The notes under the pieces were generated by a model. It was given only the letters and a program-made list of their open reading frames with translations. It was not told the DNA's origin and ran no database searches. From NCBI GenBank assembly GCA_029279965.1, contig JAJUHJ010000002.1, positions 1-61,058 on the forward strand: a stretch of 61,058 bases of DNA. The letters are read 5' to 3'. The DNA is from Phyllobacteriaceae bacterium (lineage in GTDB: Bacteria; Pseudomonadota; Alphaproteobacteria; Rhizobiales; Rhizobiaceae). Shown here piece after piece: positions 1 through 61,058 of the stretch; the stretch's first letter is position 1, and the number at the start of each line of letters is the position of its first letter. The position numbers were made by a program, and so were the translations under genes.

Positions 1-77
1 AAGGGACCGGTTTGGAATCGAGTCTTTACTTCATGGAATTTTCAACTCATACTATCCAAGTAGAGGAATAAACACCA

Positions 78-87
78 TAATAATGGA
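78..87. promoter_or_regulatory. candidate IclR-family operator half-site before the ABC operon
   Basis: TAATAATGGA here matches 9 of 10 bases of the half-site TAATTATGGA found in the palindrome before the iclR-type gene at 8001-8026. It lies just upstream of, and nearly abuts, the ribosome binding site (GGAGGAG, about 92-98) of the binding-protein gene. Only one half is clear, so a regulatory role is an inference. Confidence 0.35.
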
Positions 88-105
88 ATATGGAGGAGAG
101 GCACA

Positions 106-1629
106 ATGACGACTCTGCGTTCCCTGATGACGTCGGTAGCAGTTGCGAGCATGCTGGGAGGGCTGTCGCTACCCGCCTATGCGCAGGCGATCGACGTTGC
201 CATTATTGGAGAGCCTGACACCCTGGATCCGATGGTCTCGACCAAGGATGTCGTCAGCACCGTGACACAGCACTTCTATGAGACGCTTTTCACGTTCAAC
301 GGGAGCTGGGAGGTTGTGCCGCTGCTGGCGGCGGAAATGCCGGAGATCGCAGACGACGGCAAAACCTACACCATACCCATCCGCGAAGGGGTCACCTTTC
401 ACGATGGCTCGACAATGGACGCACATGATGTCGTCGATTCGCTGAAACGCTGGACCGAGGTGGCAACACGCGGGCGCGGCGTGGCGGACAAGATCGATTC
501 CATCACTGCTCTCGACGACTACACCGTCGAGATCAAGATGAACGAAGCCTATTCACCATTGCTTTCATTGCTCGCCTTCAGCAACTCCGCGGCAGCGGTC
601 TACCCCCAGGAAAATCTCGGCGAGACGATTGCGGAGGTGATCGGCACCGGACCTTACAAGCTGGGCGAGCACCGGCCGGACCAGTACATTCAGGTCGTCC
701 GCTTCGATGATTATGCCTCTCGGACGGAGCCGTCCGACGGCGCCTCGGGTGAGCGGAAACTATTGCTCGACGAAATTCGTTTCATCCCTGTTCCTGACCC
801 CAATACCCGCCTCGAAGGGCTGCTTTCGGGGCAGTATGACTTTGCCGAAGGGCTCGAGACGCAGGCCTATGACAGGCTGGCCGGCAGTGACGTGGCCGAG
901 CCCATGCTCCTTGAGCCTTTCGGATGGCCCGTGTTTGCCTTCAATCACAAGGCTGGCTTGATGGCCGATGAGAGCATCCGTCTCGCGGTCCAGGCTGCAC
1001 TCGCGCCGGAAGACATGCTCTACGCGGCATTCGGCGACGAAAAGTTCTTCCAGGTGGATGGCGCATTGTATCCGGAGGGGTACTTCTGGCGTAACGAAGC
1101 CGGGTTGGAGTTCTACAATGAGGCCAATCCCGAGCGCGCGGCAGAGTACCTTGAAGCCGCCGATTACGATGGCACGCCACTGCGTATCCTTACCTCGCAC
1201 CAGTATGAGTTCCACTTCAAAATGGCCGAAGTGGCAAAGGTCTATCTCGAGGCCGCCGGCTTCACGGTGGATATGCAGGTTGTCGACTGGGCGACACTCG
1301 GAGAACGCCGCAACGTGCCTGACCTTTGGGACATCTACATCACCCATTCCCCGTTCCTGCCGGAACCGGCGCTGACCAGCATGTATGCTCCCACTTCGCG
1401 GCTGGGCTGGGAGAATGAGGCGAAGGATGCGGTCCTGGACGCCTTCACGACCGAAACTGAACCTGAGAAGCGCCTCGAACTTTTCACGAAATTGCAAGCC
1501 CTGCTCTTCGAGCAAGCTGCTTTCTACAAGGTTGGCAATTTCAATGCCCTCTTGGGCAAGAGCAAGAAGCTCGAAGGTGTCGAGGAAACGCCTTGGCCGT
1601 TCTTCTGGAACGCCTCGGTTGCAGAATAA
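106..1629 (+). CDS. ABC transporter substrate-binding protein, peptide/nickel (SBP family 5) type
   Basis: Periplasmic solute-binding protein of the oligopeptide/dipeptide importer family, which captures the ligand and delivers it to the permeases encoded next. Residues 1-26 form a Sec signal peptide (KR-poor start, hydrophobic stretch, LPAYA before the likely cleavage site) with no lipobox, so it should be soluble in the periplasm. The mature N-terminus has the family-typical EPDTLDP segment, and 507 residues is the normal size. The ATG is preceded by a strong GGAGGAG. It is first in an operon with two permeases, an amidohydrolase, two ATPases and a RidA protein. The substrate is not readable from sequence; peptide-like or N-acylated compounds are plausible from the neighbours. 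Confidence 0.93.
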   Translation: MTTLRSLMTSVAVASMLGGLSLPAYAQAIDVAIIGEPDTLDPMVSTKDVVSTVTQHFYETLFTFNGSWEVVPLLAAEMPEIADDGKTYTIPIREGVTFHDGSTMDAHDVVDSLKRWTEVATRGRGVADKIDSITALDDYTVEIKMNEAYSPLLSLLAFSNSAAAVYPQENLGETIAEVIGTGPYKLGEHRPDQYIQVVRFDDYASRTEPSDGASGERKLLLDEIRFIPVPDPNTRLEGLLSGQYDFAEGLETQAYDRLAGSDVAEPMLLEPFGWPVFAFNHKAGLMADESIRLAVQAALAPEDMLYAAFGDEKFFQVDGALYPEGYFWRNEAGLEFYNEANPERAAEYLEAADYDGTPLRILTSHQYEFHFKMAEVAKVYLEAAGFTVDMQVVDWATLGERRNVPDLWDIYITHSPFLPEPALTSMYAPTSRLGWENEAKDAVLDAFTTETEPEKRLELFTKLQALLFEQAAFYKVGNFNALLGKSKKLEGVEETPWPFFWNASVAE

Positions 1630-1692
1630 CCAGGTCGAGGTCTGTAGCGGCGCAGCACAAGGCGTGCTGTGCCGCCACCTTGGGGGAGATGC

Positions 1693-2634
1693 ATGCTGAG
1701 CTATATTGCCAGACGGTTTGCGGGCATGGTCGTGGTCATGTTCATCGTTCTGACGGTGGTCTTCATCATCGTGAGACTGGCGCCGGGAGATCCGGCAGCG
1801 CTCATGCTGGGACCGGACGCCACGCCAGAAGAGGCGCAATTGCTGCGCGACCGTCTGGGGCTTAACCGTCCGATCCATGTCCAATACGTGGCATTTCTGG
1901 CGCAAGTGGTCTCGGGAGACCTTGGCACTTCCCTTTTCTTCAATCGGCCGGTGACGGAAATTCTCAGTGCACGCGCCGAGCCGACGGTTTTTCTCAGCCT
2001 CTTTTCGCTCGTAATCGCGATCACGATTGCGCTGCCGATCGGGCTCGTATCGGCCTATAAGAGGGGATCGGTGTTCGACCAGACTTCCGTTTCCCTTGCG
2101 ATGCTCGCCGCGTCCATTCCGAGTTTCTGGACGGGGCTTTTATTCCAGCAATATCTGGCAACCGGCGCGGGGTGGTTTCCGGTCGCCGGTTATGGCGGGC
2201 CCGACGCCGGCTTCTTCGAGCGCATGCGCCATCTGGTCCTGCCGTCCATTGTGCTCGGTATCGTCAATTCGGCGCTGATCCTCCGTTTTTCCCGTGCGGC
2301 CATGCTGGACGTGCTGTCGGATGATTTCGTGCGCACCGCCCGCTCCAAGGGCATGAGCGAATGGCGCGTGGTCCTGCGCCATGCGCTCAAGAACGCCATG
2401 ATTCCCATCATCACCGTGGTCGGACTCACCTTTGCGCTGCTTATTTCCGGCGCGGTGGTGACGGAGCGTGTCTTCAATCTGCCCGGCATTGGATCCCTCG
2501 TCGTGGGCGCCGTCTTGCGGCGTGACTATCCCACCATCCAAGGTGCGTTGATCGTCGTCGCCGGGCTCTACGTTCTCATCAATTTCCTGGTCGATATGCT
2601 GTATCTGGCAATCGACCCGCGCGTGAAATACTAG
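1693..2634 (+). CDS. ABC transporter permease, DppB/OppB type
   Basis: Inner-membrane permease subunit (313 residues from this start) of the peptide-type importer. The N-terminus MLSYIARR followed by a first membrane helix and the segment LGLNRPIHVQY are typical of DppB/OppB proteins. The cytoplasmic coupling loop (ARSKGMSEWRVVLRHALKNA) that contacts the ATPases is present near residue 220. A longer reading from 1669 is possible, but the ATG at 1693 has GGGGGAG five bases upstream and gives the usual family N-terminus. Located 63 bases after the binding-protein gene and 9 bases before the second permease, so co-transcribed. Confidence 0.93.
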   Translation: MLSYIARRFAGMVVVMFIVLTVVFIIVRLAPGDPAALMLGPDATPEEAQLLRDRLGLNRPIHVQYVAFLAQVVSGDLGTSLFFNRPVTEILSARAEPTVFLSLFSLVIAITIALPIGLVSAYKRGSVFDQTSVSLAMLAASIPSFWTGLLFQQYLATGAGWFPVAGYGGPDAGFFERMRHLVLPSIVLGIVNSALILRFSRAAMLDVLSDDFVRTARSKGMSEWRVVLRHALKNAMIPIITVVGLTFALLISGAVVTERVFNLPGIGSLVVGAVLRRDYPTIQGALIVVAGLYVLINFLVDMLYLAIDPRVKY

Positions 2635-2643
2635 GGGACCACC

Positions 2644-3504
2644 ATGGCGCAGATCGAACACGTGTCCATGGAAGCCGGGCTCGCAAGCGCACTCATGCAG
2701 CGGCGTACGGTTGTGGTCGGGCTGATCATTTTGGCTGTTTTCGCGTTTGCGGCCGTGTTCGCGCCGTGGATTACATCTTTCGATCCATCGGCCCTTTCCG
2801 TGCGCGATCGGCTGACGCCGCCCAATGCCACCTGGTGGCTGGGCACGGACGAGTTCGGCCGGGATGTCTTTACGCGGCTTGTTTATGCCGGACGCGTCTC
2901 GCTTCTGGTAGGCGCGGGGGTCGCGTTCCTTTCCTCGATCATCGGCATCGTCCTTGGACTGCTCGGCGGGTTTTTCCGTCGCCTCGATGGAATCGTTTCA
3001 CGCGTTATCGACGCCATGATGGCCTTCCCCGATATCCTGTTGGCCATCTCGCTGGTGGCCGCGCTCGGTGGCTCGGTGGCAAACGTGATCATCGCACTGT
3101 CGATTGTTTACGCACCACGCATCGCGCGCATCGTGCGTGCCTCGACACTGGTCATCCGCGAGCTCACATATGTAGAGGCTGCCCGTGCCCTTGGCGTGTC
3201 GACCTGGCGTATCATGCTCAATCACCTGTTGCGAAACATGGTCTCGCCGATCATCGTGCAGGCGACCTTCGTCTTCGCCTACGCCATGCTTGCGGAAGCT
3301 GGTCTGTCCTTTCTCGGGGTCGGCGTCGATCCTGAAACCCCCACCTGGGGCACGATGATCAATGCCGGGCGGCAATATATCGGGGATGCCGGCTGGATGA
3401 TCATGTCTCCCGGCCTTTCAATCACCGCCTGCGTTCTGGCCCTGCAGATCGTCGGGGACGGGCTCCGCGACGCCCTCGATCCGCGCATTTCGAAGGAGCT
3501 TTGA
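2644..3504 (+). CDS. ABC transporter permease, DppC/OppC type
   Basis: Second permease (286 residues) of the same importer. It has the DppC layout: a short cytoplasmic N-terminus, a first helix near residues 24-44, the periplasmic segment with GTDEFGRDVF, then five further hydrophobic helices. The coupling loop EAARALGVSTWRIMLNHLL lies in the C-terminal half. An AGGGGACC stretch precedes the ATG by a few bases. It pairs with the DppB-type subunit to form the transmembrane channel energised by the two downstream ATPases. Confidence 0.93.
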   Translation: MAQIEHVSMEAGLASALMQRRTVVVGLIILAVFAFAAVFAPWITSFDPSALSVRDRLTPPNATWWLGTDEFGRDVFTRLVYAGRVSLLVGAGVAFLSSIIGIVLGLLGGFFRRLDGIVSRVIDAMMAFPDILLAISLVAALGGSVANVIIALSIVYAPRIARIVRASTLVIRELTYVEAARALGVSTWRIMLNHLLRNMVSPIIVQATFVFAYAMLAEAGLSFLGVGVDPETPTWGTMINAGRQYIGDAGWMIMSPGLSITACVLALQIVGDGLRDALDPRISKEL

Positions 3505-3507
3505 TCC

Positions 3508-4638
3508 ATGGGCATCGTCCTTCGAAATTTCCGGATCGTCGGCTTTGAAAGCGCGACCAGGCCATCTGAGATCGCCATCGGTGATGACGGGTTGATTACG
3601 AACGCCGATCCGGAGTTCCGCGTGATCGACTGCGGCGGCGCCTGGCTTTCTCCGGGGTGGGCCGATCTCCACGTCCATGTCTGGCATGGCGGGACCGACA
3701 TCTCTATTCGTGCCGATGAGGCCGGCCTCTGCCGCGGCGTGACGGCGATGGCCGACGCTGGTTCCGCCGGCGAGGCAAGCTTCCACGGGCTGCGCGAATA
3801 TGTCATCGACCGGCAGCGGGAGACGATAAAGGCCTTCATCAACATCGGCTCTATCGGCCTCGTGGCGTGCAACCGCGTTCCCGAACTCATCGACGAGCGC
3901 TCCATCGACGTGGACCGCACGCTCGATGTCATTGAACAAAACCAGGATGTGATCTGCGGCGTAAAGGTGCGCGCCAGCGGTGTCATTGTCGGGGCGTGGG
4001 GCATTACGCCCTTGAAAATCGGCAAGCGCGTCGCCGAAATCGCAAATCTGCCGCTCATGGTTCATGTCGGCGAGCCGCCTCCCACGCTCGATGAAGTGTT
4101 CGATCTTCTCTCGCCCGGCGACGTCGTCACCCATTGCTTCAATGGCAAGCGGGGCGGTTCCATCGCCGACACGCAGAACCTCTTTCAATACGCGCAAAAA
4201 CTGGCGGATGCCGGTGTGCATATGGATATCGGACATGGATCGGCCTCCTACAGCTTCGCCGTCGCGGAGCGGAGCATCAGGGAAGGACTGAAACCGTTCT
4301 CCATCTCCACCGACCTGCATGGGCGCAATCTGGACGGGCCCGTTTATGATCTTGCCACGACCGCATCCAAGCTGCTTGCTGCCGGGCTTTCCTTCGAGGA
4401 ATGCGTGGCCTGCATTACGAGAAATCCGCGCAGCTTTCTGGGCCTAGGCTCCGACAGACTGGAACCCGGCCATCGGGCGGACTTCACTCTGTTCGATCTC
4501 ATCGACAGCGATGAAGAGGTTTTCGACAGCCAGGGCGACAAACGGCGGCTCGAACAGGTCCTCGCGCCGAAATTCACCGTGCTCGGCACCCATGTCACGC
4601 CTGCGCTGCGCACACGCGGGGAGGCCGGCGATGGATGA
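3508..4638 (+). CDS. amidohydrolase/deacetylase-family metallohydrolase
   Basis: Cytoplasmic TIM-barrel metal-dependent hydrolase of the amidohydrolase superfamily, 376 residues. Visible metal ligands are H55 and H57 (HVH after strand 1), K153 (the likely carboxylated lysine in GVKVRAS), H186 (MVHVGEPP), H209 (THCFNG) and D269 (STDLHG), the full set for a binuclear site. The sequence resembles the subgroup annotated as amidohydrolase/deacetylase, some members of which cleave acetyl esters or N-acyl groups of D-configured hydroxy or amino acids. Sitting between the permease and ATPase genes (3 bp after the former, overlapping the latter by 8 bp), it probably processes the imported compound. 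The exact substrate is unknown. Confidence 0.85.
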
Positions 4639-5683
4639 TGTTCTGAGTGTCGAGCGCCAGGACAGAGGGCTGGGGAGAGAGCCCGATGTCGTTCTCAAGG
4701 TGGAAGGCTTGAGCACGCACTTCGTCACCAAGTTGCGAACGGCCAAGGCGGTGCGTGACGTGAGCTTTTCGCTGCAAAAGGGTCGCACGCTCGCCATTGT
4801 CGGCGAGTCCGGCTCGGGCAAGTCCGTGACGTCCCTGTCCATTATGCGCTTGCTTGGTGCAACGGGAAAAATCGCCAGCGGCCGCATCCTCTATCGCAGG
4901 CGCGATGGGGAGGTGGTCGATCTTGCAAGGCAGAGCGAGGCTGCTATGCGCGCGATCCGGGGGCGGGAAATCTCGATGATCTTCCAGGAGCCGATGACGT
5001 CGTTGAACCCGCTCTTCACCGTTGGGGATCAGATCGGCGAAATGCTGCTCCTGCACGAAAAGCTCTCGCGAGCGGAAATCCGCCGCCGCGTCATTGAGAT
5101 CCTGAATCTGGTCGAGATTCCCGGAGCCGAGCGCCGCATTGACGACTATCCGCATCAGATGTCCGGGGGTATGCGGCAGCGGGTCATGATAGCAATGGCC
5201 CTTGCCTGCAATCCGGCTCTGTTGATCGCCGACGAGCCGACCACTGCGCTCGACGTGACGATCCAGGCGCAGATCCTCGACCTGATCCGGCGTCTGCAGA
5301 AAGAACTCGACATGTCCGTTCTGTTCATCACCCACGATATGGGCGTCGTCGCCGAAATATCCGATGAGGTGGCGGTCATGTATGCTGGCGAGGCGGTGGA
5401 ACAGGCTCCCGTCAGGGAATTGTTTCGTCATCCCCGTCATCCCTATACAAAGGGGCTGCTCGCCTCCATCCCGAATACCCGGCGCGACTTCGATGAAGAA
5501 GGACGCCGTAAAAGACTGGCGCCAATACCCGGCACCGTTCCGTCGCTTCACAATATGCCTTTGGGATGCGCCTTTGCGCCTCGATGCGATTTCGCACTTC
5601 CGGCCTGTAGCGAACGAGCCGTAATGCTCGAAAAGCTCGCACCCGACCACCTTTCACGGTGCTTGAGGGCGGGAGAGCTCTGA
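4631..5683 (+). CDS. ABC transporter ATP-binding protein, OppD/DppD type
   Basis: ATPase of the peptide-type importer, 350 residues. Walker A GESGSGKS begins near residue 58, the signature is MSGGMRQR near residue 177, and the Walker B/D-loop region reads [12 protein letters not shown]. The C-terminal oligopeptide-family extension with HPYTKGLL and a cysteine pattern ([15 protein letters not shown]) is present. The ATG at 4631 overlaps the end of the amidohydrolase gene; a reading from 4511 would run deep into that gene and lacks family similarity. Translationally coupled to the following OppF-type ATPase. Confidence 0.93.
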
Positions 5684-6657
5684 TGGCGGCAGTCGACCAA
5701 GATCAGGACATTCTCCTCTCGGTGGAGGGGATGTCGAAGACTTTTCCCACCGCCGCCGGTGACGTTCATGCGCTGAAGGATGTCAGCTTCGCGGTTCCGA
5801 GGGGTAGCGTGGTTGGCCTTGTGGGCGAGTCCGGTTCGGGCAAAACGACGCTCGGCCGATGTCTTTTGCGTCTCGTCGAACCGACAGCGGGCGTTGTTCG
5901 CTTCGGGGACACGGATCTGCGTGCGCTTGGAAACGCGGAACTGAAGCGCATGCGAAAACGCATGCAGATCATTTTTCAGGATCCGTTTTCCTCGCTCAAT
6001 CCGAGAATGCGGGTGCGCGACATCATCGGCGAGGCGCTGGTCACCCACGGGATCGGCCGAAATCGTTCGGAGCGCCGGGAGATGGTTGCATCGCTCCTGG
6101 AGGAGGTCGGGCTGGAGCCCGATCACATGAACAGATACCCGCATGAATTCTCCGGCGGCCAGCGGCAGCGCATCGGTATTGCGCGCGCGCTGTCGGTGGA
6201 GCCGGAATTCATCGTTGCAGATGAATCCGTGTCCGCGCTCGACGTTTCCGTTCAGGCGCAGATCCTAAATCTCATGCAGGATCTCAAGGACCGGCGCAAT
6301 CTGACGATGCTGTTCATCGCTCATGATCTGTCGGTCGTTGAGTATCTGTGCGACGAGATCGTCGTGCTCTATCTGGGACGCGTGGTGGAGCATGGCACGG
6401 CGCGCCAGCTCTATTCTTCCCCGGCTCACCCCTATACGCGGGCGCTTCTGTCCGCCGCCCCGGTCGCCGATCCGGACTGGAAGCGCAACCGGCAGGTCCT
6501 TCGCGGCGAAATCCCGAGTCCCCTATCACCCCCATCCGGATGCGTCTTCCGCACGCGATGCATGTTTGCCGACGAAACATGTGCCGCGCAAATTCCGGCG
6601 CCCGTTAGCCTTTCTCCGCATCAGACTTCCCACTGTTTGAAAGCAGGTAGCATTTGA
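5683..6657 (+). CDS. ABC transporter ATP-binding protein, OppF/DppF type
   Basis: Second ATPase (324 residues) of the importer. Walker A GESGSGKTTLGR lies near residue 48, the signature is [16 protein letters not shown], and Walker B reads FIVADESVSALD. The C-terminal segment has the OppF-style HPYTRALLSA and a Cys-containing tail. The start ATG overlaps the TGA of the preceding gene (TGATG) with GGGAG upstream, so the two ATPases are made in a coupled fashion. Together with the OppD-type subunit it drives import. Confidence 0.93.
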   Translation: MAAVDQDQDILLSVEGMSKTFPTAAGDVHALKDVSFAVPRGSVVGLVGESGSGKTTLGRCLLRLVEPTAGVVRFGDTDLRALGNAELKRMRKRMQIIFQDPFSSLNPRMRVRDIIGEALVTHGIGRNRSERREMVASLLEEVGLEPDHMNRYPHEFSGGQRQRIGIARALSVEPEFIVADESVSALDVSVQAQILNLMQDLKDRRNLTMLFIAHDLSVVEYLCDEIVVLYLGRVVEHGTARQLYSSPAHPYTRALLSAAPVADPDWKRNRQVLRGEIPSPLSPPSGCVFRTRCMFADETCAAQIPAPVSLSPHQTSHCLKAGSI

Positions 6658-7145
6658 TGGACACTGATAATCTTGCGTCGGCGGCTCCCGAACTCCGGCT
6701 GGCCGCGCGCGGGCTCAGCCTGCCCGATCGCCCCCCGGAGCCGATCGGCCGCTTCCGCAATGTCAAACGCGTCGGCGCACTGCTTTACATTTCCGGTCAG
6801 GGGCCGCTGGGAACCGACGGGAAACTGCTGACCGGAAAGGTCGGGCGGGATGTGACGGCCGATGAGGCGCGCGTTCATGCCGAGATGGTCGGGCTCAACA
6901 TTCTAGCGGTTCTGAAGGATTATCTGGGCGATCTTGGCGAGATCCAGCAGGTCGTGAAGATCTTCGGAATGGTGAATGCCGTACCGGATTTCACCGATCA
7001 TCCATTCGTGATCAACGGCTGCTCGCAATTGCTTTGCGATGTGCTTGGTGAGCGTGGTTCTCACGCCCGCTCGGCGGTCGGTGTAGGCTCTTTGCCCAAC
7101 AACATCACGGTCGAGATCGAGGCGATCGTGGAGGCACGTTCGTGA
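6657..7145 (+). CDS. RidA/YjgF-family protein
   Basis: Protein of 162 residues in the RidA (YjgF/YER057c/UK114) fold family, in the longer subgroup often called endoribonuclease L-PSP/chorismate mutase-like. Recognisable segments are LLYISGQGPLG, FTDHPFVINGCSQLL and HARSAVGVGSLPNNITVEIEAIVEA. RidA enzymes hydrolyse reactive enamine/imine intermediates of amino-acid catabolism; this subgroup is less well characterised. ATG overlaps the TGA of the OppF gene (TGATG); a TTG three bases upstream is less likely. As last gene of the ABC/amidohydrolase operon it probably acts on a product derived from the imported substrate. Confidence 0.85.
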   Translation: MDTDNLASAAPELRLAARGLSLPDRPPEPIGRFRNVKRVGALLYISGQGPLGTDGKLLTGKVGRDVTADEARVHAEMVGLNILAVLKDYLGDLGEIQQVVKIFGMVNAVPDFTDHPFVINGCSQLLCDVLGERGSHARSAVGVGSLPNNITVEIEAIVEARS

Positions 7146-7179
7146 GGCCATTCCGCAGGATTTCTGAGAGCGGGTGCGC

Positions 7180-7986
7180 TCACGATCGCCCGCTGCCGAG
7201 CGCGTTTTCAATTGCAGCGGCGGAGCCTTTCACCTGTTCGGAATAGAATTCGAGCCGGCGACGGGCTTTTTCTTCCGGCAGGACGATGGAGATTGTGGCC
7301 GCGCAGGTGCCGTTGCCATCGCGGATGGGCGAGGCGATGCAGGCGACGGAAAATTCCGAAGCGCCGAGTTGAACCGCAAGACGGTTGCGAAAATCTTCTC
7401 CCGCCTCTTCAGAAAGCTGGTGGGGATCGACCGTTGCCAGTCCCGTTGGCGATGGCCGCGAATAGAGCTTGAAGGCAGCCAGTCTTTCCTCGGTGGGAAG
7501 ATGCCCCAGAAGCAGGCGGCCGGAGGCCGTCCAGTTCACCGGTACGCGGGTGCCGACACCGGAAGAAACGCGGAAGTGACTGTCGCCGTCGGCCATCGCC
7601 GCGACCACCATCATTCCTTCGTCACGGCTGCAGATCTGCACCGTCTCGCCAATGGAATCGCATAGACGGGTCATCTCACGCTTCGCTTCGACCAGAAGAT
7701 CCAGCTTGGCCTCATAGGCGAGCCCGTAACGCAGGAGACGCGGGCCCAGCCAGATGAGGCCACCCTCGACCTTGGTCAGAAGGTCACGCTGGATCAATTC
7801 CTCGACGATAGAGTAAATTGTCGACATTGGCGCGCGGATCGACTTGGCGATGTCGTAGGCGCTGGTTGGACCGCCGCGGTCGGTCAGTGCGTCCAGAATC
7901 TGAACGGTCCTCTCAATCCCGCTAACGCGGGAACGCCGGGCTTTGCCCAAACTGTTGCGAACCTCCTCATCGACCGCCTTGTCCAC
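7180..7986 (-). CDS. IclR-family transcriptional regulator
   Basis: DNA-binding regulator of 268 residues. An N-terminal winged helix-turn-helix (GIERTVQILDAL, then PTSAYDIAKSIRAPMSTIYSIVEELI) is followed by the IclR effector-binding domain (residues about 95-265) with the conserved ACIASPI segment. Start is GTG with AGGA upstream; the leader contains a large palindrome (8001-8026). The gene is convergent with the ABC/amidohydrolase/RidA operon, ending 35 bp from it, so it is the likely local regulator and probably autoregulated. The effector is unknown. Confidence 0.92.
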   Translation of the reverse strand: MDKAVDEEVRNSLGKARRSRVSGIERTVQILDALTDRGGPTSAYDIAKSIRAPMSTIYSIVEELIQRDLLTKVEGGLIWLGPRLLRYGLAYEAKLDLLVEAKREMTRLCDSIGETVQICSRDEGMMVVAAMADGDSHFRVSSGVGTRVPVNWTASGRLLLGHLPTEERLAAFKLYSRPSPTGLATVDPHQLSEEAGEDFRNRLAVQLGASEFSVACIASPIRDGNGTCAATISIVLPEEKARRRLEFYSEQVKGSAAAIENALGSGRS

Positions 7987-8000
7987 CGTCCGCTATCCTC

Positions 8001-8026
8001 TAATTATGGAGTTGCTTCCATGATTA
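8001..8026. promoter_or_regulatory. 26-bp palindrome, candidate IclR-family operator
   Basis: Two ten-base arms (TAATTATGGA and TCCATGATTA) separated by six bases; nine of ten positions in each arm are complementary. The ATGGA/TCCAT core resembles the TGGA-TCCA core of known IclR-family operators. It ends 14 bases upstream of the iclR start codon, in a position suited to autorepression. A closely similar half-site occurs at 78-87 before the ABC operon. Confidence 0.6.
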
Positions 8027-8120
8027 TGCACATAGGGTGGAAACCGCAAATCGAAAGTCATGTCAGCGTTTGTTGGCACGACCGACGCGTCAGGCAAATG
8101 TGCCTGTCGCCCACCGGGGC

Positions 8121-8744
8121 TCACGGAGCACCGGGCGGATTGACGCGCCTCAGCGTCAGGTTTATACGCCCGCCATTTTTCAGAAGGCCGGACGTGCCGG
8201 GATAGATCCGGCTGACCCCGTGATAGGCCAGCCGCCCCTCGCCACCAAGCACGAGGGCATCGCCACTTTCGAGACGAAAGGACACCACCTTGTCCGAACG
8301 GTTGCGGCCGCCAACCCGGAAAAGACAGGCATCACCCAGTGAAACCGAGACCACCGGAGCCGAAAACTCCCGCTCGTCCCGGTCCTGATGAAGCCCCATT
8401 TTCGCATCGCTGGAATAGAAGTTGACGAGACAGGCCTCGGGCGGGTGCCGATAGCCCGATATCTCATCCCAAAGCGTCAGCAGCCGATCGGGAATGGGGG
8501 GCCAGGGCTTCCCTGTGACGGGATGCGTGTCCTGGTAGCGATAGCCGTGCTCCTTGTCCGTCACCCAGCCGAGCGGCCCGCAATTGGTCATGCGCACACT
8601 CATGGGCTTTCCGCTGCGTGGCATGGTGGGCACATAGAGCGGGGCGTCCTTTACCGCTGCCCGAATGTCGGCGAGCAGAGACTTCTGTCCGGTTTCATCG
8701 AGAAAGCCGGGAAAGTGGCGTATGCCGGGAGGAAGAACGAGCAT
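8121..8744 (-). CDS. alkB: AlkB-type alpha-ketoglutarate-dependent DNA/RNA repair dioxygenase
   Basis: Fe(II)/2-oxoglutarate dioxygenase that oxidatively removes methyl adducts (1meA, 3meC) from nucleic acids. The iron ligands are seen as HQD (MGLHQDRDE) and the His of RLAYHGVSR; the 2-oxoglutarate-binding arginines are in RINLTLRRV near the C-terminus. Other family segments are SVRMTNCGPLGW and YRYQDTHPVTGKPWP. The start at MLVLPPGIRHFPGF (207 residues) matches the family N-terminus; a further upstream start at 8798 is possible but adds unlikely residues. Apparently monocistronic. Confidence 0.88.
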   Translation of the reverse strand: MLVLPPGIRHFPGFLDETGQKSLLADIRAAVKDAPLYVPTMPRSGKPMSVRMTNCGPLGWVTDKEHGYRYQDTHPVTGKPWPPIPDRLLTLWDEISGYRHPPEACLVNFYSSDAKMGLHQDRDEREFSAPVVSVSLGDACLFRVGGRNRSDKVVSFRLESGDALVLGGEGRLAYHGVSRIYPGTSGLLKNGGRINLTLRRVNPPGAP

Positions 8745-8828
8745 CCGAGCATCCAGGTTGCGTGAGTGACAGGATAGGGAACGATGCGCACAGGGCAAGC
8801 ACGCGGACCCAAGCCCTTACGACAGACC

Positions 8829-9263
8829 TTAATCGAGCGAGACCTTGCCGCGCATTTTCTTGATGGTGGAACGGCCCGCCTTTGCCTTCAGGCGCCGCTC
8901 GACCGCACCTTTCGAAGGTTTGGTCCTTTTGCGCGGCTTCGGGGGCGGTTCAGAAGCTTTCCGCAGAAGCTCGGCAAGCCGCGAGCGGGCATCGGCGCGG
9001 TTCTGCTCCTGAGTGCGGTAGCGGCCCGCCTCGATGAGGATATGACCTTCCTTGGTCGCGCGGCTGCCGGCCAGTTTCAAGGCGCGTGCGCGCACATGCT
9101 CCGGCAGGTGGCGCGCGCCGGCAGCGTCAAAACGAAGCTGCACTGCGGTTGCCACCTTGTTGACATTCTGGCCACCGGGACCGGAAGCGCGGATGAACTG
9201 TTCCTCCAACTCATCCTCTTCCACGAATACGCCCGGACGGATATCGAGACCGCTATCACCCAT
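8829..9263 (-). CDS. arfB: alternative ribosome-rescue peptidyl-tRNA hydrolase (ArfB/YaeJ)
   Basis: Small release-factor-like hydrolase, 144 residues. The catalytic GGQ lies in ASGPGGQNVNKV near residue 31, and the basic C-terminal tail (KPRKRTKPSKGAVERRLKAK and following lysines) is the part that enters the empty mRNA channel of stalled ribosomes. It hydrolyses peptidyl-tRNA on ribosomes stalled without a stop codon. ATG start and normal length. Lies between alkB and pckA on the same strand with intergenic gaps of about 85 and 100 bp, so an operon is not clear. Confidence 0.9.
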   Translation of the reverse strand: MGDSGLDIRPGVFVEEDELEEQFIRASGPGGQNVNKVATAVQLRFDAAGARHLPEHVRARALKLAGSRATKEGHILIEAGRYRTQEQNRADARSRLAELLRKASEPPPKPRKRTKPSKGAVERRLKAKAGRSTIKKMRGKVSLD

Positions 9264-9362
9264 GATCTGCCATTTGCCCGTGTGTTATCGCTGGCGGCCT
9301 CAGAACCGGCCGCCGAACTTCACATCATCGGGATATGGCCGCCAACAGGCGTCGGGGCAACC

Positions 9363-10973
9363 CTATTCGGCCGCTTGCGGCAGTCGCGGGGAGGCAGCCA
9401 GCACTTCGGCTTCGACATGGGCCTCGAACTGCTCGAAATTGGCGACGAACATGCCAACCAGCCGTTCCGCTTGTGTGTCATAGGCCGTTTTATCCGCCCA
9501 GGTGGAGCGCGGGTTCAAAATGGTGCTGTCTATTCCCGGCACCGCCTCCGGCACGGCAAAGCCGAAGTTCGGGTCCGTGCGGTACCGCGCATCAAGCAGC
9601 GATCCGTCGAACACGGCTGAAAGCAATGTCCGGGTCACCTTGATCGGCATGCGGTGGCCCGTGCCGTACGCGCCGCCTGTCCAGCCCGTATTGACGAGCC
9701 AGCAATCGACCTGATGCTTTGCGATGAGATCACGCAGCAGATTGCCGTACTCGGCTGGGTGGCGCGGCAGAAAGGGGGCTCCGAAGCAGGTGGAGAAGGT
9801 CGCTTCCGGCTCGGTGACACCTCTCTCCGTCCCCGCCACCTTGGCCGTATAGCCGGACAGGAAGTGGTACATGGCCTGGGCCGGTGTGAGCTTTGCAATG
9901 GGCGGCATGACGCCGAAGGCGTCCGCCGTAAGCATGATGATGTTTGTGGGCTGCCCGGCGCGTCCTGTCTCGCTGGCATTGGGAATGAAATGCAGTGGGT
10001 AGGCGGCACGGGTGTTTTCGGTAAGTGAGTCGTCGTCGAAATCGGGAGCCGACTCGTCGTCGAGCACGACGTTTTCCAGCACCGTGCCGAAGCGCTGTGT
10101 CGCTGCGAAAATCTGCGGTTCGGCTTCCGCGCTTAGGCGGATCGTCTTGGCATAGCACCCGCCCTCGAAATTGAAGACGCCCTGTGCCCCCCAGCCGTGT
10201 TCGTCGTCGCCGATCAGCGTGCGGGTGGACGCGGCTGAAAGCGTCGTCTTCCCTGTGCCCGACAGGCCGAAGAAGAGTGCGACATCCTCGCCGGACCCGG
10301 CATTGGCCGAACAGTGCATCGGCATCACGTTTCGCGCCGGCAGCAAATAATTCAGGGCGCTGAAAACGGACTTCTTCATTTCGCCCGCATAGGAGGTGCC
10401 GCCGATCAGCACGATCATGCGGGTGAAATCGATGGCGATCACCGTTTCGCTGCGGCAGCCATGCCGTGCCGGATCCGCGCGGAAAGACGGCAGATCGATG
10501 ATCGTCATCCTGGCAACGAAATTTTCGAGATCGGCACGGTCGGGCCGGATCAGCAGGTTGCGGATGAACATCGAATGCCAGGCATATTCCGTGATCACGC
10601 GCACGGGCAGCGCATTTTCAGGGTCGGCGCCACCCACCAGATCCTGCACGAAGAGATCGAGGTTTTCCGCATCGCGCCGGAAATCATCGAGGAGAAGATC
10701 GAACTTCTCCGGCGAAATCGCACCGTTGTTATCCCACCAGACCGTCTTTTCCGTCTCACCGTCGCGCACGATGAATTTGTCCTTCGGCGAGCGGCCGGTA
10801 TGTTGCCCCGTGTTTGCGACCACAGCGCCATGCGCGGAAAGCCGCACCTCGCCTCGACGTACGGCCTCTTCGCACAGTTGCGCTCCGGTGTAGTTGAAGT
10901 GAACGGTGCCCGTCGTTTTAAGTCCAATGTTTTCGATGCCGCACTCGGGATTGCGGAAGCCGGTCTCGGTCAT
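9363..10973 (-). CDS. pckA: phosphoenolpyruvate carboxykinase (ATP)
   Basis: Catalyses ATP-dependent decarboxylation of oxaloacetate to phosphoenolpyruvate, the entry step of gluconeogenesis; cytosolic. 536 residues, the usual size. The kinase P-loop GLSGTGKTT is at residues 236-244, followed by the second nucleotide/metal motif LIGDDEHGW; the substrate region [15 protein letters not shown] is also present. Start is the ATG of MTETGFRN; a GTG-type extension to 11030 is not family-like. The gene is divergent from chvI, and the 347-bp region between them has a cluster of AT palindromes (11066-11114) placed for control of pckA. Confidence 0.96.
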
Positions 10974-11320
10974 GGGATCTCTACCAAAATCTGTTAGGGG
11001 AACCGGCAGTACACCGGGTGGGACTCCCAACGGAGTGTCCTTCGTCTGAAACAGAAAAGTTGAGTGATTTCAAATCATTAATCGATTTAAAAAATTTAAG
11101 CGCGATTTAAATCGTTTATATCTTCATTCCTGACGGTTGCGGTCCGGGACCCGGCCGTCCATCTGCTCCACTTTGCTGCAGGCGAGGACGCGAACCCGCA
11201 GCTTGCGTGAAACCGTCGCACGGGCCTGCCCGTGGTGACTCGGCCCGGAGAATGTGCCACATTTTGTACCCAATTTGTCCTGCAACTGCGCAGTCACTGC
11301 AGCAGGAAGGGACCCCGACC
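10974..11320. other. 347-bp divergent intergenic region between pckA and chvI
   Basis: No convincing gene is seen. The pckA-proximal half holds an AT-rich palindrome cluster (listed separately); the chvI-proximal half is GC-rich and carries a perfect 10-bp palindrome ACTGCGCAGT at 11285-11294, about 8 bases before the chvI ribosome binding site (AGGAAGGG, about 11303-11310). Promoters for both genes should lie here. Confidence 0.7.
11066..11114. promoter_or_regulatory. cluster of AT-rich inverted repeats, candidate operators for pckA
   Basis: Four inverted repeats fall within 49 bp: GATTTCAAATC (11066-11076), AATCGATT (11080-11087), TTAAA-N3-TTTAA (11087-11099) and the perfect 12-mer CGATTTAAATCG (11103-11114). 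GATTT/AAATC half-sites recur. Placed 90-140 bp upstream of the pckA start and about 210 bp from chvI. A LacI-family regulator (PckR) controls pckA in several Rhizobiales; whether these are its sites is inference. Confidence 0.5.
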
Positions 11321-12043
11321 ATGATGAGGGAGCCGCTGGACATGGCAACAATCGCGCTCGTTGACGACGACAGGAACATTCTGACGTCTGTTTCAATCGC
11401 GCTGGAATCGGAAGGCTATCGCGTGGAAACCTATACCGACGGCGCCTCGGCGCTTGAGGGACTGTCCGCCCGCCAGCCGTCGCTCGCCATTCTCGATATA
11501 AAGATGCCGCGTATGGACGGGATGGAATTGCTGCGCCGGTTGCGACAGAAAAGCGACATTCCCGTCATTTTCCTGACCTCGAAGGATGACGAAATCGACG
11601 AATTGTTCGGGCTGAAGATGGGCGCGGACGATTTCGTCCGGAAACCCTTTTCCCAACGGCTGCTCGTGGAGCGCGTCCGCGCGGTGCTGCGCCGGGCGAG
11701 CGCCCGAGACAGCGCCGCCAAGGCTCCCGACAAGCTGTCGCGCTCGCTGGAGCGCGGCCATTTGATCATGGATCAGGAACGCCACACCTGTACCTGGAAG
11801 GGCGAAGCGGTTACGCTGACGGTTACGGAGTTCCTGATACTTCACGCGCTGGCACAGCGTCCGGGCGTGGTGAAAAGCCGTGATTCATTGATGGATTCGG
11901 CCTATGATGAGCAGGTCTACGTCGATGACAGGACGATCGACAGTCACATCAAGCGACTGCGCAAGAAGTTCAAGACGGTTGATGGCGAGTTCGACATGAT
12001 CGAGACGCTCTACGGCGTTGGCTATCGATTCAGAGAGGCATAG
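11321..12043 (+). CDS. chvI: response regulator ChvI
   Basis: OmpR/PhoB-type response regulator paired with the ChvG kinase; in Rhizobiales this pair responds to acid and envelope signals. Receiver domain with the acidic pocket LVDDDRN and phospho-acceptor Asp in [13 protein letters not shown] (D59 from this start), lysine in FVRKPF; C-terminal winged helix with [16 protein letters not shown] and YGVGYRF. The ATG at 11321 has AGGAAGGG about 10 bases upstream; the ATG at 11342 ([10 protein letters not shown]) would give the more common family N-terminus. Overlaps the region just upstream of chvG. Confidence 0.94.
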
Positions 12044-12056
12044 CAACGTCTGCTGC

Positions 12057-13832
12057 ATGGTCAGCGAAGCGGGATATAAGCGCGTTTCCGCTCAGCGCAG
12101 CAAGGAACGGCGGCCGGGCCGGCCCTGGCTGCTGAGCCGGCTTGCGGTGCCCGCCCGGCGCGTCCTGGGTCATTATATGTTTTCCAGCCTGACGCGCCGC
12201 ATCCTGATCCTCAATTTTACGGCGATCGGTATTCTCGTCGTCGGAATTCTTTACATCAACCAGTTCCGTGATGCGCTGATCGAGGCGCAGGTGGAGAGCC
12301 TGCGAACCCAGGGCGAAATTATCGCGGGCGCCATCGCCTCATCCGCTACGGTGGAAACCGATGCGATCGTGATCGATCCGGAAAGGCTGCTGGAGCTCCA
12401 GGCCGGCGAAAGCCTGCCGCCGGGTGATAACGAACTCGACAGTCTGCGTTTCCCGATCAACCCGGAGATCGTCGCGCCGCTTCTGCCCCGCTTGATAACG
12501 CCGGGAAAAACCCGAGCGCGCATTTACGATCGGGACGCCAACCTGCTGCTCGATTCGCGCGCACTCTATTCCCGCGGTCAGATCCTGCGCTATGACTTGC
12601 AGCCGGTGGATGGCACGGAAAAAGGCCCGCTCGACTGGCTGCAGAAGCGGATTGCGAACTTTTTCCAGGACAATGATCTGCCAATCGACAAGGAGCAGCC
12701 GGGTGGCAGCGGCGTGGCCTATGAAGAGGTGATGGCGGCGCTTAATCAGGGCACCACCGAGGTCGCGCAGCGGCGCAGCGAGCAGGGTGAACACATTATC
12801 TCGGTTGCTGTGCCCGTGCAGCGTTTTCGCGCGGTCCTCGGTGTGCTGCAATTGTCGACCCAAGGCGATATCGACCGAATTATTGCTGAAGAGCGATGGG
12901 CAATTCTGCGCGTCTTTGGTGTCGCGGCGATCGTGACTGCGATGCTGTCGCTGCTTCTGGCCTCTACGATCGCAAATCCGTTGCGGCGCCTTTCGGCGGC
13001 TGCGATCCGGGTGCGCCGTGGGGTGCGGACGCGGGAAGAAATTCCCGATTTCTCGCACCGCCAGGACGAGATCGGAAATCTCTCGGCGGCTCTGGGAGAC
13101 ATGACGAAGGCGCTTTACGCGCGCATCGACGCCATCGAGAGCTTTGCCGCGGATGTGGCGCATGAACTGAAAAACCCGCTCACCTCTTTGGGGAGTGCCG
13201 TGGAGACGTTGCCGCTCGCCAAGGACGAAGACGCGCGCGCGCGTCTGCTGGACGTCATCCAGCACGACGTGCGCCGTCTCAATCGGCTGATAACCGATAT
13301 TTCCGATGCTTCGCGGCTGGATGCGGAACTCGTCCGCGAGGATGCCGAACTTGTTGACCTGAAGAGGCTTGCCCATGATCTCGTCGCTGTCTCCCGCGAG
13401 GGCGGCAAGAAGAAGGTCGACATCGATCTCAGCATCGAAGCCGGCAAGGACCGGAAGTTCATTGTTCAGGGGCACGATCTGCGTCTTGGCCAGGTGATAA
13501 CAAACCTGATCGAGAACGCGCGATCCTTCGTCCCGGATGAAGACGGAACCATCCGGCTCACCCTCTCGCGCAGCGGGCCGCACATCATCCTGACCGTCGA
13601 GGACAATGGCCCGGGCATTCGCGCGGAAAACATAGAAAACGTCTTCGAGCGCTTCTATACGGATCGTCCGTCCAATGAGGCTTTCGGCCAGAATTCCGGG
13701 CTCGGCCTCTCCATCAGCCGACAGATCGTCGAGGCACATGGCGGTACATTGACGGCGGAAAACATACCCGGCATGAAACCGGGAGACGTGAAGGGTGCTC
13801 GTTTCGTGATAACACTGCCGGCGGAAGGCTGA
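12057..13832 (+). CDS. chvG: sensor histidine kinase ChvG (ExoS)
   Basis: Membrane sensor kinase of the ChvG/ExoS type, about 591 residues. First membrane helix follows SSLTRRILILNF, a periplasmic sensor domain of roughly 230 residues comes next, then a second helix (IVTAMLSLLLASTIANPL), HAMP, and the dimerisation domain FAADVAHELKNPLTSLGSAVE with phospho-acceptor H369. ATP-binding domain has NLIENARSF, DNGPGI and GLGLSISRQIVEAHGG. Start chosen at the ATG 13 bp after chvI; the reading that begins inside chvI is less likely. Phosphorylates ChvI. In this order the periplasmic repressor ExoR, encoded elsewhere, usually inhibits the kinase. Confidence 0.94.
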   Translation: MVSEAGYKRVSAQRSKERRPGRPWLLSRLAVPARRVLGHYMFSSLTRRILILNFTAIGILVVGILYINQFRDALIEAQVESLRTQGEIIAGAIASSATVETDAIVIDPERLLELQAGESLPPGDNELDSLRFPINPEIVAPLLPRLITPGKTRARIYDRDANLLLDSRALYSRGQILRYDLQPVDGTEKGPLDWLQKRIANFFQDNDLPIDKEQPGGSGVAYEEVMAALNQGTTEVAQRRSEQGEHIISVAVPVQRFRAVLGVLQLSTQGDIDRIIAEERWAILRVFGVAAIVTAMLSLLLASTIANPLRRLSAAAIRVRRGVRTREEIPDFSHRQDEIGNLSAALGDMTKALYARIDAIESFAADVAHELKNPLTSLGSAVETLPLAKDEDARARLLDVIQHDVRRLNRLITDISDASRLDAELVREDAELVDLKRLAHDLVAVSREGGKKKVDIDLSIEAGKDRKFIVQGHDLRLGQVITNLIENARSFVPDEDGTIRLTLSRSGPHIILTVEDNGPGIRAENIENVFERFYTDRPSNEAFGQNSGLGLSISRQIVEAHGGTLTAENIPGMKPGDVKGARFVITLPAEG

Positions 13833-13835
13833 ACC

Positions 13836-14279
13836 GTGGCGTCCAACCATCACGGCACCTTGGTGATCCTGGGGGACCGTGGAGTCCTTATCACCGGCCC
13901 ATCCGGCAGCGGGAAAACCACGCTTGCGCTGTCGCTTCTGCGTCATTGCGCTGCCTTCAACCGCTTTGCCCGCCTCGTCTCCGACGATCAGGTTTTTGTA
14001 TCGGTTGCGAGTGGCCGTATCATCGGCCGCGCGCCGGCTGCCATCGGGGGCCTCGCAGAGGCGCGGGGCTTTGCCCCCGCTCCGGTTGAACACGAACCTG
14101 CGGCGGTTATCGATCTTGCCGTGCAACTGGTGCCGGCAAAGGATGCGTCGCGATATCAAGATGACGGGACGGCAGTGCTGGAGGGGGTCCAGATTCCCTG
14201 TCTCGGACTGGCCGAGCGGGACACGGAGGCCGCCGTTTTTGCCGTTGCAGCCCGGCTCTCAATGCCTCCCTTCAGGTGA
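13836..14279 (+). CDS. hprK: HPr kinase/phosphorylase, short alphaproteobacterial form
   Basis: Phosphorylates HPr on a regulatory serine. 147 residues, about half the length of the Firmicute enzyme: the N-terminal domain is absent, as in other alphaproteobacteria. Walker A GPSGSGKT at residues 21-28 and the following LVSDDQV (Walker B-like region) are intact. Start is GTG, three bases after the chvG stop, so co-expressed with the kinase. The C-terminal half (LGLAERDTEAAVFAVAARL) is conserved in the short family. Its target HPr is encoded 600 bp downstream. Confidence 0.9.
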   Translation: MASNHHGTLVILGDRGVLITGPSGSGKTTLALSLLRHCAAFNRFARLVSDDQVFVSVASGRIIGRAPAAIGGLAEARGFAPAPVEHEPAAVIDLAVQLVPAKDASRYQDDGTAVLEGVQIPCLGLAERDTEAAVFAVAARLSMPPFR

Positions 14280-14319
14280 AGGAAGACAAGATTCCGGTTG
14301 GTTCATTGTAGATTGGGGC

Positions 14320-14348
14320 TTGTCAACGCACTCATGGTGGACAAGATA
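14320..14348 (+). promoter_or_regulatory. candidate sigma-70 promoter for the EIIA-HPr pair
   Basis: TTGTCA (14320-14325) and AAGATA (14343-14348) are spaced by 17 bases, in the 194-bp gap between hprK and the EIIA gene. The -10 box matches the consensus only moderately, so this is a weak prediction. Confidence 0.3.
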
Positions 14349-14473
14349 GCGCTCTTGTTGTGTTGGTGCTGTCGTGACGGCAAATCTGTGGGGCGATGCT
14401 TGGTTATGAGTTTACGGGACCTTTTGAATGGAACCGTGGCGACCCCACAAGGCGATCGAGATACAGCCGGACA

Positions 14474-14875
14474 ATGATTGGAATCGTTCTCGTGACGCAT
14501 GGACGGCTGGCGGAGGAATTCCGCCACGCAGTGGAGCATGTCGTAGGCTCTCAGGAGAATTTCGAGACCGTCTCCATCGGTGCGGAAGATGACATGGAAA
14601 GGCGCCGCCTGGACATCGTGGATGCCGTGACAGGCGTCGATACCGGTGCCGGGGTCATTATCCTGACCGACATGTTCGGCGGCACCCCGTCCAACCTGGC
14701 CATCTCGGTTATGAATCCCGGACGGGTGGAGGTGATCGCCGGCATGAATCTGCCCATGCTCATCAAGCTTTCCAGCGTTCGCGCCAGCGACGACATGGAC
14801 CTGGCGCTGGAAGCGGCGAAAGCGGCGGGGCGCAAATACATCAATGTGGCAAGCCAGGTGCTCAACAGTAAATGA
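14474..14875 (+). CDS. PTS system mannose-family EIIA component (regulatory)
   Basis: 133-residue EIIA-Man domain protein. The phosphorylatable histidine is H9 in MIGIVLVTHGRLAEE, and the conserved TDMFGGTPSN loop lies near residue 66. No PTS membrane permease is encoded nearby, consistent with the incomplete regulatory PTS of alphaproteobacteria, where phosphate flows PtsP-HPr-EIIA. The ATG at 14474 gives the precise family N-terminus; an upstream ATG at 14396 does not. Stop overlaps the HPr start (ATGA). Confidence 0.92.
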   Translation: MIGIVLVTHGRLAEEFRHAVEHVVGSQENFETVSIGAEDDMERRRLDIVDAVTGVDTGAGVIILTDMFGGTPSNLAISVMNPGRVEVIAGMNLPMLIKLSSVRASDDMDLALEAAKAAGRKYINVASQVLNSK

Positions 14876-15174
14876 ACACCCGGCATTCCGTACCGGCTGA
14901 CGCGCCCGTTACCCGGGAATTTACCATCGTCAATCAACGCGGTCTGCATGCCCGCGCCTCGGCAAAGTTCGTGCAGCTCGTCGGTCGTCACAATGCACGG
15001 GTCACGGTCGAAAAAGATGGCATTTGCGTTGGCGGCACGTCCATCATGGGGTTGATGATGCTGGCGGCCACGCCGGGATGCAGCATCAAGGTGAGAGCTG
15101 CAGGGCCGCAGGCGGAAGAGGTCATGGCAGCACTGGAGGAGCTTATTGCCGCCCGTTTCGGGGAAGAAAGCTGA
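14872..15174 (+). CDS. ptsH: phosphocarrier protein HPr
   Basis: 100-residue HPr with an N-terminal extension of about 11 residues. The histidine phosphorylated by enzyme I is H26 (RGLHARAS, equivalent to His15), and the HPr-kinase target is S57 (TSIMGLMML, equivalent to Ser46). Both sites are intact, matching the upstream hprK gene. Overlaps the EIIA gene by 4 bp. Works as a phosphorylation-state reporter rather than in sugar uptake. Enzyme I is not in this window. Confidence 0.95.
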   Translation: MNTRHSVPADAPVTREFTIVNQRGLHARASAKFVQLVGRHNARVTVEKDGICVGGTSIMGLMMLAATPGCSIKVRAAGPQAEEVMAALEELIAARFGEES

Positions 15175-15204
15175 GGCAGGGCCTGCGTAAGCCAACATGC
15201 ACGG

Positions 15205-15240
15205 ATAAGGATTTCCTTATGCGATTGTCGGCAGTCGCAT
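15205..15240. promoter_or_regulatory. tandem inverted repeats upstream of ahcY
   Basis: ATAAGGA-TT-TCCTTAT (15205-15220) is a perfect 7+7 inverted repeat typical of a dimeric repressor site. It is directly followed by a 9-bp stem ATGCGATTG/CAGTCGCAT (15219-15227 and 15232-15240, one G-U pair) closed by the tetraloop TCGG. A weak promoter-like pair follows (GTCGCA 15234, GATAAT 15257). ArsR-type SahR regulators control ahcY in many Proteobacteria by binding palindromes; identity here is untested. The stem could alternatively belong to the 3' end of the ptsH transcript. Confidence 0.5.
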
Positions 15241-15306
15241 GATCTGGTACCCAACCGATAATCTTTCTCGCCTTTTTGGCTGACAATTCTAGCTGGAGCT
15301 GAGCCG

Positions 15307-16704
15307 ATGGCTGTCAATGACCACATCGTTGCCGACATTTCCCTCGCCGATTGGGGACGCAAGGAAATTGAGATCGCCGAGACGGAAATGCCGGGCCTGA
15401 TGGCCTGCCGCAGCGAGTTTGCGGAACAGCAGCCGCTCAAGGGTGCGCGTATCGCAGGCTCCCTTCACATGACCATCCAGACGGCTGTGCTCATCGAGAC
15501 GTTGAAGGCGCTCGGGGCGGATGTGCGCTGGGCTTCCTGCAACATCTTCTCCACCCAGGACCATGCCGCCGCCGCGATTGCGGAGACAGGTACGCCGGTA
15601 TTCGCCGTCAAGGGGGAAACGCTTGAGGAGTATTGGTCCTACACGGACAGAATATTCCAGTGGCAGGATGGCGAACCTGCCAACATGATTCTCGATGATG
15701 GCGGCGACGCCACCATGTACATTCTGCTCGGCGCACGCGCGGAAGCAGGCGAGGATGTGTTGTCCAATGCCGGCAATGAGGAAGAAGAGATACTCTTTGC
15801 CCAGATTGGCAGGCGTATGGCCGAAACGCCGGGATTCTTCACGCGCCAGCGCGACGCCATTCGCGGCGTGACGGAAGAGACCACCACGGGTGTCAACCGG
15901 CTTTATCAGCTTCAGAAAAGCGGCCTCCTGCCCTTCCCGGCAATCAATGTGAACGACTCGGTCACGAAATCGAAATTCGACAACAAATATGGCTGCAAGG
16001 AATCGCTGGTGGATGGCATTCGCCGCGCCACGGATGTCATGATGGCGGGCAAGGTCGCAGTCGTGTGCGGCTATGGCGACGTAGGCAAAGGCTCGGCACA
16101 ATCCCTCATGGGCGCCGGCGCCCGCGTAAAGGTTACCGAAGCCGACCCGATCTGTGCGCTTCAGGCGGCTATGGACGGCTTCGAGGTGGTGACGATCGAG
16201 GAAGCTGTGCCCACGGCCGACATCATCATAACCGCCACCGGAAACAAGGACGTCATCACTCTGGAGCACATGCGCCAGATGAAGGACATGGCGATCCTTG
16301 GCAACATCGGCCATTTTGACAACGAGATACAGGTCTCGGCCCTGCGCAACTTCAAATGGACGAACATCAAGCCTCAGGTGGACATGATATCGTTCTCCGA
16401 CGGCAAGCGGATCATCCTCCTGTCCGAAGGGCGGCTGCTCAACCTCGGCAATGCCACTGGCCATCCGAGCTTCGTCATGTCCGCGTCCTTTACCAATCAG
16501 GTCCTGGCGCAGATCGAGCTCTGGACGGGTGGAAGCCAGTACAAGAACGAGGTCTATGTGCTGCCCAAGCACCTGGATGAGAAGGTCGCGCGCCTGCACC
16601 TCGACAAGCTCGGGGCAAGGCTCACCCAGCTTTCAGCCGAACAGGCGGCCTATATCGGCGTCAGCCCGCAAGGGCCGTTCAAGCCCGATCACTACAGGTA
16701 CTGA
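15307..16704 (+). CDS. ahcY: adenosylhomocysteinase (S-adenosyl-L-homocysteine hydrolase)
   Basis: NAD-dependent enzyme that splits S-adenosylhomocysteine into adenosine and homocysteine, removing the product inhibitor of methyltransferases. 465 residues, the normal length of the bacterial form with insertion. Visible features: [15 protein letters not shown] and [17 protein letters not shown] in the substrate domain, catalytic region [18 protein letters not shown]-binding [12 protein letters not shown], and the family C-terminus ending PDHYRY. GGAG lies about 8 bases upstream of the ATG. Its 5' region has two inverted repeats (15205-15240). Followed by divL, 187 bp away. Confidence 0.97.
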
Positions 16705-16792
16705 TCACCGAGGTAATAAACCACAACATATTGATGGCTGAGTCTTGACAAGTGATGCGGCACTACTTTGTCGCGTCTTTCTTCTTCACGCA

Positions 16793-16823
16793 GATTCGCT
16801 CAAAGGGTACAGTGTGCTGATTC
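16793..16823. promoter_or_regulatory. two GANTC (CcrM methylation) sites upstream of divL
   Basis: GATTC occurs at 16793-16797 and 16819-16823, 26 bp apart, within 100 bp of the divL start. GANTC is methylated by the cell-cycle methyltransferase CcrM in most alphaproteobacteria. A TTGACA box lies at 16745-16750 without a clear -10. Functional meaning is speculative. Confidence 0.25.
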
Positions 16824-16891
16824 GAGGGGCACCGCGGTAAGCGGTGCGGATCGGGGCGGTCTTGACATCGTGCGGCGGAGAGGAACAAGGC

Positions 16892-19417
16892 ATGCCGGGG
16901 CTGGACCCGCATTTTCGCGGGGCTGTGGGGACTCAGGCCCCTAAAGCGATCGGGGGAGAGTTGGCCAGCAGTGCTCGTGCGGCTCTTGCCGTCCTGGCAG
17001 GGACGGTTTTTGCAGACCAGGCGCTCGCGCAACAGGCGCCAGGTCTTGGTGAGCGCGCCGGTGCTTCCATCGACCCGGTTGAAGTGATCCAGCTTGCCGT
17101 CTTCATTGGCGTCATGGGCGCCGCGTTGCTCTCGGCCCTTTGGCTTATCCGCGAGCGTGGCCGCACGGCAGCGCAGAACCAGCAGTTGAAAACCCGTGTG
17201 GCAGAACTTTCCGGTGCGGTGTCACGCTCCGAGGCGTTGCTCAACCTGAAGGATCAGCGCACCGTCGTCTGGACTGGTGAAGGACGGCCGGCGGTGATAG
17301 GCGATCTGCCCGCCGACAGCGGCGCGCCGCGCGAACGCGCTGCTTTCCTTGCGTTCGGCCGGTGGCTTCTGCCGCGATCAGCGGCGCAGCTGGACCGGGC
17401 CTGCACTGCCCTGCGGGATGAGGGCATCGGCTTCGATCTCGTCGTGGAAACGCAAAGAGGGATGGTCCTTGAAGTGCAGGGACGCAAGTCCGCCCTTCAT
17501 GTGGTTGTCCGCTTTGTCGCGTTATCGGCAATCCGGGCCGATCACGGGCGGTTGAAGCTGAAGCATCAGCGCCTTCGTGCCGATCACGACAATGTTCTTG
17601 CTCTTGTGGATGCGCTTGACCTGCCCTTCTGGCTGCGTGACGAGGACGGTCGTCTGAAATGGGTGAACGCGGCTTATGCGCGGGCGGTGGAAGCCGCCGA
17701 CGGCGAGGCGGCGGTGCGTGAGGAACGGGAGCTTTTGCCGACCGCTGCGCGCGCGACCGTTCAGCAGCACCATCTGCGGGAGCCGGTTTTCCGGGGCGCT
17801 CTCTCAACCGTCGTGAAAGGCGACCGGAATGTCTATGCCGTCGCAGATTATGCCGGGCGTGAAGGCAGTGCCGGCCTCGCGCTCGACACCACGGAAATGG
17901 AAGCGCTCAAGCGCGAGTACGAAAGCACCCTGCGAAGCCACTCCGACACCCTCGATCAGCTTACGACCGCGGTTGCCATTTTCGATGCCGATCAGAACCT
18001 GAAATTTCACAACCAGGCTTTTCAGAAGCTCTGGGATCTCGACGCAGCCTTCCTCGAAAGCGGGCCGGAGAATGCACTTCTTCTCGACCGTCTGCGCAGC
18101 GATGGGAAGCTGGCCGAACAGCCCGAATGGCGTCGCTGGAAGGAGGAACTTCTTTCGGCCTATCGCACGATAGAGCCGCAGGAGCACTGGTGGCACCTGC
18201 CGGACGGCCGCACCTTGCGCGTGGTGGCCAGTCCTCAGCCCAAGGGCGGCGTGACCTGGGTGTTCGAGAATCTGACCGAGAAGATCGATCTTGAAAGCCG
18301 CTATAATTCGATCGTGCAGGTTCAAAGCGAGACGCTTGACAGTCTGGCAGAGGGTGTCGCGGTCTTCGGCCCGGACGGACGCCTGCGGCTGTCCAATCCT
18401 GCCTTCCGCCGGCTTTGGGATATTCCTGAAGGACTTACGGATCCGGAAATCCACATTTCCGTGTTGAAGGCGGCGTGCGATGCGCGGGCGAAAATAAACC
18501 CATGGGGTGAGTTCGTTGCCGCCGTCACCGGCTTCGATGATGAACGGCGCGACAGTTCCGGCCGCACGGAGCTCATCAACGGCAACATCCTGCATTACGC
18601 GATCGTCCATCTTCCCAACGGCCAGGTAATGCTCACCTTCGTCGATGTGACCGACAGCGTGAATGTCGAGCGGGCGCTGAAAGAGAAGAACGAAGCGCTG
18701 GAAAAGGCCGACAAGCTGAAGAACGATTTCGTCCAGCATGTTTCCTATGAGTTGCGCTCGCCGCTGACCAACATCATCGGTTTTACCGAATTGCTGGCGC
18801 TGGAGACCACCGGGCCACTGACACAGCGCCAGCGCGAATATGTGGATCACATAGGGTCGTCTTCCTCGCTCCTGCTTACCGTCGTGAATGACATTCTGGA
18901 CCTTGCGACCGTGGACGCGGGCATTATGGAGCTGGAGATCGGCGAAGTCGCTATCCGGCCCACGGTCGAGGCTGCGGCCGATCTCGTTTCAGACCGGTTG
19001 CGCGAGAACGGCATCACCCTGAACGTGACCTCCGACGAGGCACCGCCGAGCTTTCATGCGGACGAGAACCGCGTGCGCCAGATCCTCTACAATCTGCTCA
19101 GCAACGCGGCCAATTACGCCCCAGAGGGCGGGCACATCAATCTTTCCGCCCGGCGCACAGGCGACGTGGTGGAGTTCTGCGTCCATGATGACGGTCCGGG
19201 CATGTCGCCGGAAGTGCTCGCTACGATCTTCAAGCGTTTCGAGCCGCGAAACAATGGCGGACGCCGACGCGGCGCCGGCCTCGGTCTTTCCATCGTGAAA
19301 AGCTTCGTCGAGCTTCACGGCGGTACGGTGGAGATCGATACCGGCCCCGGTCGTGGCACCGCCGTCACCTGCCGTTTCCCCCTCGCGCCGCGGGCCGTGC
19401 GCGCAGCGGCGGAATGA
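16892..19417 (+). CDS. divL: DivL-type cell-cycle histidine kinase with Tyr phospho-acceptor position
   Basis: 841-residue membrane-anchored PAS-containing kinase-like protein. A hydrophobic N-terminus and a helix near residues 68-88 (LAVFIGVMGAALLSALWLI) are followed by several PAS-like regions (two related segments around LDQLTTAVAIFD and LDSLAEGVAVFG), a dimerisation helix and an ATP-binding domain (NLLSNAANY, DDGPGM, GAGLGLSIVKSF). The H-box reads HVSYELRSPLTN: Tyr619 (codon TAT at 18746) replaces the usual His, the hallmark of DivL, which signals through DivK-CckA-CtrA rather than by ordinary phosphotransfer. ATG at 16892 has AGGAACAAGG upstream. Its stop overlaps the tsaE fusion start. 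Confidence 0.88.
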   Translation: MPGLDPHFRGAVGTQAPKAIGGELASSARAALAVLAGTVFADQALAQQAPGLGERAGASIDPVEVIQLAVFIGVMGAALLSALWLIRERGRTAAQNQQLKTRVAELSGAVSRSEALLNLKDQRTVVWTGEGRPAVIGDLPADSGAPRERAAFLAFGRWLLPRSAAQLDRACTALRDEGIGFDLVVETQRGMVLEVQGRKSALHVVVRFVALSAIRADHGRLKLKHQRLRADHDNVLALVDALDLPFWLRDEDGRLKWVNAAYARAVEAADGEAAVREERELLPTAARATVQQHHLREPVFRGALSTVVKGDRNVYAVADYAGREGSAGLALDTTEMEALKREYESTLRSHSDTLDQLTTAVAIFDADQNLKFHNQAFQKLWDLDAAFLESGPENALLLDRLRSDGKLAEQPEWRRWKEELLSAYRTIEPQEHWWHLPDGRTLRVVASPQPKGGVTWVFENLTEKIDLESRYNSIVQVQSETLDSLAEGVAVFGPDGRLRLSNPAFRRLWDIPEGLTDPEIHISVLKAACDARAKINPWGEFVAAVTGFDDERRDSSGRTELINGNILHYAIVHLPNGQVMLTFVDVTDSVNVERALKEKNEALEKADKLKNDFVQHVSYELRSPLTNIIGFTELLALETTGPLTQRQREYVDHIGSSSSLLLTVVNDILDLATVDAGIMELEIGEVAIRPTVEAAADLVSDRLRENGITLNVTSDEAPPSFHADENRVRQILYNLLSNAANYAPEGGHINLSARRTGDVVEFCVHDDGPGMSPEVLATIFKRFEPRNNGGRRRGAGLGLSIVKSFVELHGGTVEIDTGPGRGTAVTCRFPLAPRAVRAAAE

Positions 19418-20913
19418 TGCTTCGTATCAGGCGCCTTCTGCCCGACGAGCGCGCGACGGAGCGGCTCGGAGATGATCTTGCCGCCGCCCTGAAGCCAGGC
19501 GATCTCGTGGCGCTTCGTGGTGATCTCGGTGCAGGCAAGACGGCGCTCGCCCGCCAGATCATCCGCGCGATGGCCGACGATCCCGAACTGGAGGTGCCAA
19601 GTCCCACCTTCACGCTCGTGCAGAGCTATAGACTACGCATTCCGATCCATCATTTCGACCTGTACCGCCTCACCGGCCCGGACGAACTGGAGGAACTGGG
19701 GCTTTCCGAGGCTCTCGCCGAAGGGATTGTCATCGTAGAATGGCCGGAGCGGGCGCCAGACCTGTTCGACGCAGCGCTCTCTGTCCGCCTGCGCGAGCAT
19801 GGAGAAGGTCGCGAGGCGGAAATCCATGTGCCGCCCGGCGCCGAAGATCGGTTTTCCCGATCCTTCGAAATTCGTTCTTTCCTCGACGGGGCAGGCTATC
19901 GTCACGCGCGCCGCACCTACTTGTTGGGCGACGCATCGATCCGGGCATACGAAACCGTCCATCTGCCGGATGGAGCACGGTTTATCCTCATGGATGCGCC
20001 GGAAAGGCAGGATGAGCCGGTGGTGCGCGACGGTCTCCCCTATAGCCGGATCGCAAGGCTGGCGCAGTCGGTGACAGCCTTCGTCGCGGTGGCGAATGCT
20101 CTGCGCACGGAAGGCTTTTCGACCCCGCAAATCCACGCGCAGGATCTGGAGCGCGGCTTGCTCCTTTGCGAGCATATGGGCGATCAGCCCTTTCTGGAGC
20201 AAGGCACTCCCGTGCGCGAGCGCTATCTGGCGGCGGCTCGTCTGCTTGCACAGATGCACGAACGCGTCTGGCCAAGCAGCTTTCCTGTGGGTGAGGGGAT
20301 GGAGCACACACCGCCTGTCTACGACCACGCCGCGCTGGGCATCGAGACGGAGCTGCTGCTGGATTGGTATCTGCCGCACAGCAAGAACCGCACCGCAAGC
20401 GAGGAAGAGCGGCAGGAGTTCAGCCGGGTCTGGGCGGTTCTGTTTGACAGGATGGCTCGCGGCGAACAGACGCTCGTTCTGCGCGATTTCCATTCCGCCA
20501 ACATCATCTGGCGGCAAGAAAAGGCCGGCCTTGACCGGCTCGGTCTCATCGACGTCCAGGACGCTGTGTTCGGCTCGGCAGCCTATGACGTGGCGTCGCT
20601 TGCGCTCGACGCGCGGGTCGATATTTCTGAAGAGCTTGAACACGCCATCATAGATGCATATTGCGCGGCGCGCCGTTCATCCCATTTCCATCGCGCCTCC
20701 TTCCTCGAGGCGTACGCCATCGCTGCTGCCCAGCGCAACACGAAGCTGCTCGGCACATTCGTGCGCCTTGCCCGACGTGACGGGAAGCCAGACTATCTGC
20801 GTCACCTGCCGCGCGTCCGCTCCTATTTGGACAGGGCGCTCGCGCATCCGGTGCTGGCCGGCTTGGCGGCGTGTTACGGCCAGTACGGTTTGCTGGGGGA
20901 AAACGCAGAGTGA
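19414..20913 (+). CDS. tsaE: fusion: TsaE (t6A37 synthesis ATPase) and aminoglycoside phosphotransferase-type sugar kinase (AmgK-like)
   Basis: 499-residue two-domain protein. Residues about 1-150 are TsaE, with Walker [11 protein letters not shown] near residue 35 and the family signature [10 protein letters not shown]; TsaE is the ATPase of the complex making N6-threonylcarbamoyl-adenosine in tRNA. Residues about 160-499 are a phosphotransferase (APH) domain, with the catalytic loop [10 protein letters not shown] (D358, N363) and metal-binding IDVQDAVFG. The next gene is MurU-like, and AmgK (anomeric MurNAc/GlcNAc-1-kinase) is an APH-family protein usually encoded beside murU, so the second domain is probably AmgK. 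Overlaps divL by 4 bp and the next gene by 4 bp. Confidence 0.88.
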
Positions 20914-21638
20914 TAGCAGGCATATCGGACACAGCGATGGTGCTGGCCGCCGGGCTTGGTCTTCGCATGCGCCCATTGACGAAAACCCGGCCAAAGCCGC
21001 TCGTTCCGGTTGCCGGCAGGCCGCTCATAGATTGGGGGCTCGACGCGCTGGAGGAAGCTGGGATCGCTAAAGCCGTCGTCAATGTTCATTATCTGCCCGA
21101 TATGATGACGGCTCATCTCGCCCGGCGCGATGCTCCGCATATCATCCTCTCCGACGAACGGGCTTTGCTGCTCGATTCGGGCGGCGCGCTCGTGAAGGCG
21201 TTGCCGCATTTCGGTGGAAAACCTTTCCTCCTCCTCAACGCTGACACGTTTTGGGTCGATCGCTCCGAGTCCAATATCGTTCGGCTCGCCCTTGCATGGG
21301 ATCCGCATGCTATGGATATACTCGTCCTGCTTGCGGAGCCTGGGGCGGCAACAGGGCACACGGGGAGGCTCGATTTTATCATGGACGCGGATGGTCGGCT
21401 GAAGCGGGCGGGCGAAAGCTCGGACGGTTTCGTCTATGCAGGAGCTGCTATTCTGCATCCGCGCCTTCTTGAAGGGATGGCGGCCGAGCCGCACTCCCTG
21501 AACCTTCACTTCGACCGCGCCATTGCGGCGGGACGTATGTTCGGCCTGGCCCTTCAGGGGCATTGGATCACCGTCGGCACACCGGGAGCGATCGCCCCTG
21601 CCGAAGAGGTCCTGCGGCGGCTCGGCGCCATATCGTGA
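20910..21638 (+). CDS. murU: nucleotidyltransferase, MurU-like (N-acetylmuramate-1-phosphate uridylyltransferase)
   Basis: 242-residue sugar-phosphate nucleotidyltransferase. The N-terminal signature [22 protein letters not shown] binds NTP and Mg; the conserved [11 protein letters not shown] carries the metal-binding Asp. Start is GTG at 20910, overlapping the TsaE-kinase stop (GTGA) with GGGGGA upstream; the next ATG would remove the beginning of the signature. In AmgK-MurU peptidoglycan recycling this enzyme converts MurNAc-1-phosphate to UDP-MurNAc, bypassing MurA-dependent synthesis. Pairing with the upstream kinase domain supports this, but other NDP-sugar products cannot be excluded. 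Confidence 0.8.
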
Positions 21639-24600
21639 CGGAAATGCGCCCCGCCCCGCGCGTCCTTTCCATTCCGCCCGGCGTGGACTTCCTGCGCGTC
21701 CTAGCCGATGCGTTGCTGGAGGGACGGCTGGTGCCGGGATTTCGCTTTGATGGTGATCCGCTGGCACTCGCCGATGTGACCATTTACCTTCCCACCCGCC
21801 GCGCCGCGCGCGAACTGCGCGGTGTTCTCTTGGACAAGCTGGGCGGCTCCTCCGCGATTCTTCCCGTGATCCGCCCGTTGGGCGAATTCGAGGCAGAACT
21901 TGCCGATCTTGAGGCGGAAGGCGGGGCGGCAGCCTTGGATCATGCGCCGCCGATCCGTAAGCTCGACCGCATCCTGATGCTCGCGCCCTTCGTGCAGGCG
22001 TGGAAATCGCGTGTGCCCGCGCATGTCGCCGCCCGCTTCGATGAGGGGGTGGTGGTGCCTGCATCGCTGAGCGACAGCCTTTGGCTTGCCCGCGACCTTG
22101 CCGCTCTCATGGATGAGATCGAGACCGAAGAGGCTCATTGGTCCAGGCTCGCCGGCCTTGTGCCGGAAGACCTTGCCGGCTGGTGGCAGGTGACGCTCGA
22201 TTTTCTTGGCATCGTCACCAATTCCTGGCCGAACGTGCTTTACGAACTCGGGCGCTCCAACCCGGCCGCGCATCGCAACGCCATGTTGGCTGCGGAAGCG
22301 GCAAAGCTGGTCAGAAATCCGCCGTGCGGGCCCGTCATCGCCGCAGGCTCGACAGGTTCGGTGCCTGCCACCGCCCGGCTCCTTGGCACCATCGCACGGC
22401 TGGACAACGGCGCTGTCGTGCTGCCGGGCCTGGATCGGGAGCTTGACGACGCCTCCTGGCACGCGATCGGCGTCAGTGACGAACCGGCAACCTGCGGACA
22501 TCCGCAGGCCGGTTTGAAGAAGCTGATGATCACGATGGGTGTGGCGCGGGAAGATGTAACGGAGCTTGAAACGCCTCCGAAGAAGCTTTCCGCCCGCCGA
22601 CGGATGGTCAGCGAGGCACTGCGGCCGGCGGAGACGACGGATCTCTGGGCAGCAAACAGACCTGTTCTGGGCCATATGCTGGCTGAGGGCGCGCTTGATG
22701 CGGTGCATTTGATAGAGGCCTCGAATGAGCGCGAGGAGGCGGCGGCCATCGCGGTCGCCTTGCGTCATGCCATCGCGCGCGAAGGTCATACCGCTGCTCT
22801 CGTCACACCGGACCGGACGCTTGCACGCCGGGTCGCCTCGGAATTGCGCCGGTTCGGGATCCAGGCAGACGATTCCGGCGGCAGCCTGCTTGCGGACAGC
22901 GTGCCTGCCTCGCTCCTCAACCTCATGCTGGAGGCGGTTTGCCGGCCCGATGAGCCCGTGGTGATCGTTGGCCTTTTAAAGCACCCGCTGTTGCGGCTGG
23001 GCTTGCCGCGAGAGCTGGTGCGATCGGCGACGGAACTGATTGAACTCGTCGCGCTGCGCGGTGGCACGGGCCGTCCCGATATCGCCACGCTTGCAACGCT
23101 CTTTGATGAAAGGCTCGCCGCAATCGGGCGGTCGGAGCGCCGGCCCTTCTGGCTGCGCCGGTTTACGAGCCGCGCCGTTAACGAGGCGCGTGCAATGCTG
23201 AACGCGCTCGAACAGGCGATCCTGCCATTAAAGGCATTGCGGAATTCGGGTGCGGTTTCCTTGCGGGATCTTGCGCGTGCCTCGACCGAGGCGGTGGAAA
23301 AGCTCGCGCGCAATGACGAAGGAACGCTGACCGGGTTATATGCCGGGGAGGCGGGCGAGGCATTGGCGGGCTTTCTGCGTGAGTTGGTGGAAAGCCAAGC
23401 CGAACTTGCCGTACCAATTCGGGAATGGCCGGATGTTTTTGCCGCGCTGATCGCGGGTGAAATCGTGAAGCCGGCGATGGGAGCGGATCAGCGCGTTGCC
23501 ATCTGGGGCACGCTGGAAGCACGCCTGCAGCGGGTAGACACGCTGGTGCTGGGCGGGCTCAACGAGGGGAGCTGGCCGCAGATTCCGGCCTCTGATCGTT
23601 TCATGTCCCGCCTCATGAAGAGCGAACTGGAACTGGAGCCTCCAGAGCGGCGTATCGGCCTTGCCGCACATGATTTCATGATGGCGCTCGGCGCGCCCGA
23701 AATCGTGCTTGCCCGCTCGGCACGAGTGGAAGGGGCGCCTGCCGTTGCTTCGCGTTGGCTCCAGCGTCTGGCGGCCTATGCCGGTCCGGAGGAGCTTGAC
23801 CGGATGCGCGAACGCGGGGCACGGTTCATTGCCTGGGCGCATCATCTGGAAACGTATCCCGACGTCGATTTCGCGACGCGGCCCTCTCCGAGGCCGCCGC
23901 TGGAGGCGCGGCCACGGCGCTATTCGGTGACGGAAATCGAAACCCTCCGGCGTGATCCCTATGCGCTTTATGCGAGACGGATTCTGGGCCTGTCGCCGCT
24001 TGATCCGCTTATACGCGATCCTGGCGCGGCGGAGCGGGGCACCCTCTTTCACGACATCCTGCAGGCGTTCATTCAGTCGGGCAGCGATCCTTCATCCGAC
24101 GAGGCGCTGGACCGGCTCCTGGATGCAGGACGCTCGCTTTTTGCCGAAGCAGGCTTACCCGCCGATGTCCAGGCCGTGTGGTGGCCACGCTTTGAGCGTA
24201 CGGCCCACGGCATCATTGCATGGGAACGCGGGCGGGCCGAAGGAATCATTTCCCGTCACGCCGAGATTCGCGCGGGCGCGATCGAGGTCGGCTCGACAGG
24301 AAATCATCTTTCCGGCCGTGCCGACCGCATCGATATACGCGCCGACGGGAGCGCCGACATTATCGATTACAAGACCGGGTATCAGCCTTCCAAGGTGCAG
24401 GCGCACCGGCTGCTTGCGCCGCAACTCGCGCTGGAAGCGGCACTGCTCGCCCGCGGCGCCTTTCCGGAGTTGGGCAGGCGCAGGGTGGAAGAACTGTGCT
24501 ACGTTCGGCTCAGGGCCAATGGTGCTGTCGAGCCCGAGTCGATCCTGACGATCAAGGGCAGCGAAAAGTCGGCTCCGCAGCTCGCTGAGGAAGCCTGGGA

Positions 24601-24763
24601 GAGGCTGGAAAAGCTTCTCTCCCACTACGGCAATCCGCACACCGGATATCTTTCCCGCGCACTGCCCTTCAAGGAGGGCGATACGGAAGGCGATTACGAC
24701 CATCTGGCGCGCGTGCTTGAATGGTCGGCCGGAGGCGATTCCGGCGGGGAGGCGGCGGAGTGA
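21635..24763 (+). CDS. addB: AddB, double-strand-break repair helicase-nuclease subunit
   Basis: 1042-residue subunit of the alphaproteobacterial AddAB enzyme, which processes DNA ends for RecA loading and recognises Chi-like sites. The C-terminal RecB-family nuclease is intact: [22 protein letters not shown] and [10 protein letters not shown] hold the catalytic acidic residues and Lys. The N-terminus ([19 protein letters not shown]) lacks the Walker A found in Bacillus AddB, and no C-x2-C-x5-C cluster is visible near the nuclease, as usual in this class. Start GTG at 21635 overlaps the murU stop; ATG at 21644 is an alternative. Coupled to addA. Confidence 0.93.
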
Positions 24764-27700
24764 AGGAAGCGTTTCACATTCCTGCCGACACCCTCGAGAG
24801 CCAGGCGCGGGCATCCGATCCCGCTCTTTCGGCATGGGTTTCCGCCAATGCGGGATCCGGCAAAACCCATGTGCTGGCCCAACGCGTCATTCGGCTGCTG
24901 CTCAAGGGCACGGATCCCTCCAAGATCCTCTGCCTCACCTATACCCGCGCCGCGGCGGCGAATATGGCGAACCGCGTTTTCCAGACACTCGCGGGCTGGA
25001 GCCTCCTGCCCGATGAAAAGCTGGCCGATGCGGTGTCAACGCTCGAGGGCCGCAAGCCGGGGCCGGAAAAGCTGCGTCGTGCGCGCCGGCTTTTCGCGCG
25101 CGCGCTGGAAACACCCGGCGGGCTGAAAATTCAGACCATTCACGCGTTCTGCGAGTCGATCCTGCATCAGTTCCCGCTGGAAGCGAACATTGCCGGCCAT
25201 TTCGAGCTGCTCGACACGCAGATGGAGGAAGCTCTGTTCGCCGAGGCAAGACGCGACCTCTTGACGAGCATCGCCGCCGAATGCGACGGGCCGTTGGCGG
25301 AAGCGTTTGCCCAGGTGCTGGAGCGCGGTGGCGAGAGCGGCCTTCAAGCCCTGTTGACGGAGATCGTTGGGAAGCGCGACAGCCTGCATCGTTTTATCGA
25401 CGTGCTGGCGGATGAGGAACAGGGGCGATACGCGGCGCTTCTTGCCGAGTTTGGCTTTGCATCAGGCGAGTCAGCGGAGACGATCGCCAATTCGGCCTGG
25501 CCGCTCCCCGGCTTCGGGCGGGAGGAATTTTCCGATTTCGTTGCGGCCGCACAGGATACCGATGCCAGATCCGTCCTGAAGCAGCTGGTGCCTGCTGCCG
25601 CGGAAGCGTTTGGCGAGGCCGATCCGGTGGACCGTCTTCTGCTTCTGGCCAAGGGCTTCTTGAAGAAAGACGGCGACTGCTATGGCGAGAACACCTTCAA
25701 GGCGGCGCTGAGGGCTCGCTTGCCCGGCATTTACGAGCGCTACCTGAAAGCAGCCGAAGCGTTGAAAGAAGCATGCGATCGCCTGGCGCTTTTTCGCATG
25801 CTGGAAGCAACAAGCGCCGCTCTCACCATCGCCGATGCGCTGATTGCCCGTTACGAACGGCTGAAGCGCGCACGCGGCTTTCTGGATTTCAATGACCTCA
25901 TTGTGCGGACGGTCCGGCTCCTGGCGCGCGATGATGTGGGACCCTGGGTGCAGTACAAGCTCGACCGGGGCATCGATCACGTACTCATCGATGAAGCCCA
26001 GGACACCAGCCCCGAACAGTGGCGCATCGTCCAGCTTCTGACGGAGGAGTTCTTCGCCGGCCAGGGCGCCCGGGACAACGTCCTGCGCACCATCTTCGCC
26101 GTGGGAGACGAAAAGCAGTCGATCTATTCCTTCCAGGGCGCGGAACCAGCTGCTTTTGCCGAAAGCGGTGCGACATTCGCGCGGCGCGTGCCGGAGGCGG
26201 GTGGCCGTTTCGAGAAGGTGCGCCTGCTGCGCTCGTTCCGGTCCACCGACGATGTGTTGCGCGCAGTCGATCTCGTCTTCGCGCAGGAAGAGGCACGCCG
26301 CGGCCTCACGCGCGACGAGGAGGCGGTGGAACACCGCGCCATCCGCATGAACGCTCCCGGCTATGTGGAGGTCTGGTCGCCATTGCGCCCGGATGTGGTT
26401 GAGGAGCCGGACGACTGGACCGAACCCGTCGACCACACCTCCGCCCCCGCAGCGAGGCTGGCGGAGCTGATTGCCGGAAAGATCGAGGCATGGCTGAAGG
26501 ACGGTGAAGTTCTGGAAGGCAGGAAAAAGCGGCTGCGGCCGGGCGACATTATGGTGCTCGTGCGCAAACGCGACCGGTTCGTCCATGCGCTCTCGCGCAG
26601 CCTGAAGAACCGGCATATCTCCGTTGCGGGCGCGGACAGGTTACGCCTGACGGCGCACATCGCCATTAAGGATCTCACGGCGCTCGGCCGTTTCCTCCTT
26701 CAGCCGCATGACGACCTTTCGCTCGCGGCGGTTCTGAAAAGCCCGCTTTTCGGACTCGATGAGGAAGGGCTGTTCCACCTCGCCGCGCCGCGCGCGGACG
26801 GAACTTCGCTTTTTGCCGCGCTGCGTGCGAAAGCCGAGACGGATCAGGCATTGGCGGCAATTGTCAAGACGCTTCAGGAGTGGCGAACGGATGCGGCCTT
26901 CAAGCCCGTCTTCGAGTTCTACGCCGGGGTGCTGGCCGGCTCGCCGGAGCGTGCGGGCGGGCGAGGGCTCTTTGTCGCGCGGTTGGGCCAGGAAGCAAAC
27001 GACATTCTGGACGAGTTCCTCTCGTTCTGCCTGACGGCGGAGAGGACCGGGCTGGTGGGCCTCGAGGCGGTGCTGGCCACGCTCGAAGGGGCCGCACCGG
27101 AAATCAAGCGCGAGATGGATCAGGCGCGCAACGAAATCCGCATCATGACCGTGCATGCCGCCAAGGGTTTGGAAGCGCCGGTGGTGTTTCTGGTGGATCC
27201 GGGCAGCGCACCGGTGAGCAACAGCCATATGCCGGGCCTGATACCCTTTCCGGTAAAGCGCGCAGGGCCTGCGCTGACGGGCTATCTTTGGCGGCAGGGC
27301 AAAGATCTGTCCAATTCGCTCGTACGCCGCCTTGAGGCGGAAGTGCGGGAGAAGGGAGAGGAAGAGTACCGCCGTCTGCTCTATGTCGGGATGACACGTG
27401 CGGAGGATCGGCTGATCGTCTGCGGTTACCATGGCGCGCGTCCCGCGCCTGTCACCTGGCACACAATGGTGCGCGAAGCGTTTGTCGGCGTCGCCGGTAC
27501 GCAGGAGCACGAGGACCCCCGCGACTGTGCTCCAGTGCTGCGCTTCCGCGTGACGCCTTCCGGCGTGCCGCCGGAAATCGAGCAAACGGAGCCGGACCAT
27601 AGGGAGTTTGTGCTGCCGCCGGAGTTTGCCCAGCCTTTGCCGGCGCCACCCGCCTTGCCGCGCCCCCTGTCGCCTTCGGGGGCTGCGGCCCTCATCGATG

Positions 27701-28281
27701 GTGGTTACGAGACGGCGGCGTCAAAACGTTCGCCCGTTCTGGATACCCTGACGCCCGGCCATGCGCTCGAACGGGGAAATGCCGTCCACCGCCTGCTGCA
27801 GGTCCTGCCGGACGTACCGGTTGCGGAGCGTGCGGCCGCCGCGCGCCGCTATCTTGACCGAGTCGGCGCTGCCTGGCCGCGGACGGAGGTGGAAAACGCG
27901 TTCGGTTCCGTGATGGCGGTTCTGGAAGATTCTCGCTTTGCACCGCTCTTTGCTCCGGCCTCACGCGCAGAAGTCGCGGTGGCCGGAGAACTCATGGTCG
28001 GCGGCCGTCGGCGAGCCGTCTCCGGTAAAGTCGATCGCCTAGCCGTCGCCGACGATGCGGTGCTGATCGTCGACTACAAGACCAACCGCCCCGCGCCCGA
28101 GTGTCTGGCCGATACGCCACAATCCTATATCGCCCAGCTTGCGCTCTACGCGGAACTGCTCAAGCCGCTCTATCCCGGGAAGACGATTTCGGCCGCGCTC
28201 CTCTTCACGGACGTTCCGCGGCTTGTGCCCTTGCCTGAAGAGTCGATGGCTGCTTCCCTTGCCCGACTCACGAGAGCGTGA
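24760..28281 (+). CDS. addA: AddA, double-strand-break repair helicase-nuclease subunit
   Basis: 1173-residue UvrD/Rep-type 3'-5' helicase with a C-terminal nuclease. Walker [11 protein letters not shown] is near residue 27; further helicase motifs are [13 protein letters not shown] (II), [17 protein letters not shown] (III), [11 protein letters not shown] (IV), [18 protein letters not shown] (V) and [13 protein letters not shown] (VI). The nuclease motif [10 protein letters not shown] lies near the C-terminus. GTG start overlaps the addB stop (GTGA), with GGGGAGG upstream. Forms the AddAB complex with the preceding product; the gene ends 73 bp before trxA. Confidence 0.95.
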
Positions 28282-28354
28282 CAAAAGACTGCTTGAAGTC
28301 GCGCTGGTCGGCTCCCACATGGCAGACGACCCTTTCGAGATCGAGGAGAGGCTG

Positions 28355-28678
28355 ATGGCCACCGTCACTGTCGATACCAACAGTTTTCAAGCGGACGTGC
28401 TGCAGGCAAGCGAGCCTGTGGTTGTGGATTTTTGGGCGGAGTGGTGCGGCCCGTGCAAAATGATCGCGCCTGCGCTTGAAGAAATTTCCGCCGAGCTTGA
28501 CGGCAAGATAAAGGTCGCAAAGCTGAACATCGATGAGAATCCGGAAATCGCCGCTCAGTACGGCGTTCGCTCGATTCCCACGCTGATGATGTTCAAGAAC
28601 GGCGAAGTGGCTGATGTGAAGGTCGGTGCGGCGCCGAAGACGGCGCTTTCCGCCTGGATCGGTGGCGCTGTCGCCTGA
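28355..28678 (+). CDS. trxA: thioredoxin
   Basis: 107-residue classical thioredoxin. The redox motif is WAEWCGPCK (CGPC) near residue 33; the cis-proline region [14 protein letters not shown] follows. It reduces protein disulfides in the cytosol, including in the APS reductase catalytic cycle (cysH in this window). The ATG at 28355 has GAGGAGAGG six bases ahead; an in-frame ATG at 28319 would add 12 residues. Lies 73 bp after addA and is followed by a terminator-like hairpin. Confidence 0.97.
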
Positions 28679-28692
28679 ACGGGCGGTTCGAT

Positions 28693-28769
28693 CGCATCGC
28701 ATTGGAATGCGTGATGCGCTGGATGCAGTGGAGGCCGGATTCGGCGGTTGGCCGGACCCGGCCTTTCTT
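28693..28769 (+). terminator. candidate terminator region after trxA
   Basis: Two stems follow the trxA stop. GCATCGCATT/AATGC-N2-GATGC (28693 to about 28716) has a 2-base bulge and a 2-base turn. AGGCCGG (28732-28738)/CCGGCCT (28758-28764) is followed by TTCTTA, which fits an intrinsic terminator with a short T tract. Confidence 0.5.
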
Positions 28770-28856
28770 ATGCGCCTCGCCTGTTCCGCGCTTTATTGAC
28801 AATGGCATGCTGGCAGCCGATGGGCTATGGTCGCGCCGGATCTGAACGGACGAGCA

Positions 28857-29633
28857 ATGTCACAACAACGCACCACGGCTTCGGGCGGAATGGAGACCGC
28901 CTTCGGTTTCAGGCAAGTCGGCGAGGGAGAGAAACAGGAACTCGTCAATGACGTGTTCCACCGCGTCGCCGAACGTTATGACCTCATGAACGATCTCATG
29001 TCGGCCGGGATGCACAGGTCCTGGAAGGGCGGCATGGTCGCATGGCTGGCACCGCCGAAACGTCCGGGCTTCAAGGTGCTGGATGTGGCAGGCGGTACCG
29101 GTGATGTGGCCTCCCGCATTGTTGAGGCGTCAAATGGCGGCGCACATGTGACCGTGCTCGATATCAACGGGTCGATGCTTGCCGTCGGCCGCGAACGGGC
29201 GCAAAAGCGCGGTATCTCCGATAACCTTGCCTTTGTGGAGGCCAATGCCGAGGAACTGCCCTTTCCCGCCTCTACCTTTGATGCCTATACGATCGCGTTC
29301 GGCATCCGCAATGTGCCGCGGATGGACAGGGCGCTCGCCGAAGCCTTTCGTGTGCTGAGGCCGGGTGGACGTTTTCTCTGTCTGGAATTTTCCGATGTCG
29401 ACATGCCCGTCCTCGACAAGGTCTACGAAGCGTGGTCCTTCAACGTCATCCCGCGCATAGGCAAAATGGTTGCCGGCGATGGCGAGCCCTATCGCTACCT
29501 GGTCGAATCAATCCGTAAATTTCCCAATCAGGACAACTTCGCGGCGATGATCCGCAAAGCAGGCTTTGACCGGGTCACCTGGCGCGATTATTCCGGCGGC
29601 ATTGCCGCGCTTCATTCCGGCTGGAAAATCTGA
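28857..29633 (+). CDS. ubiE: ubiquinone/menaquinone biosynthesis C-methyltransferase UbiE
   Basis: SAM-dependent methyltransferase acting on the benzoquinol ring in ubiquinone synthesis. About 258 residues from the ATG at 28857. The SAM-binding motif I is [13 protein letters not shown]; other family markers are [38 protein letters not shown] and [14 protein letters not shown]. Followed after 7 bp by ubiB, forming the typical ubiE-ubiB pair. Confidence 0.96.
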
Positions 29634-29640
29634 TCGGCCG

Positions 29641-31215
29641 ATGAGCACAGCAGGGGCATATCTCCGCCTTGTCCGCGCGGGCTGGATTCTGGTGCGCGAG
29701 GGTGTCGTCGCGGCTTTGCCGGGCGAGCATTTGAGCGGAATGCCGCGGCTTGGCTGGCGCGTGGCAAAGCTCCTCTCCCGCCGCCGCGCCGGCCGCCGCG
29801 ACAGGCCCGAGCGTTTGTCGATCGCCGTCGACCGCCTCGGCCCGTCCTATGTGAAGCTCGGTCAGTTCCTTGCCACGAGGCCGGATGTCGTCGGCAACGA
29901 GATGGCGTATGACCTTGCCACATTGCAGGATCGTCTGGAGACCTTTCCCGAGGCACAGGCGCGCGCGGCAATCGAGGAATCGCTGGGTGCGCCTGTTGAT
30001 GCTCTTTATCGAACCTTCGGCAAGCCTGTCGCGGCTGCTTCCATCGCGCAGGTCCATCGCGCCGAAACCGTGCGCGATGGTGAAATCGAAACGGTCGCGG
30101 TCAAGGTTATCCGGCCGGGGGTGCGTCGGCGCTTTCATAATGACCTGGAAAGTTTCTTTCTCGCCTCGCGCCTGCAAGAGCGGTTCATCGCTTCCGCTCG
30201 CAGGCTTCGGCCGGTTGAGGTAACCCAGACGCTCGCGCAGACGACCAGGATCGAGATGGATCTACGGCTGGAGGCCGCAGCCATCTCGGAGTTGCACGAG
30301 AACACGAAGGATGATCCGGGATTCCGCGTGCCGTGGGTGGACTGGCAGCGAACCGGCCGCGACGTGCTGACGCTGCAATGGATCGACGGCATAAAGATGT
30401 CCGACGTCGAAGGCTTGCGGGCCGCTGGTCATGATCTGGAGCAACTGGCCACCACGTTGATCCAGAGTTTCCTGCGGCACACGCTGCGCGACGGGTTCTT
30501 CCATGCTGATATGCATCCGGGCAATCTCTTCGTGGAGCCGGACGGCACCATCGTCGCGGTCGACTTTGGCATCATGGGCCGCATCGGCAAGAAGGAGCGC
30601 CGCTTCCTCGCCGAAATCCTCTATGGCTTCATCACGCGCGATTTCCGCCGTGTCGCGGAAGTGCATTTCGAGGCCGGCTATGTGCCCGCGCATCATGACG
30701 TTGCGGCTTTTGCGCAGGCCCTGCGCGCGATCGGGGAGCCGATTCACGGTCAGTCAGCCGAAACGATCTCGATGGCCCGCCTCCTGACGCTGCTTTTCGA
30801 AGTGACGGAACTTTTCGACATGCAGACACGGCCGGAGCTTCTCCTGCTTCAGAAAACAATGGTCGTCGTGGAGGGGGTCTCGCGTACGCTGGACCCGCAT
30901 TTCAACATGTGGAGGGCAGCCGAGCCGGTCGTCTCAAACTGGATCAAGGCAAATCTCGGCCCGCGCGGGCTGGTAGCAGACGCGGGCGATGGGCTGAACG
31001 CGCTGATCGCGCTCCTTCGGCAGGCACCAGAGCTTGCCGCGCGCACTGAGCGTTTGGCGCGGGAGATAGAAGCGACGGCGGATCGTGGCTTGCGCCTCGA
31101 CCTTGAAACGGTCCAAGCGATCGGACGCGCCGAGGCGCGGCATACGCGCTTGGGCCGGGTTGCTCTGTGGCTGATCGCGGCAACATTGCTTGCGATTCTT
31201 TGGCAGCACCTCTGA
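29641..31215 (+). CDS. ubiB: ubiquinone biosynthesis ATPase/kinase-like protein UbiB
   Basis: 524-residue member of the ABC1/ADCK/UbiB atypical kinase family required for ubiquinone biosynthesis, thought to use ATPase activity to handle lipid intermediates at the membrane. Characteristic features are LGPSYVKLGQFLATRPD, the alanine-rich loop AAASIAQVHRA, HADMHPGNLFV and VDFGIMGRIGKKER. A C-terminal hydrophobic helix (LWLIAATLLAILWQHL) anchors it to the inner membrane. Start ATG is 7 bp after ubiE. Confidence 0.95.
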   Translation: MSTAGAYLRLVRAGWILVREGVVAALPGEHLSGMPRLGWRVAKLLSRRRAGRRDRPERLSIAVDRLGPSYVKLGQFLATRPDVVGNEMAYDLATLQDRLETFPEAQARAAIEESLGAPVDALYRTFGKPVAAASIAQVHRAETVRDGEIETVAVKVIRPGVRRRFHNDLESFFLASRLQERFIASARRLRPVEVTQTLAQTTRIEMDLRLEAAAISELHENTKDDPGFRVPWVDWQRTGRDVLTLQWIDGIKMSDVEGLRAAGHDLEQLATTLIQSFLRHTLRDGFFHADMHPGNLFVEPDGTIVAVDFGIMGRIGKKERRFLAEILYGFITRDFRRVAEVHFEAGYVPAHHDVAAFAQALRAIGEPIHGQSAETISMARLLTLLFEVTELFDMQTRPELLLLQKTMVVVEGVSRTLDPHFNMWRAAEPVVSNWIKANLGPRGLVADAGDGLNALIALLRQAPELAARTERLAREIEATADRGLRLDLETVQAIGRAEARHTRLGRVALWLIAATLLAILWQHL

Positions 31216-31329
31216 TGCGGAAGCGGTAAGAGGCCCTGCCGCATCGCTGCCCCTGCTTTTCAAGGGCGGCGATTTCGTCCATACGGATGGGGAGCCCGCC
31301 CTGAAACCGGCGTGAGAAAGCAGAGCGCG

Positions 31330-32553
31330 ATGTCTCTTTCCGGAAAGCGTATCCTCCTCATCATCGGCGGCGGCATCGCGGCCTACAAGTGCCTCGACCT
31401 GATACGCCGCTTGCGCGAGCGCGGGGCGGCCGTCCGATGTGTGATGACACACGCATCGCAGCAGTTTGTCACGCCCCTTTCAGTGGGTGCGCTTTCCGCG
31501 GATCACGTCTTCACTGATCTTTTCGATCGGCAGGATGAGCATGATGTCGGCCATATACGCCTGTCGCGCGAGGCGGATCTCGTTGTCGTGGCGCCGGCAA
31601 CGGCCGATCTCATGGCAAAGCTCGCCAGCGGATTGGCCAATGACCTTGCTTCCACCGTACTTCTTGCCACGGACAAGCCGGTGCTGATGGCGCCGGCCAT
31701 GAATCCGCGGATGTGGGCGCATCCGGCGACCCGGCGCAATTGCGAAACCCTGAAAGGCGACGGCGTTCGCCTCATAGGTCCCAACAGCGGTGAGATGGCC
31801 GAAAGCGGCGAGACCGGCGAAGGGCGCATGGCAGAGCCGCTGGAGATTGCCTCGGCTATTGAAGCCATGTGCGCAGATGCACATCGGCCGCTCGTGGGGA
31901 AAAAGATTATTGTCACTTCCGGCCCCACTCACGAACCAATCGACCCGGTGCGTTACATCGCCAACCGCTCCTCTGGCAGGCAGGGACATGCAATTGCTGC
32001 CGCCTTGGCGGCGGCAGGTGCGGATGTGCATCTTGTCTCGGGTCCTGTCTCGATCCCCGACCCGTGGGGTGTGACCACCATCCATGTGGAAAGCGCGCGC
32101 CAGATGCGCGATGCGGTCGAAGGCCTTCTGCCGGCGGATGCAGGCATCTTCGTTGCCGCCGTGGCTGATTGGCGGCCGCAATCCGAAACGGGCGAAAAGA
32201 TCAAGAAGAGCGGTGCGGCCTCACCAGCTTTGAAGCTGGTTGAAAATCCCGACATTCTGGCCGCCATCGCCCATCATGAGATGCGTCCACGGCTTGTTAT
32301 CGGCTTCGCCGCGGAAACACAGAACGTTCAGGAGAATGCGCGCGCCAAGCTCACCAGGAAAGGTGCCGACATCATCGTGGCCAATGATGTCTCCCATGAC
32401 AGCGGGGTCGGCCCGTCCGGGGTGATGGGCGGCAGCTCAAACAAGGTCCATATCGTCAGCCGCGAAGGCGTGGAGGACTGGCCAGAAATGAGCAAGGACG
32501 AGGTCGCACAGCGCCTGGCGGAAGTGGTGGCGGAAAAGCTTCTCGACGTCTGA
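31330..32553 (+). CDS. coaBC: bifunctional phosphopantothenoylcysteine decarboxylase/phosphopantothenate-cysteine ligase
   Basis: Catalyses two consecutive steps of coenzyme A synthesis: ligation of cysteine to 4'-phosphopantothenate and decarboxylation to 4'-phosphopantetheine. About 407 residues. The N-terminal flavoprotein CoaC domain shows GGGIAAYK, the segment HDVGHIRL, and MAPAMNPRMW; the C-terminal CoaB domain shows SGPTHEPIDPVRYIANRSSG and the later IVANDVS. ATG at 31330 is preferred over GTG at 31312. It is 115 bp downstream of ubiB and convergent with gyrB. Confidence 0.96.
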   Translation: MSLSGKRILLIIGGGIAAYKCLDLIRRLRERGAAVRCVMTHASQQFVTPLSVGALSADHVFTDLFDRQDEHDVGHIRLSREADLVVVAPATADLMAKLASGLANDLASTVLLATDKPVLMAPAMNPRMWAHPATRRNCETLKGDGVRLIGPNSGEMAESGETGEGRMAEPLEIASAIEAMCADAHRPLVGKKIIVTSGPTHEPIDPVRYIANRSSGRQGHAIAAALAAAGADVHLVSGPVSIPDPWGVTTIHVESARQMRDAVEGLLPADAGIFVAAVADWRPQSETGEKIKKSGAASPALKLVENPDILAAIAHHEMRPRLVIGFAAETQNVQENARAKLTRKGADIIVANDVSHDSGVGPSGVMGGSSNKVHIVSREGVEDWPEMSKDEVAQRLAEVVAEKLLDV

Positions 32554-32565
32554 ACGCGGGATGGT

Positions 32566-32581
32566 TGGGCGCAGGCGCCCA
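32566..32581. terminator. palindromic stem after coaBC, possible terminator
   Basis: TGGGCGC-AG-GCGCCCA is a perfect 7+7 inverted repeat with a 2-base centre, 13 bp after the coaBC stop, in the 160-bp convergent gap with gyrB. No T tract follows on either strand, so it may be a stem contributing to factor-dependent termination. Confidence 0.35.
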
Positions 32582-32713
32582 GCGCCATACCCACTACATC
32601 CACTCCACGCTTACAGCGCCGTGCTTCCGAAACCGATCCCTTATCGGGCCGATGGGATGGCGGCATGCGCTCTTCTGGACGTATTGTTGCAGGCGTTACA
32701 CTGCTACGGGCTG

Positions 32714-35224
<2,511 letters not shown>

Positions 35225-35376
35225 CTACTGGTTAAGATATAGGCGTTCCAACGACTTTTTCCAAGTTTCGACGGCTGAGTCCGCGGTGAATGCGTGCCTC
35301 TTTTCCAGTGCCCTTTGCCTTCGGCCGCAAAGGTGATTATGAAACGCCCGAAAGGCAACCGGAAACCGAGGCGGTC

Positions 35377-36348
35377 ATGGCCATAATCAGCGAAAAACCC
35401 AAGCTCGTCACCGTGTTCGGCGGCTCCGGCTTCGTTGGCCGCCATGTGGTGCATGCGCTGGCGCGGCGAGGATACCGCGTGCGCGTTGCATGCCGCAACC
35501 CGCATACGGCGGTTCATGTGCTCCCTCTCGGAAATATGGGCCAGGTGCACGCAGTGCAGGCGAACCTGCGTTATCGCTGGTCTGTAGACCGGGCGGTCGA
35601 AGGCGCCGATCATGTCATCAACCTCGTTGGGATCCTGCACGAATCCGGCCGTCAGACCTTCGGGGCGGTGCAGAGCGACGGTGCCCGCGCCGTGGCAGAG
35701 GCGGCGCGCGCGGCGGGTGCTGGCCTTACGCAGGGTTCGGCGATCGGTGCCGATCATGATTCGCCATCCGCCTATGGACGCACGAAAGCCGAGGGCGAGC
35801 AGGCTGCGCTTGAAGCGGTGAAAAAGGCGATCATCATCCGCCCGTCAATCGTGTTCGGTCCGGAAGACAGTTTCTTCAACCGCTTTGCCAATATGGCACG
35901 GTTCACACCCGCGTTGCCACTCATCGGGGGCGGCCACACCAGGTTGCAGCCCGTCTATGTCGGGGACGTGGCCGAAGTCCATGCCCGCGCGGTCGACGGG
36001 ACGCTGAAGGCGGGGGCGACCTACGAGCTTGGCGGGCCGCAGGAGATGACGTTCCGCCAGTGCATGGAAGAGATGTTGGAGATCATCGACCGCAAGCGCG
36101 CGCTCGTTTCCATTCCGTGGCCGCTGGCCCGCCTGAAAGCGAGCATCCTTGGCCTGCTGCCGAATCCGCTGCTTACCTCGGATCAGGTGCGGCAACTCGA
36201 ACGTGACAACGTCGTTTCCGAGGATGCCTTGAAGCGTGGCCATACCCTGGACGGCCTCGGCATCGCCGGCCGCTCCATCCATGCCATCCTTCCCACCTAT
36301 CTGTGGACCTATCGGCCGACGGGGCAGTTCACACAGCCGCAAATGTGA
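35377..36348 (+). CDS. complex I NDUFA9-like NAD(P)-binding epimerase-family protein
   Basis: 323-residue extended short-chain dehydrogenase-like protein related to the NDUFA9 accessory subunit of mitochondrial complex I, common in alphaproteobacteria. Rossmann motif VFGGSGFVGRHVV lies near the N-terminus; the segment SAYGRTKAEGEQA gives a Y-x3-K pair. The ATG at 35377 begins MAIISEKPK; the longer reading adds residues unlike the family. Physiological role in bacteria is not settled (NADH dehydrogenase association or lipid/quinone metabolism). Confidence 0.85.
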   Translation: MAIISEKPKLVTVFGGSGFVGRHVVHALARRGYRVRVACRNPHTAVHVLPLGNMGQVHAVQANLRYRWSVDRAVEGADHVINLVGILHESGRQTFGAVQSDGARAVAEAARAAGAGLTQGSAIGADHDSPSAYGRTKAEGEQAALEAVKKAIIIRPSIVFGPEDSFFNRFANMARFTPALPLIGGGHTRLQPVYVGDVAEVHARAVDGTLKAGATYELGGPQEMTFRQCMEEMLEIIDRKRALVSIPWPLARLKASILGLLPNPLLTSDQVRQLERDNVVSEDALKRGHTLDGLGIAGRSIHAILPTYLWTYRPTGQFTQPQM

Positions 36349-36360
36349 GGTGAACACGGC

Positions 36361-37128
36361 GTGGATGTGCCGGTAACTCTGTTGCCGGGCGGGCTTGATG
36401 CCGCCGCGGCCGTCATTCTCGTCATCGCCAGTTTTTTTACCTCCGCGCTGACTGCCGTTTTCGGCCTTGGCGGCGGGGTGGCCATGCTTGTTCTGCTCGG
36501 GGTTTTCGTTCCCGTGGCCGCGCTCATCCCGGTGCATGGCGCTGTGCAGCTAGGCTCCAATGTCGGGCGGGCATGGCATCGGCGAACGCACATCGTTCAT
36601 GGCATAGCCACCCCCTTTATTGCCGGCAGTATCGTGGGCTCCGCTGCCGGTGCGTTTCTCGTGGTCAGCCTTCCCGATTCCGTGCTGAAGCTCGTGCTCG
36701 GGCTTTTCGTGATCGCCGTCACCTGGACCAGGATCCCCGGTGCAGGAAGGCTCAGTCATGCAGGGCTGGCGGCGGGCAGCGCCATACTGGCGTTGTCGGG
36801 CATGTTTTTGGGCGCAACGGGACCGCTGCTTTCAGCATTTCTTGCGAAACTCATTCCGCACGACCGCAAGGCGCTGATTGCCACCCATGCGGCGGGTATG
36901 ACCGTTCAGCATTCGCTGAAGATCGTCGCATTCGGCATCGCCGGTTTTGCTTTTGCGCAATGGCTGCCGCTCGTGTTCGCCATGATAGCGTCGGGTTACG
37001 CGGGTACCGTCTACGGTTCGCGGATCCTCGACAAGCTGCCGGAAGAGCACTTTCGGCGCTGGTTCAGGGTCGGGCTGACATTGCTTGCGCTTGATCTTGT
37101 TCGGCGGGGGCTTATGGGGCTCTTCTGA
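36361..37128 (+). CDS. TauE/SafE-family membrane permease
   Basis: 255-residue integral membrane protein of the TauE/SafE (sulfite exporter-like) family, with about seven to eight hydrophobic helices and the recurring glycine-rich segment FGLGGGVAMLVLL near residue 36 and LGATGPLLSAF in the second half. Such proteins export small anions including sulfite or organosulfonates, but the substrate cannot be assigned here. GTG start with GAGGTGAA about 10 bases upstream. Stop is 3 bp from the convergent uppP stop. Confidence 0.82.
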   Translation: MDVPVTLLPGGLDAAAAVILVIASFFTSALTAVFGLGGGVAMLVLLGVFVPVAALIPVHGAVQLGSNVGRAWHRRTHIVHGIATPFIAGSIVGSAAGAFLVVSLPDSVLKLVLGLFVIAVTWTRIPGAGRLSHAGLAAGSAILALSGMFLGATGPLLSAFLAKLIPHDRKALIATHAAGMTVQHSLKIVAFGIAGFAFAQWLPLVFAMIASGYAGTVYGSRILDKLPEEHFRRWFRVGLTLLALDLVRRGLMGLF

Positions 37129-37131
37129 ACT

Positions 37132-37938
37132 TCATCCAAAAATGAACAATGCGGCAAGTCCGAGTGTGCCGACCAGAATCCGCCACCAACCGAACAGCCC
37201 GTATCCTCGCCGCGAGACATAGGCGAGCAGCGTACGCACCACCACGAGCGCCGCGAGGAACGCGGCGATGAAGCCAACGCCAATGATCTTGATGTCCGCC
37301 GCCGTCAGCAGATCGTGGTTCCTGTAGAGATCATAAGCGAAGGCGCCGGTCATGGTCGGCATGGCGAGAAAGAACGAGAACTCGGCTGCCGCGCGTTTTT
37401 CAGCGCCGAGCAGGAGGGCGCCGACGATGGTTGCACCCGATCGCGACGTTCCGGGAATCATGGAAAGGCACTGGAACAGGCCTATCTGGAAATACATCGA
37501 AAGGGGAAAGCGGGTGATGTCGTCGTAGCGCGGCTTCGTGACCCAGCGGTCCACCCACAGGAGCACGAACCCGCCAAGCACCAGCATGACGCAGATCAAC
37601 ACCGGCGTTTCGAAGAAGACCGTCTTGATGATGTTGTAGGCGAGCACGCCCACCACGACCGCGGGCAGAAAGGCGATGAGGATGCCGAGCACGAAGCGAC
37701 GGGTTGCCGGATCGTGAGGCAGGTCGATGAGCATCTGCCACAGCCGGGCCGCATAGATGCTTAGAATTGCCAGAATGGCGCCAAGCTGTATGAGGATCTC
37801 GAATGCCTTGCCCGCCGATTCGAAGCCGAGAAAATGCCCCGCCAGCAGGATATGCCCGGTGGAGGATACCGGGATGAACTCCGTCAGTCCTTCAAGGATG
37901 CCAAGGAGCAGCGCTTCCACGATCGTCTGTTCCGGCAC
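37132..37938 (-). CDS. uppP: undecaprenyl-diphosphatase (BacA/UppP)
   Basis: Integral membrane phosphatase that dephosphorylates undecaprenyl pyrophosphate to recycle the lipid carrier of peptidoglycan and other envelope glycans. 268 residues with about eight hydrophobic segments. The catalytic motifs are [14 protein letters not shown] near residue 15 and [15 protein letters not shown] near residue 165. GTG start with GAGGGA upstream. Convergent with the TauE/SafE gene. Confidence 0.95.
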
Positions 37939-38090
37939 GCTGTCCCTCGATCGGCTTGCTTGTCAGAGTTCTTATCTCACCCTATAGCTCGGGCTGAGAG
38001 TTTCAGAATCAGGTTATTCGAGGATTATCGTCCCGGTCCTGAAATGGCCAGAGCGTTCATCGACAGGAAACCGCTTTCAGGTAGGCCGAC

Positions 38091-38780
38091 ATGCTGACGC
38101 TGTTTCATCATCCTTTCTACGCCTCTTGCCGCATGGTGCGCCTGGCATTGGGCGAATATGGCGAAGAGACCGCGCTGATCGAGGAATATCCCTGGTCGCG
38201 GCGCAAGGAATTCCTCGCGCTGAATCCGGCCGGCACGATCCCCGTGCTGCTGGCGGAGGGCGACCATCCCATTATCGGCGGAACGGTTATCGCCGAATAT
38301 CTGGACGAAACGCGCGGCGCATTCCAGCGCACGAAGCGCCTGATGGCTGAAAATTCCATCGAGCGCGCGGAAATCCGCCGCCTGGTGGACTGGTATCTGG
38401 TCAAGATGGAAGGCGATGTGACCAGGCACTTGGCGCGCGAACGGGCATTGAAGCCGTTGATGGGCGGAAACGGCGGAAGCGCGCCGGATTCTGGCGCCAT
38501 CCGGGCAGCGCGCGCCAATGTGCGTCAGCATCTCAAATACACGAACTGGCTGGCCTCCACCCGCGACTGGCTGGCCGGCCAGCGTCTTTCCTACGCGGAT
38601 CTGGCGGCTGCGGCGGGCATTTCCATCCTCGATTATCTCGGAGAGGTCGATTGGCGCGATTATGAGGCGGCGCGTGATTGGTACAGCCGCATGAAGTCGC
38701 GCCCGTCCTTCCGCCCTCTCCTCAGCGACCGTGTGCGCGGCGTCCCGCCGGCGTCGCATTACGCGGATCTGGATTTCTGA
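38091..38780 (+). CDS. glutathione S-transferase family protein
   Basis: 229-residue protein with an N-terminal thioredoxin-like GST domain ([19 protein letters not shown], then [11 protein letters not shown] with the cis-Pro and the acidic [11 protein letters not shown] that binds glutathione) and an all-helical C-terminal domain. The substrate is unknown. Its TGA overlaps the queG start (TGATG), as part of a tight gst-queG-SDR chain, so translation is coupled though no common pathway is evident. Confidence 0.88.
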
Positions 38781-39937
38781 TGCATGCCGTGCGGGCCGAA
38801 CCGAAAAGGCTGCGTGCACTGGTCGATGAGGAAGCGCGCGCGGCAGGTTTCGAGGTGGTGGCGGTAACGGACCCCGAAGCCACACCTGCTGCGCCTGCCC
38901 GCCTTGCTCACTTTCTGGAGGAAGGCCGCCACGGCGAGATGGCGTGGATGGAGGAGACGGCGATGCGTCGCGCACATCCGCGCGCGCTTTGGCCGGAGGT
39001 TCGATCCATCATCATGCTCGGCATGAATTACGGACCGGACGAAGATCCGTTGCCCCTCCTGGCGCGCAAGGACAGAGCCGCGATTTCGGTCTACGCCCGC
39101 AATCGGGATTATCACGACGTCATCAAGGGCCGGCTGAAGCAGATTGCGGGAAAGTTTGCCGCACGCTCAGGCGCGGACGTCAAGGTCTTCGTCGACACTG
39201 CCCCGGTGATGGAAAAGCCGCTGGCTGCGGCCGCCGGTCTCGGCTGGCAGGGAAAGCACACCAATCTCGTCAGCCGCGAGCTTGGGTCGTGGCTTTTCCT
39301 CGGCTCGATCTTTACCACCGCCGATCTTGAGCCCGACCGCCCGGAAACGGACCATTGCGGCTCTTGCCGTGCATGCCTGGACATCTGTCCCACGGATGCG
39401 TTTCCCGCACCCTATCAACTCGACGCGCGACGCTGCATCTCCTATCTGACGATCGAGCACAAAGGCCCGATCCCGCACGATCTTCGTGAAAAGATGGGCA
39501 ACCGCATCTACGGATGTGACGATTGCCTGGCGGTCTGCCCCTGGAACAAGTTCGCGCAGGAAGCCTCGGAGGCAAAGCTGAAGGCGCGCGAGGCGTTGAA
39601 GGCGCCGCGGATCGCCGACCTCCTCGGTCTCGACGATGCAGCCTTCCGCTCCTTCTTCTCCGCTTCGCCCGTCAAGCGCATCGGCCGCGATTGCTTCATC
39701 CGCAACGTACTGATCGCGGCCGGGAATTCGGGTAGGGAAAGTCTGGCGCCAGCCTGTGAGCGGCTTGCCAGCGATGCATCGCCGCTGGTGCGCGGCGCTG
39801 CCGTCTGGTCCCTTTCACGGTTGCTGGGCGGCAGAGCTTTCGCAGCGTTGGCACAACGCCTGCGACCTGCAGAGAATGACCGCGAGGTGCTGGAGGAGTG
39901 GGACCACGCCCTGGCCCGGGCTGGCGTACCCGCCTGA
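38780..39937 (+). CDS. queG: epoxyqueuosine reductase
   Basis: Cobalamin-dependent iron-sulfur enzyme that reduces epoxyqueuosine to queuosine, the last step of tRNA wobble-base queuosine formation. 385 residues. Two 4Fe-4S cysteine clusters are visible, [12 protein letters not shown] and [13 protein letters not shown], with the preceding [21 protein letters not shown] segment, and a C-terminal HEAT-like helical region ([16 protein letters not shown]). Start ATG overlaps the GST stop. Its own stop overlaps the following SDR start. Confidence 0.95.
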
Positions 39938-40836
39938 TGGTGCGCCGCGTTTTCATTTTTGGCGCGGGCTATTCGGGGCGGGCCATTGCTCGCGAACTTG
40001 CGCCTGTGGCCGACTCCATAGCGGGCACGACCCGTAACACCGCGACCGCACCAACGCTTTCTGGAAATGGTATCATACCACTCCTTTACGAGGGCCGGGG
40101 CTTTAGTCCCGAACTGCGCTCGATGCTCCGCGCAACGACGCATCTCCTCACCACCATCGCTCCGAATGAGAGCGGCGATCCGGTGTTGGCCGATCTCGTT
40201 GCCGCCGGCAGGACGGCCATGCCGGCGCTGCAATGGATTGGCTATCTCTCCACGGTTGGCGTCTATGGCGATCATGATTGTGGCTGGGTGGATGAGGAAA
40301 GCGAGTGCCGGCCCAGCTCTGCCCGCTCGCGCGGCCGTCTTGAAGCGGAGAGCGCCTGGCGGGCCTTCGGGCGCGGAGCAAACGTTCCGGTGGCGATCCT
40401 GCGGCTTCCGGGGATTTACGGGCCGGGCCGCAATGCGTTTGTGAATCTTGCCGCCGGCAGAGCCAGGCGAATCGTCAAGCCGGGGCAGGTCTTCAATCGC
40501 ATCCATCTGGATGACATCGCCGGTGCCACGGCACATCTGATGCGGACTGGCGCCGACGGCGTGTTCAATGTGGCCGATGACGAACCGTCGCCACCGCAGG
40601 ACGTGGTGGCTTACGCGGCCGCGTTGATGGGCATCGAGCCGCCGCCCGAGATTCCTTTTGCGGAAGCCGATCTCAGTCCGATGGGCCGCTCCTTCTATTG
40701 CGAGTGCAAGCGGGTGTCGAACGCCAAGCTGAAGGCATCCGGCTATGCCCTGCGCCACGTCAACTACCGGCAGGCGCTCACCGCAATGTGGTCTTTGAAG
40801 AGCTGGGAAAGCGAGCACGCCGCAAATATGCTATGA
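39937..40836 (+). CDS. SDR/NAD(P)-dependent epimerase-family protein (YeeZ-like)
   Basis: 299-residue extended SDR-type protein. N-terminal Rossmann motif FIFGAGYSGRAIA (GxGxxG variant), a middle segment WIGYLSTVGVYGDHDCGWVDE that contains the STVGVYG seen in this subgroup, and a C-terminal region with FNVADDEPSPP. Related to E. coli YeeZ-like proteins of unknown substrate. ATG overlaps the queG stop (TGATG). The family usually travels with queG in Rhizobiales, but a functional link is not established. Confidence 0.8.
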   Translation: MVRRVFIFGAGYSGRAIARELAPVADSIAGTTRNTATAPTLSGNGIIPLLYEGRGFSPELRSMLRATTHLLTTIAPNESGDPVLADLVAAGRTAMPALQWIGYLSTVGVYGDHDCGWVDEESECRPSSARSRGRLEAESAWRAFGRGANVPVAILRLPGIYGPGRNAFVNLAAGRARRIVKPGQVFNRIHLDDIAGATAHLMRTGADGVFNVADDEPSPPQDVVAYAAALMGIEPPPEIPFAEADLSPMGRSFYCECKRVSNAKLKASGYALRHVNYRQALTAMWSLKSWESEHAANML

Positions 40837-40871
40837 TTCGCTGCGATCCTGATCTCCATTTGGAGGGATTG

Positions 40872-41900
40872 ATGCGGCGTTTTCATATCATGCGGCTGGC
40901 TTGCGCTGGTCTTTTCCTTGTGCTGGCAACCCTGCTACCGGCTCAGGCGGAGCCGCTGGCCAAGGATCTGTTCGGCGCCAAGGCGCTGCCGGCAGCCACC
41001 AAGCCCGCCGTTCACGGTTTTTATTCCAAGGGTTGTTTTGCCGGAGGCGTCGCAATCGCGCCCGACGGGCCCCATTGGCAGGCCATGCGCCTTTCGCGCA
41101 ATCGGCGCTGGGGTCATCCCGATCTCGTCCGTTTGGTCGAGCGCCTGTCGCGCGAGGCGGTAGCCGATGGCTGGCCCGGATTGCTCCTGGGCGACTTCTC
41201 CCAGCCGCGCGGCGGGCCGATGCTGACTGGCCACGCTTCGCATCAGGTGGGCCTGGACGCGGACATCTGGTTCACGCCCATGCCGAAGCAGCGCATGAGC
41301 ATCGTCGAGCGCGAGAAGGTAAGCGCCGTCTCGATGCTCAAGGACGACTCGCTCCATGTCGATGATCGAAAGTGGACGTCCGCCCACGAAGGCTTGCTGC
41401 GCCGGGCGGCAAGCTATCCGCAAGTGGAACGGATTTTCGTACATCCGGGCATCAAGAAAAAGCTGTGCGACACGGTTGGCGGGGATCGTTCCTGGCTCAG
41501 GAAAATTCGTCCCTTCTGGGGACACCATTATCATTTCCATATTCGTATCGGCTGTCCGGAGGACTCGCCCGGCTGCCGTACGCAGGCCGCGACGCCACCT
41601 GGCGAGGGATGTGACGATTCCCTTGCGTGGTGGTTCACCGAGGAACCGTGGAAGCCTGCCGACGGACCGGAACAACCGAGGGCGCGCGACGTCATGACCA
41701 TGCAGGCATTGCCGAATGCTTGTCGCGCCGTCCTTGCCGCCCCTGCTCCGCCCTCTGAGGCTGCTGTGACACTCGCCGGACCGGAGGACCTGCCCAACCT
41801 TGCGGAGCGGCCGGCACTGGTCGAAAGTACAGATCCAGGCTCCCAGCTCATGTCGTTGCAGCCGGCCGATGTCCCCTTGCCGACGCCAAGGCCGTTTTAA
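40872..41900 (+). CDS. mepA: penicillin-insensitive murein endopeptidase
   Basis: Periplasmic metallo-endopeptidase (MepA/LAS type) cleaving cross-links in peptidoglycan. 342 residues with an N-terminal signal peptide (MRRFHIMRLACAGLFLVLAT, cleavage near PAQA-EP). Zinc-site motifs are present: the H..D segment GHASHQVGLDADIWF and the C-terminal WGHHYHFHIRIGCP, plus RIFVHPGIKKKLC between. The ATG at 40872 has GGAGGGA immediately upstream; the extended reading from 40698 lies inside the preceding gene. A long proline-rich tail follows the catalytic domain. Confidence 0.93.
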   Translation: MRRFHIMRLACAGLFLVLATLLPAQAEPLAKDLFGAKALPAATKPAVHGFYSKGCFAGGVAIAPDGPHWQAMRLSRNRRWGHPDLVRLVERLSREAVADGWPGLLLGDFSQPRGGPMLTGHASHQVGLDADIWFTPMPKQRMSIVEREKVSAVSMLKDDSLHVDDRKWTSAHEGLLRRAASYPQVERIFVHPGIKKKLCDTVGGDRSWLRKIRPFWGHHYHFHIRIGCPEDSPGCRTQAATPPGEGCDDSLAWWFTEEPWKPADGPEQPRARDVMTMQALPNACRAVLAAPAPPSEAAVTLAGPEDLPNLAERPALVESTDPGSQLMSLQPADVPLPTPRPF

Positions 41901-41911
41901 TAAATCTGAAG

Positions 41912-41931
41912 AAAGCCTGCCGGACGGCTTT
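41912..41931 (+). terminator. candidate terminator after mepA
   Basis: AAAGCC (41912-41917) pairs with GGCTTT (41926-41931) around an 8-base loop, 11 bp after the mepA stop, with one further T. A short stem and short T run make it only moderately likely. Confidence 0.4.
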
Positions 41932-42003
41932 TCAGCGCCACCGCGGTCGCTTATAGAGCTTCAACCAATTTAAGCTCGCGGACGCAACATCCGGAAACGT
42001 GTC

Positions 42004-42393
42004 TTGACCCGCCGCAATGTCGCGCTCATCGCGCATGATCAGAAGAAGGACGATATGGTCGCATTTGCCCGCGACCATCAGGCGTATCTTTCTGGTTGCG
42101 ATCTCATAGCCACGGGCACGACCGGCGGGCGCATCGCGGCGGCTTGTCCCGGTCTCGACATCAGGCGCCTGAAAAGCGGCCCCCTCGGAGGGGATCAGCA
42201 GATCGGCGCTTTGATCGCTGAACGCGCCGTCGACATGGTCATTTTTTTCGTCGATCCGCTGACGCCGATGCCGCATGATGTGGATGTGAAAGCATTGATG
42301 CGGCTTGCGATCGTCTATGATATTCCGATGGCGCTGAACCGGGCGACCGCAGAAATCCTGCTGCGGCAGGAAAGAACGGGCAGTTCCGGTTAG
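42004..42393 (+). CDS. mgsA: methylglyoxal synthase
   Basis: Converts dihydroxyacetone phosphate to methylglyoxal and phosphate. 129 residues. All family motifs are visible: [12 protein letters not shown] (catalytic Asp near the N-terminus), ATGTTGGRI phosphate loop, [14 protein letters not shown] with the key Asp, and [22 protein letters not shown] with the catalytic His. The reading begins at a TTG codon; no in-frame ATG or GTG with family-like sequence exists upstream, so TTG initiation is likely. Located upstream of glk, both concerned with hexose/triose flux. Confidence 0.93.
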
Positions 42394-42507
42394 CGCACCG
42401 GAATTCAGTGTTTGGAATGCATGAGCGTGGATGTAATGAAATAGCATGCCCTCTGCGTCCAAAAACGCACGGAGCGCTGGCACCAACAAAGAGGCTCGCA
42501 TACTGAC

Positions 42508-43533
42508 ATGGCATATTCGACCGATCATGATTCGGTGCTGGATTTCCCGATCCTCATCGGTGATATCGGCGGGACGAATGCCCGTTTTGCGATCGTCGTC
42601 GACTCCTATGCCGAGCCACGCGAGTTCCCGGTGGTGCAAACGGCGGACCACGAAACCATCGACGACGCGATCCAGAGCATTCTCGATCAGACCAGCCTTT
42701 TGCCGCGTTCAGCCGTTCTTGCCGTGGCCGGTCCCCCTGACGGGGACGAAATCGATCTGACGAACTGCGACTGGGTGGTCAGGCCGCAGCGGATGATGGA
42801 GATTTTCGGGCTTCGCGACATCGTTGTGCTCAACGATTTCGAGGCGCAGGCACTTGCTGTGGTGGCGTTGGGCGAGGAGCATCTGGAAAAAATCGGCGGT
42901 GGGGAAGCCGAGACGACCGGAAGCCGAGTCGTCCTCGGGCCGGGTACCGGGCTCGGCGTGGCCGGGCTGGTGCATGCCCGCCGCACCTGGGTTCCTGTCC
43001 CCGGCGAGGGCGGCCACATGGATCTCGGGCCGCGCACGCCGCGCGATTGTGAGATTTTCCCGCATCTGGAAAAGATCGGAGGGCGTGTGTCGGCCGAGCA
43101 GGTCCTGTGCGGACGGGGTCTGGTGAACCTCTATCGGGCGATAGCAACGGCTGACGGAAAGGACGCCGTTTTCCGCACGCCGGAGGAAATCACCACTGCT
43201 GGACTTTCCCGTGGTGAGCCGATCGCGGTCGAGGCGTTGGATCTCTTCGTCACTTATCTGGGCCGGATTGCCGGCGATCTTGGGCTCGTCTTCATGAGCC
43301 GGGGGGGCGTGTTTTTAACAGGCGGCATTGCGCAGAAGATCGTGCCGGCTTTGAAAAGCGGCTCGTTTCGCGCCGCCTTCGAGGACAAGGCGCCGCACAA
43401 CGACCTGATGGCCACGCTGCCTGTATTCGTCATCACACATCCCTTGGCTGCGCTTACCGGCCTTGCCGCCTATGCCCGCACCCCGGCGCGCTTCGGCGTC
43501 GAGACGGCGGGCCGGCGCTGGCGGATGCACTGA
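42508..43533 (+). CDS. glk: glucokinase
   Basis: ATP-dependent kinase of the E. coli-type glucokinase family (not ROK), phosphorylating glucose to glucose-6-phosphate for the Entner-Doudoroff and pentose phosphate pathways (gnd is in this window). 341 residues. Motifs: [13 protein letters not shown] (phosphate 1), [43 protein letters not shown] and [17 protein letters not shown] start at 42508, 114 bp after mgsA. Confidence 0.96.
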
Positions 43534-43637
43534 AGCGGGCTGGCAGGCAGCATTTGCATGCGCGCGATTGATGGGGCATACGCTGCGCGGGTTAAGACCG
43601 CCGCCGCCAGGCGGCCGCCGGCAACGGAACATCAGAT

Positions 43638-45476
43638 TTGGCCGTAACAGCGCTCAACAAAAAGGCCGATACGGGCGAAGTGGTCGCCGTCATACGCCGC
43701 GTCCTGGCGGAGAACGGCCGCGATTTCGTTCCGCAATATGTCCTTGCCGCCATCTGCATGCTGGCCATCGCCGCAACCACGGCGTTCTCCGCCTGGATCA
43801 TGCGCGACATCATCGATGAGGTCTTTTATCGCCAAAGGTGGAGTCTCGTCGGCTGGATCTGCGCCTCGATCATCATCGCTTTCACGATTCGCGGCTTTGC
43901 CACCTATGGACAAGCGGTGCTTCTGGCTGTGGTCGGCAACAACATCGTCGCCCGATATCAGCGCCGTATCTTTGACCATCTCATGCGGCTCGACATCGGC
44001 TTTTTCACAAGTACGCGTTCCGGCCAGCTTGCCGCCCAGATCAACCAGAATGTCACGGGCATCCGCGACCTTCTGAACATGACGCTCTCCGCGGTCGCGC
44101 GCGACCTGGTGTCCCTTGTCGGGCTCGTCGCCGTCATGGTGTCGATGGACCCGCTGCTCTCCATGATCGCGCTCGTCGTCGGTCCGCCGCTGGTTTATGG
44201 GGTAAATTACCTGATGCGGCGCCTGCGGCAGGTCACACGGGAGGCGATCGTGATCAACTCGCGCCTGCTTGGTGCCATGCAGGAGGCCGTGCAGGGCATT
44301 GCCATCATCAAGGCATTCACGATGGAAAAGGTGTTGGCGGACAGGATGTCCGGGCTCATCGACCACGCCGAAAACCGTACCAACAAGATCGCCCGCGTCT
44401 CCGAACGGCTGGGGCCGATCACCGAAATCCTGGCCGGGCTGGCGATTGCCGCAGTGGTTGCGTATGCGGCCTGGCGCGCATCGGTGAGCGCAGAGCCGCC
44501 GGGGTCCGTCTTCGCCTTCATCACCGCGCTGCTGCTTGCCTATGATCCCGTGCGCAAACTTGCCCGCGTTCAGGTGAATATCGAGCGGGCCCTGGTGAAT
44601 GCGCGCATGATTTACGAACTTTTGGACATTGAGCCGCAGCAGGGCGATGCGTCGAACGCGGGGACGCTCAAGGTATCTGAGGGCAATGTCCGCTTCGAGA
44701 ACGTTCGTTTTTCATATGGCGAGCATATGCCGGTGCTGAACGGGGTAAGCCTGGAAGCGACGGCAGGCAGAACGACGGCCATTGTGGGACCTTCAGGGGC
44801 TGGAAAATCGACGCTTTTTGCGCTTCTCCAGCGCTTTTACGACCTCGACGGCGGGCGCATTGTCATCGACGGGCAGGACATCGCGCGGGTCACTAAAAAC
44901 TCCCTGCGCTCGGCCATCGCCTATGTTTCGCAGCATCCGTATCTCTTCGAGGGATCGATCCGGGACAACATCCGGTATGGGCGGCCCGATGCAACAGACG
45001 CGGAGGTGGAAGAGGCTGCACGGCTTGCCAATGCCCATGACTTCGTCCTGCAGCAACCGCAGGGCTTTGACACACTCGTGGGTGAGAACGGCGTTACGCT
45101 TTCGGGCGGGCAGCGTCAGCGCATTTCGATCGCCCGCGCGATCGTCCGCGATGCGCCGATCCTGCTTCTGGACGAAGCGACATCCGCTCTCGACAACGAA
45201 TCCGAAGCCAAGGTGCAGCAGGCGTTGGAAAAGGTGATGGCGGGACGTACGACACTGGTGATCGCACATCGGCTTTCGACCGTGGTGAATGCGGATCATA
45301 TCGTGGTGCTGGAGGAGGGGAACCTGGTCGAACAGGGCACGCACCGCGCGCTGGTGAAGAAGCCGCATGGCGTCTATGCGCGCTTTCACCGGATGCAGAT
45401 GGAAAAGGCTGAGGACCTGCTGGGCGAAAATCCGCCCGCATCCCCGCAGGCCGAAGAAACCGAGGAGCGGCACTGA
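43638..45476 (+). CDS. ABC exporter, fused permease/ATPase (MsbA-like)
   Basis: 612-residue half-transporter. The N-terminal six-helix ABC transmembrane domain (residues about 35-310) is followed by a nucleotide-binding domain: Walker [16 protein letters not shown], signature [15 protein letters not shown], Walker [13 protein letters not shown] and the switch His in VIAHRLSTV. Works as a homodimer exporting lipid-like or other substrates; MsbA-like in general, cargo not determinable. A TTG at 43638 begins the reading (GGAA upstream is weak); no better in-frame start precedes the membrane domain. Overlaps dapB by one base. Confidence 0.88.
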
Positions 45477-46291
45477 TGAGCAGCGATATGGGGCTCGTGG
45501 TTGTGGGCGTTGGCGGGCGCATGGGGCAGGAACTCATCCGCGCTATCCACGCGACGGATGGCGCATATGTTGCCGGCGCCGTGGAACGGGCCGGTTCCCC
45601 GCATCTCGGCAAGGATGCGGGCGAACTTGCGGGGATCGGCGCCATAAACGTCGAGATCGGAGACGATCCGCTGCCGGTTTTTGCAAAAGCCGACGGCGTG
45701 CTGGATTTCACTGCGCCCACCGCAAGCGTGGAGTTTGCCGGTTATGCGGCTCAGGCCCGCATCGTTCACATCATCGGCACCACCGGTCTTTCCGCCGAGC
45801 AAGAACAAAGCATTGCTGCGGCTGCCCGTCATGCAACGATCGTTAAATCGGGCAATATGAGTCTCGGCATCAATCTCCTTTCCGTTCTTGTCAGGCAGGC
45901 GGCCAAGGCATTGGAGGCGGATGACTTCGATGTCGAGGTGCTGGAGATGCATCACCGCCATAAGGTTGACGCACCATCGGGAACGGCGCTCCTCCTTGGC
46001 GAGGCCGCGGCTGAAGGTCGAGGCGTCCGATTGGAAGAGGAGAGTGTGCGCGTGCGTGACGGCCACACCGGCGCGCGCAAAAAGGGCGCCATCGGCTTTG
46101 CCACGCTGCGTGGCGGCTCGGTGGTCGGCGATCATTCGGTCATCCTCGCAGGCCCTGGAGAGCGCATTACTCTTTCCCATAGTGCCGAGGACCGCGGCAT
46201 TTTTGCGCGTGGCGCGGTAAAGGCAGCGCTCTGGGCACGAGACAGGAAGCCCGGCCTTTATTCCATGCAAGACGTTCTCGGCCTCAGCTGA
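45476..46291 (+). CDS. dapB: 4-hydroxy-tetrahydrodipicolinate reductase
   Basis: NAD(P)H-dependent reductase of the lysine/diaminopimelate pathway, supplying peptidoglycan precursor. 271 residues. Rossmann motif [16 protein letters not shown], then GTTGLS and [11 protein letters not shown], and the signature [21 protein letters not shown] with the catalytic His-His and Lys. ATG overlaps the ABC exporter stop (TGATG). Followed by the tRNA-Leu gene 100 bp downstream. Confidence 0.97.
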
Positions 46292-46391
46292 GCTCAGAGC
46301 ATGTCGGGAGCAGACCCCGCGCCACAGGCAGGAAATCTCACATACCGCGTTGACACGGCTCGCTGTGCCGCTTACATCGGCTGCGCACCTT

Positions 46392-46476
46392 GCCCAGGTG
46401 GCGGAATTGGTAGACGCGCACGGTTCAGGTCCGTGTGCCGCGAGGCGTGGAGGTTCGAGTCCTCTCCTGGGCACCA
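46392..46476 (+). tRNA. tRNA-Leu (anticodon CAG)
   Basis: Complete 85-base type-II tRNA, including the encoded CCA. Acceptor arms GCCCAGG (46392-46398) and CCTGGGC (46466-46472) pair perfectly; the anticodon stem CACGG/CCGTG carries the loop TTCAGGT with anticodon CAG at 46426-46428, reading CUG. A long variable arm and TTCGAGT T-loop are typical of tRNA-Leu. Apparent ORFs across it are chance readings. Confidence 0.97.
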
Positions 46477-46684
46477 AAACCCTTCGTGAGTTCCCCCGGT
46501 TTCTCCAGCAGCAGGACGGCAAAATATTTCTGCGTCTGATATGGAATGCAGAAGTAAACGGGAGCGATTATCTACATCGCATTTTCTCTGGGCGACCGGC
46601 AAAAATGGTCTTAACATTGCCGGGAGAGGCCGTTCCCGGGACATTGCCGGAGCAAACCACCACGGCAGTGAAACCCCTGCGGTT

Positions 46685-47377
46685 TTGGAGAAGACGATCA
46701 TCGACGCGTCATCGTGCAGGGTTCAACAATTTATCCAGGCAAACTTGCCCGTTGCTCCAGTGCCGACCGTGCCCGAGCTTCGTTTGCACAGAGCCGGCCC
46801 CAAGAGCCGACTATCGCGTCTTGCGGAACTTGATGAAGATTTCGGTGCTCCGTATTGGGCTTACGAGTGGGGTGGCGGTCTCGCGTTGGCGCGCCACATT
46901 CTGGATCACCCCGAGATCGTCGTGGGGCGCAAAGTCCTCGATCTTGGCGCCGGGTCCGGGATCGTCGCTATTGCTGCTGCCAAGTCAGGAGCAAGAAAAG
47001 TCATCGCTGCCGATACGGATCGATATGCCTTGGCTGCCATACGCCTTAACGCTGCGGTCAACGAGGTCAGGGTTCTGGCTTTCCTCGGCGATATGACGTC
47101 CGAAGCGCCGCCGGCGGTAGATGTCGTGCTGGTTGGTGATCTTTTTTACGCGCAGGACCTTGCGCAGCGGGTTACGACATTTCTCGAACGATGCATTGAA
47201 TGCAACATCGAGATATTGATCGGCGATCCAAAGCGCGCCTTCCTGCCCCGCGCACGGCTCGAATTGCTGGCCGAGTATCCCGGGTCGGATTTTGGATGCG
47301 GCAAAAGAAGCGAGCAGATGCAGAATGCTGTTTTTGCCTTCAAAGCCTGCGGCGCTGCTCGTCCGATGACCATCTGA
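46685..47377 (+). CDS. class I SAM methyltransferase, ETFB lysine methyltransferase-like
   Basis: SAM-dependent methyltransferase of about 230 residues related to the bacterial electron-transfer-flavoprotein-beta lysine methyltransferase and the nicotinamide N-methyltransferase-like group. Motifs: WAYEWGGGLALARHILD, VVGRKVLDLGAGSGIVAIAAAKSGA (motif I), AADTDRYALAAIRLNAA and VLVGDLFYAQDL. The reading can begin at an ATG at 46541 (278 residues), but homologous N-termini begin near the RVQQFIQANLPV segment, so a TTG at 46685 is preferred; the start is uncertain. Substrate not certain. Confidence 0.75.
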   Translation: MEKTIIDASSCRVQQFIQANLPVAPVPTVPELRLHRAGPKSRLSRLAELDEDFGAPYWAYEWGGGLALARHILDHPEIVVGRKVLDLGAGSGIVAIAAAKSGARKVIAADTDRYALAAIRLNAAVNEVRVLAFLGDMTSEAPPAVDVVLVGDLFYAQDLAQRVTTFLERCIECNIEILIGDPKRAFLPRARLELLAEYPGSDFGCGKRSEQMQNAVFAFKACGAARPMTI

Positions 47378-47387
47378 TGCGAAATGT

Positions 47388-48920
47388 TCAAGCGGCGTGG
47401 GACAGGCGGTCGCCGGGCAGGCGGTAGGATATGGCCTCGGCAAGATGAATGGGCCCGACCTGCTGTTGTCCGTCAAGATCGGCCAGAGTGCGCGCCACCT
47501 TGAGAACGCGGTGATAGGCTCTGGCTGAAAGACCCATTTTCTCGCTGGCATCTTCCAGCATCGCCAGCCCGGCCGCATCAGGTGTTGCAACCGTTTCTAC
47601 CATCGCTGCCGGGCAGCGCGCGTTGGTGGTGGCGCCCGGCATGCCGAGCGCTTCGTAACGCTCCTTCTGTATCTCGCGCGCCCGTGCCACGCGGTCGGCC
47701 ACGGCAGCACTCGGCTCTGCCTCCGAGCGGCGGATGAGGTCGCTGGCGGTAACAGAGGGAACGTCGATGCGAAGGTCGATGCGATCGATCAACGGCCCGG
47801 AAAGCCTTGCCTGATAGTCCGTCTGGCAGCGCGGCCCGCGTGCACAGCGATGACCCGGCTCTCCGGCCTTGCCGCAGCGACAGGGGTTCATGGCTGCCAC
47901 GAGTTGGATCTGGGCTGGATAACTCACCCGGTGATTGGCGCGCGCGATGACGCATTCGCCGCTTTCCAGCGGCTGGCGCAGCGAATCGAGCACCTGTGGG
48001 GTGAATTCCGGCAATTCGTCCAGAAAGAGGACGCCATTATGGGCAAGCGATACCTCGCCCGGCCTGGCGCGCATTCCGCCGCCCACCATGGCCGCCATGG
48101 ATGCAGAATGATGGGGCGCGCGGAAGGGCCGCCTATCGGAAAGGCGACCGTCTGCCAGCTCTCCGGCAATGGAAGCGACCATGGATACCTCCAGAAGCTC
48201 TCCCGGCGAGAGCGGAGGCAGAATCGAGGGAAGACGCTGGGCGAGCAGGGATTTTCCAGCACCTGGCGGCCCTATCATCAGGAGATGGTGGCCCCCGGCG
48301 GCGGCCACCTCGAGCGCCCGCCTCGCGCTTTCCTGTCCCTTGATTTCAGCGAGGTCCGGAAGTGTTCCAGGCGTGGGCCCAAGCGCCGCTTCCGGTCGCC
48401 TCATCACTTGTGTACCGCGAAAATGATTGGCCAGCGCGATGAGGCTGTGCGGCGCCAGAATGTCCAGCTCTGCACTCGCCCAGGCGGCCTCCGAGCCGCA
48501 TTCATGCGGACATATGAGGCCCTTTCCCATTGCATTGGCACTGATTGCCGCGGGCAGAACGCCGGCCACGCGCGCCACAGTGCCGTCCAGCGCCAGTTCG
48601 CCGAGTACCACATAATCCTCGAGCGCGTCGGCCGGCAGGGCACCCAGGGCTGCCATGAGGCCGAGCGCGATCGGCAGATCGTAGTGGCTTCCCTCCTTGG
48701 GAAGATCGGCCGGTGCCAGATTGATGGTAACCCGCTTCGGCGGCATGGAGAGGCCCGACGCATGAAGCGCTGCCTGCACTCTTTCACGGCTTTCCGTCAC
48801 CGCCTTGTCGCCCAGGCCGACGATCTGCATCCCCATCTTGCCTGGAGCGACCATTACCTGCACGTCGACGGGAACAGCATCGATCCCCTCGAACGCGATC
48901 GTACGCACGCGCGAAACCAC
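47388..48920 (-). CDS. comM: YifB/ComM-family AAA+ ATPase (Mg-chelatase-like)
   Basis: 510-residue AAA+ ATPase of the ComM/YifB family, a helicase that promotes branch migration during natural transformation in some bacteria. Lon-protease-like N-terminal domain (about 1-170), Walker A GPPGAGKSLLAQRLPS, Walker B LFLDELPEF, a zinc-like cysteine cluster (MNPCRCGKAGEPGHRCARGPRC), then Mg_chelatase C-terminal domain with VARTLADLDG. A GTG at 48920 with AGGGGG upstream gives the family start VVSRVRTIAFEGID; an extended reading to 48950 is possible. Convergent with the methyltransferase gene. Confidence 0.93.
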   Translation of the reverse strand: MVSRVRTIAFEGIDAVPVDVQVMVAPGKMGMQIVGLGDKAVTESRERVQAALHASGLSMPPKRVTINLAPADLPKEGSHYDLPIALGLMAALGALPADALEDYVVLGELALDGTVARVAGVLPAAISANAMGKGLICPHECGSEAAWASAELDILAPHSLIALANHFRGTQVMRRPEAALGPTPGTLPDLAEIKGQESARRALEVAAAGGHHLLMIGPPGAGKSLLAQRLPSILPPLSPGELLEVSMVASIAGELADGRLSDRRPFRAPHHSASMAAMVGGGMRARPGEVSLAHNGVLFLDELPEFTPQVLDSLRQPLESGECVIARANHRVSYPAQIQLVAAMNPCRCGKAGEPGHRCARGPRCQTDYQARLSGPLIDRIDLRIDVPSVTASDLIRRSEAEPSAAVADRVARAREIQKERYEALGMPGATTNARCPAAMVETVATPDAAGLAMLEDASEKMGLSARAYHRVLKVARTLADLDGQQQVGPIHLAEAISYRLPGDRLSHAA

Positions 48921-49253
48921 GAATCCCCCTTGCGGCACCCCCTGCCGCATTATCGCACCAGCCGGTGGCCGAACCGGCCGTCAAAGCAAATGCGTCAATT
49001 TAATTAAGGCGCGTCTGTGCACCCGGATGGAGGCACAGGGCCCAAGCCCGATGGGGAAATCAAGCACAACTAGGGGGTGCGAGGCAACTGTATACTCACG
49101 CCGCCTTCCAGCGGTCCCGATGCGGGATGCACATCGGGCAGAATGACCGATTGCGATGGGGGGTACCGCCTGAAAACCGGAAAACGGTTTTCAGAAAGTA
49201 CGAGGCGTTGGATTCAATAAAACAGCGCGTCCCGAAATGGAGGTATGGGCGCT
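48921..49253. other. 333-bp intergenic region with strong hairpin, between comM and rpsU
   Basis: No protein gene is convincing here. The clearest structure is a perfect inverted repeat at 49170-49194 (10-bp arms CTGAAAACCG/CGGTTTTCAG around GAAAA), which could serve as a terminator after rpsU on the minus strand or be part of a dispersed repeat. No promoter is clear. Confidence 0.6.
49170..49194. terminator. 25-base hairpin downstream of rpsU
   Basis: Perfect 10+10 stem with a five-base loop GAAAA. It lies about 60 bp past the 3' end of rpsU (minus strand). No T tract follows in the minus direction, so its role as an intrinsic terminator is uncertain; the AT-rich stem is also symmetric in sequence. 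Confidence 0.4.
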
Positions 49254-49481
49254 TTAAGCCGCGCGCTTCTTCCTTGGCAGAAGCCCTTCGCGCTGGGCCT
49301 GCTTGCGTGCGAGCTTGCGTGCGCGGCGAATGGCTTCGGCCCGCTCGCGCGCCCGCCGCTCGGAGGGCTTCTCATAGGAGCGGCGAGACTTCATCTCGCG
49401 GAAAACACCCTCGCGCTGCATTTTCTTTTTCAGGACTTTCAGAGCCTGATCGACATTGTTGTCGCGAACGATAACTTGCAA
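49254..49481 (-). CDS. rpsU: 30S ribosomal protein S21
   Basis: 75-residue basic ribosomal protein that assists initiation through contact with the 16S 3' end. The N-terminal pattern [20 protein letters not shown] and a highly basic remainder ([20 protein letters not shown]) are unmistakable. The start codon is TTG at 49481 with GAAGGAAG 4 bases ahead; no in-frame ATG is present nearby. The leader contains two strong hairpins (49520-49605). Isolated from the cys operon by 190 bp. Confidence 0.95.
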
Positions 49482-49671
49482 TGTTCTTCCTTCTTCCGGT
49501 TGGTGTTGAGGTCACGAGCCGGGCCCGAGCTGGCGGAGCGCCTGGGCCCGAATACAGATGCCGCCCCGCACGGGCTGCTCGACTCGATAAGGCATTCGAG
49601 CAGCCGTATATCCCTTACGGGCAAAGATCGCAATATAGTGCGGCGGCTGCCTCTTTTTAAGGGCGGCGGAT
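49482..49671 (-). promoter_or_regulatory. rpsU leader with two strong inverted repeats
   Basis: The 190-bp gap between the DUF934 gene and rpsU holds CGGGCCC (49520-49526)/GGGCCCG (49544-49550), and a perfect 10-bp stem GGCTGCTCGA (49573-49582)/TCGAGCAGCC (49596-49605). Depending on the transcript start, these could be a leader structure controlling S21 or the 3' end of the cys operon transcript. Confidence 0.45.
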
Positions 49672-50223
49672 CTATTCCGATACGGAAGGCTGCGCCATCC
49701 GGCGCCAGGCGTAGCTTCCGCGTGCTCCCGGCGTGGCGGCGCTTGGCTGGTAATGCAGCGGGATACCGCCGGTACGTCCCGCTTCGAGCCGGGCCAGCGC
49801 CACAGGGTTCGTCACTTCCAGACTCGTAAAGCCGCACCGCAGCATGTGCGAGATCTGATCGATCAGCACATCGCCCGTAGCGCGGATTTCACCACGGAAG
49901 CCGTACCGCGAACGCAGAAGCTCGGCTTTGGAATAGCTGCGCCCGTCATTGAAGACCGGGAATGCCAAAGCCACGAGCGGCAGACGGTCAAGGAAGGGCA
50001 AAAGCGGATCGATCCCTTCGCCGGGCAGCACCTCCACCCCCATCCGGGCGATAGCGGCATCACGAATGCCCGGATCGAGATCGAGGAAGACAGCCAGCGG
50101 CAGGATCACCCTTTCCGCCCCGTCGACCGCCTCCGCCGTTTCAGCACGCTGCCATACGTTGTCGCTAAAACCGCTGGCGGTCCAGAGTTTCGCTTCCATC
50201 ACAGTGGGCTCGCTCGCGCTCAT
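49672..50223 (-). CDS. DUF934 protein, sulfur-assimilation operon
   Basis: 183-residue conserved protein of the DUF934 family, which is commonly encoded after cysH. The core LDPGIRDAAIARMGVEVLPGEGIDPLLPFLDRLPLVALAFPVFNDGR and the region YGFRGEIRATGDVLIDQISHMLRCGF are recognisable. The biochemical role is unproven; a role in sulfite reduction or as an oxidoreductase partner is suspected from context. Starts 4 bp after the cysH stop, last gene in the minus-strand operon. No signal peptide or membrane segment is seen. Confidence 0.85.
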   Translation of the reverse strand: MSASEPTVMEAKLWTASGFSDNVWQRAETAEAVDGAERVILPLAVFLDLDPGIRDAAIARMGVEVLPGEGIDPLLPFLDRLPLVALAFPVFNDGRSYSKAELLRSRYGFRGEIRATGDVLIDQISHMLRCGFTSLEVTNPVALARLEAGRTGGIPLHYQPSAATPGARGSYAWRRMAQPSVSE

Positions 50224-50227
50224 TTCG

Positions 50228-50965
50228 TCAGGCCGCGCTTGTAAGGGTTTGGAGGTCCGGTAAGTGGATGCCGCATTCGGTTTTGGCTGAGCCGGCCCAG
50301 CGGCCGCTGCGCTCGTCTTCGCCGGGCTTTACCGGCTCGGTGCAGGGGAAGCAACCGATGGACAGATAGCCGAAGGCCACCAGAGGGTTTTCCCGAAGAT
50401 TGTGCCTGCGCATGTACGCTGCCTGATCGCCGGTGGTCCAGCGCGCGAGCGGATTGATCCGCACACGCGGCCCCACCGCTTCGAAGACGGGCATCTGTGC
50501 TCGCGTGTCCGCCTGGTAGCGCTTGCGACCGGTGAACCAGGCGGCATAAGGCTCCACCGCGCGCGTCATCGGCTCGACTTTTCGGATTTCGCAGCACAAA
50601 TCCGGATCCGATCTGTGCAAATCGTCCTCAGGGTCCTGCGCCTCAAGCGCGTCACGGCGGGGATGCAGGATGCGCAGATTCGTCAGCCCGAGATCGTCGG
50701 CCAGTTGATCGCGATAATCGAGCGTTTCGCCGAAATGCTGACCCGTATCGAGAAACAGAACCGGTATGGTCTTGTCGAAGCGCGAGATCATATGCAGGAG
50801 CACTGCTGAATCCGCCCCGAACGAGGAAACCGTCGCAATCCCGCCGGCATCGCGGAAACGCTCGATGGCGAACTCAACGATGGCTTCGGCCTCCAGGTGG
50901 CCATAGCGCGCATCGAGTTCCAGAGCTTCTATTTCAGTGTCAAGCGGCTTTGGCTTCGCTGCCAT
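50228..50965 (-). CDS. cysH: adenylyl-sulfate (APS) reductase, 4Fe-4S type
   Basis: Assimilatory reductase that converts adenylylsulfate (or phosphoadenylylsulfate) to sulfite with thioredoxin. 245 residues from the ATG at 50965, which has AAGGAGGCAC upstream. The 4Fe-4S ligands characteristic of APS reductases are present as C124-C125 (DLCCEIRKVEP) and C205-x2-C208 (IGCFPCTEP); catalytic C231 lies in ECGIHL near the C-terminus. Phosphate-binding region VSSFGADSAVLLHM. Overlaps the 3' end of cysI by 26 bp. The extended ORF start near 51148 is spurious. Confidence 0.93.
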   Translation of the reverse strand: MAAKPKPLDTEIEALELDARYGHLEAEAIVEFAIERFRDAGGIATVSSFGADSAVLLHMISRFDKTIPVLFLDTGQHFGETLDYRDQLADDLGLTNLRILHPRRDALEAQDPEDDLHRSDPDLCCEIRKVEPMTRAVEPYAAWFTGRKRYQADTRAQMPVFEAVGPRVRINPLARWTTGDQAAYMRRHNLRENPLVAFGYLSIGCFPCTEPVKPGEDERSGRWAGSAKTECGIHLPDLQTLTSAA

Positions 50966-52610
50966 AAAGTGCCTCCTTGAAGGGAGCTGGGCCAAGCCGC
51001 CTGTATGCGGCCAGGAATGTTTCGGAGGTGTCGAGACGATGCACGAGATAGGTTTCGATGATGGTTTCCACCGCATCGACGATTTCGTCCGGCCCGAAAC
51101 CGCGGCCGATGATATCGCCGATGGCTGTGTTTTCGTCGCCGGAGCCACCCAGCGTTACCTGGTAGAGCTCAGCCCCTTTCTTCTCGACGCCGAGAATGCC
51201 GATGTGGCCGACATGGTGATGACCGCAGGCATTGATGCACCCGGACATCTTGATCTTGAGATCGTCGATCTCCTCCTGCCGGCGCTGGTCGGCGAAGCGC
51301 TCGGCGATCTGCTGCGCCACGGGGATGGAGCGGGCGTTGGCAAGCGCGCAATAGTCCAGTCCGGGGCAGCAAATGATGTCGGTCACAAGCCCTGCATTGG
51401 GCGTGGCAAGGCCGATTTCGATAAGCCGGTCATAAACCGCCTTCAGATTGGCACGCGCGACATGCGGCAGGATCAGGTTCTGCTCGTGGCTGACGCGGAT
51501 CTCGTCGCAGGCATATGCCTCCGCAAGGTCGGCCACCGCATCCATCTGGTCGGCCGAGATATCGCCCGGCACCTCCCCGATGCCCTTAAGCGAGACCGTG
51601 ACAGAGGCGTAATCCGGGTTCCTGTGCGTGTGGACGTTGCGATTGAGCCATGCGGCGAAGCCAGAGTTCACTGCTGCTTCCCGCGCGACCAAAGCGTCGC
51701 CTTCCGGCCGCGCCGGTAGCGTCGGCGGTGCAAAATAGGCCTGAATGGCGTTCAAATCCTCGTCGGGCAGTTTCAACGTGCTTTCCTGCAACTCGACGAA
51801 CTCTTTTTCCACCTGAGCGGCGAACGCTTCCGCGCCGAGTTCATGAACGAGGATCTTGATGCGCGCCTTCCATTTGTTGTCGCGACGCCCATAGAGATTG
51901 TACACGCGCAAGATAGCCGTCGTGTATGACAGAAGGTCCTCCTCCGGCACGAAGTCGTGGATCTTCTTGGCAATAATCGGCGTGCGCCCGAGGCCGCCGC
52001 CCACATAGACGGCGAAGCCGAGGCGCCCCGCAGCATCCTTCTTGAGATGCAGGCCGATGTCATAGACCTGCACGGCAGCCCGGTCGCGTTCCGCACCCGT
52101 CACGGCGATCTTGAATTTGCGCGGCAGGTAGGAGAATTCCGGATGGAGTGACGACCATTGCCGCAGGATCTCGGCATAGGGGCGCGGATCAGCCACTTCG
52201 TCGGCTGCTGCTCCCGCGAGGTGATCGGCGGTAACATTGCGGATGCAGTTGCCGCTGGTCTGGATGCAATGCATCTCGACGGAGGCGAGGAGTTCCAATA
52301 TCTGTGGAACGTCCTTCAGCGCCGGCCAGTGGAATTGCAGGTTCTGGCGTGTGGTGAAGTGGCCGTAGCCCTTGTCATATGTGCGGGCGATATGGGCCAG
52401 CATCCGCAACTGACGTGATGCCAGCGTGCCGTAGGGGATCGCAATTCTCAGCATATAGGCGTGGAGCTGCAGGTAAACGCCGTTCATCAGCCGAAGCGGC
52501 TTGAACTGCGCTTCATCGATCTCACCGGAAAGCCGCCGCTCCACCTGGTCGCGGAACTGGGCAACGCGCGCCTTCACGAAGGCATGATCGAATTCGTCGT
52601 AACGATACAT
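50940..52610 (-). CDS. cysI: nitrite/sulfite reductase hemoprotein (CysI type)
   Basis: 556-residue siroheme and 4Fe-4S reductase that reduces sulfite to sulfide. The cluster ligands are C414-C415 region in CCPGLDYC (through C421) and C458/C462 in KMSGCINACGHH. The N-terminal segment has ARTYDKGYGHFTTRQNLQFHWP and RNVTADHLAG. ATG at 52610. Encoded in the minus-strand chain cysG-DUF2849-cysI-cysH-DUF934, where CysG supplies its siroheme and CysH its sulfite. No separate flavoprotein cysJ is seen, so electrons are presumably from ferredoxin or another donor. Confidence 0.93.
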   Translation of the reverse strand: MYRYDEFDHAFVKARVAQFRDQVERRLSGEIDEAQFKPLRLMNGVYLQLHAYMLRIAIPYGTLASRQLRMLAHIARTYDKGYGHFTTRQNLQFHWPALKDVPQILELLASVEMHCIQTSGNCIRNVTADHLAGAAADEVADPRPYAEILRQWSSLHPEFSYLPRKFKIAVTGAERDRAAVQVYDIGLHLKKDAAGRLGFAVYVGGGLGRTPIIAKKIHDFVPEEDLLSYTTAILRVYNLYGRRDNKWKARIKILVHELGAEAFAAQVEKEFVELQESTLKLPDEDLNAIQAYFAPPTLPARPEGDALVAREAAVNSGFAAWLNRNVHTHRNPDYASVTVSLKGIGEVPGDISADQMDAVADLAEAYACDEIRVSHEQNLILPHVARANLKAVYDRLIEIGLATPNAGLVTDIICCPGLDYCALANARSIPVAQQIAERFADQRRQEEIDDLKIKMSGCINACGHHHVGHIGILGVEKKGAELYQVTLGGSGDENTAIGDIIGRGFGPDEIVDAVETIIETYLVHRLDTSETFLAAYRRLGPAPFKEALYGSEAKAA

Positions 52611-52619
52611 GGCTTTTCC

Positions 52620-52928
52620 TCAGGCCAGAGTAACGGCGCTCTTTTTCGCTTGCTTGCCGAGTTCGGGATGGATCGAAGGTCCGGCGGCGCGGATGCGCTC
52701 GCGCAGGCGGATCGGGCGGATGAAACCATCGATGATCTCGACATCGACCAGTTCCGCGTCGACCACCTCGTTGCGACCGGTGGCATCCCGGCCCGCCGCC
52801 AGCAGCCGCTCCTCCCCGTCCTTGTCGCGGACGGTCTCAGCGTGGGAAATCTCGTCAACCCAGTTTCCATCGGCTGCCAGCCAGACGGCCTCGCCGTCGG
52901 AAAGCCGGTTTGCTGCGAGCATCTTCAT
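52620..52928 (-). CDS. DUF2849 protein in sulfur-assimilation operon
   Basis: 102-residue small conserved protein of the DUF2849 family, placed between cysG and cysI in many alphaproteobacteria. Recognised by the start NRLSDGEAVWLAADGNWVDEI and the middle NEVVDAELVDVEIIDG, and the IRLRERIRAAGPSIHPEL end. No known domain or catalytic motif. ATG overlaps the cysG stop (ATGA), and the gene ends 9 bp before the cysI start, so it is co-translated with them. A role in sulfite reduction is inferred from context only. Confidence 0.85.
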   Translation of the reverse strand: MKMLAANRLSDGEAVWLAADGNWVDEISHAETVRDKDGEERLLAAGRDATGRNEVVDAELVDVEIIDGFIRPIRLRERIRAAGPSIHPELGKQAKKSAVTLA

Positions 52929-54364
52929 TGCGTCTTCTCCTCTTCCGCGAGGATCGGGCGGTGTGCAACGAGCGGCAGCGAATGCAGGAAATTGGCGCCC
53001 GCGACCGCATCGCCAATGATCGTGAGGACCGGACCGGTCAGGTCGTCCCTGTCCTCTAGCGCGGGTAAATCGGAGAGCGTACCGTGAAAGAGGCGGCGGT
53101 CGCCAAGGCTGGCATTCTCCGCCACTGCAACGGCTGTATCGGGCGAAAGCCCGGCCCGGCGGAGCCGCCCGGCGACCTCGGCGGCGGTCGAACGGCCCAT
53201 ATAAACGGCCACCGTTGCACCGCCGATGGCGAGCCGTGCCCAGTCCGGCAGCGCCTCACCCTTGAGATCGTGCCCCGTGGTAAAAACCAGGGAAGACGCA
53301 ACGCCCCTCAGCGTCAGCGGCAGCTCAAAATCCGCGGCCGCGGCGACGGCCGCTGTCACACCCGGCACCACTTCATAGGAAATGCCAGCTTCTCGCAGGG
53401 CCACCATCTCCTCTCCGGCGCGGCCGAAGACCAGGGGATCGCCCGATTTCAACCGTACGACGCGCTTGCCCTGGCGGGCCAGACGAACAAGCAGGGCGTT
53501 GATCTCGTCTTGCGTCTTGGAATGACACCCCTTGCGCTTTCCGGCAAAGACGCGCTCGGCATCGCGTCGGCCCACAGCGATGACTGCTTCCGGCACCAGC
53601 GCGTCATGGACGATAACGTCGGCCTCCATCAGAAGGCGATGGGCGCGCAACGTCAAAAGATCCTCCGCGCCTGGGCCTGCACCCACCAGCGCCACATGGC
53701 CGGGCTCTGCACCGGGGTTCTGCAACAGCGTCTCAACGGCGGAGTGGGCCTGGCGGGTGTTGCCTGCCGCGACGGCGCGCGCTGGCGTTCCGGTAAAGAA
53801 TGCATTCCAGAAGCGACGGCGTACAGCGCCCTTGGCGACATGCTGCTCCACCGTCTCCCGATAAGAAGCAGCGAGCGCAGCAAGCCGCCCGAGGGAGGGT
53901 GAGAGCATGCGGTCGATCCTGGCGCGTATCATCTGCGCCAATACGGGGCCTGCCCCCTCGGTGCCGATGGCGACAGCGACCGGCGCGCGGTTGACCAGCG
54001 CCGGTGTGAAAAAGTCACAGAGCTCGGGCCGGTCCACGGCGTTCACTGGAATGGAACGGGCGCGCGCGTCAGCAACAACGGCCCGGTCGGCCTCTAGTTC
54101 GCCGGTCGCGGCGAAGACAAGCGCCGCGCCATCGATCTGAGCGGCCTCATAGGGCGCATTCAGCACGGCGACCTCGTTTGCTGCCGCCCATTCGGCAAGC
54201 GACGCTTCGACAGTTTCAGAAACGATGATGAGCTCGACGCTCGACTGCGCCATCAGCCGCGCTTTCGCAAGGGCCTCCTCACCGCCGCCGACGATGACTG
54301 CGCGACGACCTTCAACCCGCATGAAGACGGGAAACGCATTCAACCTGGTGGTCTTCTCGGTCAT
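52925..54364 (-). CDS. cysG: siroheme synthase (multifunctional CysG)
   Basis: 479-residue enzyme making siroheme from uroporphyrinogen III: the C-terminal half is uroporphyrinogen III methyltransferase, the N-terminal third is precorrin-2 dehydrogenase/ferrochelatase. N-terminal NAD motif IVGGGEEALAKARL; SUMT motifs VALVGAGPGAEDLLTLRAHRLL, LKSGDPLVFGRAGEE and YEVVPGVTAAVAAAA. Start ATG at 54364. The leader contains a small palindrome (54494-54509). First gene of the cys operon. Confidence 0.94.
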   Translation of the reverse strand: MTEKTTRLNAFPVFMRVEGRRAVIVGGGEEALAKARLMAQSSVELIIVSETVEASLAEWAAANEVAVLNAPYEAAQIDGAALVFAATGELEADRAVVADARARSIPVNAVDRPELCDFFTPALVNRAPVAVAIGTEGAGPVLAQMIRARIDRMLSPSLGRLAALAASYRETVEQHVAKGAVRRRFWNAFFTGTPARAVAAGNTRQAHSAVETLLQNPGAEPGHVALVGAGPGAEDLLTLRAHRLLMEADVIVHDALVPEAVIAVGRRDAERVFAGKRKGCHSKTQDEINALLVRLARQGKRVVRLKSGDPLVFGRAGEEMVALREAGISYEVVPGVTAAVAAAADFELPLTLRGVASSLVFTTGHDLKGEALPDWARLAIGGATVAVYMGRSTAAEVAGRLRRAGLSPDTAVAVAENASLGDRRLFHGTLSDLPALEDRDDLTGPVLTIIGDAVAGANFLHSLPLVAHRPILAEEEKTQ

Positions 54365-54493
54365 GGACGGGCGGTCTCCTGATCCTGAAAGCGATTGTGC
54401 CTACATGCTTGCACAGACTGAAGAAACCCAGTCGCGCCCAAATCATCCTCCTGCAATCGCTTTTCCGTCCTGTCCGGCAGCAGCAGAAAAATC

Positions 54494-54509
54494 GTCCCGC
54501 CTGCGGGAC
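54494..54509. promoter_or_regulatory. 16-bp palindromic stem between cysG and host-attachment gene
   Basis: GTCCCGC-CT-GCGGGAC is a perfect 7+7 inverted repeat 130 bp upstream of the cysG start and 73 bp upstream of the divergent gene. It might be an operator or a leader stem; no known sulfur-regulator motif was recognised. Confidence 0.35.
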
Positions 54510-54581
54510 ACCGGCGGGGGGAACGCCGCCTAGGTCCGGGCGTTTCATGGGTAAGAAACCACACTCGGTATGGAGAAAGAA

Positions 54582-55031
54582 ATGACGGAAATCCGGCTGG
54601 AGCACGGTATCTGGCTTCTGGTCGCGGATGGCGAGAAGGCGCTGTTCCTGCGCAATGAGGGCGATGCCGAATACCCGAATCTGGAGGTGGTTCGTGCGCT
54701 CCACGATGAGAACCCACCGACACGCGAACAGGGAACAGATCAGCCGGGCCGCCATTTCGATACGGCAACTCCACACAAGAGCGGCTTTGAGGAGACCGAT
54801 TGGCAACGCATAGGGAAAGAGCGTTTCGCCGACGAAATTGCCGAACGGCTTTATCAGCTTGCCCATCGCGGCCGTTTCGAGAAAATTATCCTTGTCGCCC
54901 CGCCCCTGGTCCTCGGTGAATTGCGCAAGGTTCTGCACAAGGAGGTGGAGGCGCGGGTGGCCGCCGAAGTGTCGAAGACGCTCACCAACCATACGGTGTG
55001 GGACATCGAAAAGGTGCTGACCAACGGGTGA
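54582..55031 (+). CDS. host attachment family protein
   Basis: 149-residue protein of the family annotated as required for attachment to host cells (AtsE-like). Recognised by LEHGIWLLVADGEKALFLRNEGD, the central PTREQGTDQPGRHFD and KRFADEIAERL-type segment, and IILVAPPLVLGELRKVLHKEV. Function is not defined in biochemical terms; the fold resembles eRF1 domain-like proteins. The ATG at 54582 has GGAGA about 6 bases upstream; an ATG at 54570 would add four residues. Divergent from cysG. Confidence 0.8.
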   Translation: MTEIRLEHGIWLLVADGEKALFLRNEGDAEYPNLEVVRALHDENPPTREQGTDQPGRHFDTATPHKSGFEETDWQRIGKERFADEIAERLYQLAHRGRFEKIILVAPPLVLGELRKVLHKEVEARVAAEVSKTLTNHTVWDIEKVLTNG

Positions 55032-55096
55032 CAGCCGATACCGGCTGTCGCAAGCGGCATCCTCCCGCGGGCCTGAAAGGGCGCCCTGCCGTCGTT

Positions 55097-58033
55097 TCAG
55101 TGCGCCTCATCCCAATTGTCGGCGGCGCGCGCGTCGACCTTCAGCGGCACCGACAGGTCGCGGGCGGGCCAGGCGGCCCCTTCCATTACTGTCCGAATAA
55201 GGGGGATTGCCCGTTCCACGGCGTCCTCGGGAGCCTCGAAGATCAGTTCGTCGTGCACCTGCAGAAGCATCTGGACTTCGCCAAGACCCGAATCCGCCAG
55301 CATTGCATCCATGCGCACCATGGCGCGGCGGATGATGTCCGCCGCCGAACCCTGGATCGGCGCATTGATGGCGGCGCGCTCGTTGAATGCGCGCACGGAA
55401 TGGTTCGATGAGCGGATTTCGGGATAATGCGCGCGTCGGCCGAAGACCGTCTCCACATAACCGTTCTCTCGGCAGAATGCCTTGGTGCGTTCCATATAGT
55501 CCCGGATTCCCGGAAAACGCTCGAAATAGCGCTTGATGTAACTTCCCGCCTCCTCGCGCGGAATGGCAAGCTGGTTGGCAAGGCCGAAGGCTGAAATTCC
55601 ATAGATGATACCGAAATTGATCGCCTTGGCGCGCCGGCGCACCTCGCCCGGCATTCCTTCAACCGGCACCCCGAACATCTCCGAGGCCGTCATGGCATGA
55701 ATGTCCAGCCCCTCGGCGAATGCCTGTTTCAGTTGCGGAATATCGGCCACATGGGCGAGGACGCGCAGCTCGATCTGGCTGTAATCGGCGGAAATCAGCT
55801 TACGTCCGGGCGCGGCGATGAACGCGGTGCGAATCTTGCGCCCTTCGGCCGTGCGCACAGGGATGTTCTGCAGGTTCGGCTCGGAGGAAGACAGCCGCCC
55901 CGTCGTTGTCGACGCCAGCGAATAGGAGGTGTGCACCCGTCCTGTCTGCGGATGGATATAGCCCGGAAGCGCGTCGGTATAGGTGGATTTGAGCTTCGTC
56001 ACCTGCCGCCAATCGACGATCTTGCGTGGCAGTTCATGGCCAGCCGCCGCCAGCTCCTCCAGCACCTGTGCAGAGGTGGACCACTGGCCGGATTTTGTCT
56101 TGGCGCCACCGGGCAACCCCATGCGGCCGAAAAGGATCTCGCCCAATTGCTTGGGTGAACCGATGGTGAAACGCCCGCCCGCGAGCGCATAAATTTCCTC
56201 TTCCATCGCCGCTGCGCTTTGAGCGAAATCGCCGGACATGCGCGACAGGATTTGCCGGTCGACCGTGATGCCGCGATGCTCCATGCGGCAAATGACGGAG
56301 ACCATCGGCCGCTCCAACCTTTCATAAACGGAGACCAGACCCCGCGCGGCAAGCTGCGGCTTGAGCACCTTCCAGAGCCGGAGCGTGATGTCGGCGTCTT
56401 CGGCCGCATAGGTGGACGCGCGTTCCAGATCCACCATGTCGAACGTGACGCGCGAGCGGCCTGAACCAGTCAGCTCCTTGTAGGAAAGCGGCGTATGGCC
56501 AAGCCAACGTTCCGCCAGCGCGTCCATGCCGTGCGCCTGTGTGCCCGCTTCCAGCACATAGGAGATGAGCATGGTGTCGTCATAGGGGGCGATCTCGATG
56601 CCGTGCCGATAGAGCAGGAGCCAATCGTATTTCAGGTTCTGTGCGACTTTCAGCACCGACGGATCCTGCAGCACCGGGCGCATGAGCGCCAGCGCTTCCT
56701 CCAAGCCGATCTGCCCGTCGAGCAGCCCGCCTCCCAGAAGATCGGTCGCGCCGGCTTTGTGGGAGAGTGGAACATAGGCCGCGCGGCCCGGTGCCGTGGC
56801 AAGAGCGATGCCGCAAAGCTCCGCCTGCATCGGGTCGAGCGAAGTCGTTTCCGTGTCTATGGCCAGGAGTCCCGTCTCGAGCGCCTCGGCCATCCACTGG
56901 TTGAGCGTTTCTGCGTCGCGGATGCAGACATAGCGCGAATGGTCGAATGTCTCGGCGGAGGCCGCTTCGGCAATCTTGCGGGCCAGCTTTTCCGGCGTAT
57001 CCGCGTCATCGGCGCGGGCGGGCGCCACTTCGCCTTCTGCGCCTGGCTCATCCAGGCCGGAGGCCGGTACGGTAAGGTCCGGCCCGTGCGCAGCCCCAAC
57101 TGCCGGCACCTCCACGTGGGCGGTTTCGATGGCGGCTGCGTCAGTCCCGGTGGCTTCTGCCACGCGCCGCGTGAGCGATGAGAACTCCATCGCTTTCAGG
57201 AAAGCGATCAGCTTGGGCCCGTTCGCCGAATCCAGCGCAAGCGTGTCGAGGCCGCGATCCACGGGAACATCGTTTTTCAGCCGCACGAGCTCGCGCGACA
57301 AACGCGCCTTTTCCGCGTGTTCCATGAGATTTTCGCGGCGCTTGTTCTGCTTGATCTCATGGGCGCGGGCAAGCAGCGTGTCGAGATCGCCATACTCCGC
57401 CAGAAGCTGGGCCGCCGTCTTGGGTCCGATCCCCGGCACACCAGGCACATTATCGATCGAATCCCCCGTCAATGCCTGCAGGTCGATCATCTTTTCCGGC
57501 GCGACGCCCCATTTCTCGATCACCTCCGGCACGCCAATCTCGCGGTCCTTCATCGGATCGTACATGGACACGCACGGGCCGACGAGTTGCATCAGATCCT
57601 TGTCGGAAGAGACGATGGTTGCATCTCCCCCAGCCTCGACCGCCATCCGCGCATAGGTGGCGATCAGATCGTCCGCCTCAAAGCCTTCCATCTCGATGCA
57701 CGGCACGTCGAAGGCGCGCGTCGCTTCGCGGATGAGACCGAACTGCGGGATGAGGTCCTCGGGCGGTTCGGTGCGGTTGGCCTTGTATTCGGGATAGAGC
57801 TCGTTGCGGAACGTTTTGGAAGAATAGTCGAAAATGACGGCGAAATGGGTCGGAATCACACCTGCTTCCGTGTTGCGCGCATCGCGCAGAAGCTTCCACA
57901 GCATGTTGCAGAAGCCGGACACGGCGCCGACAGGAAGCCCGTCGGATTTCCGCTTGAGAGGGGGAAGGGCGTGATAGGCGCGGAAGATATAGCCCGAGCC
58001 GTCAACGAGGAAGAGATGATCGCCTTTTTTCAT
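55097..58033 (-). CDS. polA: DNA polymerase I
   Basis: 978-residue polymerase with three domains: N-terminal 5'-3' exonuclease (LFLVDGSGYIFRAYHAL, DDLIATYA), a 3'-5' proofreading exonuclease with LLAIDTETTSLDPMQA that keeps the catalytic acidic pair, and the polymerase palm and fingers (DYSQIELRVLAHVAD, RRRAKAINFGIIYGISAFGL, LLQVHDELIFEAPE). Functions in Okazaki-fragment maturation and excision repair. ATG start at 58033. Divergent from the candidate sRNA and 393 bp from gnd. Confidence 0.97.
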   Translation of the reverse strand: MKKGDHLFLVDGSGYIFRAYHALPPLKRKSDGLPVGAVSGFCNMLWKLLRDARNTEAGVIPTHFAVIFDYSSKTFRNELYPEYKANRTEPPEDLIPQFGLIREATRAFDVPCIEMEGFEADDLIATYARMAVEAGGDATIVSSDKDLMQLVGPCVSMYDPMKDREIGVPEVIEKWGVAPEKMIDLQALTGDSIDNVPGVPGIGPKTAAQLLAEYGDLDTLLARAHEIKQNKRRENLMEHAEKARLSRELVRLKNDVPVDRGLDTLALDSANGPKLIAFLKAMEFSSLTRRVAEATGTDAAAIETAHVEVPAVGAAHGPDLTVPASGLDEPGAEGEVAPARADDADTPEKLARKIAEAASAETFDHSRYVCIRDAETLNQWMAEALETGLLAIDTETTSLDPMQAELCGIALATAPGRAAYVPLSHKAGATDLLGGGLLDGQIGLEEALALMRPVLQDPSVLKVAQNLKYDWLLLYRHGIEIAPYDDTMLISYVLEAGTQAHGMDALAERWLGHTPLSYKELTGSGRSRVTFDMVDLERASTYAAEDADITLRLWKVLKPQLAARGLVSVYERLERPMVSVICRMEHRGITVDRQILSRMSGDFAQSAAAMEEEIYALAGGRFTIGSPKQLGEILFGRMGLPGGAKTKSGQWSTSAQVLEELAAAGHELPRKIVDWRQVTKLKSTYTDALPGYIHPQTGRVHTSYSLASTTTGRLSSSEPNLQNIPVRTAEGRKIRTAFIAAPGRKLISADYSQIELRVLAHVADIPQLKQAFAEGLDIHAMTASEMFGVPVEGMPGEVRRRAKAINFGIIYGISAFGLANQLAIPREEAGSYIKRYFERFPGIRDYMERTKAFCRENGYVETVFGRRAHYPEIRSSNHSVRAFNERAAINAPIQGSAADIIRRAMVRMDAMLADSGLGEVQMLLQVHDELIFEAPEDAVERAIPLIRTVMEGAAWPARDLSVPLKVDARAADNWDEAH

Positions 58034-58226
58034 GGCTGAACGGGTAGCGTGGTGAGGCTCTCCTGTCCATGGTTAAGGCGGGGCCGGCTTGGTCCGCCGC
58101 TTCATTTCGGCACGACGTGGAACGCGAATCTATTTGAATCCGCTTCTGGAAACCGATCCCGGCTTTCGGTCTGAAGCGCCGCCCTTTGACAGCACCTCGA
58201 ATTCATCGATTCTGGTAACAGAAATA

Positions 58227-58242
58227 TTACGCAAACGTAATT
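58227..58242. promoter_or_regulatory. inverted repeat, candidate operator upstream of polA
   Basis: ATTACG and CGTAAT flank CAAA. Perfect 6+6 symmetry of an operator-like type, 194 bp from the polA start and just upstream of the candidate sRNA promoter. No regulator could be assigned. Confidence 0.3.
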
Positions 58243-58250
58243 TTGAGGCC

Positions 58251-58280
58251 CTTGAATAGCCATCTTACTGAACAACATAT
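58251..58280 (+). promoter_or_regulatory. candidate sigma-70 promoter for the small RNA
   Basis: CTTGAAT (58251-58257) with the -35-like TTGAAT at 58252-58257, 17 bases, then ACATAT at 58275-58280. This resembles the alphaproteobacterial CTTGAC-N17-CTATAT consensus. Transcription would start near 58287. Confidence 0.4.
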
Positions 58281-58286
58281 CGGGTA

Positions 58287-58425
58287 TCGGCAATATTCCG
58301 CCGAGTCCGGTAAGGCTCGTCCCCCGCCTGAACCGGAACAGCGGCAGCCTTCCCCCCTCTCCGGGCTGCCGCGCCTTTTGATGAATGGCCGCCGTGGCTC
58401 CCCTCCGCCACGGCGGCACTTCTTA
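58287..58425 (+). ncRNA. candidate small RNA with three C/U-loop hairpins (alpha-r14-like architecture)
   Basis: Three consecutive stem-loops on the plus strand: hairpin 1 (58306-58337, arms TCCGGT/ACCGGA plus AGGC/GCCT, loop TCGTCCCCC); hairpin 2 (58341-58372, 9-bp arms, loop with TCCCCCCTCTCC); hairpin 3 (58388-58417, 11-bp arms, loop TCCCCTCC) followed by ACTTCTTA. All three loops are C/U-rich and could pair with Shine-Dalgarno sequences, the design of rhizobial alpha-r14/NfeR1-type and Rhodobacter cuckoo-type RNAs. A promoter-like pair precedes it at the right distance (about 135-base transcript). It ends next to the gnd stop. Family membership is not certain, since the exact CCUCCUCCC motif is absent. 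Confidence 0.55.
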
Positions 58426-58426
58426 G

Positions 58427-59845
58427 TCAAGCCTGATGCCACTCCCCATGATGCCCCGTGCCTTCGCGGTCAACACGCTCAAACCCGTGTGCGCCGAAGA
58501 AATCGCGTTGTGCCTGGATCAGGTTGGCCGTGCCGCGGGCCCGGCGAAACGTGTCGAAATGAGCGAGCGCGGCAGACAACGCGGGAACCGGCAATCCTGC
58601 TTCCGCACTGCGCGCCACCACGCGGCGCAGATGCGATTGGCTCGATTCGATCAGCGCAGAGAAAGCCGGGGTCATCAGCAGGTTTTCGACCTCTCGCGCG
58701 TTGTCGAAAGCCTCCGCGATCTCGTCCAGAAACTGTGAGCGGATGATACAGCCTGCACGCCAGATGCGCGCCACCGTGCCGAGCGGAAGATTCCAGCCGA
58801 ACTCGCGAGAGGCAGCGGCCATCACGGCGAAGCCCTGTGCATAGGCGACAATCTTTCCCGCAAGCAAAGCCTGTTCGAGAACGGCAAGCGCCTGTTCGTC
58901 CGCCGGCTGGGCGCCCGGCTGAAGCGCGCCGAAACGCTGTTCGGCCGCTTCGCGTTCGTCCTTCATGGCGGAAAGGCTGCGCGCTGCCACGGCTGCCTCG
59001 ATTGCCGTGGCGGGGATGCCGAGCGACTGGGCTTCGATGGCAGACCAGCGGCCGGTGCCCTTTTGGCCGGCGCGGTCGAGGATAATCTCCACCATCGGCT
59101 TGCCGGTGCCACTGTCCGTGGCCGAAAGAACCGCCGCCGTGATCTCGATCAGATAGGAATTCAGGCGTCCCTCGTTCCACTTGGCGAAAACGGGCGCTAT
59201 CTCTCGTGCGGATAAGCCATGTCCGTCGCGCAGGATGCCGTAGACCTCGGCGATCATCTGCATATCCGCATATTCGATGCCGTTATGGATGGTCTTGACG
59301 AAATGGCCGGCCCCATCGGGTCCCAGCCAGGCCTGGCACGGCTCGCCTTCAAAGCGGGCGGCGATGGCCTCCAATACCGGCTCGATGCGGCGATAGGCTT
59401 CTTCCGGGCCGCCGACCATGATCGAGGGCCCGTGCCGTGCGCCCTCTTCACCGCCGGAAACTCCCATGCCGATAAAATGAGGGCCGCTGTCGGCAATTTC
59501 CGCCATGCGCCGGCGTGTGTCGCGGAAATTGGCGTTGCCGGCATCGATGATGATGTCGTCGCTTCCAAGCAGCGGGCGCAGAGCGGCGATCTGTTCGTCC
59601 ACCGCTGCGCCGGCCTGGACCATCACGATGATCGGCCGCGGGCGCTCGATTGCTACGGTCAGCGCCTCCAGGGATTTACAGGCCACGATGTTCCCGGCAA
59701 GCGGCCCGGCCTCCTCTACGAATGTGTCTATGCGTGTTGTCGTACGGTTGAAGACGGCGACGCGGAAGCCTTTCTCCGCGATATTCATCGCCAGATTGGC
59801 GCCCATCACTCCAAGGCCTATCAGGCCGATATCAGCTTTCTTCAT
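58427..59845 (-). CDS. gnd: 6-phosphogluconate dehydrogenase, decarboxylating
   Basis: NADP-dependent enzyme of the oxidative pentose phosphate pathway that converts 6-phosphogluconate to ribulose-5-phosphate. 472 residues, the long form. Rossmann motif IGLGVMGANLAMNIAEKGF, the signature GVSGGEEGARHGPSIMVGG, catalytic Lys in HFVKTIHNGIEYADMQMIAE, and C-terminal RAWRAGCIIRSQFL. ATG at 59845. Convergent with the candidate sRNA; 67 bp downstream of the fur/mur-type gene. Confidence 0.96.
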   Translation of the reverse strand: MKKADIGLIGLGVMGANLAMNIAEKGFRVAVFNRTTTRIDTFVEEAGPLAGNIVACKSLEALTVAIERPRPIIVMVQAGAAVDEQIAALRPLLGSDDIIIDAGNANFRDTRRRMAEIADSGPHFIGMGVSGGEEGARHGPSIMVGGPEEAYRRIEPVLEAIAARFEGEPCQAWLGPDGAGHFVKTIHNGIEYADMQMIAEVYGILRDGHGLSAREIAPVFAKWNEGRLNSYLIEITAAVLSATDSGTGKPMVEIILDRAGQKGTGRWSAIEAQSLGIPATAIEAAVAARSLSAMKDEREAAEQRFGALQPGAQPADEQALAVLEQALLAGKIVAYAQGFAVMAAASREFGWNLPLGTVARIWRAGCIIRSQFLDEIAEAFDNAREVENLLMTPAFSALIESSQSHLRRVVARSAEAGLPVPALSAALAHFDTFRRARGTANLIQAQRDFFGAHGFERVDREGTGHHGEWHQA

Positions 59846-59912
59846 TACTCGCGATCCTACCTTGATGCGTTTGCCGAGCGCGCGTTTCTTTTCTCAATGA
59901 CCATCCTGGATT

Positions 59913-60344
59913 TCAACTCCGGCGCCGCCTTTTCCTGCCGTAAAGTTCCAGCCGGTGGTGCACGATGTCGTAGCCCAGGGATCGGGCGATTTCATCCTGA
60001 AGCGCCTCGATTTTGGTCGAATGGAATTCGATCACGTCCCCCGTGTCGAGGTCGATGAGGTGGTCGTGATGGCCGCTGGCCTGCTCAAAGCGCGCCCGCC
60101 CGCCCTCAAACGCGTGGCGATGAATGGCTCCCATTTCTTCCAGAAGCTTCATTGTGCGATAGACGGTGGACAGGGAAATGGTGGCATCGATCTCCGTGGC
60201 GCGGTTGAAGATTTCCATCGCGTCCGGGTGATTCTCCGTCTCCGACAGGATGCGCAGGATAATCTGTCGCGGCCGGGTGATTCGCACACCGGCGCGGCGC
60301 AGCCACTGCTCGTAATCCTGCCTTTCAGGGATACTTTTATTCAT
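59913..60344 (-). CDS. Fur-family metalloregulator (Fur/Mur type)
   Basis: 143-residue Fur-superfamily repressor. N-terminal winged helix ([23 protein letters not shown] then [23 protein letters not shown]), C-terminal metal-binding dimerisation domain with [18 protein letters not shown]. No C-terminal CxxC zinc site, and the sequence is closer to rhizobial Fur/Mur (manganese-responsive) than to Irr or PerR. Likely controls manganese or iron uptake genes in trans. ATG at 60344; divergent from the Lrp-type small protein, gap 174 bp. Confidence 0.9.
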
Positions 60345-60518
60345 GGCCGGGACTATGCTTCAGAACGCGGCCTGTTGCAAAGAGCGAGACCGGCGCTATT
60401 CACGGCGGTGGCGGGGACGATCACACCCAGGCCGATTACGAGCACCGTTGGGACCGGGCTGTTGACAGAGAAAGCGCTTGGGCCGACCCTTACTGCCGAA
60501 GCCTTCCGGAAGGACATC

Positions 60519-60755
60519 ATGAGACCCGTTTTTGTTCAGTTGCGCTGCGAACCTGGTAAGACCTATGAGGTCGCCGACGAGCTTTACAAGCGCGAAATCG
60601 CATCCGAACTCTACTCCACCAGCGGCGACTATGACCTGCTTCTGAAGGTCTATATCGAAGATGGCGTGGATGTCGGTAAGTTCATCAACGATAATGTCGC
60701 CAATGTGCCCGGCATCGTGCGTTCATTGACGACGCTCACCTTTCGGGCATTCTGA
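60519..60755 (+). CDS. single-domain Lrp/AsnC ligand-binding (RAM) protein
   Basis: 78-residue protein that consists only of the Lrp/AsnC ligand-binding domain (MRPVFVQLRCEPGKTYEVADEL, then YSTSGDYDLLLKVYI and VRSLTTLTFRAF), without a DNA-binding helix. Such stand-alone RAM proteins form multimers that may modulate larger Lrp regulators by sharing effector binding. The ATG at 60519 is preceded by GGAAGGA; the longer reading from 59955 crosses the fur gene and is spurious. Partner is unknown. Confidence 0.9.
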   Translation: MRPVFVQLRCEPGKTYEVADELYKREIASELYSTSGDYDLLLKVYIEDGVDVGKFINDNVANVPGIVRSLTTLTFRAF

Positions 60756-60869
60756 GACTGAGGATGCCGCGATGAAACGATGCACCATCAGCGATATCCG
60801 GTGCACAGGCGCTGAAGCAGCCGGCTTCCCCGTTGCGGACCGGTCGGCCTGACTGGCTTCTGACGTCAC

Positions 60870-61058
60870 ATGGATCTCACGCATCTCGTCGACATGATTC
60901 TTGCACGGGCCGATCACGCGGACCGTTTCATCACCGCCATTGCGGGGCCGCCTGCTGCCGGCAAATCGACTTTGGCCGCCCGTTTGGCAGAGGCTATTTC
61001 GGAGCGCGGCGAGAAGGCTGCCATCATCCCGATGGACGGCTTTCATTACGATGATGCG
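60870..61058 (+). CDS. P-loop kinase of the uridine/pantothenate kinase-like family, N-terminal fragment
   Basis: Incomplete: 63 codons are read before the window ends. Walker A GPPAAGKSTL lies near residue 26 (MDLTHLVDMILARADHADRFITAIA precedes it) and the segment IPMDGFHYDD follows near residue 54, where uridine/pantothenate-type kinases have a substrate-binding Asp. Probably a nucleoside or sugar kinase (some Rhizobiales proteins of this sort are annotated as FrcK fructose transport system kinase). No strong ribosome binding site is visible. Cut by the right edge. Confidence 0.7.
   Translation, partial: MDLTHLVDMILARADHADRFITAIAGPPAAGKSTLAARLAEAISERGEKAAIIPMDGFHYDDA

Follow-up and report, generated by a model that had tools for sequence, protein, structure and literature searches.

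Introduction

The region between polA and gnd in the contig analysed here (JAJUHJ010000002.1 of a Phyllobacteriaceae bacterium, of which the whole stretch of 61,058 nucleotides forms the window) raises the question whether it contains a gene for a small regulatory RNA (sRNA) and, if so, to which family that gene belongs. An earlier note, made from the sequence letters, had proposed a plus-strand regulatory RNA with three anti-Shine-Dalgarno-like loops and described it either as a divergent member of the alpha-r14/NfeR1 or cuckoo RNAs or as a new relative. The alpha-r families were reportedly defined by del Val and colleagues in 2012. The present analysis establishes to which family the element belongs, that its base pairs covary, and that its promoter and gene neighbourhood are conserved; judged from its sequence, the element is a real plus-strand sRNA and an ordinary member of the already described rhizobial ar7 family.

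This family (RF02342) includes SmrC7 of S. meliloti, also named sra03 and SmelC023, ReC06 of R. etli and C2 of A. tumefaciens. In the passages available of the papers cited here, SmrC7 has been on record as a polA neighbour since 2007, backed by Northern and RACE data, lies between polA and SMc02851 with RACE-mapped starts at 201679 and 201681, occurs as a transcript of 148-150 nt and as a processed form of 106 nt, is about 13-fold higher in nodules and has a predicted UlaR-like site (PMC2780559). It is listed on the plus strand also in PMC2573895 and PMC2873474. The table of PMC2245857, contrary to the other papers, puts sra03 on the polA strand; the same paper describes three hairpins and a 15-nt loop whose complement lies in the 5' region of a ZapA-family operon, smc03977-smc03976. 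The SmelC023 model has two conserved loops and a terminator, with the DNA polymerase I gene adjacent in all members except that of A. tumefaciens C58, and A. tumefaciens C2 was verified by deep sequencing and Northern blot (PMC3927594). RpoD and RpoH1/2 are listed for SmelC023 in a table of PMC7143759. Others have thus shown for S. meliloti that the homologue is transcribed, on which strand, with which ends and processing, and that its expression changes.

Identification and family membership

Screening with Rfam gave a plus-strand match to ar7 of 99.1 bits (gathering 60, E 3.7e-18) that spans model positions 1-145 of 145. The Rfam boundaries predict an sRNA gene of 138 nt (Table 1), close to the length of about 135 nt proposed earlier. 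The polA-adjacent locus is the only ar7 copy in the source genome, and a search of a plasmid collection with the element gave no match. Hairpin order, loop motifs, terminator and polA adjacency are all shared with the ar7 family. Since the sRNA is already catalogued and the S. meliloti member of its family published, ar7, rather than a new family, is the appropriate annotation, and the proposal of a new relative was not borne out.

Table 1. Features of the ar7 locus and its neighbours (positions in the window)
Feature	Position	Strand	Basis
polA, divergent upstream neighbour	55097..58033	-	NCBIfam DNA polymerase I above cut-off
Palindrome ATTACGCAAACGTAAT (TTAC-N6-GTAA), probable operator	58226..58241		Conservation
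-35 element CTTGAA	58251..58256	+	Sequence; conserved in related loci
-10-like element ACATAT	58275..58280	+	Sequence; less conserved than -35
ar7 (SmrC7-type) sRNA gene	58285..58422	+	Rfam RF02342, 99.1 bits
Short 5' hairpin	58287..58304	+	Fold; 4 modelled pairs
Stem-loop 1	58306..58337	+	Loop TCGTCCCCC at 58317-58325; fold
Stem-loop 2	58341..58372	+	Loop TCCCCCCTCTCC at 58351-58362; fold
Stem-loop 3, terminator-like	58388..58417	+	Loop TCCCCTCC at 58399-58406; fold, terminator scan
gnd, convergent downstream neighbour	58427..59845	-	NCBIfam gnd above cut-off

A divergent alpha-r14/NfeR1 or CcsR/cuckoo-type RNA would have the same plan, as ar14 likewise has three C/U-rich loops and CcsR1 hairpins with C-rich loops. 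With a permissive threshold the element matches ar14 (RF02344) at 32.7 bits (E 1e-4) and CcsR1 (RF02791) at 25.6 bits (E 2e-4); these sub-threshold scores show the resemblance in plan to be real, and the ar7 model built here also weakly recognises ar14 genes, at about 25-38 bits. Both scores are however far below gathering (58.8 and 65.3, respectively), and membership of either family was rejected on them, which concerns membership and not a possible distant ancestry shared by ar7 and ar14. The motif CCUCCUCCC, present in each of the three loops of NfeR1 according to the passages available of PMC10746234 and named by Rfam in its text on RF02791 for the CcsR1/cuckoo loops, does not occur in the sRNA sequence. 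Furthermore, two true ar14 genes above gathering were found on other contigs of the source genome, and the element differs from CcsR1 in being a single locus beside polA. The end-to-end ar7 match therefore accounts for the element despite the resemblance, and we consider this alternative very improbable: the likeness to alpha-r14 and cuckoo RNAs claimed before stands for the plan, not for membership.

Structure and covariation

On the plus strand the segment 58285-58427 (143 nt) folds at -71.5 kcal/mol; shuffled versions average -49.7 (z -5.1), and none of 200 folds as well. For the minus strand of the same segment z is -3.7, again with 0 of 200 shuffles as low, and folding alone therefore does not settle the strand; fold energy leans towards the plus strand without proving it. 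The three hairpins drawn in the earlier note were reproduced by folding, each with its loop. The short 5' hairpin had been missed there, as had the upstream palindrome.

Sequences of 29 out of 30 relatives were aligned, with L018 (near L017 and L019) left out. In this alignment, which was not structure-fitted and from which the structure itself was derived, 97.5% of cells pair, and in 24 of the 33 base pairs both sides have changed. The mean in shuffles is 9.0 such pairs, with 0 of 500 reaching 24, and slid partners give at most 8. For the 5' hairpin, 99.1% of cells are paired and two of the four modelled pairs have a compensatory change. A structure-fitted alignment (A3, 48 strong and 8 weak matches) was set aside as evidence. 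Covariation in relatives, which the earlier note had named as a check, is present, and its proposal of a plus-strand regulatory RNA is supported, with three C/U-rich loops on covarying stems.

GTCCCC is kept in the loop of stem-loop 1 in 28 of the 29 relatives, CCCTCTCC in that of stem-loop 2 in 27 and either CCTCC or CCCTC in that of stem-loop 3 in 27. Mean column identity is 0.92, 0.85 and 0.74 for the three loops versus 0.89 for the stems, hence conservation of the loops does not clearly exceed that of the stems, which speaks against a simple picture of conserved loops on free stems. The only other exact CCGGAGAGGG in the source genome lies on contig C136, inside an open frame, and is uninformative. 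Stem-loop 3 and its T-rich tail were picked up by a terminator scan, a call that is weak taken alone because one such site was listed and 0.6 are expected in shuffles. As in ar7, the element combines two conserved middle loops on covarying stems with a terminator hairpin.

Distribution and gene neighbourhood

An ar7 match was obtained in 32 of the 61 genomes searched. All 32 belong to the same family, of which 37 genomes were covered, whereas the 24 genomes from the order's other families gave none; 28 of the 61 pass the ar7 cut-off. These counts were obtained under strict filters, by which weak matches can be lost. The pattern of the two middle loops occurs in at least 118 stretches in genome_contigs, and model R1 (29 sequences) scores 86 of the 118 pattern matches listed at 67 bits or higher. 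The ar7 loci among the matches listed include Rhizobium, Agrobacterium, Mesorhizobium, Sinorhizobium/Ensifer, Neorhizobium, Chelativorans and kin.

The start codon of polA lies 252 nt upstream of the RNA start, in divergent orientation. The same arrangement is seen in 28 of 30 relatives and, among the matches listed, in 81 of the 86 ar7 loci of genome_contigs, where three of the five loci without polA had less than 600 nt of upstream sequence. The downstream neighbour differs: gnd here, versus a MarR-type regulator gene in the Rhizobiaceae ar7 members described in the passages available of PMC3927594.

With stem-loop 3 ending 9 nt before the last base of the gnd stop codon, on the other strand, the site might be only a 3' terminator or untranslated region of gnd, or read-through from polA, with no separate sRNA gene. 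Yet gnd is downstream in just three of the 86 ar7 loci among the matches listed, the three named Chelativorans, all hairpins covary, the promoter is conserved, and for S. meliloti independent transcripts with mapped 5' ends have been published (PMC2780559, in part), which makes this reading extremely improbable. That the site is a short coding region is a negligible prospect, since the open frames that cross it on both strands (58243-58746 on the plus strand, 58102-58419 and 58227-58442 on the minus strand) and the small peptide predicted antisense to Brucella homologues (PMC3927594, in part) stand against match lengths in relatives of 135-151 nt, in steps not divisible by three, and substitutions that compensate as base pairs.

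Promoter and upstream palindrome

The promoter-like pair reported earlier, TTGAAT at 58252 and ACATAT, was found in the sequence; a generic sigma-70 scan found 0 promoters and did not score this pair. For comparison of upstream regions 109 of the 118 listed loci were kept, after removal of L149, L056 and L099, whose upstream sequence was short, and of six identical strings; the genome represented by both L027 and L082 is counted twice among them. Among these loci of the matches listed, CTTG[AT][AT] is found in 107 of 109 upstream regions and CTTGAA in 105.

The palindrome TTAC-N6-GTAA is found upstream, with at most one mismatch, in 103 of the 109 loci among the matches listed (89 perfect, 14 with one mismatch), occurrences that are not independent events because the loci are related; under base shuffling its rate is 1.0%. 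The six loci without it are L020, L029, L039, L057, L087 and L137. Two distances from the -35 element occur, again among the matches listed: 10-12 nt (76 loci) and 20-22 nt (27 loci). The two spacing classes differ by about one helical turn, and such a phased shift argues for a bound protein. The palindrome is probably the operator of a regulator.

It fits the classic LysR-type box TTA-N8-TAA as quoted in PMC7486931 (seen in part). We weigh evenly for and against the more specific proposal that ar7 would be the output of a particular regulator, possibly a LysR-type activator, which would bind TTAC-N6-GTAA at one of two positions one turn apart, depending on the lineage. If so, ar7 would act as an antisense RNA with several targets under the control of this regulator, in parallel to the LsrB-NfeR1 pair. 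VtlR/LsrB was rejected as candidate, its published box GCAT-N3-TG-N3-T, quoted in the same part of PMC7486931, not matching the palindrome. Other matches to the palindrome pattern in the source genome lie on contigs C49 and C158, where a quick look gave no pointer to a regulator. The stricter pattern GTTACNNANNTGTAAY has no match in the source genome, including the ar7 locus, where the box begins ATTAC. A literature search for the literal motif found no paper, which does not show it to be undescribed; the phased palindrome is the only part of the locus for which no description was found. The palindrome, lying phased before the promoter, could be used directly to identify the regulator of the ar7 family. 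This lead matters because the S. meliloti member rises in nodules while the passages available of the literature hold no proven target.

Proposed mechanism and candidate targets

The ar7 gene, which is chromosomal, would be read on the plus strand and in the direction leading away from polA. Its promoter is of the CTTGAA type and probably responds in addition to a regulator that binds TTAC-N6-GTAA, and the resulting RNA of about 138 nt would end at stem-loop 3. The C/U-rich loops of this RNA most likely base-pair with the G-rich ribosome binding sites of several mRNAs, whose translation would be lowered, perhaps independently of Hfq. The antisense mechanism, the targets and the regulator are what we infer. 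An anti-Shine-Dalgarno loop mechanism has been proven for the similarly built NfeR1 (PMC10746234, in part). Hfq co-immunoprecipitation did not detect SmrC7, a result taken by its authors to mean no binding or a very weak one, according to the passages available of PMC2848018. Taken as a whole, we are highly confident in the explanation of the locus as an ar7 gene with a CTTGAA promoter, a probable palindrome-binding regulator and loops that most likely block ribosome binding sites.

In three Sinorhizobium loci, none from S. meliloti (L121, L050 and L100), counting 42 nt from the model start leads into the loop of stem-loop 1, to its C run or one base inside it, so that, extrapolating across species, the published 106-nt form would begin inside that loop.

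Literature searches found no proven ar7 target. In the source genome, the start region of the DUF4164-zapA operon is the best of 341 genes for pairing with the whole tip of stem-loop 1, at -28.3 kcal/mol, a first rank that holds only with the closing stem of stem-loop 1 opened; when pairing is to the loop bases left unpaired in stem-loops 1, 2 and 3, the operon ranks 9th, 17th and 47th among these genes. Shuffled sites match the zapA energy in 1.8% of cases for stem-loop 1 and in 39% for stem-loop 2. Compared with 117 background genes, zapA start regions fall in the best 6% for stem-loop 1 in 15 of 16 same-genus cases and in 2 of 9 outside the genus. The zapA operon is, as a lead, a candidate target predicted from pairing energies, in agreement with the S. 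meliloti prediction.

Additional copies and linkage to ar14

One Chelativorans genome has a second ar7 copy (L149:1015-1142, G002:C1) whose score of 60.3 bits narrowly passes gathering; it has stem-loops 1 and 2, lacks the usual stem-loop 3 sequence, promoter and polA, and looks like a truncated duplicate. A weak ar7-like match in an Alphaproteobacteria MAG (L056:5979-6119), of 35.1 bits under model R1 and below Rfam gathering, has both middle loop motifs and no polA nearby. Another second match, likewise weak (L064:6819-6948, minus strand, 36.1 bits), lies just upstream of a full ar7, contains CGTCCCCT and CCCCCTCC stretches and is possibly a diverged tandem copy.

Among 14 loci chosen for extra or odd model matches, 11 have an ar14 gene about 3-5 kb downstream of ar7 (L065, L061, L067, L087, L099, L102, L118, L093, L121, L126 and L052), and four of these (L061, L065, L099 and L118) also an ar35 match. 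Such a linked ar7-ar14 sRNA cluster possibly hints at a common origin of ar7 and ar14.
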